From positions 36,847-82,936 of the forward strand of contig VXWP01000017.1 of NCBI GenBank assembly GCA_009835325.1: a DNA stretch of 46,090 nucleotides, read 5' to 3'. The position numbers were made by a program, and so were the translations under genes. Numbering within the stretch: position 1 is the stretch's first letter; each line of letters starts with the position of its first letter. Shown here piece by piece: positions 1-46,090 of this stretch. Source of the stretch: Gemmatimonadota bacterium (GTDB lineage Bacteria > JAAXHH01). The notes beneath the pieces are model-generated. The model was given only the letters and a program-made list of their open reading frames with translations, did no database searches and had not been told where the DNA came from.

Positions 1-1
1 G

Positions 2-721
2 CTCTGGGTCGTGCCGAAGAGTCACCGCAGGGGGAACACGGCCGAAGAAAACCGCTGCCTGGCACAAAACCCCCGCGAACCGCTGCCCGGCGGCGTGCAG
101 GTCGAGCTCAACGCGGGCGACGGCGTGGTCTATACCAACACGATCCTGCACTGGGGGAGCGACTACAGCGCCAGGACCCGGCGCACCATACACCTGGGCT
201 ACCGTTCCTACGGAGGGCCGGTTTTCCCCTACGTCAACCGGACCTTCCGCGACCTCGGCTTCATCGAATGTCTGCCTTCCGATCTGCAGGCGGTTTTCAA
301 GGACATCCGGCGCAGATATGACGATGAGACCGACCGGATCGAGTCCATCTTCCGCGCGGCCATCGACGGCGACGAGGACGCTTTCCAGGAAGGCGTCGCC
401 GCGCTGCATCCCGGTGAAGCAGGTCGGATCGTATGCGCCGTGCTCCTTTCCAAGATCGCGTACAAGATGAGGTTCGCCACCCATCCGGTCCGACCGCACT
501 ACGGCAGCGACATCTCGCACGACGAAGACCTGAAACCACGGTTCACCGAAGGCGAGCTGGACACGCTCTGGCGGCGCTTCGAGCCGCTGGACGAACAGAT
601 GCAGTCCGATGCGCTCCAGTACGTGCCGGGATTCCAGTCGGATCCCATGCACTACTATTTCGAGGAAATGCCTTCCGGCCTGAATATAGAATCTTTTCTG
701 GCGGGATGGCGGAACAACTGA
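2..721 (+). CDS. Phytanoyl-CoA dioxygenase (PhyH) family protein, 5'-truncated by the window edge
   Basis: This is the C-terminal part of a non-heme Fe(II)/2-oxoglutarate dioxygenase. The reading frame is open from the first base, and its first residues (LWVVPKSHRRG) match the 'PGSH' segment inside the PhyH fold, so the true start and the HxD iron-binding motif lie to the left. The distal iron ligand and 2-oxoglutarate-binding arginine are visible in ILHWGSDYSARTRRTIHLGY. About 160 residues follow the catalytic core, rich in acidic and aromatic residues, an extension seen in some large environmental PhyH proteins. It lies 34 bp before an enolase-superfamily gene and probably shares its transcript. 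The substrate cannot be deduced; members hydroxylate small molecules as well as acyl-CoA. Family assignment is firm, function is open. Confidence 0.82.
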   Translation, partial: LWVVPKSHRRGNTAEENRCLAQNPREPLPGGVQVELNAGDGVVYTNTILHWGSDYSARTRRTIHLGYRSYGGPVFPYVNRTFRDLGFIECLPSDLQAVFKDIRRRYDDETDRIESIFRAAIDGDEDAFQEGVAALHPGEAGRIVCAVLLSKIAYKMRFATHPVRPHYGSDISHDEDLKPRFTEGELDTLWRRFEPLDEQMQSDALQYVPGFQSDPMHYYFEEMPSGLNIESFLAGWRNN

Positions 722-755
722 CGAGCCGCTATCGCGCCTTCCCGGGGAGACCACG

Positions 756-1874
756 ATGAAGATCACCGCAGTTTCCGTATGGACCGTCGTCGTACCCACC
801 ATACCCGGCCGGGTGCACAGTCCGGAATACGCGGAGAAGACCGGGTGGGACGAGGTGCCCAAGCACATCATACGGGTCGATACCGACACCGAGTACGCCG
901 GGATCGGGGAGACCGGCCGGGGCCTGCCCATCGAACAGGTCCGGGAAGGGGCCAGGCTGCTCATCGGCCGCGATCCCGAGGAAATCACGCCGCAGGACAT
1001 CTTCGGGCGCCGCGCCGAACGGGCGGCGGACGATCTCACCGTGGGAACGGGTCCGGCCTATGACGCCTACGAGATGGCCGTGCTCGACCTGGTGGGACGG
1101 GTCCGGAGGCTGCCCGTGCACACCCTCCTGGGCGGCGCGGTCCGGGACCGGGTCCGGGCCGACTACTGGATGGGCCACCAGACGCCGGAGGACGGCGCAA
1201 AGGCCGTGGAAAGAGGGCTGCGCCTCGGATTCACGGGCGTCAAGATCAAGTGCCGGCTCGAAGAACCCATGTACGAGCGCCTGAAGGCCATGCGCGACGT
1301 GGCCGGTCCGGAGTTCAAGGTGACGGTGGACCCCAACGAACGGTTCTACACGGCCGCCCAGGCCATCGAGCTGGCCGGCCGTCTCGAAACCCTGGGCAAC
1401 GTGGAGGTCTTCGAGGATCCCATACCCAAGACGGACATCGCGGGCTACGAGGAGATCCACCGGGCCATCCCCTTCCCCCTGGCCATGCACCTGGGGAACG
1501 GTGAAGGGGTCGTGCGCGCCCTGCAGGCGGACGGGGGCCGGGGCGTGGTGGACTGCGTGAACCTGGGCGGCAGCATGTTCGGATTCCAGCGCAACGCCGC
1601 CGTGGCCGCCGCGGCCGGCCTGCCCTGCTGGCACGGTTCCGGAAACGACCTCGGCATCTCGGACACTTCTTTCGTGCACGCCGCCGCCGCCGCTCCGAAC
1701 TGCACCATGGCCTCCGATTTCGTCGGCGGGTGGACCCGGGAGGACGATCTCATCGCAGAGCCCATCACCTTCGTGGACGGACACGTGCCCACGCCGATGA
1801 AACCGGGACTCGGCTGCGACCTGGACTACGACGCGCTGCAGCGGTACACGCAGCAACACGAGGAGCTGAACTGA
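756..1874 (+). CDS. Mandelate racemase/muconate lactonizing enzyme family protein
   Basis: A 372-residue enolase-superfamily enzyme, cytosolic and Mg-dependent, of the kind that abstracts a proton alpha to a carboxylate (acid-sugar dehydratases, racemases, cycloisomerases). The N-terminal capping domain covers about residues 1-120 and the barrel about 130-355. The KxK base motif is K163-I-K165; metal ligands are visible as D192 (VDPNERF) and E220 (VFEDP). The third ligand is less clear, near HLGNGE (245-250). GGGGAG-type Shine-Dalgarno (CCGGGGAGACCACG) precedes the ATG. It is followed 31 bp later by a kinase-like gene and then by a second superfamily member, suggesting one sugar-acid or related catabolic operon. 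Substrate unknown; the superfamily is functionally too diverse to name one. Confidence 0.85.
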   Translation: MKITAVSVWTVVVPTIPGRVHSPEYAEKTGWDEVPKHIIRVDTDTEYAGIGETGRGLPIEQVREGARLLIGRDPEEITPQDIFGRRAERAADDLTVGTGPAYDAYEMAVLDLVGRVRRLPVHTLLGGAVRDRVRADYWMGHQTPEDGAKAVERGLRLGFTGVKIKCRLEEPMYERLKAMRDVAGPEFKVTVDPNERFYTAAQAIELAGRLETLGNVEVFEDPIPKTDIAGYEEIHRAIPFPLAMHLGNGEGVVRALQADGGRGVVDCVNLGGSMFGFQRNAAVAAAAGLPCWHGSGNDLGISDTSFVHAAAAAPNCTMASDFVGGWTREDDLIAEPITFVDGHVPTPMKPGLGCDLDYDALQRYTQQHEELN

Positions 1875-1905
1875 TGCGCCATGCGGAACCTCGAAAGGAG
1901 CGCCC

Positions 1906-2517
1906 ATGCGGTTGATCGCCGTGGGCTGCGAATACGCCGGGGTCTCGACGCTGATCGACGGGCTCTATACCTGGGGAAACGAACGGGGCGTCCACCACCA
2001 CCTCGACGACCACTTCACCATCCCGGACGCGTACCACCTCGACGAAGCGGAGCAGCAGGGATTCATCGACATGCTGCCGGCCATCAAGGAGCGGTTCCAG
2101 CGGTTCCAGATCGTGTACCACGTCCGGCTGATGCACAAGTTCGATCACATCCTCCTCGGCGGGTTCCACATCGAGGAAATGGTGTACGGGCCCCGGTACT
2201 ATTACCCGGGGATCAACATCGCGGTGCGGGAATACGAGCCGGACATGCCGGACGACGCGATCCTCGTCCATCTCCACGCCCGTCCGGAGGTCATCCGGCG
2301 GCGCATGGAGACGGACCCCCATCCCCGGCAACTGGTCCCGGCGGAGGACGTCGAACGCATCCTGGAACGGTTCGATGAAGAGGTCGCGCAGTCCTGGATC
2401 CACCGGAAATTCGACATCGACACGTCCGATCTGACGCCCGGGGAATTGCTGGAGACCTTCCTTGAACGATCGGTTCCCTTTCTCAACACCCGGGATGCGT
2501 TGACCTGGATGCAATGA
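1906..2517 (+). CDS. Kinase-like P-loop protein with an atypical Walker A
   Basis: A 203-residue protein that I do not recognise as a named family. Its start (AVGCEYAGVST) has the shape and position of a nucleoside/thymidylate-kinase P-loop (GxxxxGK[ST]), but the lysine is replaced by valine (G7-x4-G12-V13-S14-T15). A later segment, ILVHLHARPEVIRRRM, resembles the strand-helix that carries the LID-side arginines in small-molecule kinases, and FDHILLGGFHIEEMVYG resembles the substrate-side strand. A strong AAGGAG lies 8 nt before the ATG. The stop overlaps the next start (ATGA), so it is translationally coupled to the second enolase-superfamily gene. It may bind a nucleotide without hydrolysing it, or be a divergent kinase; catalysis is unproven. 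Confidence 0.72.
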   Translation: MRLIAVGCEYAGVSTLIDGLYTWGNERGVHHHLDDHFTIPDAYHLDEAEQQGFIDMLPAIKERFQRFQIVYHVRLMHKFDHILLGGFHIEEMVYGPRYYYPGINIAVREYEPDMPDDAILVHLHARPEVIRRRMETDPHPRQLVPAEDVERILERFDEEVAQSWIHRKFDIDTSDLTPGELLETFLERSVPFLNTRDALTWMQ

Positions 2518-3644
2518 GCATGAAAATTACACACGTGGGGGCCGTGCTGCTCCAGCCCATGCCCTGGGTGCTGGTGAAGGTGAGGACCGACGAGGGGCTG
2601 GTCGGCATCGGCGAGGCCTATCACGGCGCCGGGGTCCACCAGATCGCCACCGATCCCAGGCTGGTCGAAAGGGCGCTCATCGGCCAGGACCCGCGGAACG
2701 TGGACAAGATCTTTCACGACATGATGGGTTCCATGTCGGCTTCCGGATTCTACCAGGGTGCGGTCATGAGCGCCATCAGCGGGATCGAAATGGCCCTGTG
2801 GGACATCACGGGACAGGCCTGCGGCGTGCCCATCTGGCAACTGCTCGGCGGCAAGTTCAGGGACCGCATCCGCGTATACAACGACTGTCACGCGGGGGAC
2901 GAGGAAACGCCGGAAGCCTACGCGGTTAAGGGCCGGGCCGGGGTAGCCCGGGGCTTCGACGCCATCAAGTTCGACATCGATCCGCAGCCCTCGCGACGCG
3001 ACCGGTACAACCGGACCATCAGCAACCACGACGTGGCCTACTTCGTCGACGTCATCACCGCCTTGCGGGAGGCCCTGGACCCCAATACCGACCTGCTCAT
3101 CGACGCCCACTGGAACTACGCCCCGGTGGACATCCTCAAGGTGGCCTACGCCATCGAGGACCTTGATCTGATGTGGCTGGAGGACCCCGTGCCGCCGGAG
3201 AACATCGAGGCCATGGCGAAGGTCACCCAGGCCACGCGCGTCCCCATCTGCACCGGGGAGAACTTCTACACCCGTCACGGCTTCCGGGACCTCATCGAGG
3301 CGCAGGCGGCGGACATCATCTCGCCCGATCACGCCAAGGCGGGAGGCCTGCTGGAGGGCCGGAAGATCGCCGACCTGGCGGACATGTACTACATCCCCCT
3401 GTCGCCGCACAACATCTGCGGCCCCATCGGGACGATGGCCGTGTGCCACCTGTGCGCGGCAGTACCCAACTTCCAGGTACTCGAATTCCATCACCTGGAC
3501 GACGAAGTGTGGAATACGCTGACGGTGGAACGGGACCTGATCCGGGACGGGCATATCGACCTGCCCAAGACGCCGGGCCTGGGCGTTACGCTGGACGAGG
3601 AAGCGGCGCGGCGCGCGGCCCGGGAGGACCTCGGTTTCTTCTGA
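2514..3644 (+). CDS. Mandelate racemase/muconate lactonizing family protein, galactonate-dehydratase-like
   Basis: A second enolase-superfamily enzyme (376 residues), of the sugar-acid dehydratase type. The features seen are the AIKFDID strand that carries the first catalytic pair, metal ligands in LLIDAHWNY (Asp), WLEDPVPPEN (Glu) and CTGENFYTR (Glu), a catalytic-type histidine in SPHNICGPIG, and a C-terminal EFHH segment. This set resembles D-galactonate/mannonate dehydratase-like members more than the first MR/MLE gene does. The first ATG overlaps the upstream stop (ATGA); a second ATG six bases on gives MKITHV and is an equally good start. It is followed 2 bp later by a PhyH gene. Likely dehydrates an acid sugar or related hydroxy acid; the substrate is inferred only at class level. 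Confidence 0.86.
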   Translation: MSMKITHVGAVLLQPMPWVLVKVRTDEGLVGIGEAYHGAGVHQIATDPRLVERALIGQDPRNVDKIFHDMMGSMSASGFYQGAVMSAISGIEMALWDITGQACGVPIWQLLGGKFRDRIRVYNDCHAGDEETPEAYAVKGRAGVARGFDAIKFDIDPQPSRRDRYNRTISNHDVAYFVDVITALREALDPNTDLLIDAHWNYAPVDILKVAYAIEDLDLMWLEDPVPPENIEAMAKVTQATRVPICTGENFYTRHGFRDLIEAQAADIISPDHAKAGGLLEGRKIADLADMYYIPLSPHNICGPIGTMAVCHLCAAVPNFQVLEFHHLDDEVWNTLTVERDLIRDGHIDLPKTPGLGVTLDEEAARRAAREDLGFF

Positions 3645-3646
3645 TC

Positions 3647-4393
3647 ATGGGATATGATGCCGAAATCGTCGGGCCGCGAATGAACCCGGACCTGTCCCCC
3701 GAACTGGAACGGGAGGCCGCCTTCTTCAGGAAATGGGGCTATCTGGTCGTGGAAGATGCGCTGACCTCCGGGCAGATCGAGCAGCTTCGGGACGCCCTCG
3801 AAGAGACCTTCTCCCGGCACGGCGAGTCCTTCACGCACCAACTTCTGGAAGAGGACCAACGGTTCGCATTCCTGCTGGACAATCCACCCGTCCTGGACCG
3901 CATGAAGGCCATACTCGGCAACTGCGTCCAGCTGCACAGCGCGACGGCGCGGGTTACAAAACCGGGCGAACCGGACCAGAACTGGCACCGGGACATACCC
4001 TGGCCCAAGGATCCGGAGCCGCCGCCCTACGGCAACGAGCCGGGCCAGATCAACTGCGGGTACTACCTCGACCAGCTGACTATGGAGAACGGACCCATCG
4101 TCATCGTGCCAGGCAGCCACCGGGCGCCCTTCAAGCCGCCGGAGACCCAGGCCCGTTTTCCGGACGAGAAGCATGTACTGGCGAGACCGGGACAGGCCGT
4201 CCTGTTCGACGGCTGGCTCTTTCACCGCGGAGCCGCCAACCAGTCGGACCGCAACCGCAGGGTTTGCCTGATGTGCTACCAGAACGCCTGGATGAAGTCC
4301 CGGGAACCCTTCGACGGCCCACGGGTGACCGCCATGCGGGAGAAGGGAACCAGGGAACAGAAACTGCTGCTCGGCGCAATCGACCGCTGGTAG
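3647..4393 (+). CDS. Phytanoyl-CoA dioxygenase (PhyH) family protein
   Basis: A complete 248-residue Fe(II)/2-oxoglutarate dioxygenase. The iron triad is H114-x-D116 (NWHRDIPW) and H193 (LFHRGAANQ). The 2-oxoglutarate-binding arginine is in SDRNRR just after, and IVIVPGSHR (about 152-159) is the usual family strand. I chose the ATG 3 nt after the preceding stop; an internal ATG 33 nt downstream (MNPDLSPELE) would also keep the whole fold. It is tightly coupled to the enolase-superfamily gene before it, so an oxidation step in the same pathway is plausible. The members of this family in the window differ strongly from one another, so they are not recent duplicates. Substrate unknown. Confidence 0.88.
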   Translation: MGYDAEIVGPRMNPDLSPELEREAAFFRKWGYLVVEDALTSGQIEQLRDALEETFSRHGESFTHQLLEEDQRFAFLLDNPPVLDRMKAILGNCVQLHSATARVTKPGEPDQNWHRDIPWPKDPEPPPYGNEPGQINCGYYLDQLTMENGPIVIVPGSHRAPFKPPETQARFPDEKHVLARPGQAVLFDGWLFHRGAANQSDRNRRVCLMCYQNAWMKSREPFDGPRVTAMREKGTREQKLLLGAIDRW

Positions 4394-4416
4394 CGTAACC
4401 TGACCGACGTCCTGCC

Positions 4417-4452
4417 ATGAGCGAGATGAGCGAGATGAGCGAGATGAGCGAA
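4417..4452 (+). repeat. Four tandem 9-bp repeats that multiply the start codon
   Basis: ATGAGCGAG occurs three times and ATGAGCGAA once, head to tail, encoding MSE-MSE-MSE-MSE. Every unit has an in-frame ATG, so any copy-number change keeps the frame and simply moves the start. Confidence 0.95.
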
Positions 4453-5427
4453 CTGGCCATGATGGATATCCACCGGGCCGAAATGCCCGTACGCATCGGC
4501 ATCTCGTCCTGCCTGCTCGGTGAGCGCGTCCGCTACGATGGCGGACACAAGCGCGACGACTACCTGGTGGACGTGGTCGGCCGTTACGTGGAGTGGATCC
4601 CGGTGTGTCCGGAAGTGGAAGCGGGCATGGGTACCCCGCGGGAGACCGTGCAGTTGACCCGGGTCGACGGCGATGTCCGGATGCTGACGAAAAACGGGGT
4701 CGATCACACCGACAGGGTGGACTGGTTCGCTCGGCAACGCGTGCAGACCCTGGAGCAGGCCCGGCTCAGCGGCTACATCCTCAAGAGCCGGTCACCCTCG
4801 TGCGGCATGGAACGGGTACCCGTCGTCCAGCCCGAAGGACCCGCGCTCCGGAACGGGCGCGGGATATTCGCCCGGCGGCTGATGGATGCCCTGCCCCATC
4901 TGCCCGTGGAAGAAGAGCGGCGGCTGCATAACCCGCGGGTCCGGGAGAACTTCATCAGCCGGGTTTTCGCCTGCTACCGCTGGCTGCAGCTCGCCGATTC
5001 GGGCCTGACCCGGCAATCGCTGATGAGCTATCACCGGGCCTACAAGTACCTCCTCATGGCGCACAGCCAGGAGGGCACGCGCCGTCTCGGACGGCTGCTG
5101 GCGAAACCGGAGCGCTACGCCACCACCCGGGAACTGGCGGACGCCTACCTGGGCGAATTCAACCGGGTCATGAAAAGAACGCCGTCCCGGCGGAACCATA
5201 CCAACGTGCTGCAGCACATGGCGGGCTATGTCTCCGACCGGCTCGACGGCCGCACGCGCCGTGAACTGACGCGCATGATCCAGAAGTACCACGAGGAGCT
5301 GCTGCCCCTGATCGTGCCCGTGGTCATGCTGCGGCACTACGTGCGCGAGTTCGACATCACCTACCTGCAGGACCAGACCTACCTCCATCCTTTTCCCGGC
5401 GAACTGATGCTGCTCAACCAGTTGTAG
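4417..5427 (+). CDS. TudS-type (DUF523) desulfidase domain fused to DUF1722 (YbgA-like)
   Basis: A 336-residue two-domain cytosolic protein. The N-terminal domain (about 24-165) is DUF523, which in characterised members is the [4Fe-4S] thiouracil desulfidase TudS. All three cluster cysteines are visible: C32 (SSCLLG), C64 (PVCPEVEAG, with the conserved Glu two residues on) and C129 (SRSPSCGM). The C-terminal domain (about 190-330) is DUF1722, as in E. coli YbgA, ending in FHPFPGELML-like sequence (YLHPFPGELMLL). The DUF523-DUF1722 fusion is common in bacteria. The first ~15 residues are a tandem repeat and the start may be any of four ATGs or the later ATG at MMDIHRAEM. Removal of sulfur from modified or damaged thio-nucleobases is the likely role of the first domain; the role of the second is unknown. 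Confidence 0.88.
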   Translation: MSEMSEMSEMSELAMMDIHRAEMPVRIGISSCLLGERVRYDGGHKRDDYLVDVVGRYVEWIPVCPEVEAGMGTPRETVQLTRVDGDVRMLTKNGVDHTDRVDWFARQRVQTLEQARLSGYILKSRSPSCGMERVPVVQPEGPALRNGRGIFARRLMDALPHLPVEEERRLHNPRVRENFISRVFACYRWLQLADSGLTRQSLMSYHRAYKYLLMAHSQEGTRRLGRLLAKPERYATTRELADAYLGEFNRVMKRTPSRRNHTNVLQHMAGYVSDRLDGRTRRELTRMIQKYHEELLPLIVPVVMLRHYVREFDITYLQDQTYLHPFPGELMLLNQL

Positions 5428-5587
5428 CGGCCCGGAATCGCGGCGGCGGACAGCCGGTTTGTACGGGACATACTCCTTGACCGGAAATCCCCGGATCGTT
5501 TTCTTAGGTTGATTGCCTTCCGGCGCGAATCCACGCCGCGTTCCGAGTCCTTTTCTTCGCTCGATACCCGCGAGGCCACGGCGGAAT

Positions 5588-6364
5588 ATGACGCAGAAAA
5601 CCCGGTCCATCCAGCTCACCGACGCACAGGTCGCCCGGTTCCACGAAGAAGGCTATCTCGTCGTCCCGGACCTGCTGACGGCGGATGAAGTCGAGGCGTT
5701 CGTCCGGCACCAGGCCGATCCGGAAGCCGAGTCTCTGAAGCAGGGGCTCCGTACCCACCTCTCGGACCCCTTCTGGCAACGGCTGGCCCACCATCCCAAC
5801 GTGGCCGGCGTCGCCCGCCAGATCCTGGGCGGACGGCCCCGCATCGTACAGACCATGTACATGGCCAAGGAACCGGCCAAACCGGACGAGAAACTGGGCG
5901 GCGCCGGCATCTCGCTGCACCAGGATGCCCACTACCTGCCCAACGAGCCCGACACGTTGATGGCCTGCTGGATCGCCATGAGCGATACCGATCCGGAGAA
6001 CGGCGGACTTTGCGTGGCGCCGGGTAGCCACAGGGACACCCTGCGCGAGACGACCCTGAACACCAATCCGGAGCACATGAGCTGGGAGAGTGACTACGGC
6101 ATGAGATCGCCGGACGGCCGCGAATGGACCGAGAAGCTCTACTCCTTCGACGTGGTGGGCATTGAGGAGGAAGACCTCGTCCGGCTGACGGTGCCGCTCG
6201 GCAGCGGGGTGTTCTTCACCAGCAGGACGGTGCACGGCTCCTACGCCAACCGGTCGCACACCCGGCCGCGCCTGGCCTTCGCCGTCCACTACGTGAAGGA
6301 CGGCACGTGGGTGTTCCGGACCGACGTGCAGGATACGACCCCGGTGGACCTGCCAGGGGCCTGA
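5588..6364 (+). CDS. Phytanoyl-CoA dioxygenase (PhyH) family protein
   Basis: A complete 258-residue Fe(II)/2-oxoglutarate dioxygenase. Iron ligands are H111 and D113 (LHQDAHYL) and H216 (RTVHGSYANRS), and an arginine of RPRLAFAV follows for 2-oxoglutarate. LCVAPGSHRD (about 141-150) is the typical family strand. The start chosen is the ATG of MTQKTRSIQL, where similarity to the family begins; the 25 codons upstream in frame are proline/arginine-rich and look non-coding. A 160-bp spacer separates it from the upstream gene, so it may have its own promoter, though I see no convincing one. The substrate is unknown. Confidence 0.87.
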   Translation: MTQKTRSIQLTDAQVARFHEEGYLVVPDLLTADEVEAFVRHQADPEAESLKQGLRTHLSDPFWQRLAHHPNVAGVARQILGGRPRIVQTMYMAKEPAKPDEKLGGAGISLHQDAHYLPNEPDTLMACWIAMSDTDPENGGLCVAPGSHRDTLRETTLNTNPEHMSWESDYGMRSPDGREWTEKLYSFDVVGIEEEDLVRLTVPLGSGVFFTSRTVHGSYANRSHTRPRLAFAVHYVKDGTWVFRTDVQDTTPVDLPGA

Positions 6365-6372
6365 CCCGAGTA

Positions 6373-6417
6373 TTTACCGCAGATTCATATACTGCAGATT
6401 CATTTACTGGAGATTCG
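6373..6417 (+). repeat. Three tandem 15-bp repeats directly before a start codon
   Basis: The units are TTTACCGCAGATTCA, TATACTGCAGATTCA and TTTACTGGAGATTCG. Only the last copy reads GGAG rather than GCAG, and this GGAG sits 5 nt before the ATG of the following dehydrogenase, where it serves as its ribosome-binding site. Confidence 0.95.
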
Positions 6418-7389
6418 ATGGAACGCCTGAACGTCCTGCTGCTTCCCGTACGCCCCATTTACAGCCCGTGGTGCGTGGACATCCGGGAGGCCATCGGCGA
6501 CCGCCACGAACTGAGGGATTTCGACGATGACAAACCCCTGGCGCTCCAGTTCGCCGGAGTGGACGTGGTGATCGACCAGGGCGGAAGCCGGGGCACGCGG
6601 GAGATGATGGACGCCGCGGGCGACTGCCGGCTGTGGCAGATCGTGGGCACGGGATTCGACCACTTCGACCTGGCCTATATCAAGACGAAGGGCATCCCCA
6701 CGGCCAATACCCCCGGACTGTTCAGCGACGTCGCCCTGGCCGAGACCGCTATGATGTTCATCATTATGGTATCGCGGCGGTACCGGGAAGCGGTAGAAAA
6801 CTTACGACAAGGCCGTATGTACAATCCGCTCGGATACGAGCTGGAGCACCAGACGCTGGGCATCGTGGGATTCGGTGCGAGCGGCCAGGCCCTGGCCCGA
6901 CGGGCCAAGCCCTTCGGCATGCGGATCCTGGGCATCGACGTCCGGGAGATCGAATCCGAAGTGCTCGACGACATACAGCCGGATTTCATCGGCGGGCCGG
7001 ACGACCTGGACCGGGTCGCGGCCGAAAGCGACTTCCTCTCCCTGCACCTGCATCTGAACGACGAGACCCGCCATATCATCGACGGACGGCGGCTGGGGCT
7101 CATGAAACCGACGGCCAGCGTCATCAACGTGGCCCGCGGCGCCCTCGTGGACGAAGCGGCCCTCTACGACGCCCTGGTCGAGGGGAAGATCGGCGGCGCC
7201 GGTCTCGACGTCTTCGCCCAGGAACCGCCCGATCCTTCCCTGCCCGTTTACCAGTTGCCCAACGTGGTCGTCACGCCCCATATCGCCGGGGTGACGGACG
7301 GTACCTCCCGCCGGCGGGCCGCCGCGGCCGCGGAGAACACGGACCGGGTCGCCCGGGGCCTGGAACCCCTGTACCGGATCGACCTGTGA
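6418..7389 (+). CDS. D-isomer-specific 2-hydroxyacid dehydrogenase (NAD-dependent)
   Basis: A 323-residue cytosolic oxidoreductase of the phosphoglycerate/glyoxylate-hydroxypyruvate reductase superfamily, interconverting a 2-keto acid and a D-2-hydroxy acid. The nucleotide-binding loop is LGIVGFGASGQALARR (about 141-156). The catalytic triad is visible as Arg in NVARGALVDE, Glu in DVFAQEP and His in TPHIAG. The ATG chosen is preceded by GGAG at 5 nt, created inside a 15-bp tandem repeat. The gene is followed 34 bp later by a ThDP enzyme; the two could act in sequence on a 2-keto acid. The exact substrate cannot be read from sequence. Confidence 0.9.
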   Translation: MERLNVLLLPVRPIYSPWCVDIREAIGDRHELRDFDDDKPLALQFAGVDVVIDQGGSRGTREMMDAAGDCRLWQIVGTGFDHFDLAYIKTKGIPTANTPGLFSDVALAETAMMFIIMVSRRYREAVENLRQGRMYNPLGYELEHQTLGIVGFGASGQALARRAKPFGMRILGIDVREIESEVLDDIQPDFIGGPDDLDRVAAESDFLSLHLHLNDETRHIIDGRRLGLMKPTASVINVARGALVDEAALYDALVEGKIGGAGLDVFAQEPPDPSLPVYQLPNVVVTPHIAGVTDGTSRRRAAAAAENTDRVARGLEPLYRIDL

Positions 7390-7423
7390 CCGGCCGTCCA
7401 CCTTTCCCGGAAACCCGCCCTCC

Positions 7424-9082
7424 ATGCAACAGATGACCACCGCCGAAGCCATCGTCCGGACGCTGACCGCCCACGGAATCGATACCGTCTTCGGACTGCC
7501 GGGCGTGCAGAACGACGCCCTCTACAACGCCTTCTACGACCATCGGGATGAAATACGCCTCGTCCACACGCGCCACGAGCAGGGCGCGGCGTACATGGCG
7601 CTCGGATACGCCCTCTCGACAGACCGGACCGGGGTCTACAACGTGGTACCGGGACCGGGGTTTCTCAACGGGACCGCCGCCCTTTCCACGGCCTATGCCA
7701 CCAACGCGAAGGTGCTCTGCCTGACGGGCGAGATCCCTACGAAGTACCTTGGGCGGCACACGGGCCAGCTGCACGAGATCAACGGCCAGCTCGATGTGCT
7801 GCGGTCTTTGACCAAGTGGGCCGCACGGATCGAAAGTACCGCCGGTGCGCCGTCCAGGACGGCCGAGGCCATCCGGCAGCTGAATTCCGGCCGGCCGCGC
7901 CCCGTGGGCCTGGAATGTCCCTGGGACGTGCTCGCGTCCGAAGGCGAAGCGCCGCGCATTCCCGGGCCGCTACCCATATCCAATCCCCCGGTGGACACGG
8001 AGATGCTGGAGGCCGCCGCGCGGAAGCTGGGCCGGGCCGAAAACCCCATGATCTTCGTCGGCCGCGGGGCCATGAACGTTTCCGAAGAGATCACGCGGCT
8101 CGCCGAACTGCTCCAGGCGCCGGTCATCGGGTACCGGACGGGCCGCGGCGTGCTCGACAGCCGCCACTACCTGAGCCATCCCAACCCCGCGGCCCACAAG
8201 CTCTGGCCGAAGGTGGACGTCGTCCTCGCCGTGGGGTCCCGGCTGGCGATCCCACAGCTCTACTGGGGCGTGGACGAGCACCTGACGACCATCCGCATCG
8301 AGGTGGACGCCAGGGCCCAGGACCGTATCGCCCGGCCGGACATCGCCATCACGGCGCGGACCGAAGACGCCATGCCCCTGCTGGTCGAAGCGGTGGAAAG
8401 GCATAACCGCGTCCGCCCGTCTCGGGAAGCCGAAATGCGCGCGCTGAAAGCGGAGACCGAGGAGATGTTCGCGTTCCTGGAACCCCAGACCTCCTTCCTG
8501 CGGGTGATCCGGGAGGAACTGGGCGAGGACGGCCTCTTCGTGGAAGAACTGACCCAGGTGGGGTACGCCGCGCGGCAGATCATGCCCGTGTACAAACCCT
8601 ACACCTTCATCTCCACGGGTTACCAGGGCACCCTGGGCTGGGGCTTCCCCACGGCGCTCGGCGTGAAGGTCGCCCACCCGGACAAGCCTGTCCTCTCCGT
8701 AACGGGCGACGGCGGGTTCATGTTCGGCGTGCAGGAACTGGCCACGGCCGTCCAGCACCGCATCGGCCTCGTGACGCTCCTCTTCAACGACAACGCCTAC
8801 GGCAACGTGAAGCGGATGCAGCAGAAACTGTACGGCAACCGGGTGATCGCGTCCGACCTGCACAACCCTGATTTCGTCCGGATGGCCGAATCCTTCGGCG
8901 CCCGTGGCATCAGGGCGGAGACTCCGGAGGAACTGCGCCGGGCCATCCGAGCGGGATTCGCCGTAAACGGTCCCACCCTGGTGGAGATCCCGGTGGGTGA
9001 GATGCCGGACGTGGACCGCTTCAAGCGGGGGGCCCGCGTGCGGGGCACGGCCGAACGATCCGAACACGCCCTGCAGTGGTAG
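7424..9082 (+). CDS. Thiamine-diphosphate-dependent enzyme, acetolactate-synthase-like
   Basis: A 552-residue enzyme with the three-domain ThDP fold of acetolactate synthase, benzoylformate decarboxylase and relatives. The N-terminal pyrimidine-binding domain has the conserved Glu (E52 in HTRHEQGAA), the middle domain spans about 195-330, and the C-terminal domain has the ThDP/Mg motif G428-D429-G430...N455 (GDGGFMFG to FNDNAYGN). It binds ThDP and decarboxylates or ligates a 2-keto acid. There is no regulatory small subunit or other branched-chain amino-acid gene nearby, and its neighbours are catabolic, so a role in a keto-acid degradation pathway is more likely than valine synthesis. The specific reaction is unknown. 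Confidence 0.88.
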   Translation: MQQMTTAEAIVRTLTAHGIDTVFGLPGVQNDALYNAFYDHRDEIRLVHTRHEQGAAYMALGYALSTDRTGVYNVVPGPGFLNGTAALSTAYATNAKVLCLTGEIPTKYLGRHTGQLHEINGQLDVLRSLTKWAARIESTAGAPSRTAEAIRQLNSGRPRPVGLECPWDVLASEGEAPRIPGPLPISNPPVDTEMLEAAARKLGRAENPMIFVGRGAMNVSEEITRLAELLQAPVIGYRTGRGVLDSRHYLSHPNPAAHKLWPKVDVVLAVGSRLAIPQLYWGVDEHLTTIRIEVDARAQDRIARPDIAITARTEDAMPLLVEAVERHNRVRPSREAEMRALKAETEEMFAFLEPQTSFLRVIREELGEDGLFVEELTQVGYAARQIMPVYKPYTFISTGYQGTLGWGFPTALGVKVAHPDKPVLSVTGDGGFMFGVQELATAVQHRIGLVTLLFNDNAYGNVKRMQQKLYGNRVIASDLHNPDFVRMAESFGARGIRAETPEELRRAIRAGFAVNGPTLVEIPVGEMPDVDRFKRGARVRGTAERSEHALQW

Positions 9083-9095
9083 GACACGCTCAGAC

Positions 9096-9968
9096 ATGTT
9101 TCTGATACCCGAAGACAGCGGACTGTTCCAGACCCTTCGGCATCTGGTGGACGCCCGTAAGATGGTTTTCCTCGCCGGATTGCCGGGCACCGGGAAGAGC
9201 CTTCTGCTGCAGCAGTTGGCCATCCTGGCCCACGGCCGCGGGCGCACGCCCCACCTGCTCCAGTGGGACGTCTGCCGGCTGCCGTTCTTGACAAACGACC
9301 GCGTGAAGGAACATTATCACGAGCAGGACGGGATCACCCACGCAGGCGTCCGCAAGGCCGTGGGCCTGTGGGCCAGGCGAGCCGTCGGGCACTGGGCCGA
9401 TGCGCACCGGGACGACCGGGATATCCTCATCGGCGAGGTCCCGATCATCGGCAACCGGCTGGTCGAACTCGTCCGCAGGGAGCAGGACCCCGTCGAGGCC
9501 CTGCTCTCGGACGGGGAATCCGCCTACTTCGCCATACCGACGCCCTCCCGGCGGGTCAGGCGGCTCATCGAGACACAGCGCAAGGAACGAAGCGTCAGCC
9601 CGCTGCACGAACGGGAGAAGGGGGACGCGCAGCCCGACATCATGTATGCGCTGTGGGAAGACCTGCGCGCGGTGGCGTCGCGATTCGGGCTGCTCGATGA
9701 AACGGGGGAGGCATGCGAGACGGACGCGTACGATCCGGACCTGTATTGCGACACCTACTCTGCCCTGCTCAAGCGCCGGCCCGCGGGCCGGATCGACCTG
9801 GACATGCTCCTGTCCACGGAAGGCCGGTCGGTCTACGACCTGTCCGCCGGACAGCGGGACCTCGTCCCGTCGGCGCAGGAAGTGGAAGCCGCCATCCGGG
9901 AGATGGAAGACCGGTACGCCCGTCCCGAAGCGTTGGTGCAAGCCGTGGAACAGTGGTATGAGGTATGA
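9096..9968 (+). CDS. P-loop ATPase of unknown function
   Basis: A 290-residue protein with a clear Walker A, GLPGTGKS (28-35), near the N-terminus and a hydrophobic strand followed by acidic residues (RDILIGEVPIIG, about 109-120) that may serve as Walker B. The rest is mostly charged helix with no transmembrane segment. I do not recognise the family; the layout resembles small-molecule kinases or zeta-toxin/gluconate-kinase-like folds, but no signature beyond the P-loop is certain. The start follows the ThDP gene by 13 bp. Its last 18 bp, including the stop, are tandemly duplicated. It may be related in role to the degenerate P-loop protein 7 kb upstream, but sequence similarity is not evident by eye. 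Confidence 0.72.
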   Translation: MFLIPEDSGLFQTLRHLVDARKMVFLAGLPGTGKSLLLQQLAILAHGRGRTPHLLQWDVCRLPFLTNDRVKEHYHEQDGITHAGVRKAVGLWARRAVGHWADAHRDDRDILIGEVPIIGNRLVELVRREQDPVEALLSDGESAYFAIPTPSRRVRRLIETQRKERSVSPLHEREKGDAQPDIMYALWEDLRAVASRFGLLDETGEACETDAYDPDLYCDTYSALLKRRPAGRIDLDMLLSTEGRSVYDLSAGQRDLVPSAQEVEAAIREMEDRYARPEALVQAVEQWYEV

Positions 9969-9986
9969 CAGTGGTACGAGGTGTAA
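9951..9986 (+). repeat. 18-bp tandem duplication spanning a stop codon
   Basis: The unit CAGTGGTATGAGGTATGA (QWYEV plus stop) is followed at once by CAGTGGTACGAGGTGTAA, which again reads QWYEV plus stop in the same frame. Mutation of the first TGA would only add six residues. Confidence 0.93.
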
Positions 9987-10008
9987 TGGCACATAACGGA
10001 GATCAGGT

Positions 10009-10760
10009 ATGAAAACAGCACGCTTCGCCTGCAACGGCCAGGTCCTCGAGGCCGTCTTCGAGAACGGACAACTCATGGTGGGCACGGTCGCCTACGATCC
10101 GGAAGACGTCATGTTCCTGCCGCCGGTGGCCCATACGAGCAAGGCCATCGGCGTCGCGCTGGGGTACACGGAGCACGCGAAGGAACTGAACCTGGACCTG
10201 CCCGAGGAACCCATCCTGTTCAACAAGATGCCCCAGACCTTCATCGGCCACCGCGCAAAGATCGTCGTGCCCCCGGAATTCGACTACCTGCACTACGAAT
10301 GCGAACTCGTCGCCATGATCGGCCGGCCCGCCCGGAAGGTGACGGCCGCACAGGCCCTGGACTACGTGGGGGGCTACACCATCGGCAACGACCTGACGAT
10401 CCGGGACTTCGTGAGCAACTACTTCAGGCCGCCGATCAAGGCCAAGGGTTTCGATACTTTCGGCCCGCTCGGCCCCTTCCTGACCACCGCGGACGATATC
10501 GATCCCACCGACGTGCACCTGCGCACCTACGTCAACGGGGAACTCCGCCAGGAAGGCTGGACCGGCGACCTGCGCCACGGCGTCGCCGAACTCATCGAGT
10601 ACATCACCGCCTACATGACCCTGAACCCCGGGGACATGATCTGGACGGGCACGCCGGAAGGCATATCCCACATCCACGCGGGCGACCGCCTCCGGCTGGA
10701 AGTGGACGGACTGGGCGCCCTGGAAAACGACGTGGTGGCCAGTCTCAAGGAGGGCGGATC

Positions 10761-10764
<4 letters not shown>
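10009..10764 (+). CDS. Fumarylacetoacetate-hydrolase family protein, HpaG-like isomerase/decarboxylase
   Basis: A 251-residue FAH-fold enzyme. The divalent-metal site is formed by E97 and E99 (HYECELVAMIG) and D128 (GYTIGNDLTIRD), with GTPEGISHIHAGD near the C-terminus as the usual GTPxG loop. It is followed by a homoprotocatechuate-type semialdehyde dehydrogenase and an extradiol dioxygenase, the classic partners of HpaG, which decarboxylates and isomerises 5-oxopent-3-ene-1,2,5-tricarboxylate. E. coli HpaG is a tandem double-domain protein; this one has the single-domain length. GGAG lies 7 nt before the ATG. The stop codon TAG overlaps the probable start of the next gene. The exact reaction is inferred from context. 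Confidence 0.85.
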
Positions 10765-12293
<1,529 letters not shown>

Positions 12294-12304
12294 GAGGACG
12301 CATC

Positions 12305-13300
12305 GTGGCCCTTCCCGCAGCGAATCCTTCCCCGCCCTTCAACATCGTCCGCGCCAGCCATGCGGAGTGGGGGGTGACGGACCTGGACTACGCCCGCGAC
12401 TTCTATATCGACCTGCTGGGGTACGTCTGCGAGGACGACGTGGGGGATGCGCTCTACCTGCGCGGAATGGAGGAACGGAACCACCATTCGCTGGTCCTGA
12501 CGAAGGCGGACGAACCGGTCGTGCACCGCATCGCCTTCAAGGTCGCCGGAGACGCCGACCTGGACCGGGCTGAAGCCTTCTACGACGGCGCCGGTTGCCG
12601 GACGGCTTTCGTCGACCGGTACGCCCAGGGCCGCACGCTGCACGTGGACGATCCCTTCGGCATCCCCCTGGAGTTCTACCACGAGATGGAGCGCCGGGAC
12701 CTGCTGCTGCAGGAGTACCACCGTTACCACGGCGCCCATATCCAGCGCATCGACCATTTCAACCTGTTCTCCCATGACGTGAACGGGATGACGGCCTTCT
12801 ACGCCGAGTCGCTCGGATTCCGGCCGACGGAGGTGACCGTGGCCGACATCACAGACGAGGACGCCGACCTCTGGGCCACTTGGCTGCACCGCCGGGGCGG
12901 CGTCCACGACATCGCCTTCACCAACGGGCTGGGGCCGCGCCTGCATCACATCGGCGTCTACGTGCCCACGGCCATGGACATCATCCACTTCTGCGACCGC
13001 CTGGCCAGCTCGCAGCACCGCGACGCCTTCGAGCGGGGACCGGGGCGCCACGGCATCTCGAACGCCTTCTTCCTGTACCTGTTCGACCGGGACGGCCACC
13101 GGATCGAGCTGTTCACGGGAGACTACGTCACCGTCGACCCGGATCATCCCGCGCGGGTCTGGGACCTGAAGGACACCCGGCGCCAGACCCTGTGGGGGCA
13201 GGCCGCCCCGCGGTCCTGGTTCGAGCACGGCACCCGGTTTCACGGGGTCGAACCGGTTCCATCGCGACTGGAAGCCGCACCGGTCATTGCGCCGGAATGA
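12305..13300 (+). CDS. hpaD: 3,4-dihydroxyphenylacetate 2,3-dioxygenase-like extradiol dioxygenase (HpaD type)
   Basis: A 331-residue type I extradiol ring-cleavage enzyme with two tandem glyoxalase/VOC modules (about 15-130 and 145-275). The iron site reads H151 (RIDHFNLF), H215 (RLHHIGVY) and E268 (GHRIELFTGDY), with the second-sphere acid-base His at 201 (VHDIAF), very close to the spacing in the characterised bacterial homoprotocatechuate dioxygenase. The start is GTG, with AAGAGGA 6 nt upstream; no ATG fits. It sits 11 bp after the semialdehyde dehydrogenase gene. Together with the FAH protein these three genes cover ring cleavage, aldehyde oxidation and decarboxylation/isomerisation of 4-hydroxyphenylacetate-derived catechols. 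The hydroxylase, hydratase and aldolase are not in the window. Confidence 0.87.
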   Translation: MALPAANPSPPFNIVRASHAEWGVTDLDYARDFYIDLLGYVCEDDVGDALYLRGMEERNHHSLVLTKADEPVVHRIAFKVAGDADLDRAEAFYDGAGCRTAFVDRYAQGRTLHVDDPFGIPLEFYHEMERRDLLLQEYHRYHGAHIQRIDHFNLFSHDVNGMTAFYAESLGFRPTEVTVADITDEDADLWATWLHRRGGVHDIAFTNGLGPRLHHIGVYVPTAMDIIHFCDRLASSQHRDAFERGPGRHGISNAFFLYLFDRDGHRIELFTGDYVTVDPDHPARVWDLKDTRRQTLWGQAAPRSWFEHGTRFHGVEPVPSRLEAAPVIAPE

Positions 13301-13342
13301 GTACATGACGAACATCCAGGCCGCAATCTAACAGGAGCACTC

Positions 13343-14743
13343 ATGTCACCTACCCATGACGACGAACTCGTAGAAGAGATATTGCCGGCGGGTCAACCCC
13401 GGCTGCTCCGGGTACTGACGGCAAAAACCGGTACAGCGGTCATCATCGGTGCGATCATCGGATCGGGCATCTTCATGGTGCCGAGCACGGTGGCCGCGCA
13501 GGTCGGTTCGCCCGCGCTCAGCCTGTTCGTCTGGATCATCGGCGGCGTGCTGGCTCTGGCGGGCGCCCTGTGCTACGCGGAACTCGGCGCGGCCATACCG
13601 CGTAGCGGGGGCACCTATGCCTTTTTGAGGCGCGCCTACAACACGGACCTGGTCGCCTTTCTTTTCGGGTGGGCCTTTCTCTTCATCATCATCACCGGGG
13701 CGATGGGCGCGGTGGCCACCGTATTCGCCCGGTACGCCGGCGGACTCTTCGGCATAGAAGACCTCTGGACCGAACGGTGGCTGGCCGTGGGATGCATCCT
13801 CTTCCTGACCGTGGTCAACTGCCTCGGCGTCAAGATCGGCGGATCGGTTCAGAACGTGTTCGCCTTCATCAAGGTCGGCGCCGTCCTTGCCGTCATCCTC
13901 CTCGGTTTTACCATGGCAACGGGCACGGAAGTCTCCTGGACCCCGCTCGTGCAGGAGAAGACGGGGACCGCGCTCCTCGGCGGCCTGAGCCTGGCGATCC
14001 TGGGTGCGCTGTTCGCCTACAACGGCTGGTTTTTCGTGACGTTCATCGCGACCGAGATCAAGGACCCGGCGCGGAGCATTCCACGGGCGATTTTCGCCGC
14101 GCTGGCCATCGTGGCCACGGTCTATATCCTGGCCAACGTCGTCTACCTGACGGTCCTGTCCTTCGAAGAACTCCAGGCGTCACGCCGGCCGGCCGCCGAT
14201 ACTCTCCAGGCCCTGGTGGGCCCCTCGGGTGCGATGGCCATATCGGCGGCCATCATGCTGACGACTTTCGGCACGGTCAACGCCCAGCTGATGGTGGCGC
14301 CCAGGGTCTATCACGCCATGGCGAATCACGAGATCTTCTTCCGGGTGTGCCAGTACGTGCACCCCCGTTACCGGACGCCAGTGGTTTCTATCGTAATGCA
14401 GGGGCTGTGGGCGTCGGTCTTCGCGCTGACGGGCACCTTCGTCGAGATCGTCAGTTTCGCCATGTTCTACACCTACGTATTCCTTACGCTGGCGGTTGTC
14501 GGCCTGATGATCCTGCGGAGAAAGGAACCGGACCTGCACCGGCCGTATCGGGTGTGGGGCTATCCCGTAACCCCCGTCCTGTTCCTCCTGATCGCCGCGG
14601 GCGTGCTGGTCAACGCCCTGATCGGCGACTTTACGCGTCCGTTGCTGGGCCTCGTCATCCTGGCCATCGGCCTGCCCTTCTATTTCTACTGGAAGCGGCA
14701 GCAGCGGACGAACCCGTCGGCCGGCTCGACGGCCAAGGAGTAG
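13343..14743 (+). CDS. APC-family amino acid permease
   Basis: A 466-residue inner-membrane transporter with about twelve transmembrane helices, the first beginning near residue 30. It has the family's unwound-helix motif GSGIFMVP (about 41-48) and the loop YAELGAAIPRSGGTYAFLRRAY (positions ~79-100), typical of the LAT/SteT-like branch of the amino acid-polyamine-organocation superfamily. AGGAG lies 6 nt before the ATG. It lies between aromatic-ring cleavage genes and a sulfatase and ahead of the kynurenine genes, so uptake of an aromatic amino acid or related amine is plausible. Substrate and coupling ion cannot be read directly. Confidence 0.9.
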   Translation: MSPTHDDELVEEILPAGQPRLLRVLTAKTGTAVIIGAIIGSGIFMVPSTVAAQVGSPALSLFVWIIGGVLALAGALCYAELGAAIPRSGGTYAFLRRAYNTDLVAFLFGWAFLFIIITGAMGAVATVFARYAGGLFGIEDLWTERWLAVGCILFLTVVNCLGVKIGGSVQNVFAFIKVGAVLAVILLGFTMATGTEVSWTPLVQEKTGTALLGGLSLAILGALFAYNGWFFVTFIATEIKDPARSIPRAIFAALAIVATVYILANVVYLTVLSFEELQASRRPAADTLQALVGPSGAMAISAAIMLTTFGTVNAQLMVAPRVYHAMANHEIFFRVCQYVHPRYRTPVVSIVMQGLWASVFALTGTFVEIVSFAMFYTYVFLTLAVVGLMILRRKEPDLHRPYRVWGYPVTPVLFLLIAAGVLVNALIGDFTRPLLGLVILAIGLPFYFYWKRQQRTNPSAGSTAKE

Positions 14744-14752
14744 ACCCGGCAC

Positions 14753-16162
14753 ATGCCCCAACCGCACGTCATCTACATCCTGTCCGACGAACACGCGGGT
14801 CAGGCCATGGGCCACGCGGGGGACCCCAACCTGCGAACCCCCAACATGGACCGCATGGCCGCGGAGGGCGTGAGTTTCATGCGCGCCCGGGCCAACTGTC
14901 CCGTGTGTACGCCTTCGCGGGGCACCATATTCTCGGGTCGCCACGCCCACGCCGGTCCGGTGCAGGGGTTTCACGACGTGTACAAACCGGCGGCGCCGAG
15001 CTCGGCTACCCTGCTTCGCGAAGCCGGCTACCATACCGCCTATTTCGGCAAGTGGCACTGCGGGACGGTGCGCGACCAGATCCCCCCGGAGGTGAGGCGC
15101 GACCCGGGCTACTACGACCTCGAAGGGGCGGCGCGCACACCGGAGTTCCACCGGGGCGGTTTCCAGGACTGGTACGGATTCGAGATGAACAACGCGCCGT
15201 TCAAGGGATTCTACTACCGGGAAGGCGACATCGACCCGACGCACATGCCGGGTTACCAGACCGATGCATTGACCGACATGGCCATCGCGTACCTGCAGGA
15301 CTACGACGGGGACCGGCCGCTCTTTCTCGTCCTCAGCGTGGAGCCGCCCCACTGGCCCCTCGAAGCACCGGATGCCTTCATGCGGTTCGATCCCGCGTCC
15401 CTGAAGACTCGCCCGAATTTCGGCGGCCAGGCCGATCTGCGGGAACGGCTGGCTGCCTACTACGCCATGATCGAGAATCTGGACGGGAACATCGGCCGCC
15501 TGCTCGACGCGGTGGGCGGCATGGATGGGTTTCGGGACAACACGGTTACGGTGTACTTTTCGGATCACGGCGACTTTATGGGAAGCCACGGCCAGATGGA
15601 AGACAAGGGGCACCCCCACGAGGAGTCCGTACGGGTACCCGCGGTCTTTCACGGGCCGGGAATCATCGAAACCCAGGGCGCGCGGCCGGACCTGTTCAGC
15701 CTGGTGGACATGGCGCCCACGACCCTGGGCCTGGCCGGAGCGCCCGTGCCGGTCCACATGCAGGGCGCCGACTTTTCTCCGGCCTTGAGGGGCGCGGATT
15801 TCAATGGGCCCGGGGAAGTACTGCTCGAAATGGTGGGGGCGCCCAGGGTGCACTTCGACTACGCGGACTGGCGCGGGCTGGTTACCGAACGATGGAAGTA
15901 CGCCTTCTACGAAACCGGTCACGAAGTGCTCTTCGACCTGTGGGAAGACCCGTACGAATTGCGTAATCTCGCGGACGCGGATCCGGCCGTACTGGCGGAC
16001 ATGCGGACGCGTCTGCTGAGCCTGCTGGAAGCCACGCGGGAGCCCTATTTCGACGTGATCGTCCAGCACGGCGTCCGTCCCGACGGCCCGGCCCTGAACA
16101 TTTCCCGACGAAGGCGGGACGGCATCGCGCCATCGTGGGACGACCTGATACGCAACGCCTGA
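14753..16162 (+). CDS. Type I sulfatase
   Basis: A 469-residue alkaline-phosphatase-superfamily hydrolase. The formylglycine motif is C52-T-P-S-R56 within NCPVCTPSRG, so the cysteine needs oxidation by a formylglycine-generating enzyme that is not in the window. The metal site is seen in YILSDEHAG near residue 12 (DE instead of the usual DD) and in FSDHGDFMGSHG, with the catalytic-type lysine in EDKGHPHEES. I see no signal peptide, so it would act in the cytoplasm or be exported by an unseen route. It follows the permease by 9 bp and may act on a substrate imported by it, for example a sulfated amine or choline-type ester. Substrate is unknown; a phosphonate monoester hydrolase is the main alternative. 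Confidence 0.88.
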   Translation: MPQPHVIYILSDEHAGQAMGHAGDPNLRTPNMDRMAAEGVSFMRARANCPVCTPSRGTIFSGRHAHAGPVQGFHDVYKPAAPSSATLLREAGYHTAYFGKWHCGTVRDQIPPEVRRDPGYYDLEGAARTPEFHRGGFQDWYGFEMNNAPFKGFYYREGDIDPTHMPGYQTDALTDMAIAYLQDYDGDRPLFLVLSVEPPHWPLEAPDAFMRFDPASLKTRPNFGGQADLRERLAAYYAMIENLDGNIGRLLDAVGGMDGFRDNTVTVYFSDHGDFMGSHGQMEDKGHPHEESVRVPAVFHGPGIIETQGARPDLFSLVDMAPTTLGLAGAPVPVHMQGADFSPALRGADFNGPGEVLLEMVGAPRVHFDYADWRGLVTERWKYAFYETGHEVLFDLWEDPYELRNLADADPAVLADMRTRLLSLLEATREPYFDVIVQHGVRPDGPALNISRRRRDGIAPSWDDLIRNA

Positions 16163-16197
16163 CGAAGACGGATCCTTCCCGAACCAGGGGGTGCGAC

Positions 16198-17148
16198 ATG
16201 CTGGAACAGTTTCAACGCGACGGTTACATCCTGGTGCCCGGCGTCTTCGACGACGAGGAAATGGACGCTGCGCTGGAGGCCATGGAGCGGAACTTCTACG
16301 GAAAGTCCTACGCGTCATGGCTAGAGGACTTCGAACGGGGCGAACAGGGGTCCGTGGGGGACGGGTTCACCACGAAGCAGGACGAAGTGGTGGGACGGTC
16401 CCAGTTTCCCGTCGGCGACAAGGCCCTCGACCGGCTCATCGAGAACGACCGTTATCTCGATCTCTACGAGCTGTTCCTGGGAGACCGGTCCAGTTACTGC
16501 AACGCCCACCTGTTCATGCGCACCGGACCGGTGGACGAGCGGTATCCCGATGAATCCTGGAGCGGATACCACGTCGACCACAACACGAACTGCGTCCTTC
16601 CCCCATCCGTGGACGCCGCGCGATTCTCCTACATCAACTCCGGCGTGTATCTCCATGACGTCGAAGACGACGGCGCGCCCATGCTGCTCGTACCGGGGTC
16701 GCACACACGGGCGGCCGAGGTTTTCGCTGAGGGATGGGCTACGGGCAACATGGCCAGCGTCAGCCACGTCCGCGACATCCGCAAGGCCGGCCTGCGAGAT
16801 CCGGTCCCGGCCGTGGGCACGAGAGGAACAGCGGCCTTCTATTCGTCCTACCTGCTCCACTCGGCGCAGCCCTTTCAGGACAAGAAAAAGCAACGAGCGT
16901 TCTGGACCCTTTCCATGTGCCGCCGCGACGCCGACCGGTGGACCCGGTTTGCGAACCCCTTCATCTATGGCGAGCGGGAGTACATGATTCCCTACATAAC
17001 GGATACGACGCCGCGCGTCCGGTCGTTGTTCGGCTGGCCCGAGCCCGGCCATCCCTACTACACGGACCAGACCCTGGACCTCCTCGCGCAGGCCTTCCCG
17101 GGTATCGACCTGGCCCCCTATCGCCAGGCTGTGCACCGGGCATCATGA
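16198..17148 (+). CDS. Phytanoyl-CoA dioxygenase (PhyH) family protein
   Basis: A 316-residue Fe(II)/2-oxoglutarate dioxygenase, the fourth PhyH-type gene here. Iron ligands are H125 and D127 (GYHVDHNT) and a histidine in SSYLLHSAQPFQ; MLLVPGSHT is the family strand and the arginine for 2-oxoglutarate is in KKKQRAFWTL. The ATG chosen has AGGGGG 6 nt upstream and begins at the usual family start (FQRDGYILVPGVF). It follows the sulfatase by 35 bp and is separated from the kynurenine genes by a promoter. Substrate unknown. Confidence 0.88.
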   Translation: MLEQFQRDGYILVPGVFDDEEMDAALEAMERNFYGKSYASWLEDFERGEQGSVGDGFTTKQDEVVGRSQFPVGDKALDRLIENDRYLDLYELFLGDRSSYCNAHLFMRTGPVDERYPDESWSGYHVDHNTNCVLPPSVDAARFSYINSGVYLHDVEDDGAPMLLVPGSHTRAAEVFAEGWATGNMASVSHVRDIRKAGLRDPVPAVGTRGTAAFYSSYLLHSAQPFQDKKKQRAFWTLSMCRRDADRWTRFANPFIYGEREYMIPYITDTTPRVRSLFGWPEPGHPYYTDQTLDLLAQAFPGIDLAPYRQAVHRAS

Positions 17149-17150
17149 CC

Positions 17151-17180
17151 TTGACAATACCGCGTGTTCTTCGTTATCCT
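17151..17180 (+). promoter_or_regulatory. Sigma-70-type promoter before the kynurenine-branch genes
   Basis: TTGACA at 17151-17156, an 18-bp spacer and TATCCT at 17175-17180. It begins 3 bp after the PhyH stop and about 100 bp before the ACMS decarboxylase start, the only intergenic gap in this run that can hold a promoter. Confidence 0.6.
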
Positions 17181-17286
17181 GATCCTGTATCGTCCGTCCC
17201 TTTCAGGATGCGGAACGCGTCGCCCTAATCGCTTCGGGAAGGCGATCCGAAGGTCCCGTCGCCGCCCCAGAACCTCTCCTGGAACC

Positions 17287-18339
17287 ATGTGCGTATACAC
17301 CGGCCCCAATCCCATCCCCAAGATCGACATCCACACCCATATCCTGCCGGAGAACTGGCCCGATCTGCACAAGCGCTACGGGTACGGCGGATTCGTCGAA
17401 CTGGACCATTACCGGCCGGGATGCGCGCGCATGATGATCGACGGCAGGCAGTTCCGCGAGATCCAGGCCAACTCGTGGGACCCGCCAACCCGGATCGGGG
17501 AATGCGACGACGCCGGCGTGCACGTCCAGGTCCTCTCCACCGTCCCGGTGATGTTCAGCTATTGGGCGCAGCCGGCGGACGCGCTGGACCTGTCCCGCAT
17601 GCTCAACGACCATATCGCCGATGTAGTCCGTACCTGGCCCCGGCGTTTCATCGGCCTGGGGACCGTTCCCATGCAGGCGCCCGAACTGGCCATCAGGGAA
17701 ATGGAGCGGTGCGTCCGGGAACTGGGACTGTCCGGCATTGAGATCGGGACCCACATCAACGGAAACAACCTGAGCGAACCCCACCTTTTTCCGGTGTTCG
17801 AAGCGGCGGCCGAGCTCGGCGCCGCGGTGTTCATTCATCCCTGGGACATCATGGGACAGGAGTCCATGGAGAAGTACTGGCTGCCCTGGCTGGTGGGCAT
17901 GCCCGCCGAGACCTCCCGCGCGATCTGTTCCATGATTTTCGGCGGGGTACTCGAGCGCCTCCCCGGCCTGCGCGTGGCCTTTGCCCACGGCGGCGGGTCC
18001 TTTCCCGCGACCATCGGGCGGATCGACTACGGGTTCAAGATCCGCCCCGACCTGTGCGCGGTGGATAACGACGTGCTGCCGAGCGACTACCTGGGCCGGT
18101 TCTACCTGGATTCCCTCGTCCACGACAGCCGCATCCTCGATTACCTGATCCAGCTCATCGGACCGGACCACATCGCCATGGGATCGGATTATCCCTTCCC
18201 GCTGGGTGAAGCGGTACCGGGCAGGATGATCGAATCCATGAGCCACCTGGACGACGACGTCAAGTCCAGGCTGCTGTACCGCTCCGCGCTCAACTGGCTG
18301 AACCTTGAAGCAGACCGGTTTTTCGGTGGGAACGACTAG
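17287..18339 (+). CDS. 2-amino-3-carboxymuconate-6-semialdehyde decarboxylase (ACMSD)
   Basis: A 350-residue amidohydrolase-superfamily metal enzyme that removes CO2 from ACMS, the product of 3-hydroxyanthranilate cleavage, and so diverts the pathway away from quinolinate and NAD. The Zn site is clear: H16 and H18 ([10 protein letters not shown]), H184 ([10 protein letters not shown]) and D301 ([11 protein letters not shown]), with the catalytic-type His near 234 (AFAHGGGSF). This pattern fits characterised bacterial ACMSD very well. An upstream in-frame extension of 41 codons is arginine-rich and crosses the promoter region, so the ATG used here is preferred. The kynureninase gene follows after 3 bp. 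Confidence 0.92.
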
Positions 18340-18342
18340 ACC

Positions 18343-19668
18343 ATGGACACGCGATCCGACCAGCGAATGGACGCCGGCGAGTTGGACGCTCGTCGCGACC
18401 AGCGAATGGACGCCGGCGAGATGGACGCCAGGGACGGACTTGCGGGCTTCCGGTCGCGATTTCACTTCCCGAGGACCGGGAACGGGGCGGAGGCGGTCTA
18501 CCTGGTGGGCCATTCGCTCGGACTCCAGCCCATCGCCGCACGGGAATACGTGGAACGGGAACTCGACGACTGGCGGAGCCTGGGCGTCGAAGGGCATTTC
18601 AAGGGAGAAAACCCCTGGATGCCTTACCACGAAGCGCTGGCGGACCCACTTGCCCGATTGGCCGGCGCCCTGCCCGGTGAAGTCGTCGCCATGAATACCC
18701 TCACGGTGAATCTCCACTTGATGATGGTCTCCTTCTACCGTCCGACTCCGAAGAGGTACCGCATCCTCGTCGAAGGCGCCGCCTTTCCCTCCGACCAGTA
18801 CGCCGTCGCTTCACAGGCGGCGTGGCACGGTTACGACCCCGTGGAAAGCGTGATCGAACTGCATCCGCGGGAAGGGGAAGACACGATCCGCACCGGGGAC
18901 ATCGAGGACCTGCTCGAACGGGAGGGCGAGTCCATCGCCCTGGTCTTCCTGGGCGGGGTGAACTACCTGACCGGCCAGGTCTTCGACATGGACCGGATCA
19001 CGGCGGCGGGCCATCGGCAGGGCTGCGTCGTGGGATTCGACCTCGCCCACGCCATGGGAAACCTGGAACTGCATCTGCACGACTGGGACGTGGACTTCGC
19101 CGTCTGGTGTTCCTACAAGTACCTGAACGGAGGGCCCGGCTGCGTAGGCGGGTGCTTCGTCCACGAACGGCACGGACGGAAAGACGACCTGCCCCGGTTC
19201 GCCGGATGGTGGGGACACGACAAGTCCACCCGGTTCCGGATGCCCTCGGCGTTCGAGGCGATCCCGGGCGCGGAAGGCTGGCAGCTCAGCAATCCGCCTA
19301 TTCTCCCGCTGGCGGCCCTGCGCGCCTCGCTTGAGCTCTTCGACGCGGCGGGCATGGACCGGCTGCGCGAGAAGAGCAGAAGGCTGACCGGGTACCTGGA
19401 ACGCCTGCTGCGGGAACGCTTCCCGGATGAACTGGCCATCATCACGCCGTCGGATCCGGAGCAGCGCGGATGCCAGCTTTCGCTCCGGACGGGGCCGCGA
19501 GGCGGCCGCGTGCACCGGCATCTGTCCGATCACGGCATCTGGTGCGACTGGCGGGAGCCCGACGTGATCCGCGTCGCCCCCGTTCCGCTGTACAACTGTT
19601 TTTCGGACGTCCGCCGTTTCGTGGAGGTCATGGCGGAGGGCATGGAGCGGGCCAAGCGGACCGGGTGA
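18343..19668 (+). CDS. kynU: Kynureninase
   Basis: A 441-residue PLP enzyme of fold type I that cleaves kynurenine or 3-hydroxykynurenine to anthranilate or 3-hydroxyanthranilate plus alanine. The PLP lysine is K259 in WCSYKYLNGGPG, preceded by the conserved Asp in GFDLAHAMGN; VYLVGHSLGLQP is the N-terminal substrate-binding segment. The first ~28 residues are an unusual direct repeat (DQRMDAGELDARR / DQRMDAGEMDARD) that offers four in-frame ATGs (18343, 18367, 18406, 18421); the conserved enzyme begins only after the last. Only the start is uncertain. Transcribed with ACMSD. Confidence 0.93.
   Translation: MDTRSDQRMDAGELDARRDQRMDAGEMDARDGLAGFRSRFHFPRTGNGAEAVYLVGHSLGLQPIAAREYVERELDDWRSLGVEGHFKGENPWMPYHEALADPLARLAGALPGEVVAMNTLTVNLHLMMVSFYRPTPKRYRILVEGAAFPSDQYAVASQAAWHGYDPVESVIELHPREGEDTIRTGDIEDLLEREGESIALVFLGGVNYLTGQVFDMDRITAAGHRQGCVVGFDLAHAMGNLELHLHDWDVDFAVWCSYKYLNGGPGCVGGCFVHERHGRKDDLPRFAGWWGHDKSTRFRMPSAFEAIPGAEGWQLSNPPILPLAALRASLELFDAAGMDRLREKSRRLTGYLERLLRERFPDELAIITPSDPEQRGCQLSLRTGPRGGRVHRHLSDHGIWCDWREPDVIRVAPVPLYNCFSDVRRFVEVMAEGMERAKRTG
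18357..18434 (+). repeat. 39-bp tandem duplication at the N-terminus of kynureninase
   Basis: The two copies, starting at CGACCAGCGAATGGACGCC, are nearly identical and encode 13 residues each. The duplication is in frame and adds another potential start codon. Confidence 0.93.
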
Positions 19669-19726
19669 GCAGAACGGGTCGGGTGAGCCGGCTTCCGTTT
19701 CGGATCGGAAGCAATCGAGGATTTTA

Positions 19727-21115
19727 ATGGGTGCAAAACGGGAAACCGTAACCCTGATCGGCGCGGGCCTTGCCGGATCCCTGCTGGCGATCTTCCTCGC
19801 CCGCCGCGGATTCCGGGTCGAGGTGTACGAGAAGCGGCCCGATATCCGCCGCGAATCGGCTGGCGCCGGTCACGCCGGCCAGGCCGGCAGGTCAATCAAT
19901 CTGGCCATGTCGGTGCGGGGCCTGCATGCGCTGGGGCAGGTAGGCCTTCGAGACGAAGTCCTGGCCATGGCGATCCCCATGGTGGGACGGCTGATCCATC
20001 CCGTGGAAGGCGACCGGGTCCTGCAGCCATACGGCCAGCGGGAGGACGAGGTCATCTACTCCGTATCCCGCGGCGAACTGAACCGGTTCCTGCTGGACGC
20101 CGCGGAACGGGAAGACGGCGTGCGGTTGCATTTCAACGCCCGGTGCACCGGGCTGGAATTCCGAACCGGCGTGCTGTACGTCCGCGACGACGCGACCAAT
20201 CACGTCCACTCCCTCCGCCCCGACCGGGTCATCGGCGTGGACGGCTCGGCATCGGCCATCCGGACCGCCATGATGAACGTGGGCCGGTTCGACCTCTCCC
20301 AGCAGTACCTGACCCATGGATACAAGGAACTGACCATTCCCGCCGGACCGGACGGCGCGTACAGGATGGAGCGCAATGCCCTCCATATCTGGCCGCGGGG
20401 CATGTACATGCTCATCGCGCTGCCCAACCTGGACGGCAGTTACACCTGCACCCTCTTCTTCCCACACGAAGGCGAGTACAGTTTCGCCAGTCTCCTGGAC
20501 CCGCGCCAGATACTGGACTTCTTCAAGATGCAGTTTCCCGATGCGACGTCGCTGATGCCCGATCTGGCCACTCTTTACCGCGACAATCCCACCGGGTCCC
20601 TGGTCACCCTCAAGTGTTCTCCCTGGCATTACCGCGACCGGGTGCTGCTCCTGGGTGACGCCGCGCACGCGATCGTGCCGTTCTTCGGCCAGGGGATGAA
20701 CTGCGCTTTCGAAGACTGCACCATCCTCGACGAGTGTATCGAGGCGCACTGGCCGGATTGGGGGAGCGTTTTCGAGTCCTTCGGGGGCCGCAGGAAGGAA
20801 GACACGGATGCCATCGCCGACATGGCGCTGGCCAATTACGTCGAGATGCGCGACCTGGTAAGCGACCCCGGTTTCCAGTTGCGGCAGAAGGTGGGTTTCC
20901 TCCTGGAACAGAAGTATCCCGATCGGTTCATCCCGCGTTACTCCATGGTGTCGTTCCACCGTTTCCCCTACAGTGAGGCACTGCATTGCGGCGAGCTCCA
21001 GGAGGGCATCCTCCGGGAGCTCTGCGCCTCCATCTCCACGGCGGACCAGGTCGACTGGAACATGGCGGAGCGGCTCGTCGGGGAACGGCTCGGCGCCCGG
21101 ATGACGCCAGAATGA
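19727..21115 (+). CDS. kmo: Kynurenine 3-monooxygenase
   Basis: A 462-residue class A flavoprotein hydroxylase that converts L-kynurenine to 3-hydroxykynurenine with NADPH and O2. The FAD-binding GxGxxG is G12-A-G-L-A-G17, the second FAD motif is LLLGDAAHAIVPFFGQGMN, and GRSINLAMSVRGLHAL is a hallmark KMO segment. FEDC and the later C-terminal helix region match the bacterial enzyme, which is soluble or only weakly membrane-bound. GAGG lies 8 nt before the ATG. The gene order ACMSD-kynU-kmo indicates that the flow enters from kynurenine. No tryptophan dioxygenase or formamidase is present in the window. Confidence 0.94.
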   Translation: MGAKRETVTLIGAGLAGSLLAIFLARRGFRVEVYEKRPDIRRESAGAGHAGQAGRSINLAMSVRGLHALGQVGLRDEVLAMAIPMVGRLIHPVEGDRVLQPYGQREDEVIYSVSRGELNRFLLDAAEREDGVRLHFNARCTGLEFRTGVLYVRDDATNHVHSLRPDRVIGVDGSASAIRTAMMNVGRFDLSQQYLTHGYKELTIPAGPDGAYRMERNALHIWPRGMYMLIALPNLDGSYTCTLFFPHEGEYSFASLLDPRQILDFFKMQFPDATSLMPDLATLYRDNPTGSLVTLKCSPWHYRDRVLLLGDAAHAIVPFFGQGMNCAFEDCTILDECIEAHWPDWGSVFESFGGRRKEDTDAIADMALANYVEMRDLVSDPGFQLRQKVGFLLEQKYPDRFIPRYSMVSFHRFPYSEALHCGELQEGILRELCASISTADQVDWNMAERLVGERLGARMTPE

Positions 21116-21248
21116 GACCCAGATGACGCCCGGGTGACGCCTCGGTGCCCGGATGACGGCTGGACGGCGCCCGATCAGCGTCTGGACAACGCACGGTACG
21201 GTACGAGGAACATGTCAGGGTAATCGCGATGGACGGCCGTCCGCCGGC

Positions 21249-21277
21249 TTGACAGGTCTCCCGGACCGTTCTACATT
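21249..21277 (+). promoter_or_regulatory. Sigma-70-type promoter before the AMS dehydrogenase gene
   Basis: TTGACA at 21249-21254, a 17-bp spacer and TACATT at 21272-21277, in a 258-bp gap. It suggests that the aldehyde dehydrogenase, deaminase and dioxygenase genes form a second transcript of the pathway. Confidence 0.62.
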
Positions 21278-21290
21278 AATCGGTAACCTG

Positions 21291-21332
21291 GCGCGGCACA
21301 CCCGGCGCGGCACATCTGGCGCGGCGCACCCG
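21291..21332 (+). repeat. Three tandem 14-bp repeats
   Basis: Units GCGCGGCACACCCG, GCGCGGCACATCTG and GCGCGGCGCACCCG lie between the promoter's -10 box and the start of the aldehyde dehydrogenase gene, i.e. in its 5' leader. Confidence 0.9.
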
Positions 21333-21373
21333 GCCTCACGTATCCAAAACCACATTCCAGGCGGTTTCGCGGC

Positions 21374-22816
21374 ATGATGCATGTACTCAACTACATCGGC
21401 GGTGAATTGCGCGAACCGGCCGGCGGCACGTACCTGGACAATATCGAGCCCGCCACGGGCGACGTGATCGGCAGGACGCCCGATTCCGGCACGCAGGAGG
21501 TGGAGGAAGCGGTCGTCGCCGCGGAAAAGGCCTTTCCGGCCTGGTCGTCCCTGTCCGTACAGGAACGATCCGGGCACCTCCTCCGCATCGCCGGCCTGAT
21601 CGAGGAGAACCGGGAAGAACTGGCCCTGGCGGAATCAAACGATACGGGCAAGCCGGTGGCCCTGGCGGAAACGGTGGACATCCCCCGCGCCGCAAGTAAC
21701 TTCCGGTTCTACGCGACGGCCATCGAGCACTTCGCCAGCGACGCCCACGCCATGGGCAAATCCGCCCTGAATTACACCCTCCGGTCGCCGATCGGCCTCG
21801 CCGGATGCATTTCACCCTGGAACCTGCCCCTCTACCTGCTGACGTGGAAGATCGCGCCGGCCCTTGCCGCCGGCAACTGCGTGATCGGCAAACCGTCGGA
21901 ACTGACGCCCACGACCGCGTTCCTGCTGTCCAGGATATGCATCGAGGCGGGACTGCCCGCCGGGGTGCTGAACATCGTGCACGGCCACGGCCACAAGGCG
22001 GGCGCCGCCGTGGCGGACCATCCCGGCATTCCGGTCGTTTCCTTCACGGGCGGGACGGCGACGGGCAGGCGCATCGCGGCCGCGGCCGCGCCGAACTTCA
22101 AGCGGGTCTCCCTGGAACTGGGCGGCAAGAACCCGAATATCGTCTTCGCGGACTGTCCCTACGAGGATACCCTGCAAACCGCCCTGCTGTCCTCCTTCTC
22201 CAACCAGGGAGAAATCTGCCTGTGCGGTCCGCGCATCCTCGTCGAACGGCCCCTGTACGAGACCTTCCGGGACGATTTCGTCGAACGGACCCGCGGGCTG
22301 GCCGTCGGGGATCCGAGGGATGCCGGCAACCGGCTCGGCGCCGTCGTGTCCGAGGCGCATATGGACAAGATCCTGTCCTACGTGGAACTGGCCAGGGACG
22401 AAGGCGGGCGGGTCCTCTGCGGCGGGCAACAGGTGCGGGTTAACGGCCGTTGCCGGGACGGGTGGTTCGTCGCGCCCACGGTGATCGAGGGTCTTCCGCC
22501 GGACTGCCGGACCAACCAGGAAGAGATCTTCGGTCCCGTGGTGACGCTCCTGCCCTTCGATTCCGACGACGAAGCGGTGGACCAGGCCAACGGCACGCCC
22601 TACGGCCTGGCCGCCATGGTCTGGACCGACAACCTGGGCCGCGCCCACCGCGTGGCCGAACGCCTGCACGCGGGCATCATCTGGATCAACTGCTGGATGC
22701 TGCGTGACCTCCGCACGCCCTTCGGCGGCATGAAGCAGTCGGGCGTGGGCCGCGAGGGAGGATTCGAAGCCCTGCGGTTCTTCACCGAGCCGAAGAACGT
22801 GTGCATCAAGATGTAG
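21374..22816 (+). CDS. Aldehyde dehydrogenase, likely 2-aminomuconate-6-semialdehyde dehydrogenase
   Basis: A 480-residue NAD-dependent aldehyde dehydrogenase of the 2-hydroxymuconate/2-aminomuconate semialdehyde group. Catalytic Cys is C282 in the group-typical GEICLC segment, and the general-base Glu is in SLELGGKNPN. In this context it oxidises 2-aminomuconate semialdehyde (from ACMSD) to 2-aminomuconate. Two adjacent ATGs are possible starts (21374 and 21377). The upstream gap carries a promoter and a tandem repeat. It is only distantly similar to the HpaE-like enzyme in this window. Confidence 0.9.
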   Translation: MMHVLNYIGGELREPAGGTYLDNIEPATGDVIGRTPDSGTQEVEEAVVAAEKAFPAWSSLSVQERSGHLLRIAGLIEENREELALAESNDTGKPVALAETVDIPRAASNFRFYATAIEHFASDAHAMGKSALNYTLRSPIGLAGCISPWNLPLYLLTWKIAPALAAGNCVIGKPSELTPTTAFLLSRICIEAGLPAGVLNIVHGHGHKAGAAVADHPGIPVVSFTGGTATGRRIAAAAAPNFKRVSLELGGKNPNIVFADCPYEDTLQTALLSSFSNQGEICLCGPRILVERPLYETFRDDFVERTRGLAVGDPRDAGNRLGAVVSEAHMDKILSYVELARDEGGRVLCGGQQVRVNGRCRDGWFVAPTVIEGLPPDCRTNQEEIFGPVVTLLPFDSDDEAVDQANGTPYGLAAMVWTDNLGRAHRVAERLHAGIIWINCWMLRDLRTPFGGMKQSGVGREGGFEALRFFTEPKNVCIKM

Positions 22817-22817
22817 C

Positions 22818-22871
22818 GGTCGGTATGGACGGTATGGAAAGTACGGTCGGTACGGACGATATCCCGCAAGA
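22818..22871 (+). repeat. Imperfect 27-bp tandem duplication
   Basis: GGTCGGTATGGACG recurs 27 bp later as GGTCGGTACGGACG, with a GGTATGGAAAGTAC segment between. The copies lie in the 80-bp gap between the aldehyde dehydrogenase and deaminase genes and have no visible gene or site function. Confidence 0.7.
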
Positions 22872-22896
22872 CCAGACGTAACGCGGAGACACGGCC

Positions 22897-23310
22897 ATGC
22901 AACAGCATTACGATTCCGATCGGGCCCCCGAACCGGTGGGACCCTATCCCCATGCCCGAAGGGTGGGGAACCTGCTGTTCCTGTCGGGCATCGGGCCCCG
23001 CGCCAGGGGACGACAGGACATTCCGGGGGTGACCCTGGGGCCGGACGGCGAGATCGCATCCTACGATATCGAGCAGCAGTGCCACGCCGTTTTCCACAAT
23101 GTCCGCGCCATCCTGGAAGACGCGGGCAGCGCCTGGGAGAACCTCGTGGACATCACCGTGTACCTCACCGACATGGAAAAGGACTTCGCGGTATTCAACC
23201 GGATCTACCGCGAGTATTTCCGGGAGCATCAGCCCTGCCGCACCACGGTCGGGGTTTCCCGGCTCCCCACCCGGATTGCCATCGAACTGAAATGCATCGC
23301 TACGATCTGA
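22897..23310 (+). CDS. RidA-family 2-aminomuconate deaminase
   Basis: A 137-residue protein of the YjgF/YER057c/UK114 (RidA) fold, which normally forms trimers with active sites at subunit interfaces. The sequence has the arginine and glutamate expected near the C-terminus (SRLPTRIAIELKCIA) and GNLLFLSGIGPR early on. The insertion around DIPGVTLGPDGEIASYDIEQ and the close partners make it the type called 2-aminomuconate deaminase in nitrobenzoate and kynurenine degradation clusters, giving 4-oxalocrotonate and ammonia. GGAG lies 9 nt before the ATG. The next gene begins 16 bp downstream. Confidence 0.88.
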   Translation: MQQHYDSDRAPEPVGPYPHARRVGNLLFLSGIGPRARGRQDIPGVTLGPDGEIASYDIEQQCHAVFHNVRAILEDAGSAWENLVDITVYLTDMEKDFAVFNRIYREYFREHQPCRTTVGVSRLPTRIAIELKCIATI

Positions 23311-23326
23311 ACAAGGAGGTCCGATC

Positions 23327-23851
23327 ATGGCCGTAACGGCTCCATTCAATTTCAAGGCCTGGATAGACGAACACAGGCATCTGCTCAAACCTCCGGTCGG
23401 CAACCAGTGCGTCTATACGGAGGCCGAAGACTTCATCGTCATGGTCGTCGGCGGACCGAACGCCCGCAAGGACTACCACTACAATGAAGGCGAGGAGTTC
23501 TTCTACCAGGTGGAGGGCGATATCGTCCTGAAGATCATCGACGAAGGCAAGCCGGTGGACGTCCCGATCCGGGAAGGCGAGATCTTCCTCCTTCCCGCCG
23601 GGGTTCCCCATTCACCCCAGAGACCGGCGGACACCGTGGGCCTGGTCATGGAAACCAAGCGCAGAAGCGGTGAGATCGACGGGTTCATGTGGTATTGCGA
23701 AAGCTGCGGGGAGAAGCTATACGAGGAACGTTTCGAACTGGAAGACATCGTCAGCCAGTTGCCACCCGTCATGAACCGGTTCTTCAGCAGCGAAGGACAC
23801 CGAACCTGCAGGATCTGCGGCGCGGTCATGCCGAAACCGGAAGGCGGGTGA
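23327..23851 (+). CDS. nbaC: 3-hydroxyanthranilate 3,4-dioxygenase
   Basis: A 174-residue cupin dioxygenase that opens the ring of 3-hydroxyanthranilate to ACMS. The Fe(II) ligands fall at H51, E57 and H95 (DYHYNEGEEFFY; LPAGVPHSPQ), the positions reported for the bacterial enzyme. A second rubredoxin-like metal site is formed by C124/C127 (YCESCGEK) and C161/C164 (TCRICGAV). A perfect AGGAGG lies 7 nt before the ATG. It closes the set: kynurenine to 3-hydroxykynurenine, 3-hydroxyanthranilate, ACMS, 2-aminomuconate semialdehyde, 2-aminomuconate and 4-oxalocrotonate are all covered by genes in this 7-kb stretch. Confidence 0.94.
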   Translation: MAVTAPFNFKAWIDEHRHLLKPPVGNQCVYTEAEDFIVMVVGGPNARKDYHYNEGEEFFYQVEGDIVLKIIDEGKPVDVPIREGEIFLLPAGVPHSPQRPADTVGLVMETKRRSGEIDGFMWYCESCGEKLYEERFELEDIVSQLPPVMNRFFSSEGHRTCRICGAVMPKPEGG

Positions 23852-24054
23852 TCGGGAGACCCATACCCTTCGAAGAAGTACTGCTTGTTTTCTGCGGTAA
23901 AATGCAGGCCTTTTCCGACTAAAGCCTTAACAAGCATCGAGGATCGCGTTTACAGGATTTCAACGTCCAATCGCATGGAAATCGCCACGAATTACGAATT
24001 TCTGCGAAAAAACGCGTTCTTAGTCCGGATTTAAAGTAAAAAATCGACAAAAAG

Positions 24055-24083
24055 TTGACAAATTGCCGATTTGTGCTTATCTT
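24055..24083 (+). promoter_or_regulatory. Sigma-70-type promoter in an AT-rich gap
   Basis: TTGACA at 24055-24060, a 17-bp spacer and TATCTT at 24078-24083, about 43 bp before a small ORF. An inverted pair AAATCG (24041-24046) and CGATTT (24067-24072) flanks the -35 box, and TAGTCCGG occurs on both sides (24021, 24092). The surrounding 180 bp are much more AT-rich than the window. Confidence 0.65.
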
Positions 24084-24125
24084 TTGTTTAGTAGTCCGGT
24101 GATGCTTTCGGAAAGGGGGTAGAAT

Positions 24126-24380
24126 ATGGTCCTGATTTACCGCGGATTCGAAGGCAACAGGGTGTTCAAGTGGTGCCGGGGAGACTCGGACCGGGTCAGT
24201 GTGATGTTTCCGGCGAAGCCCTTCTACAACCGGTGCATCAGCCGCGTGCTGGACGAAACGCGCGCCGGCAAAAACGTCCTGGCCTGGGGAGATCCCGAAG
24301 GCCTGTCCCGCCTGGGACTGGCCCTCAACGAGCGGCACATTCCGACCACGCCCTTCGGTGACGGAATCGCCATGCACTGA
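24126..24380 (+). CDS. Small hypothetical protein
   Basis: An 84-residue protein that I do not recognise. It is mixed alpha/beta in composition, with two cysteines (17 and 37), no signal peptide and no membrane segment. Support for it being real: a well-formed promoter about 43 bp upstream, AAAGGGGG 7 nt before the ATG, and it is the only open frame with such signals in the gap between the dioxygenase and the convergent porin gene. It ends 39 bp from that gene's stop. Confidence 0.6.
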   Translation: MVLIYRGFEGNRVFKWCRGDSDRVSVMFPAKPFYNRCISRVLDETRAGKNVLAWGDPEGLSRLGLALNERHIPTTPFGDGIAMH

Positions 24381-24419
24381 TCGTGGCCGCAGGAATCTGT
24401 AGCGGCTGGTTTACGCTGC

Positions 24420-25604
24420 TCAGAATTCGACGCCCAGCTGCAGGGTGTATTTGTTCGTGTTCTCGCCGTTGCCGCCCCTGGCCGTCCCGTACGCTTTGTC
24501 GTGAACCCATTCAACCGTTCCGATAAGTGTTTCTTTCCACAGGTCGACGGTCAGCACGGAGAGGTAGCGCGATACCGGCAATCCAAGTCCCGACGCCTCG
24601 GATGTACCCTGGTACCCCAGTGTGAACTTACCGGCCCTCCGAGCCAGTTCGAACCCATAGTGGGCTTCGAGAGACCAGGCCGTTGGACGCGCCCCCCGCC
24701 TGTCGAACGCCAGCACACCGGGCGCGAATCTATCCTGAGAGATCATGTATTCGGCGGCTATAGCGATACTGCGGTAATGTACCGCGGTTGCCGCTGCCCA
24801 GCCTGGCATCCGATCATCGACGATAAAGGATGACCCGTCGTGACTCGCGTCGTCCATCTCGTCATGGTGTCCGAACACTTCCTCCTGAAAACCGTACAGC
24901 GTGCCCAGGTCATCGATAAACGACAGGTTGACGGCGAACTCGTCCTCTTCGGACACGTGCTTCTTGTAACCCACCGCCGCGCCGAAACCGGACCTGGGTT
25001 CGTTCGAGCGCTCGTCGTCACCGTAATATCCATAGACACTGCCCAGGAATTGACCCAGTGAAACACCCAACAACAGGGACTTCTCCCGTTTGGAACCGAA
25101 CTTGAAAGACAACGGTTCGACGATCGCCTCGGTCTCGAAGGGACCGATGCTGGCATCGTGCGCCGCATGGATTTCAGCCAGCTCGAACATGGTGAAGGGC
25201 AGGAACTGTACGCCGCCCTTGAGCCACCACATTCCGTCGGGTGGACCGACAATCAAGGTCCCCGTAAAGATCCCGATTTCGTGGCCCGCCTCCTCTTCGT
25301 CGTGCTCTTCATCATGTTCATGAATCCATCCAAACTCCGATCCAATCCATTCGTGGGGTTCGATTCCAATACCCATTTCCAGCTGCTCGGCCGCCGTGGA
25401 CGTGGAACTCTCCCCCGCAGACGACTGTTTGCGCGACACAGTAAACTCCAACACGCCGCCTATTTCAATCGACCGGAACAGGGATTCCAGACCGGATTCC
25501 TCATCGGCTTCCTGGCCGATAACCGAGGCCGTGCACATCACCGCCCCGAACATCGTGAGGAGGGCCGCACAGAACCGTGACGTACCGTTCAAGCATGAAT
25601 GCAT
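24420..25604 (-). CDS. LbtU-family siderophore-porin-like outer-membrane beta-barrel
   Basis: A 394-residue outer-membrane protein. A signal peptide of about 31 residues ends near ASVIGQ. The mature part is a series of amphipathic strands ending in an aromatic residue (LQLGVEF), as in barrel proteins. The overall pattern, IEIGGVLEF at the start, IEPHEWIGSEFGWIHE, PFTMFE, LLLGVSLGQFLGSVYGYYGD, AFDRRGARPTAWSLEAHY, YQGTSEASGLGLPVSRYL and a final EWVHDKAYG, matches the LbtU group known from Legionella, where the protein takes up legiobactin. Unusual here is a loop at 95-109 rich in His/Asp/Glu (HEHDEEHDEEEAGHE) and another HHDEMDDASHDG, suggesting metal binding. Actual substrate is unproven. Confidence 0.8.
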   Translation of the reverse strand: MHSCLNGTSRFCAALLTMFGAVMCTASVIGQEADEESGLESLFRSIEIGGVLEFTVSRKQSSAGESSTSTAAEQLEMGIGIEPHEWIGSEFGWIHEHDEEHDEEEAGHEIGIFTGTLIVGPPDGMWWLKGGVQFLPFTMFELAEIHAAHDASIGPFETEAIVEPLSFKFGSKREKSLLLGVSLGQFLGSVYGYYGDDERSNEPRSGFGAAVGYKKHVSEEDEFAVNLSFIDDLGTLYGFQEEVFGHHDEMDDASHDGSSFIVDDRMPGWAAATAVHYRSIAIAAEYMISQDRFAPGVLAFDRRGARPTAWSLEAHYGFELARRAGKFTLGYQGTSEASGLGLPVSRYLSVLTVDLWKETLIGTVEWVHDKAYGTARGGNGENTNKYTLQLGVEF

Positions 25605-25692
25605 TATCTTGTTCTTCTGCTTTCTCGTGGCAGGCAGGCCACAAACCGTTTCAACGGCGCCGATTCACACGGGCTCTTCGGGACCCGGCGTA

Positions 25693-26010
25693 TCAGGGGT
25701 GGGGCGCCATGAAGACCAGCACGACCAGCCTGGCGTTGCCCGAGTTTAGCACGCCGTGGTCGATTCCGGGGGGACACAGCACCGCCGTACCGGGAATGCC
25801 CTTCACGGTTTCGTCGCCGACCGTGAAATCGCCTTTCCCTTCCAGCACGTAGTAGATCTTGTCGTTTTCGGCGTGGCTGTGGGCCTTCTGTTCCTGGCCG
25901 GGTTCGAAACAGTAGATATCGCAGAACATGCGATCCGTATCGAAGAGATTGACCTTCTGGAATTTGTCAAAGGAGAACCGTTTTCGATCAGGCACAAATT
26001 CCACCGGCAT
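25693..26010 (-). CDS. Single-domain cupin protein
   Basis: A 105-residue beta-barrel cupin. The metal-binding motif 1 is HSHAENDKIYYVLEGKG and motif 2 is PPGIDHGVLNSG, so a divalent metal is likely held by three histidines and a polar residue. The ATG used is preceded by AGGAG at about 8 nt and a promoter about 90 bp upstream; a longer in-frame start 30 codons earlier runs into that promoter and is rejected. Small cupins of this kind bind or isomerise sugars, act as mannose-6-phosphate-isomerase-like proteins or serve as metal-dependent dioxygenases; no specific role can be assigned. The porin gene follows 88 bp downstream on the same strand. Confidence 0.8.
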   Translation of the reverse strand: MPVEFVPDRKRFSFDKFQKVNLFDTDRMFCDIYCFEPGQEQKAHSHAENDKIYYVLEGKGDFTVGDETVKGIPGTAVLCPPGIDHGVLNSGNARLVVLVFMAPHP

Positions 26011-26105
26011 GGCGGTTTGCTCCTTAGGAATGCTCAATGGGAGAGGAGACCTGGCCGGACAAAGACCTTGCGAACAGGTCGTTTCCCGGCATATTTTCAT
26101 CCCGT

Positions 26106-26134
26106 AATCTATCCGTCGAACTTGAGGTTGTCAA
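26106..26134 (-). promoter_or_regulatory. Sigma-70-type promoter for the cupin gene
   Basis: Read on the minus strand: TTGACA at 26134-26129, a 17-bp spacer and TAGATT at 26111-26106, about 95 bp upstream of the cupin ATG. It sits back to back with the dusB start on the other strand. Confidence 0.6.
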
Positions 26135-26145
26135 TCGCCAGGGGA

Positions 26146-27171
26146 ATGGAAGAACGCATAGAAACCGTGACTACCGAAATCAAAATAGGTTCTCATCGCA
26201 TAAAGTCGCTTAAACCCGGCATGCCCATCCTCACGCTGGCGCCCATGGCGGGCATCAGCAACTGGCCGTTCCGGTTGATCTGCGCGAAGATGGGCGCCCA
26301 GATGGTCGGCGTGGAATTCATCAACTGCAACGCCATTCTCCACAAGAACCCGAAGACGCTTCAGATGATGAACTTCTGCGACGCCGACATCTACCGCGAT
26401 ACCGGCATGTCGCTGCTCGCGGCGCAGATCTACGGGAACGATATCGGCCGCATGGTGGAAGGCGCGCTGGTGCTGGAGGAAAAGGGCGCGCAGATCATGG
26501 ACATCAACTTCGGGTGTTCCGTGCCCAAGATCCTGCGGTCCGATTCCGGCGCCGCCTTCCTCAAGGACATCGACCGGATGATGAACGCGGTGCGCAGCGT
26601 GGCCGAGGCCGTCTCGATTCCGGTAATCATCAAGACGCGTCTGGGCTGGGACCACGACAACATCAGCATCCTGGAAGTGGTGAAACGCGCCGCGGATTCC
26701 GGCGCCCACGCCGTGGCGGTGCACGCACGCACCGTGGCGCAGAAGTTCAACGGGACCGCGGACTGGTCATGGATCGCCCGCGCCGTGGAAGTCTCTCCCG
26801 TGCCGATCTTCGGAAACGGCGACGTGTTCACCTACGAGGATGCGGTGCGCATGGTGGAAGAGACGGGGTGTGCCGGCGTGATGATCGCCCGGGCTGCGCG
26901 GGACAACCCCTACATCTTCTCCGGCGCGCGGATACCAACGTTCACCGAGCGCGTCCGGCTCGCCCGGGACCACCTGGGCATGATGGTGGAGTACAAGGGG
27001 GAGAAGGTGGGCGTGATGGAAATGCGCAAGTTCTTCGCCTCCTACTTCAAAGGCTTCCCCAACGCATCCCACCTGAGGACCAGCCTCGTGCAGGTGGACA
27101 CCGTCACGCAGGCCCACCGGATTCTGGACGAATGGGTGACGGAATCGGATCGTCAGCCGTATGATGCTTGA
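26146..27171 (+). CDS. dusB: tRNA-dihydrouridine synthase B
   Basis: A 341-residue FMN enzyme that reduces specific uridines in the tRNA D-loop. It begins with the FMN-barrel signature LTLAPMAGISNWPFRLI, has catalytic C124 in INFGCSVPKIL, the FMN-phosphate loop IFGNGDVFTYED and the C-terminal helical tRNA-binding domain. The usual NxGCPxxK motif is altered to NFGCSVPK, with the proline displaced by two residues. The ATG is preceded by AGGGG at close spacing; GTG a few codons later is possible. The 3' end overlaps the convergent phoU gene by 68 bp, so the two transcripts are complementary there. Confidence 0.92.
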   Translation: MEERIETVTTEIKIGSHRIKSLKPGMPILTLAPMAGISNWPFRLICAKMGAQMVGVEFINCNAILHKNPKTLQMMNFCDADIYRDTGMSLLAAQIYGNDIGRMVEGALVLEEKGAQIMDINFGCSVPKILRSDSGAAFLKDIDRMMNAVRSVAEAVSIPVIIKTRLGWDHDNISILEVVKRAADSGAHAVAVHARTVAQKFNGTADWSWIARAVEVSPVPIFGNGDVFTYEDAVRMVEETGCAGVMIARAARDNPYIFSGARIPTFTERVRLARDHLGMMVEYKGEKVGVMEMRKFFASYFKGFPNASHLRTSLVQVDTVTQAHRILDEWVTESDRQPYDA

Positions 27172-27808
27172 TCACGCGGCCTTCCGAGAAATACACCACG
27201 CCTTCGGCGATGTTCGTGGCGTGATCGGCCAGGCGTTCGATGTGGCGGGAAATGAAGATCAGTTGCATCGCCTGGGGCACCGACCCTGAATCCTCCTTCA
27301 TGCAGGCCAGCAGTTCCTCGAAGATCTGGTCCTGCAACTGATTGACCTCCTCGTCCCTGTCGCAGACCTCCATAGCCAGTTGCTCGTCTCCGCGCACGAA
27401 GGCGTTGAGGCTGTCCTTGACCATGGACTGGGAAAGGTCCGCCATGCGCGGCAGGTCGACGAGCGGTTTCAGGAGGGGCATCCCGGCGAGCTGTTTCGTT
27501 TTCTTGGAGATGTTGACGGCGATGTCGCCCAGCCGTTCCAGGTCGATCGTGATCTTCATGCTGGCCGCGACAAAGCGCAGGTCCCGCGCGATGGGGTGCT
27601 GGAGTGCCAGCAGCCGGATGCACTGCTCGTCGATCTCCAGTTCCATGGCGTCGATGGGCTGATCGCCGGCGATGACCTGATCGCACAAGTCGATGTCGCG
27701 CTCCACGTGCGCCGTGATCGCCCGGGCAATCTGTTCCTCTACGAGCGCCGCCATACTCAGCAGGGCGGACCTCAGGCCTTCCAGTTGTTGTTGAAGTTGG
27801 GTTTCCAT
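27104..27808 (-). CDS. phoU: Phosphate-specific transport system accessory protein PhoU
   Basis: A 234-residue all-helical cytoplasmic protein made of two similar three-helix bundles. The metal-cluster motifs are visible in both halves: TIDLERLGDIAVNIS (about 91-105) and SRHIERLADHATNIAEGVVYF (about 190-210). In characterised bacteria PhoU links the PstSCAB transporter to the PhoR kinase and keeps the Pho regulon off when phosphate is high. It is the last gene of pstC-pstA-pstB-phoU, 5 bp after pstB. The end overlaps dusB. phoR and phoB lie 13 kb away in the same window. Confidence 0.95.
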   Translation of the reverse strand: METQLQQQLEGLRSALLSMAALVEEQIARAITAHVERDIDLCDQVIAGDQPIDAMELEIDEQCIRLLALQHPIARDLRFVAASMKITIDLERLGDIAVNISKKTKQLAGMPLLKPLVDLPRMADLSQSMVKDSLNAFVRGDEQLAMEVCDRDEEVNQLQDQIFEELLACMKEDSGSVPQAMQLIFISRHIERLADHATNIAEGVVYFSEGRVIKHHTADDPIPSPIRPESGGPA

Positions 27809-27813
27809 GACTT

Positions 27814-28611
27814 CTAACCCGCACGGCCCGTGATGTAGTCTTCTGTGCGCCGGTCGCGGGGCGTGGTGAACATCGCGTCGGTCACGCCCATTTCCACCAG
27901 TTCGCCCTTGAGCATGAACCCGGTGTATTCGGACACACGCGCCGCCTGCTGCATGTTGTGCGTCACGATAACAATGGTGTAATCGTCCTTCAGATCAAGC
28001 ATTAATTCCTCGATCCTGGACGTGGCGACGGGGTCCAGCGACGAGCACGGCTCGTCCATGAGCAGGACTTCCGGTTCGACCGCGATCGCCCGCGCGATGC
28101 AGAGCCGCTGTTGCTGTCCGAGAGAAAGCCCGAGGGCGCTCTCCTCGAGCTGTGCCTGGACTTCCTCCCACAGGAAGGCCCGGCGCAGGCACCGTTCCAC
28201 GATCTCGTCGAGGAAACCGCCGGACTTCACGCCGTGGATCCGCGGACCGTAGGCCACGTTCTCGTAGATCGACTTGGGGAAGGGATTCGGCTGCTGGAAG
28301 ACCATGCCGACGCGCCGGCGCAGCCTCGTGACGTCGGTGTCCGGCCCGTAGATATCCACCCCGTTCATCCGGATCATACCCGTCATGCGGACCTGGGGAA
28401 CGAGGTCGTTCATGCGGTTGATCAACCTGAGCAAGGTCGTCTTGCCGCAGCCTGACGGGCCGATGAAGGCCGTGATGACCTGGCGGTCGATCGCCATGGT
28501 CACGTTTTTCAGCGCGGCCCGGTCCCCGTACCAGAAGGACACGTGCTCGACATCGATGATCGTTTCCTCACGCAGGATCTTCGGCGTGACCGGCGCGTTT
28601 TCCGTCGTCAT
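27814..28611 (-). CDS. pstB: Phosphate ABC transporter ATP-binding protein PstB
   Basis: A 265-residue ABC ATPase that powers phosphate import. Walker A is GPSGCGKTT, the Q-loop is [19 protein letters not shown], Walker B is [13 protein letters not shown] and the switch His is in [12 protein letters not shown]. The signature loop reads LSLGQQQR where PstB normally has LSGGQQQR, replacing the first glycine by leucine; this may lower but need not abolish activity. AGAGG lies about 9 nt before the ATG. It is separated from pstA by 110 bp with short direct repeats (CGCGTTGC, CTTGTGC) and a GCGCAC/TGCGC hairpin that could be an RNA-processing or attenuation element. Confidence 0.94.
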
Positions 28612-28721
28612 TCGCTAGAACCTCTTGGGCGCGTTGCTTGTGCAAACCGCCTTTGCGCCGCTTGTGCGCGTTGCCCGTGCGTGCCACTTCAGCGCACTGC
28701 AGGGGTGCGCGGCGGGATCAC

Positions 28722-30155
28722 CTATGCCCCGGCCGCGGCCAGTGAATAGCGTCTCCTCAGCCGACTTCTGAGCCCGATCGCCGCCGCGTTCAGCGCGACC
28801 ACGATGGCCAGCAGCAACAGGGTGGACGTGTACGCCATGGGTAGAGACGCCTCCCCGCCGTCCGGCCTGAAACCCGTGTCGAAGATATGAAACCCCAGGT
28901 GCATGAACTCCCGTTCCAGGTGCACGAAGGGCCAGGTGCCGTCCACGGGCAACTCGGCGGAAAAGGCGACGACCCCCGTGATCATCAGCGGCGCCACGGT
29001 ACCGGCCGCCCGCGCCACGGACAGGATCAGGCCCGTGAGTATGGACGGCAGCACCACCGGCACGACGACACGCCACAGCGTCTCGAACCGCGTCGCACCC
29101 AGGGCGTGAGATGCCTCGCGGAGTCCCGGGGGCACGCCGGCCAGCCCTTCCTCCACGGCCACGATGACCACGGGCAGGGTGAGCAGGACCAGGGTCAGCG
29201 CGCACCAGAGGATGCCGCCGCGGCCGAAAGTCGGTTCCGGGAGTTCCGCCGGAAAGAACAGACGGTCCAGGGTTCCTCCCAGATAATACACGAAGAAACC
29301 GAGTCCGAAAACCCCGAATACGATGGAGGGTACGCCGGCCAGGCTGTTCACGGCGATTCGAACCACGTTCAGGAACGGGCCCGGGTTGCCGTATTCTCTC
29401 AGGTAAAAGGCCGCCAGCGCGCCGAAGGGCATGACGACGACCGACATGAGGATGACCATCGCCGCCGTGCCGAAAATCGCCGGATAGACCCCGCCGAGCC
29501 GGTTTTGGTCTCTCGGCGGCGACCACAGGTAGGACCAGGCGCCGCCCATATAGTGACGGATCCTCGTCCACGTGGTCATCGCATTGGGCGCGTAGATCCG
29601 GTGGACGTTCGCGAGGGAAACGGTGTGCTGCCGGCCATCCGCAAAAGACAGGACGATGGACAGCGCCCGCTGCCTGCGCAGGCGTTCCAGTTCCGGGGAC
29701 TGCTCCCGGTAATGGGCCCGAACGGCTTCGTAACCCCGGGCGACGACCGTACCGTCGTCCACGAAGGATTCCAGGAAGCCGAAGACGTCCCCGCCCCGGA
29801 CCTGCTCCACGACCACGGCCTCGCGGGGGGCGTCACGCCACGCGACCCGGCCTTCCTCCAGCCAGACGTATTCGGCCGGAAACCGTTCCCGGTCGCCGGT
29901 CCGGACCCTCAATCGATAGGCCACGGACCGCTCACCCGACAAGCCGGCGGTCCGGACGCTGACGCGGGACGTCTCGTGGCCCAGGACAATCCTGCCGTCG
30001 CGCAGCTCGTACAGCGTGAGTTCCTGGGGCCAGAACCGGCCCAGTCCGTGCACGACAATGACCAGGATCAGTCCCGCCACCATCAGGAAGCCGAGGACCA
30101 GGGCGCCGCCGGACAGCCAGATCAGGGCGTCATCCTTTGACCACTTCGAAACCAT
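28722..30155 (-). CDS. pstA: Phosphate ABC transporter permease PstA (long form)
   Basis: A 477-residue inner-membrane permease. One N-terminal helix (about 12-35) is followed by a ~190-residue hydrophilic periplasmic part and then about five helices with the permease loop EASHALGATRFETLWRVV. Ordinary PstA has about 290 residues; the long form with a periplasmic insert is known in other Gram-negatives. The start used (MVSKWSKDDA) has GGAG 5 nt upstream; an earlier in-frame ATG at 30197 overlaps the end of pstC by 8 bp and would add 14 residues. The gene cooperates with PstC, PstB and an external PstS, which is not in the window. Confidence 0.9.
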   Translation of the reverse strand: MVSKWSKDDALIWLSGGALVLGFLMVAGLILVIVVHGLGRFWPQELTLYELRDGRIVLGHETSRVSVRTAGLSGERSVAYRLRVRTGDRERFPAEYVWLEEGRVAWRDAPREAVVVEQVRGGDVFGFLESFVDDGTVVARGYEAVRAHYREQSPELERLRRQRALSIVLSFADGRQHTVSLANVHRIYAPNAMTTWTRIRHYMGGAWSYLWSPPRDQNRLGGVYPAIFGTAAMVILMSVVVMPFGALAAFYLREYGNPGPFLNVVRIAVNSLAGVPSIVFGVFGLGFFVYYLGGTLDRLFFPAELPEPTFGRGGILWCALTLVLLTLPVVIVAVEEGLAGVPPGLREASHALGATRFETLWRVVVPVVLPSILTGLILSVARAAGTVAPLMITGVVAFSAELPVDGTWPFVHLEREFMHLGFHIFDTGFRPDGGEASLPMAYTSTLLLLAIVVALNAAAIGLRSRLRRRYSLAAAGA

Positions 30156-30189
30156 CACATCTCCCTGCGGCCGGTGGAACATCCGGCGC

Positions 30190-31320
30190 TCAAGCATACC
30201 GCCGTCTCAGCCGCCGTCGAACCAGTTCGGCCACGGTGTTGATCGCAAAAGTCGAAACGAGCAGGAGAAAGGCGGCGAAAAACAGGACCCGGTAGCGCGT
30301 GTCGTCCGGCGCGGCGTTCGGCAGGTCGAGGGCCACGCTGGCGGACAGGGCCCGGAACCCGGAGAAGGCGGACCAGTCCATCACCGGTATATTGCCCGAG
30401 ACGAACAGCACGATCATGGTCTCCCCGATCGCCCTGCTGAACCCCAGCAGAACGGCGGCCAGTATGCCGGATCCCGCGGCGGGAAGGACGATGCGCACGG
30501 CGGTCTGCCAGCGCGTGGCCCCCAGCGACATCGATCCTTCCAGGAATGAGCGGGGCACGGCGGAAAGCGTTTCTTCGGACAGGGTGAATATGATCGGTGT
30601 GACGGCCAGGCCCATGACCATACCCACGACGATCGCGTTCCGCTGCGTATAGGTCAGTCCCAGGGACTCCTCGAACCAGGTTTCGTAGCCGGCCCGCAGC
30701 CAGGCGGCCTCCAGCATCGCCCCGCATTCCAGGGCCAGCCATCCCCCGGCGAGCACGGCAACCAGCAGCAGCCAGATCTCCCGGCCCGGATGATTGAACG
30801 CCCGGAACCGCACCGGGGCATGGTGCCTGATGAGAAAAGCGGCCACCACCGCGCCGGAAATGAATACTGGCGCCAGGAAGAGGGCGAAGACGTGGGACGC
30901 CAGGAACGGTGCAAGCCAGATGCCGCCGATGAAACCGAGCACGACACTCGGTACCGCGGCCATGATTTCCACCAGCGGTTTCAGTCTTTCCTTCAGCACC
31001 CGCGGCAGGAACTGCGACGCGTAGAGCGCGGCGAGCACCGAGACCGGCACCGCGAAAAGCAAGGTATACACCGCCCCTTTCAAGGTCCCGGAGATCAGCG
31101 GCAGGATGCTGTACCCGGCGTCGATCCCCTCGGGATCGGAAACCCCCCAGCGGAATCCCGCGGGCGACGTGAACAAGGGGTAAATCACCCACATGATCAC
31201 GGCAAAGACCGACAGAATGGTCAGGATCAACACCACGCCGCCAAGGGCGGAGAGGCGGCCAACCAGAAGGTCCAGCAGAAGGCGCCGGTCAAACCGGCGT
31301 CCTTGGGGGCGATCGGTCAT
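30190..31320 (-). CDS. pstC: Phosphate ABC transporter permease PstC
   Basis: A 376-residue inner-membrane permease with about seven helices. The ABC-contacting loop is GSMSLGATRWQTAVRIVLPAA (around 268-288), and SRAIGETMIVLFVSGN is the conserved PstC segment. It is first of the pst genes. Its ATG lies 13-20 bp after a possible promoter. Unlike most pst operons there is no pstS in front; the upstream genes instead encode a surface protein and a TonB receptor. Confidence 0.93.
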   Translation of the reverse strand: MTDRPQGRRFDRRLLLDLLVGRLSALGGVVLILTILSVFAVIMWVIYPLFTSPAGFRWGVSDPEGIDAGYSILPLISGTLKGAVYTLLFAVPVSVLAALYASQFLPRVLKERLKPLVEIMAAVPSVVLGFIGGIWLAPFLASHVFALFLAPVFISGAVVAAFLIRHHAPVRFRAFNHPGREIWLLLVAVLAGGWLALECGAMLEAAWLRAGYETWFEESLGLTYTQRNAIVVGMVMGLAVTPIIFTLSEETLSAVPRSFLEGSMSLGATRWQTAVRIVLPAAGSGILAAVLLGFSRAIGETMIVLFVSGNIPVMDWSAFSGFRALSASVALDLPNAAPDDTRYRVLFFAAFLLLVSTFAINTVAELVRRRLRRRYA

Positions 31321-31339
31321 CCGGGGATCCTGGATCGGG

Positions 31340-31369
31340 ATTTAACAGGGCATTATTGGACGAGGTCAA
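31340..31369 (-). promoter_or_regulatory. Possible promoter of the pst operon
   Basis: On the minus strand, TTGACC at 31369-31364, an 18-bp spacer and TTAAAT at 31345-31340, leaving a leader of under 25 nt before pstC. Both boxes deviate from consensus and no clear PhoB heptamers accompany them. Confidence 0.4.
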
Positions 31370-31416
31370 CGAGTGGAAGTTAAGCGATGGGTCCGTACGG
31401 CGTCAATACCGGCGCA

Positions 31417-33144
31417 TCACTTCAGCAGGGTCATCTTCCGGTTGAAGACGTGGGCGGTCCGTCCATCCGCGGTAGCCTCGAAGCGATAGAAGTACACGCC
31501 GCTCGAGAGATGCCGCGCCTCCCAGCGTTCTGTGTAGTGCCCCGGAAGCCTGATATCGTTCACCACCGTCGCCACCCGCTGGCCGAGGAGATTGTATACC
31601 TCGATCAGTATATGGCTCGTCGACGATACGGTGTAATCGATGTTCGTGGCCATGCCGAAGGGGTTCGGACTGTTCTGCGCCAGGCTGAAGCCGTCGGGTG
31701 CATCTACGCCGGGTTCAGCCGGTTCCGGCGGCATAGGTGCCGGTGCGGTACTGAAATAACCCAATGCCGCAAGCGCCGACCAATGGTCCGCCCAGTTTTC
31801 CGTTCCGAAAGCGCCCGCGTAATCGACGTCCGTAAAGAACCCGCTGTTCCGCGGTTCTTCCATGAGCCTGCTCGCATCCCAGGCGGGACTGGTGTTGCCG
31901 GGACGCGGATCAAGCCCCAGGTTCCGGTTCCAGCTGATGCCCTGGAGCAATGGATCCGTGATCCGGTTGGCGTTGCCTTCGTTGGCGAGCAGTTCCGTCG
32001 TGTGGAAGTCGCCGCCCAGGTCCGCGGGTGAACTCCCTGCTCCGAACCTGCCCAGGATGTTATACCGGAAGGCCAGGTCTCCCGCGTCCAGGCGCGCCTT
32101 GCTGTCCTGCGCGCCGCGGGTCGGATCCAGGTCCTCGATCGACAGCGCATGGCCCTGGAACTCGGTAAAGATGCTGTTGAAATACATCCCGCCCGCGTTG
32201 TCGCGGAAGATGAGGGCGTTGTTGTCCTTGCCGCCCGTCGAAGAAGCGCCGCGGCCGATGTAGGTGGCGTTCATGATCGTGGGACGGGCGTAGGGCCTGC
32301 CGTCCTCGGGATCCGTGCCGCCGTCGTGCTCGCCGGCATGGTCGCCCAGGGACGGGTCCTGGATCGAGAACCAGAACTGGTGCTCGCCCCGGAAGCCCTC
32401 GTCGTAGTCGAAGGCGTCATCGCCCGCGAAAGCGGATATCAGGTAGCGCGTATTCACCGTTCCGCCGAACCATTCGAAGCCGTCGTCCTGGTTGTAGAAC
32501 ACCTCCACGTGCTCGATGGTCGTGCCGCGGCCCACGCCGGCCATGGTCAGTCCGTTGATCTCGTTGTCCGCGCCGATGACCGCGCCGCCGTGCCGGATCG
32601 ACACGTACCTCAGCACGCCCGAGTCGTCGTCGTCGTCGGGATTCGATCCACCACCGTAGATACCCCGGGGTTCGGTCGTCGCATCGATGCCTTCAATGTT
32701 GTTCTCACCTGTGGCGGTGTTGATGGACGCCCGGCCGAGGAGGATGACTCCGCCCCACAGCCCGCGGGAAGCGGTGGGGGAGGACAGCAGGATGTCGTCC
32801 GGATCATCGACGTCGTCCGCTTCGGCCGTGAAGATAATCGGATTCCTCGCCGTGCCGTCGGCGATGATCCTGCCGCCCTGGGCCACGATCAGGGCGGTAT
32901 CCTCGCCCTCGATGGTCGTGGACTTGCCCTTGATCACCGTGCCCGCCTCGATCGTCAGCGTCTCGCCGTCTTCGACGAAGACCAGGCCGGACAGCAGATA
33001 AGTGTTGTCTGAGGTGAAGGATGTGTTGCCGACGATGTCTGCGTCGGTGATGGTTATTGCGGGATTGGCGGGGGATTGTGCTTTTGCGAGGACCGGGTAA
33101 ACCAATGATGAGGAAACCAAGGCGATGGATATCCACCGAAACAT
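31417..33144 (-). CDS. Secreted surface protein with beta-helix-like body and type-IX-like C-terminal sorting domain
   Basis: A 575-residue exported protein. A signal peptide ends near residue 23 (VLAKAQ). The body opens with VFVEDGETLTIEAGTVIKG and contains repeated short glycine- and asparagine-rich strands (IIADGTARNPIIFTA, GLWGGVILLGRA, YVSIRHGGAVIG, TTIEHVEVFYNQDDG), as in right-handed beta-helix proteins, plus an acidic NPDDDDDSG loop. The last ~85 residues (LAQNSPNPFGMATNIDY, EVYNLLGQRVATVV, LSSGVYFYRFEA, KMTLLK) form the Ig-like sorting/anchoring domain of type IX secretion substrates or its FlgD-like relatives. AAGGAG precedes the ATG. Same strand and direction as the TonB receptor 115 bp upstream, so they may form a surface pair, probably Pho-regulated. 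Function is otherwise unknown. Confidence 0.82.
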   Translation of the reverse strand: MFRWISIALVSSSLVYPVLAKAQSPANPAITITDADIVGNTSFTSDNTYLLSGLVFVEDGETLTIEAGTVIKGKSTTIEGEDTALIVAQGGRIIADGTARNPIIFTAEADDVDDPDDILLSSPTASRGLWGGVILLGRASINTATGENNIEGIDATTEPRGIYGGGSNPDDDDDSGVLRYVSIRHGGAVIGADNEINGLTMAGVGRGTTIEHVEVFYNQDDGFEWFGGTVNTRYLISAFAGDDAFDYDEGFRGEHQFWFSIQDPSLGDHAGEHDGGTDPEDGRPYARPTIMNATYIGRGASSTGGKDNNALIFRDNAGGMYFNSIFTEFQGHALSIEDLDPTRGAQDSKARLDAGDLAFRYNILGRFGAGSSPADLGGDFHTTELLANEGNANRITDPLLQGISWNRNLGLDPRPGNTSPAWDASRLMEEPRNSGFFTDVDYAGAFGTENWADHWSALAALGYFSTAPAPMPPEPAEPGVDAPDGFSLAQNSPNPFGMATNIDYTVSSTSHILIEVYNLLGQRVATVVNDIRLPGHYTERWEARHLSSGVYFYRFEATADGRTAHVFNRKMTLLK

Positions 33145-33201
33145 ACCTTCTCCTTGAAGGGCTTGCGGTTGAGTTGTGAAGATGAAGTCATAGTCGTCCT
33201 C

Positions 33202-33258
33202 GCGGGCCAGCGGGTCGGCGGGCCAGCGGGTCGGCGGACCGGCCCGTCGGCGGGTCGG
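33202..33258 (-). repeat. 16-bp tandem repeat, 3.5 copies
   Basis: GCGGGCCAGCGGGTCG twice, then GCGGACCGGCCCGTCG and a partial GCGGGTCGG, immediately beyond the stop of the TonB receptor, in the gap to the surface-protein gene. GC-rich and able to fold, but without a T-tract. Confidence 0.9.
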
Positions 33259-33861
33259 TTATATCCCGTACGAAAATCCCAGGGAGAACGTCCGCCCCCG
33301 CTTGTACAGGCTCCGGATGAACTCCTCGTTGTTGAACGGATGTACCTTCTTGATGTCCGGGTCCAGCAGGTTCTTGGCGGAGAACTTAAGCGTTACCCGG
33401 TCCCACAGCCTTTGCGAGCCCGTGATATCCAGCATGCCGGCGGGCTGCTCGAAGGCGTTGGGCGTCCCGCCCGTACTCACTTCGGAAAGCCTTTCGCCGA
33501 AAACGTTGTAGTGGACGCTCACCAGGGTACCGGTGTCCGTGTTGTCGTACATGGCGTCGATATTGACTACGTAGGGAGACTGGCCCTGCAGCTTGCGGGT
33601 CTCCGCCGCACCCGGATCGAGCGCCCGGATGATGGCGAGTTCCGACGGCGCGATATCCACCTGGGAACTGATCAGGGACAGGTTGCCGCCGAGCTGGAAG
33701 TTGCCCAGGGACGGATGGAGTTGGTCGAGCTGCTTCCGGAATTCCAGTTCCAAACCGGAGACGCGCGCCCTGTCGACATTCTGAAACTGGATTTCGCCGT
33801 TCGTCGTCACGATTACGCGTTCAATCGGGTTTTCGAAGTTCTTGTAGAAATAGCTGAGGGC
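33259..33861 (-). pseudogene. C-terminal part of the interrupted TonB-dependent receptor
   Basis: The frame continues directly after the in-frame TAA with ALSYFYKNFENPIERVIV, a typical barrel segment, and runs 200 codons to a natural C-terminus (LGFSYGI) ending in the strand that closes the barrel. Its strands (ENPIERVIVTTNGEIQFQN, RVSGLELEFRK, GNLSLISSQV, LQGQSPYVVNIDAMYDN, VTLKFSAKNLLDP) are those of TonB receptors, so it belongs to the same gene. It has no ribosome-binding site of its own at the possible internal ATG (33810). It is translated only if the stop is read through or is a sequence error. Confidence 0.85.
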
Positions 33862-36219
33862 TTAGATCTCGCCGGGCCGGGTGAACCATTCCCAGCGGAA
33901 ATCGTAGTTGTCGATCAGCGTCCGCTTCAGCTCGCTGTTCCCCACGAAGATGTAATCGCCGACAAAGAGGAAAGAGGCAAATGGAGCCAGTTCGCGAAAG
34001 GAGGGCCGCGCCAGGGTCCGGCTGTAAGCGCCCCGGACATTCATGTTGTCCACGACCTGGTACACCGTGTTGATCGAGGGCAGCCAGTCCTTCTCATCCA
34101 GCCTGCCGGGCGTAAGCGAAGTTTCATGGCTGGCCACGTCCAGCAGGGTGGACTCGTACCGCGCGCCGCCCGTGACCTTGAACCGCCTGGTGATCGGCAG
34201 GTCCAGCATCATGTATCCGGCCCGGATTTCCTGGTCGCCGTCGTAGTTGTTCCTCAGGTCCGAGTCCTCGGATACGAAATTACCGAACCGGGTAAACCCG
34301 GGCGTATCCTGGAATTCATCGGGCAGTATCCCGGTGCGCGCCGTGGAGAAGAAGACGACAGGATCATTCCGGTACTGCAGGGCGTCCTGCCTGAAGGAAA
34401 ATCGCCGCTCCCGGAAGGTGTGGTCCTTGTCCAGGTAGGCTCCTCCGAACTTCAGACGGGCCGTGAGTCCGGACCATGGCGTAAAGGGCAGCGTCACGTC
34501 CAGCTTGAAGTCCCGGTTGGATTCTTCAAGGTTCCTGAAGTAACGGGTCGGCGCCGCGTAATTGGACAGGGCGATCGTGTAGCTGTCGATATCGGGCGCA
34601 CCTTCGCCGGCCGCGTCGACCGTCTGGAATTCGTTGGTGAAGTAACGAAGGTCGGGCTCGTCCTGGGTCGACCGGATGAATGCGCCGGTCCATTCGATTT
34701 CCATGTTGGATACGGACGGCATTACGTGCTTGCCGCGGAACTGCAGAGACCGCATCTCGCGCTCGATGAAGGACAGCACGCGGGTCTCGTACCGCACGTT
34801 TTCACCGGGCAGGGAGGATGGCCATGCGCCGGTCTGGAATCGGGACAGTTTTTCGCCGCTGCGGTTGTAAAGCACGTTGACGCCGATCTCGTGGGTGATG
34901 CTCGGTTGGTAGGTAGCGTTCACGAGGCCGCCCCAGAGTACTTCTTCGGACCCGCTCATGTCCGTCGCGAATCGCTCCCTGTTCAACCCTTCGGCCTCCC
35001 GGGACACGCGCTTCCATATCCCGGACGCGCCGTTGTCATACGCCGAGACGTTCCGGTTGTAGCTCACGCTGCCCAGCATCCCGAACGGGCGTTCCGCGAT
35101 CTCCGTCTGGTTGCCTATTGAAAACGCGTAGCTCTGGCCGAGCCCGCCTTCTATGGTGGTCGGTGTCATCGACTTGTCGGCAAACGACTTGGAATAAAGG
35201 TCCAGGAGTTGCGCGGCTTCCGGGTCCCGGAGCGCGCTGGTGATGCCGGGAATCTCCACATCGGGATTCTGCAGGGGCAGGGGTATATCCCGGGTGCCGT
35301 CGTCGAAGCCCAGGAAATCGTACTCACCGCCCTCGTAGCTCAGCATGTCCTTGAAGGAAGACTGGGTGTTGTACTTCGTGGACGTGGAAAAGGACATGGT
35401 GAAAGACTCGGGCAGGGACTTGGTCTTCACGTTGACGCTGCCGCCGGTGAAGTTGCCCGGCTTGTCCGGCGTGAAGGTCTTTTCCGTGGTGATGTTGTCC
35501 AGCAGGTTCGCCGCGAAGATGTCCATCTGGACCGACTTGCTGTTGGGATCGGCGTTCGGCAGGGCGGTGCCGTTCAGCTGCGCTGTACTGTAGCGTTCGC
35601 CCAGTCCGCGAATGTAGACGTACTTGCCGTCCACCACCGATGCGCCGGTAACGCGGGTCATGGCCGCGGCCACGTCTCCCTGGGCGCCCCGGGAGATATC
35701 CTCGGCGCTGATGGCGTCGCTGATGGAAAGGGCGTTCTGGCGGCGCTTGAGCAGTGACGCTTCCGTGTTTTCCAGGGACCGGGCCGTCACCTCCACCACG
35801 TCCGCCACGATGAGTTCCTGTTCGACGGTTATGTCTATTCTGCTCACCTGGTCCGGTTCGACATGGACCCCGGTGACCCGCTTCGCCGCGTACCCGATCA
35901 TGGATACACGGACGGTGTGCAGTCCCGCCGGGACGTTCCGGATCAGGTAGGCGCCTTCGAGATCGGCCATCGCGCCAAGCTCCAGTCCCACCACCACCAC
36001 CGTGGCGCCGATAAGCGGATCGCCCGTCGCCGCGTCGACGACCGTACCCGATATACGGCCCATGGACGCCTGTCCCCGGACCTCCATCGCTGTGCCGGCA
36101 AGGAGCGCGAGAACGACCGCGAGTGCGGCCACGACTACCGCTGCCCGCATCGATGCGGCCAGCCGGTTTCTGTCGTATTTCGCGTAATGGCCGTTCCGGA
36201 ACCGGTATGTCTTCGTCAT
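33862..36219 (-). CDS. TonB-dependent receptor, main part, ended by a premature TAA
   Basis: The first 785 residues of a receptor of about 986. Order: signal/anchor about 1-50 (AAVVVAALAVVLALLAG), a carboxypeptidase-regulatory-like domain (about 53-135, GRISGTVVDAATGDPLIGA), the plug (about 140-270, with YVYIRGLGERYSTAQLNG) and most of the outer-membrane barrel. The ATG used has GGGGAG 9 nt upstream; an earlier ATG at 36228 directly abuts that site. Reading stops at TAA (33862-33864) after WFTRPGEI, and homologous sequence continues in the same frame. Without its last strands the barrel could not close. It lies downstream of a candidate PhoB site and upstream of a surface protein and pst genes, so it may import a phosphorus compound. 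Substrate is inference. Confidence 0.85.
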   Translation of the reverse strand: MTKTYRFRNGHYAKYDRNRLAASMRAAVVVAALAVVLALLAGTAMEVRGQASMGRISGTVVDAATGDPLIGATVVVVGLELGAMADLEGAYLIRNVPAGLHTVRVSMIGYAAKRVTGVHVEPDQVSRIDITVEQELIVADVVEVTARSLENTEASLLKRRQNALSISDAISAEDISRGAQGDVAAAMTRVTGASVVDGKYVYIRGLGERYSTAQLNGTALPNADPNSKSVQMDIFAANLLDNITTEKTFTPDKPGNFTGGSVNVKTKSLPESFTMSFSTSTKYNTQSSFKDMLSYEGGEYDFLGFDDGTRDIPLPLQNPDVEIPGITSALRDPEAAQLLDLYSKSFADKSMTPTTIEGGLGQSYAFSIGNQTEIAERPFGMLGSVSYNRNVSAYDNGASGIWKRVSREAEGLNRERFATDMSGSEEVLWGGLVNATYQPSITHEIGVNVLYNRSGEKLSRFQTGAWPSSLPGENVRYETRVLSFIEREMRSLQFRGKHVMPSVSNMEIEWTGAFIRSTQDEPDLRYFTNEFQTVDAAGEGAPDIDSYTIALSNYAAPTRYFRNLEESNRDFKLDVTLPFTPWSGLTARLKFGGAYLDKDHTFRERRFSFRQDALQYRNDPVVFFSTARTGILPDEFQDTPGFTRFGNFVSEDSDLRNNYDGDQEIRAGYMMLDLPITRRFKVTGGARYESTLLDVASHETSLTPGRLDEKDWLPSINTVYQVVDNMNVRGAYSRTLARPSFRELAPFASFLFVGDYIFVGNSELKRTLIDNYDFRWEWFTRPGEI

Positions 36220-36298
36220 GTACGGCATCTCCCCTTGTTTTCGTCGAATCAATCCGTCTGCGGGTGCCTGGAACGCAAGCTTGAATCAAACACGGTGC

Positions 36299-36344
36299 AA
36301 ATATAAAAAGGTTATTTGACGATTCTGTTACGAACAGCATACAA
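36299..36344 (-). promoter_or_regulatory. Candidate PhoB-box promoter of the TonB receptor
   Basis: On the minus strand three heptamers recur with an 11-bp period: TTGTATG (36344-36338), TCGTAAC (36333-36327) and TCGTCAA (36322-36316). A -10 box TATATT lies at 36304-36299, 11 nt after the last, and no -35 consensus is present. This is the geometry of activator-dependent Pho promoters (heptamers of CTGTCAT type with 4-bp spacers, about 10 nt from the -10). The individual heptamers match the E. coli consensus only moderately. The centre also holds CTGTTACGAACAG, a near-palindrome. Confidence 0.45.
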
Positions 36345-36409
36345 GGCCATGACGTTATGAATAAAGTTTGGTTTTTCCGGTCGGATGCGGCCGGCGGGTC
36401 AAAGACGGC

Positions 36410-36440
36410 TTGACAAAACCGCCGTCCGTCTTGCTTTATG
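36410..36440 (+). promoter_or_regulatory. Possible promoter of ppk1
   Basis: A perfect TTGACA at 36410-36415, with CTTTAT or TTTATG 18-19 bp downstream as a weak -10, about 50 bp before the ppk ATG. It diverges from the candidate PhoB promoter 66 bp away. Confidence 0.35.
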
Positions 36441-36489
36441 GATACTTGATCCAGGCTCGAAACCGCATATCCTCCAGGTGGCTTTAGTC

Positions 36490-38733
36490 ATGTCTTCCGC
36501 GAATGGGAACAACTCCAGGACCGCCACGGTTCGAACCATCGCCTCTAAGAGAGCGGGGCGCCGGTTCACCCACAAGCCCCGGCCTCCCGTCGCGCCGCTG
36601 GTGACGAACTACTGGCGCCCGGAACACTTCTTCAACCGGGAACTGAGCTGGATGGAGTTCAACGCGCGGGTGCTGGAGGAAGCGCTCGACCCGTCGGTTC
36701 CCCTGCTGGAACGGGTGAAGTTCCTGGCCATATTCAGCACCAACCTGGACGAGTTCTTCATGATCCGCGTCGCCGGCGTCAAGAGACAGATCGACGCGCA
36801 GGTCCAGTCCACGCGGACCGCCGACGGCCTGAGTCCCCGGGAGGTAATGACCGCGCTCTCGTCCCGGATGCACGAACTGGTCAACAAGCAGCACGGACTC
36901 TTCATCAACGAGATCTTCCCGCAACTCACCGAGCAGGGCATCGACATCCTCGAGCCGGAGCAACTCAGCCCTTCGCAGAAGGCCTATCTGGACGAGTACT
37001 TCCGGAAGACCATCCTGCCGGTGGTGACCCCGCTGGCGGTGGACCCGGGCCATCCGTTTCCCTACCTGGCCAACGGCACGCTCTGTCTCGTGGCTGAAAT
37101 CCGCAAGATCCAGAAATCCGTTTTCCCCCATACGAACCTCTCGGTCATCCACCTGCCCACCTCGGTCATGCCGCGGTTCCTCGAACTCCCGTCCGAAAAC
37201 GGCCGGCAGGCGTTCTTCATGCTGGAGGACGTCATCCAGATGAACCTCGACCTGTTCTACAACGGTTACGAGGTGCTGAACTGCGCGTCGATCCGCGTGA
37301 CGCGGGACGCCGACGTGGACTACGAGGAGGAAGGCGCGGAGGACCTGCTCAAGGTCATCGAGGAGGGCATTCGCAACCGGCGCAACGGGGCCGCGGTACG
37401 GTTGCAGTACGACCCAGAGCTGTCTTCGCGCATCCTGGACGTCCTGGTGGACGAACTGGAACTGGAGCCGGAGGATCTCTACCCCACGGAAGGCTTCACC
37501 GCTTTCTCCGATCTCATCGAACTGTACGACGCCGTCGACCGGCCCGATCTCATGGACGAACCCTTCCCGCCCCAGCCGGCGACGCCCTTCGAAGGCGCGC
37601 CTTCCATCTGGGAGGCCATCAGGAAGGACGATATCCTGCTGCACCACCCCTTTCATCAGTTCAACGCGGTGGTCCGGTTCGTTTCGGAAGCGGCGGAGGA
37701 TCCCCAGGTACTCGCCATCAAAATGACGCTGTACCGGGTCAGCGCCAATTCGCCTATCACCCGGGCGTTGACGCGAGCGGCGCAGAACGGCAAGGAAGTC
37801 TCGGTGCTGCTGGAGTTAAAGGCCCGGTTCGACGAGGCCGCGAATATCCAGTGGGCCAGGCAGCTGGAGGAGGCGGGGGCCCATGTCATCTACGGCATAC
37901 CGGGCATCAAGGTCCACTGCAAGGCCTGCCTGGTCGTGCGCCGGGAGGGCGAGGGGATACACCGGTACTGTCACCTGGGTACGGGGAATTACAACGACAA
38001 GACGGCGCGTATCTACGCCGATTTCGGCCTGTTCACCGACAAGGAGGAATTCGGCGAGGACGTGACGCAACTGTTCAACCTGCTGACCGGCTACGCGCTG
38101 CCCTCGCGCTTTCACCATCTCATCCTTTCGCCCACGTCGATGCGGGAGGACATGGTGAAGCGGCTTCAGCGGGAGAGCGACCGGGCCCGCGCCGGGCATC
38201 CGGCCCTGGTGATCGCGAAGATCAATTCCCTCGTTGACCCGGACATGATCGTGGCCCTGTACCAGGCCTCCCAGGCCGGCGTGCGGATACAGCTGATCAT
38301 CCGCGGCATATGCTGCCTGAGACCGGGCGTACCGGGATTGAGCGAGAACATCAGCGTCATCAGCATCGTCGACCGGTTCCTCGAGCACGTCCGGCTGTTC
38401 TATTTCTACAACGACGGAGACCCGGAATACCTGTTTTCAAGCGCGGACTGGATGGACCGGAACCTCAACCGCCGGGTCGAGATATCGTTCCCGGTCATCG
38501 ACCGGGCACTCCAGGCGGAGCTGTGGGCGTATTTGAAGATACAGTTGAAGGACAACGTGAAGGCGCGTGAATTGCAGTCGGACGGGACGTACCGGTACGT
38601 GAAGAAAGCGGGAAGACGCTTCCAGTCGCAGCGGGAACTGTACGAACTGGCCTGCGAGACCGTGAGGATCAACGCGGACCTGAAGATGAAGCGCTCCGCG
38701 GCTTCCCGGACTGCGCTGACCGCCCGGAACTGA
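36490..38733 (+). CDS. ppk1: Polyphosphate kinase 1
   Basis: A 747-residue enzyme that polymerises the gamma-phosphate of ATP into polyphosphate, and the reverse. It has the N-terminal helical domain beginning FFNRELSWMEFNARVLEEA, the long-chain middle domain with LSVIHLPTSVMPRFLELP, and two phospholipase-D-like C-terminal domains. The phosphorylated His is H476 (GIKVHCKACLVV), and the second motif is HLGTGNYNDKTARIYADFG (H495). ELKARFDEAANIQWARQLE is another family hallmark. The first ~50 residues are a basic, low-complexity extension. The ATG used is preceded by AGGTGG; a longer in-frame start would cross the TTGACA box. Position between the pst/TonB genes and phoBR fits phosphate storage control. 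Confidence 0.94.
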   Translation: MSSANGNNSRTATVRTIASKRAGRRFTHKPRPPVAPLVTNYWRPEHFFNRELSWMEFNARVLEEALDPSVPLLERVKFLAIFSTNLDEFFMIRVAGVKRQIDAQVQSTRTADGLSPREVMTALSSRMHELVNKQHGLFINEIFPQLTEQGIDILEPEQLSPSQKAYLDEYFRKTILPVVTPLAVDPGHPFPYLANGTLCLVAEIRKIQKSVFPHTNLSVIHLPTSVMPRFLELPSENGRQAFFMLEDVIQMNLDLFYNGYEVLNCASIRVTRDADVDYEEEGAEDLLKVIEEGIRNRRNGAAVRLQYDPELSSRILDVLVDELELEPEDLYPTEGFTAFSDLIELYDAVDRPDLMDEPFPPQPATPFEGAPSIWEAIRKDDILLHHPFHQFNAVVRFVSEAAEDPQVLAIKMTLYRVSANSPITRALTRAAQNGKEVSVLLELKARFDEAANIQWARQLEEAGAHVIYGIPGIKVHCKACLVVRREGEGIHRYCHLGTGNYNDKTARIYADFGLFTDKEEFGEDVTQLFNLLTGYALPSRFHHLILSPTSMREDMVKRLQRESDRARAGHPALVIAKINSLVDPDMIVALYQASQAGVRIQLIIRGICCLRPGVPGLSENISVISIVDRFLEHVRLFYFYNDGDPEYLFSSADWMDRNLNRRVEISFPVIDRALQAELWAYLKIQLKDNVKARELQSDGTYRYVKKAGRRFQSQRELYELACETVRINADLKMKRSAASRTALTARN

Positions 38734-38792
38734 GGGGATTCGGGAGAAAACCGGTACCAGGGTCAGCCGGTACCGGGGGACAACCGTTACAC

Positions 38793-38847
38793 AAAAAACA
38801 GGCGGACCAGGGAGATTGAGTCTTCCCCGGTCCGCCTGTGTGTTTTT
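38793..38847. terminator. Bidirectional rho-independent terminator between convergent genes
   Basis: ACAGGCGGACC (38798-38808) pairs with GGTCCGCCTGTGT (38829-38841). The stem extends inward through AGGGA/TTCCCC, with an A-run before it (38793-38798) and GTTTTT after it. It can end ppk1 on the plus strand and the small membrane-protein transcript on the minus strand. Confidence 0.9.
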
Positions 38848-38865
38848 ACGCCGACTACGTCTCAG

Positions 38866-39195
38866 TTACCACCCGATACGGGCCTTCGTCCTTTTCAGGA
38901 GAATGGTAACGACGCCGGCGTATAGGACGGTGCTGACCGGATCGATGATCGCGTCAAGGGTCGCGCCGATCGCCGGTATGTTGCTTAGCACGTCCATGCC
39001 CGCTGCTGCGCCGACGGCAATGGTGACCGCCAGGTAGCCCGTGGCGTCTTCCGCGTCGACCGACAGGTGCGCGTGCAACAGGCCGAGGATGACCAGCAAC
39101 AGCCCGACAACGGTACCGTCAAGCAGCATACCGCTAACCAGCCCCTCATGCAACGCCAGCAGCACCGCGAGTCCAACGACTATCCGGGATGCCAT
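38866..39195 (-). CDS. Small three-helix membrane protein, paralogue 1
   Basis: A 109-residue integral membrane protein of no family I recognise. Helices lie at about 4-22, 28-45 and 55-72, with a fourth hydrophobic stretch at about 86-101 (VSTVLYAGVVTILL). The core VDAEDATGYLAVTIAVGAAAG, then DVLS-IP-IG-LD-I-DP-S-LYA, is shared with its neighbour of exactly the same length. A perfect GGAGG lies 8 nt before the ATG. The gene ends at the bidirectional terminator shared with ppk1. It lies 113 bp after paralogue 2 and is likely cotranscribed. Function unknown; position between ppk1 and phoR hints at phosphate or polyphosphate physiology, which is inference only. Confidence 0.85.
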   Translation of the reverse strand: MASRIVVGLAVLLALHEGLVSGMLLDGTVVGLLLVILGLLHAHLSVDAEDATGYLAVTIAVGAAAGMDVLSNIPAIGATLDAIIDPVSTVLYAGVVTILLKRTKARIGW

Positions 39196-39256
39196 ATATC
39201 TTACCTCCTAAGCACTTGAAAACGACTCGGTTCAGGGAAGGCCGGGTAAACCTTCG

Positions 39257-39302
39257 CGGCACGGAAAGCCGCGGGTCCCCGGCACGGAAGGCCGCGGGTC
39301 GC
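39257..39302. repeat. 23-bp tandem duplication with hairpins
   Basis: CGGCACGGAAAGCCGCGGGTCCC is followed by CGGCACGGAAGGCCGCGGGTCGC. The first copy with its flank forms CGCGGC-ACGGAAA-GCCGCG (39255-39273). It lies between the two small membrane-protein genes, where it could separate or stabilise the two message halves. Confidence 0.8.
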
Positions 39303-39308
39303 GGCCGC

Positions 39309-39638
39309 CTATCCCTTGAGCCGGTTTAACGTACGCATGATCAGGATGGAAAACACGCTGGCGTACAGCGCTGAGCTGGCCGGATCCAGAATGCCGTCCA
39401 GGGACATTCCGATGACCGGTATGCCACTCAACACGTCTGCGCCCGCCGCCGCGCCTACCGCGATAGTCACGACCAGGTAGTCCGTTGCGTCCTCAGCGTC
39501 TACCCCCACGAAGCCGTAGGCGATACCCAGGAGCACAATCAGGATCATTATGGCTCCGCCATCATTCATCATGCCACCAGCCAACCCCTGGATGATCGCC
39601 AAAAGGGCGATCAAACCCACAATTACTCTGGTTGCCAT
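39309..39638 (-). CDS. Small three-helix membrane protein, paralogue 2
   Basis: A 109-residue integral membrane protein, paralogous to the next gene downstream. Shared residues concentrate in VDAEDATDYLVVTIAVGAAA (about 46-65) and DVLSGIPVIGMSLDGILDPASSALYA (about 68-93), while the first two helices (VIVGLIALLAIIQGLAGG; AIMILIVLLGIAYGF) are less conserved. The acidic AED inside a membrane region and the GAAAG turn suggest a structural or transport role. GGAGG lies 5 nt before the ATG used here; a longer frame start 14 codons earlier would swallow that site. The 5' leader is about 240 nt long. No known family identified. Confidence 0.85.
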   Translation of the reverse strand: MATRVIVGLIALLAIIQGLAGGMMNDGGAIMILIVLLGIAYGFVGVDAEDATDYLVVTIAVGAAAGADVLSGIPVIGMSLDGILDPASSALYASVFSILIMRTLNRLKG

Positions 39639-39888
39639 ATCTACCTCCTGGAGGAGAATGGTTTTGCCACCGGCCCGCACCAGCGCGTTGCCGTGGCGGG
39701 AACTACGGCGAGACGAACTTGCGTCGCGTACGCACAGTAAGCCGCACCTGTCACTAACTTCCTTCGAAACGGTTCAGTCGGACGCGCGCGTCCGCGCATC
39801 GTGCGACTGCCTTCAGAAGCCTGGCCGGAGTCCTGCGTATCGGGGTCTTGTTCCCGATGGTTTATTTTGTTTTTTGGGTTATGTACCC

Positions 39889-39917
39889 AATAAATATCAG
39901 AAGGGAAGCACTGTCAA
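39889..39917 (-). promoter_or_regulatory. Sigma-70-type promoter of the small membrane-protein pair
   Basis: On the minus strand TTGACA at 39917-39912, a 17-bp spacer and TTTATT at 39894-39889. It lies about 250 bp before the first gene's ATG in the AT-rich core. Confidence 0.6.
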
Positions 39918-39924
39918 GGGTAAA

Positions 39925-39949
39925 TGTGTTTTTTGATCCAAAAAACACA
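39925..39949. promoter_or_regulatory. Perfect 25-bp palindrome next to a promoter
   Basis: TGTGTTTTTTG (39925-39935), ATC, CAAAAAACACA (39939-39949): an 11-bp perfect inverted repeat with a 3-nt centre, ending 8 bp upstream of the TTGACA box of the small membrane-protein transcript. It may be an operator, or an AT-rich terminator hairpin for phoR about 110 bp downstream of its stop. Confidence 0.75.
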
Positions 39950-40057
39950 GGAAACAAAGCGGAAGAACACGGCGGTCCGTTGATCGAGCACAGACCATGA
40001 AACGAGCGGTCCCGGCCAGCACATCCCACCGGGTGCCGCGAGTGGGGATGGTGTGGT

Positions 40058-41935
40058 CTAAGTGGTTCCACCCGTGGTAGTTTCGCCGACCGATTCTCCT
40101 GGCGTGCGGGCGGGGCGTCCGGTCACTTCGGACTGTTCGTCTTCCGACGGCTCGTTTTCGGTCCACGCGGGCAGGGAGAGGTAGAAGGTCGCGCCTTCGC
40201 CGAGCCTGCTCTCGACCCATGCCCGGCCGTTGAGCAGTTCCATGGTGTGCCGGACGATCGCCAGGCCCAGGCCGGTTCCGCCCAGGGCCCTGGACCGCGC
40301 CCGGTCAACCCGGAAAAAACGTTCGAAGATCCGGGGAAGCGCCTCGGACGGAATGCCCGGTCCGGTGTCGGAAACCGACAGGACGATCTCATCGACCCGC
40401 TCCTCGGTGCCGATGGTAATCGATCCGCCATTCTCCGTGTATTTCACGGCGTTGTCCACCAGATTGGACAGGGCCCGCTCCATGAGTTCGGGATCTCCGC
40501 GGGCCGGCCTGTCCGTTTCGAAACGCAGGGAGAGCGCCAGTTGCTTGCGGTCGACCTGTTTCGCGAAAATCTCGGCAACCCGTTCCGAAACCCGGTCCAG
40601 GCGGCAGGAGGTGAATTCGACCTCGTACCGGCCCGATTCTATGCTGGACAGTTGCAGCAGGTCCTCGACCAGCGCCTGGAGCCGGTCGGCATGATGCTGG
40701 ATGGACGTCATGAAACGGCGCAGCGCGGCGGTATCTTCCATGGCGCCGTCCAGCAGCGTCTCCACAAAACCCTTGATGGAGGTCAGCGGCGTCCTGAGTT
40801 CGTGAGACACGTTGGCCACGAAGTCCTTCCTGACCTGCTCAAGGCGGCGCAGTTCGGTCATGTCGTGGAACACGGCGACCACGCCGTGCAGCTGCTCCCC
40901 GATGCGTACGGGAGTCAGGTGTACCTGGAAGATGCGCTGGTTCCACTCCAGGGTCAGGTCGAACACGGTATCCTCGTGCAGGGACGGCGCCGAATCGATC
41001 GCGGCGTCCACCACGCTCTGCAGGTCGTGGTTGCGCACGACCTCGATCGGTCGCTTGTTCAGGCACCACGCGTCCACGTCCATCATGCGCTTGAAAGCCG
41101 GATTGACCATCAGGATCCGCCCTTCCGCGGAGGTCACCATTACGCCTTCCGCCATACCGGACAGCACCGCTTCGAGCTGGGCGTTCTCTTCCCGGATCCG
41201 CGAAAGCCTTTCCTTTGATTGCGCGGCCATCTCGTTCAGGGCGGCCGCCAGTGAGGAGAGTTCGACGTGCGCCGGCGCGGAAGCGGCGACCTCGAGGTCG
41301 CCGGCGGCCTGGCGACGGGCGACTTCCGTCATGCGTTCGATCGGTCGGGACACCAGTCTCTCCGTGCCCCAGCTCAGCACGACGCTCAACAGGAGGCCGA
41401 TGCCAAGGGCCGCGAGCACGATCTTCCATATATGGGATTCGATCCAACGGAACTGCTGCAGCGGCAGCGCGACCCGAACTACGCCCCTTGCCTGTTCGGT
41501 GCGGAAGGGGACCGCCACATAGGCCATGTCGGTTTCCAGCGTGTTGCTGTAGCGGATGCTGTTACCGATCCCCGACGCGATGGCTTCGAGGATCTCCGGC
41601 CGGTCGCCGTGGTTCTCCAAGAGGGGAACGGACGAAAGGGGGATGGACGAATCACCGGCCACGACGCCGTCGTCCCGCACCACGGTTACGCGGGCGCCGC
41701 ACTGCTCACCCAGGCGGTCCGCGATCGGATCGATCGTTTCGGGGGAAAGGGACGGAAGCGGCGTGTTTTCCAGGTAGGACTGGATCAGGCGGGCGTCATT
41801 GAGCAACTGCTCGCGGGTATGGCCGCTGACGTCCTCGCGGAGGGACGTGTTCAGATAGATGTACACGGCGCCCGCCACCACCAGGGTAAAGGCGACGTAG
41901 CCGACCAGGATCTTTGTCTGTAGCGAAAATCGCAT
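40058..41935 (-). CDS. phoR: Phosphate-regulon sensor histidine kinase PhoR
   Basis: A 625-residue membrane kinase. Order: TM1 about 9-29, a periplasmic sensor part about 30-168, TM2 about 170-190, HAMP about 190-245, PAS about 252-365, HisKA with phospho-accepting H378 (FVANVSHELRTPLTSIKG), and the ATPase domain with LSNLVDNAVKYTENGG and SDTGPGIP, ending in GGTGLGLAIVRH. The periplasmic domain is larger than in E. coli PhoR, as in many PhoR/PnpS-type kinases. It phosphorylates the response regulator encoded 8 bp upstream. Placement near pst, phoU and ppk supports the PhoR call over other PAS-HAMP kinases. Confidence 0.88.
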   Translation of the reverse strand: MRFSLQTKILVGYVAFTLVVAGAVYIYLNTSLREDVSGHTREQLLNDARLIQSYLENTPLPSLSPETIDPIADRLGEQCGARVTVVRDDGVVAGDSSIPLSSVPLLENHGDRPEILEAIASGIGNSIRYSNTLETDMAYVAVPFRTEQARGVVRVALPLQQFRWIESHIWKIVLAALGIGLLLSVVLSWGTERLVSRPIERMTEVARRQAAGDLEVAASAPAHVELSSLAAALNEMAAQSKERLSRIREENAQLEAVLSGMAEGVMVTSAEGRILMVNPAFKRMMDVDAWCLNKRPIEVVRNHDLQSVVDAAIDSAPSLHEDTVFDLTLEWNQRIFQVHLTPVRIGEQLHGVVAVFHDMTELRRLEQVRKDFVANVSHELRTPLTSIKGFVETLLDGAMEDTAALRRFMTSIQHHADRLQALVEDLLQLSSIESGRYEVEFTSCRLDRVSERVAEIFAKQVDRKQLALSLRFETDRPARGDPELMERALSNLVDNAVKYTENGGSITIGTEERVDEIVLSVSDTGPGIPSEALPRIFERFFRVDRARSRALGGTGLGLAIVRHTMELLNGRAWVESRLGEGATFYLSLPAWTENEPSEDEQSEVTGRPARTPGESVGETTTGGTT

Positions 41936-41943
41936 GACAGGGC

Positions 41944-42621
41944 CTACCTGGCGAAGCGGTATCCGACCCCCCGCACCGTTTCCACCATGCCGGCGGCCTC
42001 GCCGAGTTTCTCTCGCAATCGCTTGATGTGGGCGTCCACGGTGCGTCCGTACCCCATGTAGTCATATCCCCAGACCACGTCGAGCAGTTCCTCCCGGGTC
42101 TGTACCCTGCCGCGCCGCTGAAAGAGAACGGCCAGGAGCTTGAACTCGGTGGCCGTCAGGGACACCGAGCTTCCCGATACGGACACGTGGTGGCCTTCCA
42201 CGTCGATGACCAGGGATCCCGCCCGGACGGGGCCCGCGGTTTCCGGCTCGGTCCGGCGGCGCAGGATGTTCCGGATGCGCAGGGCGATCTCCCGGGGGCT
42301 GAAGGGTTTGACCACATAGTCGTCGGCCCCCAGTTCAAGACCGATGATCCGGTCGATTTCCTCGCTCTTCGCGGTCAGCATAAGGATGGGTATGAACCTC
42401 GTGCGTTCGTCCTGTTTCAGAATGCGGCAAACATCGGTGCCTTCGAGTCCGGGCAGCATGAGGTCGAGCACGATGAGATCAGGGGCCTCGTCGCGGGCTT
42501 TTTCAAGCGCGGCCGAGCCGTCCGCCGCCACGATGACGTCGAAGCCGGATTTCTCCAGATTGTACTGGATGATTTCCACGATATCGGGCTCGTCGTCTAC
42601 GACAAGTATCGTTTGGCGCAT
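41944..42621 (-). CDS. phoB: Phosphate-regulon response regulator PhoB
   Basis: A 225-residue OmpR/PhoB-type transcription factor. The receiver domain has D9/D10 (VVDDEPD), phospho-acceptor D53 (VLDLMLPGLEG) and K105 (VVKPFSPRE). The winged-helix domain contains LTATEFKLLAVLFQ, GRVQTREELLDVVWGYDY and the recognition helix RTVDAHIKRLREKLGE. The ATG used begins the receiver exactly; GGATGGGG lies 2-8 nt upstream. An in-frame extension of 52 codons is arginine/proline-rich and is not expected to be coding. It would bind PHO boxes such as the candidate before the TonB receptor. Confidence 0.9.
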   Translation of the reverse strand: MRQTILVVDDEPDIVEIIQYNLEKSGFDVIVAADGSAALEKARDEAPDLIVLDLMLPGLEGTDVCRILKQDERTRFIPILMLTAKSEEIDRIIGLELGADDYVVKPFSPREIALRIRNILRRRTEPETAGPVRAGSLVIDVEGHHVSVSGSSVSLTATEFKLLAVLFQRRGRVQTREELLDVVWGYDYMGYGRTVDAHIKRLREKLGEAAGMVETVRGVGYRFAR

Positions 42622-42745
42622 TCCCCATCCTGTCTGCTTTCTGGGACCACCTCGCGCGCGTCCCGCGGGTCGAATTGTCTCGCGCGCGCGCCGCGGGCCA
42701 TCGACACGCAGATCGACGCGCAGGCGGCTCATTCGAGGTATCCGA

Positions 42746-42774
42746 AATATACCTGGCGCGGGGTCTGTTGAAAA
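42746..42774 (-). promoter_or_regulatory. Possible promoter of phoBR
   Basis: On the minus strand TTTTCA at 42774-42769, a 17-bp spacer and TATATT at 42751-42746, about 120 bp before phoB. The leader holds alternating CG-rich runs (CGCGCGCGCG). Confidence 0.4.
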
Positions 42775-42829
42775 CACAAAACGGCGGCCGGACCCGCGAT
42801 CGGGCGTGTGTACGGGCAGGCAATAACGC

Positions 42830-43468
42830 CTACTTTGCCGAAGGGCACAGGTCGCTCAGGACACATTCGTCGCATTTCGGACGCCGGGCGATGCACGTCT
42901 TCCTGCCGTGAGCCGCCAGGAGGTGACCGAGGCCGGTCCAGTCCGATTCCGGCACGACCTTCATCAGGTCGCGCTCGATCCGGTCGGGGTCGGCATGTTT
43001 CGCGAACCCGAGGAGCCCGGACAGCCGTTTCACGTGGGTGTCCACGGCGATCCCCGGAATCCCGAAGGCGTTGCCGCGCACGACGTTGGCGGTCTTCCGG
43101 CCCACGCCGGCCAGATTCGTCAGGTCCTCCATGGCCGAGGGCACTTCGCCGCCGTGGAGATCGACCAACGAACGGCAGCATTTCCGGATATTGGCCGCCT
43201 TGTTGCGGTAGAAGCCCGTGGTGAAGATATCCGCTTCCAATGCATCGGGCGCGGCGTCCAGGTAGTGCCTGGGAGACGGATACTTCTTGAAGAGGGATTC
43301 CGTGACTACGTTTACCTGCTTATCCGTGCACTGTGCCGAGAGGATGGTTGCGACAAGCAGCTCAAATGGCGTTGTAAACCTCAATGCCGGTCCCACGTCG
43401 GGGTAGGTCTTCTTCAGGCGGGACAGGACCTCCGTCATTCGTTCACGCTGCGCTTTCACGGTCGGCAT
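42830..43468 (-). CDS. nth: Endonuclease III
   Basis: A 212-residue base-excision-repair glycosylase/AP lyase for oxidised pyrimidines. The helix-hairpin-helix holds the catalytic lysine in LAGVGRKTANVV (usually LPGVGRKTA, here with Pro to Ala) and the catalytic Asp follows in IAVDTHVKRLSG. The C-terminal [4Fe-4S] cluster motif C-x6-C-x2-C-x5-C is intact (CIARRPKCDECVLSDLC). Length is standard. It is 147 bp downstream of the PolX gene on the same strand, a repair pair. Confidence 0.95.
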   Translation of the reverse strand: MPTVKAQRERMTEVLSRLKKTYPDVGPALRFTTPFELLVATILSAQCTDKQVNVVTESLFKKYPSPRHYLDAAPDALEADIFTTGFYRNKAANIRKCCRSLVDLHGGEVPSAMEDLTNLAGVGRKTANVVRGNAFGIPGIAVDTHVKRLSGLLGFAKHADPDRIERDLMKVVPESDWTGLGHLLAAHGRKTCIARRPKCDECVLSDLCPSAK

Positions 43469-43615
43469 GTTTCAGCATCTCCTGTGGGAGTCGGGCCGGG
43501 ACAGGCGGGGACTCATCGGAAAGGCCGGACTGCGCAGGAACTGGTGGACCGGCGGGACAGGCAGGGACCGGCGGGTCAGGCGGACCAGGCGAGCCACGCA
43601 GTCCATGCGGACGGC

Positions 43616-45337
43616 TCAACTCGCCGCCGTGCTGAGACGCCCGGTCTTCAGCCGGATCAGTTCTTCCGCCGTCAGGCTGTTCAGGAGTCGATCGGGCGTT
43701 ACGCCGCCCTTGCGGACCATGGAGAGTCCGTATTCCACGTAGTCCAGTTCGTCCACGTGATGGGCGTCGGGTCCGATGCTGAACCGGGCGCCCCGGGTCA
43801 TGCCGTAATCGAGATGCCGCCAGTCCAGGTCGAGACGGTGGGGATTCGCATTGACCTCTACGGCGACATCGTGAGCCACCGCTTCGTCGATGAGGCGGGC
43901 CACGTCCACGGCATAGCCGTCCCGGGCCAGCAGCAGCCGGCCCGTGGGGTGTCCCAGGATGGTCGTGTACGGATTCCGGATCGCCTTGACCATGCGTTCG
44001 GTCATGTCCGCTTCGGACATGTTGAACATGGAGTGGACGGAAGCCACGACCAGGTCGAAGGAGGCCAGGACCTCGTCCGGGTAGTCCAGACTTCCGTCGG
44101 GGAGGATGTCGGACTCGATGCCCTTGAGGATGCGGAAGTCGTCGTAGCCGGCGTTCAGTTTGTCGATTTCCTCCTGCTGCTCCATAACCCTTTCGATGCT
44201 CAGTCCCTGGGCATAGGCCGCGGTCCGGCTGTGGTCGCAGACCGCGATGTAGCGGTACCCTCGCGCACGAGCGCCCTCGGCCATCTCCCGGAGACTGTGC
44301 ATCCCGTCGCTGTAGGAAGTATGGTTGTGGATCACGCCGAGGATATCCGCCTTCGAAGGCAGTTCCGGCAGCCGGTTTTCCGCGGCCATGGCGACCTCGT
44401 CTCCTCCTTCCCGCAGTTCCGGGGGTACGAACTGAAGACCGAGCAGGTCATAGATCACGGATTCGTCGGGACAGGGGATCACGGCGCGGTCGTGAATGAC
44501 GTGCCGGTCGGTAATGGTGATCCCCCGGTCGTCGGCGTGCCGGGCGATCCTCGTTCGATGGCCTTCGCTGCCCGTCCAGTGGTACAGCGTGACGGCGAAG
44601 GTTTCGTCCGGCACGCAGTGGACCCGCACGGGCAGACCGGATGGACCGATGACGGTCAAGTCCCGGCCGTCCTGCTCCCGCACCTCTCCGAAACGATGCA
44701 GGATGGGCTTGATCCCCTCCGCGTCGGGATGGCCGACGACGAGGTCTGCCTCGCGGATGACTTCCATCCTGCGCCTTACTTCTCCGGCGACCTCGGCGCG
44801 CCAGACGTCGGGGTGGCGGAGCAGGTCGTCCGCCAGGGATTTCGCCTCCTTCATCGCCCGGTCCAGGAGATGGAACCCGCGCGAACGCTTGATCAGGTCG
44901 ATCCCCTTGAGCACGCGCTCCTGGGTCTTGGCGCCGAATCCGTCCAGCTTGACGAGGCGGTTCTCCCGGCAGGCGTATTCCAGTTCCCCCACGGTATCGA
45001 TGTCGAGATGGTCGTAAATCGTCCGGATCTTCCGCGCTCCGAGACCGGAAATCGTGAGCATTTCCTGGAACCCGGCCGGCACCTCCTGAACGAGGGTCTG
45101 ATGATAGCTCGACTGCCCGTCCCGGACGAGTTCGGTGATGTGGCGCACCATGGAAGCGCCCAGGCCGGGGACCTTGCCCAACCGGTCTTCGTTCACCATA
45201 TCCACTACCGGTTCAGAGAGGGTCTCCACGCGGCGCGCGGCGTTCGCATAGGCGCGGGTCTTGAAGGTGTTCTCGCCCTGCAGGATCAGGAGCGATCCGA
45301 TCTGGCTGAGTACCTTGCCGATCTGTTTGTTGGTCAT
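43616..45337 (-). CDS. polX: PolX-type protein with intact PHP domain and degenerate polymerase site
   Basis: A 573-residue protein with the domain order of bacterial PolX: helix-hairpin-helix 8-kDa domain (1-90), fingers (about 91-150, ISGLGARKI), palm (about 155-310) and a C-terminal PHP phosphoesterase domain (about 333-570). The PHP metal motif is present (H337-N-H339...D344 in IHNHTSYSDG; GIESDILPDGS; SVHSMF; NANPHRLDLDW). In the palm the usual DxD reads E196-A-D198 (VIREADLVVG), and the third catalytic Asp position is His240 (VRVHCVP). So gap-filling polymerisation is doubtful, while the exonuclease/phosphatase activity of the PHP domain should remain. It lies next to nth. Start ATG follows a tandem-repeat leader. 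Confidence 0.88.
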   Translation of the reverse strand: MTNKQIGKVLSQIGSLLILQGENTFKTRAYANAARRVETLSEPVVDMVNEDRLGKVPGLGASMVRHITELVRDGQSSYHQTLVQEVPAGFQEMLTISGLGARKIRTIYDHLDIDTVGELEYACRENRLVKLDGFGAKTQERVLKGIDLIKRSRGFHLLDRAMKEAKSLADDLLRHPDVWRAEVAGEVRRRMEVIREADLVVGHPDAEGIKPILHRFGEVREQDGRDLTVIGPSGLPVRVHCVPDETFAVTLYHWTGSEGHRTRIARHADDRGITITDRHVIHDRAVIPCPDESVIYDLLGLQFVPPELREGGDEVAMAAENRLPELPSKADILGVIHNHTSYSDGMHSLREMAEGARARGYRYIAVCDHSRTAAYAQGLSIERVMEQQEEIDKLNAGYDDFRILKGIESDILPDGSLDYPDEVLASFDLVVASVHSMFNMSEADMTERMVKAIRNPYTTILGHPTGRLLLARDGYAVDVARLIDEAVAHDVAVEVNANPHRLDLDWRHLDYGMTRGARFSIGPDAHHVDELDYVEYGLSMVRKGGVTPDRLLNSLTAEELIRLKTGRLSTAAS

Positions 45338-45347
45338 GACTGGATTC

Positions 45348-45429
45348 CGTCCTGGCGCGTCTGACGTCCTGGCGCGTCCTGACGTCCCGGCGCGTCCTGA
45401 CGTCCCGGCGCGTCCTGACGTCCCGGGGC
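45348..45429 (-). repeat. 18-bp tandem repeat, about 4.5 copies
   Basis: CGTCCTGGCGCGTCTGA (17 bp), CGTCCTGGCGCGTCCTGA, CGTCCCGGCGCGTCCTGA twice, then a partial CGTCCCGGGG. It fills the gap between the receiver-protein gene and the PolX start codon. Confidence 0.95.
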
Positions 45430-45442
45430 ATTTGCAATGTGC

Positions 45443-45829
45443 TCAGCGCGCGGTGCGGGCGTTCTCACGGCAGGCTTCGACGAATTCCGGCAGCCTTTTC
45501 ACGAATTCCGATCTCGGCACGGCCTGTTCGCAGCCCGCCTCCCGGGCAAGTACGAAGGCCTCGGGCCGCGTGTGCCGTCCGTAGGCCATCATGGGTACGT
45601 CCCTGGTCGCTTCACCGGCCTTCAAGTGCGAGATCAGGCCAACGGCGTCGGTACGCGAAAGATCGAGATCCACGATGATCGCGGCGGGTGGACCTCCCTC
45701 GGAGTCACCCGGGATTTCGCTCGCTTCCGCCGCGAAGCGCGGCTTGCCGCCAAGTTGTCGGATGGTCTCTCCGATCTTGGCGGAGAAGAACAGGTCGTCT
45801 ACCACGACGAGAATGGTATGGTCAGGCAT
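45443..45829 (-). CDS. Stand-alone receiver-domain-like protein, degenerate
   Basis: A 128-residue protein with a CheY-like fold. It keeps the acidic pair (D11, D12 in VVVDDLFFS) and a phospho-acceptor-like Asp (D54 in AAIIVDLDLSRTD), but the conserved Thr/Ser (MMAYGRHT) and Lys (CEQAVPRSEF) are missing, so phosphorylation-dependent switching is doubtful. There is no output domain. The ATG used has GGAG 5 nt upstream; the GTG immediately before it is too close to that site. It may act as a phosphorylation-independent adaptor. The PolX gene follows 105 bp downstream across a tandem repeat. Confidence 0.8.
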   Translation of the reverse strand: MPDHTILVVVDDLFFSAKIGETIRQLGGKPRFAAEASEIPGDSEGGPPAAIIVDLDLSRTDAVGLISHLKAGEATRDVPMMAYGRHTRPEAFVLAREAGCEQAVPRSEFVKRLPEFVEACRENARTAR

Positions 45830-45886
45830 CACGGCTCCAGGCTCGCATCACGCTGGCTGACGGGGTTTCAACGTTTCGGCAGTTCG

Positions 45887-45916
45887 AATATACAGGCGGA
45901 AGTCGGCCGCAAACAA
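45887..45916 (-). promoter_or_regulatory. Possible promoter of the receiver-like gene
   Basis: On the minus strand TTGTTT at 45916-45911, an 18-bp spacer and TATATT at 45892-45887, about 57 bp before the ATG. The -35 is weak. Confidence 0.35.
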
Positions 45917-46061
45917 GGGGATTGTTTCGGTCCGGCTCGTGCTCCACGCGTGTTCCAGGGGTGGATCTGCAGGGACCCGTCCGGGCGAGTCTGCCGGTGC
46001 CTGTCCGGACGAGGCAGTCGGCGATCTCCCGGATGAGTATGGATTTTTTCCAATCTAATTG

Positions 46062-46090
46062 TTGACACATACATTATCAAATTATATATT
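46062..46090 (+). promoter_or_regulatory. Strong sigma-70-type promoter leaving the window
   Basis: TTGACA at 46062-46067, exactly 17 bp, and TATATT at 46085-46090, in AT-rich DNA at the right edge. It must serve a plus-strand gene outside the window. Confidence 0.7.

Follow-up and report, generated by a model that had tools for sequence, protein, structure and literature searches.

The window, a stretch of 46,090 nt from a contig of a Gemmatimonadota bacterium, encodes two adjacent small membrane proteins, here called P1 and P2, whose family is undescribed in the libraries searched and spans three phylum-level groups. The genes have their own promoter, terminator and conserved leader, the tandem copies have been retained over the long term, and no conserved partner gene accompanies the family. 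Our tentative explanation is that the pair forms a self-contained operon of a family of cytoplasmic-membrane proteins of ~105–115 residues, most of them with four helices, which would assemble into a mixed oligomer whose role would be structural or related to stress, outside phosphate and polyphosphate metabolism.

The gene pair and its probable transcription unit

P2, the upstream gene (39309..39638; four-helix model with pLDDT 87), and P1, the downstream gene (38866..39195), both lie on the minus strand, and each specifies a protein of 109 amino acids, as the initial annotation had claimed. The two proteins align without gaps and are 57% identical (61 of 107 positions the same); the E-value of 5e-32 puts their likeness beyond chance and rules out a fortuitous resemblance. 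The strings that had been quoted as shared between them are correct, apart from small simplifications in spacing. Both genes have an orthologue in all genus mates and evolve under purifying selection within the genus, with dN/dS values against the window copy of at most 0.36 for P1 and at most 0.23 for P2. The source genome holds just one such pair.

Each gene is preceded by a perfect Shine–Dalgarno sequence, AGGAGG, at 39204..39209 (−) for P1 and at 39644..39649 (−) for P2, invariant in 11 genomes in both cases and in agreement with the earlier description. An in-frame GTG further upstream would lengthen P2 to 123 amino acids; this start is not favoured, since the AGGAGG at 39644–39649 suits the ATG at 39638 and the extension is missing from several genus mates.

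A consensus promoter scanner returned no good site; instead, a promoter at 39889..39917 (−) emerged from genome comparison, consisting of TTGACA (39912–39917), a 17-nt spacer and TTTATT (39889–39894). The TTGACA box is invariant in 11 genomes, and a TTGACA box likewise precedes the triplet operons of another phylum. Nothing like it was found between P2 and P1, so that the dedicated promoter proposed for each gene gives way to one conserved promoter, upstream of P2, which serves the pair. P2 and P1 most likely constitute a single two-gene unit, transcribed in that order, because the sequence between them (89–115 nt in the genus) has no comparable promoter and is poorly conserved, except for the ribosome site. 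In the window, this spacer contains an imperfect 23-bp tandem repeat (1.9 copies; 39257–39300), and it is shorter in most genus mates.

On the far side of P1, at 38793..38844, we found a strong bidirectional hairpin terminator, common to the pair and to the convergent ppk1 gene. Folding gives z = −5.6 on the strand of the pair and z = −4.1 on that of ppk1, and the stem is conserved in the genus; the terminator shared with ppk1 is thus one of the features that were rightly recognised at the outset.

A predicted four-helix family in three phylum-level groups

Small membrane proteins with several helices and no assigned role are common. Searches of P1 and P2 against Pfam, NCBIfam, PHROGs and PADLOC yielded chance-level matches only; PDB sequences gave no match, nor did PDB folds (best E-value 2.1, with the better of the models described below) or the folds in a viral structure library. 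Within these libraries, the profile, sequence and fold searches thus uphold the original view that the family is not a known one.

The family does have remote relatives, exemplified by L126 (LILAVLGLIVGFLNITASESQGFLISAIAL...IPSVGEWL...). Aligned as profiles with hhalign, the close family and the remote relatives match with a probability of 95.7% (E 8.6e-9; 86 columns). The remote proteins (L125–L131) have the consensus LxLAxLGLIVGFxNIT..E...FL.AAIAL...IP.IG..L..I..N...F.APAA.VVALK and no database name, and they have no match in Pfam or NCBIfam either. They resemble P1 and P2 in length, in the four-helix pattern, in the register of G38 and G77 and in the IPxIG motif, but share only ~20% identity with them, are devoid of the VDAEDAT and LDxIxDP signatures and occur as single copies in the loci seen. 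A profile of the remote members alone found nothing in the phylum of genome G097, and so lacks the breadth needed to detect the close family. Similar small membrane proteins may exist in archaeal genomes, a lead only.

The claim that both are membrane proteins is supported. AlphaFold2 predicted a four-helix model with a pLDDT of 72.8 from the close family alone; with 40 members, including remote ones, the pLDDT was 87.2 and the pTM 0.76. In the latter model, helices extend over residues 2–19, 27–45, 52–66 and 77–108, with a short additional one at 69–72. Conserved acidic residues are found at the helix ends of the family proteins. Positive charges occur at the N-terminus (R4) and at the C-terminus (R102, R106 and K108) and the loops are all acidic, a pattern which fits a topology with both termini inside.

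Within the genus of the window, the pair is present in all 11 further members. One of them, G011, carries a second, different pair (L093, 9433–10205) in an unrelated neighbourhood, beside ispG (GcpE). In the phylum of G097 (labelled Latescibacterota), family members occur in 21 of 64 genomes, as three tandem copies in one clade and as a single copy in others. In the third phylum, that of G096, there are a close relative, forms with two copies and remote forms with a single copy. A tandem family pair in another phylum (L181, 6327–7243) is situated between a dihydroxy-acid dehydratase-like gene and an outer-membrane beta-barrel gene. The pair is thus conserved in all genus members examined, but it is not a fixed one, as lineages elsewhere retain a single copy or three.

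A collection of named genomes returned matches in records labelled Candidatus Latescibacterota, Gemmatimonadetes/Gemmatimonadota and Bryobacterales. Close relatives of the pair were seen in metagenome-assembled genomes labelled Gemmatimonadetes, Gemmatimonadota and Bryobacterales (L029, L035 and L036). L029 corresponds to a contig from a genome of the window's own genus, in which other members bear the label Latescibacterota; the public labels thus disagree. Among 384 genomes chosen as relatives, no family member was found outside the window's own phylum. Phage and plasmid records held no family match, save for one in a viral contig (L164, 3900–4386), where a short piece of the remote family is fused to a glycosyltransferase-like frame; we discarded it as a likely chimera.

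In a phylogenetic tree, each tandem copy forms a clade of its own across species, with support values of 84/98 for P2, 100/99 for P1 and 99/93, 100/99 and 99/94 for the three copies of the triplets. Tandem duplication probably arose more than once, with each copy retained afterwards, because the triplets form a group separate from the P1 and P2 clades (80/81). As the branching between the P1 and P2 clades is poorly supported, a single old duplication followed by losses may instead account for the copies.

Possible functions and the phosphate neighbourhood

Under the mixed-oligomer explanation, P2 and P1 would be made together and at a high rate, as suggested by the TTGACA promoter and the perfect ribosome sites, and would insert with both ends in the cytoplasm. 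Packing could proceed through helix 3, rich in small residues (AVGAAAGAD), and helix 4, with its IPxIGxxLDxIxDP motif. The copies would be divergent subunits of one mixed oligomer; the retention of such copies side by side in a single unit is the pattern that subunits would show. The two-subunit complex suggested earlier is still plausible. The assembly would work on its own as a component of the membrane, either structural or related to stress, and its output might be tuned through the leader. A wider version, which we consider rather unlikely as a whole, envisages a tiny four-helix family in several phyla, repeatedly duplicating into two- and three-subunit operons with a dedicated leader, and constituting a new hetero-oligomeric membrane structure of uncultured bacteria.

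Two other explanations are serious rivals, each of them unlikely when taken singly. By the first, the proteins form a small pore, a channel or a holin-like permeability device that opens under stress. Devices of this type often have small, multi-copy membrane subunits, and the size, the four hydrophobic helices and the conserved acidic residues at the helix ends would suit one. Phage holins, small proteins with 2–4 transmembrane segments, are similarly small and hydrophobic with several membrane helices; however, no PHROG holin scored above chance, the structure searches and the phage and plasmid records offered no counterpart, and the neighbouring genes are neither phage nor lysis genes, so that P1 and P2 match holins neither in profile or fold nor in a lysis cassette. 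By the second, P1 and P2 are accessory or regulatory subunits of some membrane enzyme or transporter whose own genes lie at another place in the genome. The genes of small polytopic subunits frequently lie apart from those of their partners, and a stand-alone operon with no conserved neighbour is in line with this; the patchy spread of the family (21 of 64 genomes in one phylum, and none outside the window's phylum among the 384 relatives) nevertheless misfits a universal partner.

The genomic position of the pair had led to the proposal that it is tied to the handling of phosphate or polyphosphate. The window includes a Pho cluster (27104–31320 and 36385–42777) with phoU, pstB, pstA and pstC, then ppk1, the gene for a PnpS/PhoR-type kinase and phoB; phoU and pstB were assigned by reading the translations only. 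In all 10 further genus loci fetched, the pair is located between ppk1 and phoR, and phoB, nth and polX follow. To this extent, the ppk/phoR neighbourhood is conserved; it is not conserved in 20 loci outside the genus, mostly 13–19.5 kb long, none of which has a ppk1, phoR, phoB or pst gene nearby. Each lineage has its own conserved neighbours, unrelated in kind: an AAA protein and an aminotransferase; a tRNA modification enzyme and a kinase; SLBB and ankyrin proteins; ispG (GcpE); a nucleotidyl transferase; a dehydratase and an outer-membrane barrel; or a MacB-type permease and a beta-lactamase-like protein. Across the family loci compared, there is no conserved partner gene. The association of the pair with Pho genes therefore has the appearance of a gene order handed down within one genus.

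We also searched the window for a PhoB box and found no site at three mismatches or fewer to the E. coli-type repeat, a consensus that may not be the one used in this phylum. Pho-regulon membrane components, such as the pst permeases, share the gene cluster with P1 and P2 in this genus; unlike such components, the pair has no family match, no PhoB-box-like site and no association with the cluster outside the genus. That the pair is a Pho-regulon membrane complex, handling phosphate or polyphosphate in the genus, is accordingly improbable: its fixed place between ppk1 and phoR, within a complete Pho cluster, speaks for it, whereas the 20 outside loci, the window without a PhoB-box-like site, and the promoter that the pair has to itself, along with a terminator on the ppk1 side, all speak against it. 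The phosphate genes beside the pair are probably no clue to its job.

The conserved leader and the significance of the family

Between the promoter and P2 there is a 5′ leader of ~245 nt (39639..39882, minus strand), the start of which is placed from the promoter. Its section 39690–39840 is unusually conserved, with a majority identity of ~88–99% (in ten-base blocks, 11 species) versus 78–80% at third codon positions. One copy was found per genome, only upstream of P2. The leader is noncoding, because its indels are not multiples of three, which rules out a coding sequence. Nor does it match an Rfam element: there was no match at the gathering score, and below that, matches were at chance level only. 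A consensus fold exists, but it has two covarying pairs only, and its stability is close to that of shuffled sequences and no higher.

A leader element, approximately CGGTRAYCGTYRCGG, recurs at −60 to −65 in the other phylum, in four genomic contexts with no other relation to one another. A model of the leader built from that phylum matches the family loci there and little else, and also picks up the window leader where it should lie. With the ribosome-site end removed, the cross-phylum support drops to E = 0.005–0.017 for two genus members and disappears for the rest; this weak trace suggests that the leader may be of common ancestry across phyla. Matches of leader models elsewhere in the genomes (L196–L198) were rejected, as they lie upstream of unrelated soluble proteins and owe their score mostly to the ribosome-site/ATG end. 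Least probable of the rival explanations is the one in which function resides chiefly in the leader, as a structured regulatory RNA or a small RNA, and the proteins are its regulated output: conservation above that of third codon positions, a single copy per genome and the empty Rfam search would be compatible with it, but covariation is weak, stability is near that of shuffles and the signal fades beyond the genus.

For the family, the analysis removes a misleading functional clue, phosphate, and provides a hitherto uncurated group of proteins with a defined boundary, an alignment, a predicted fold and a list of loci. In bacteria that are known mainly through metagenomes, the conserved leader is a candidate new regulatory element. 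Repeated tandem duplication, with every copy retained, leads to a clear and testable prediction, namely that these small proteins would form a mixed membrane oligomer.
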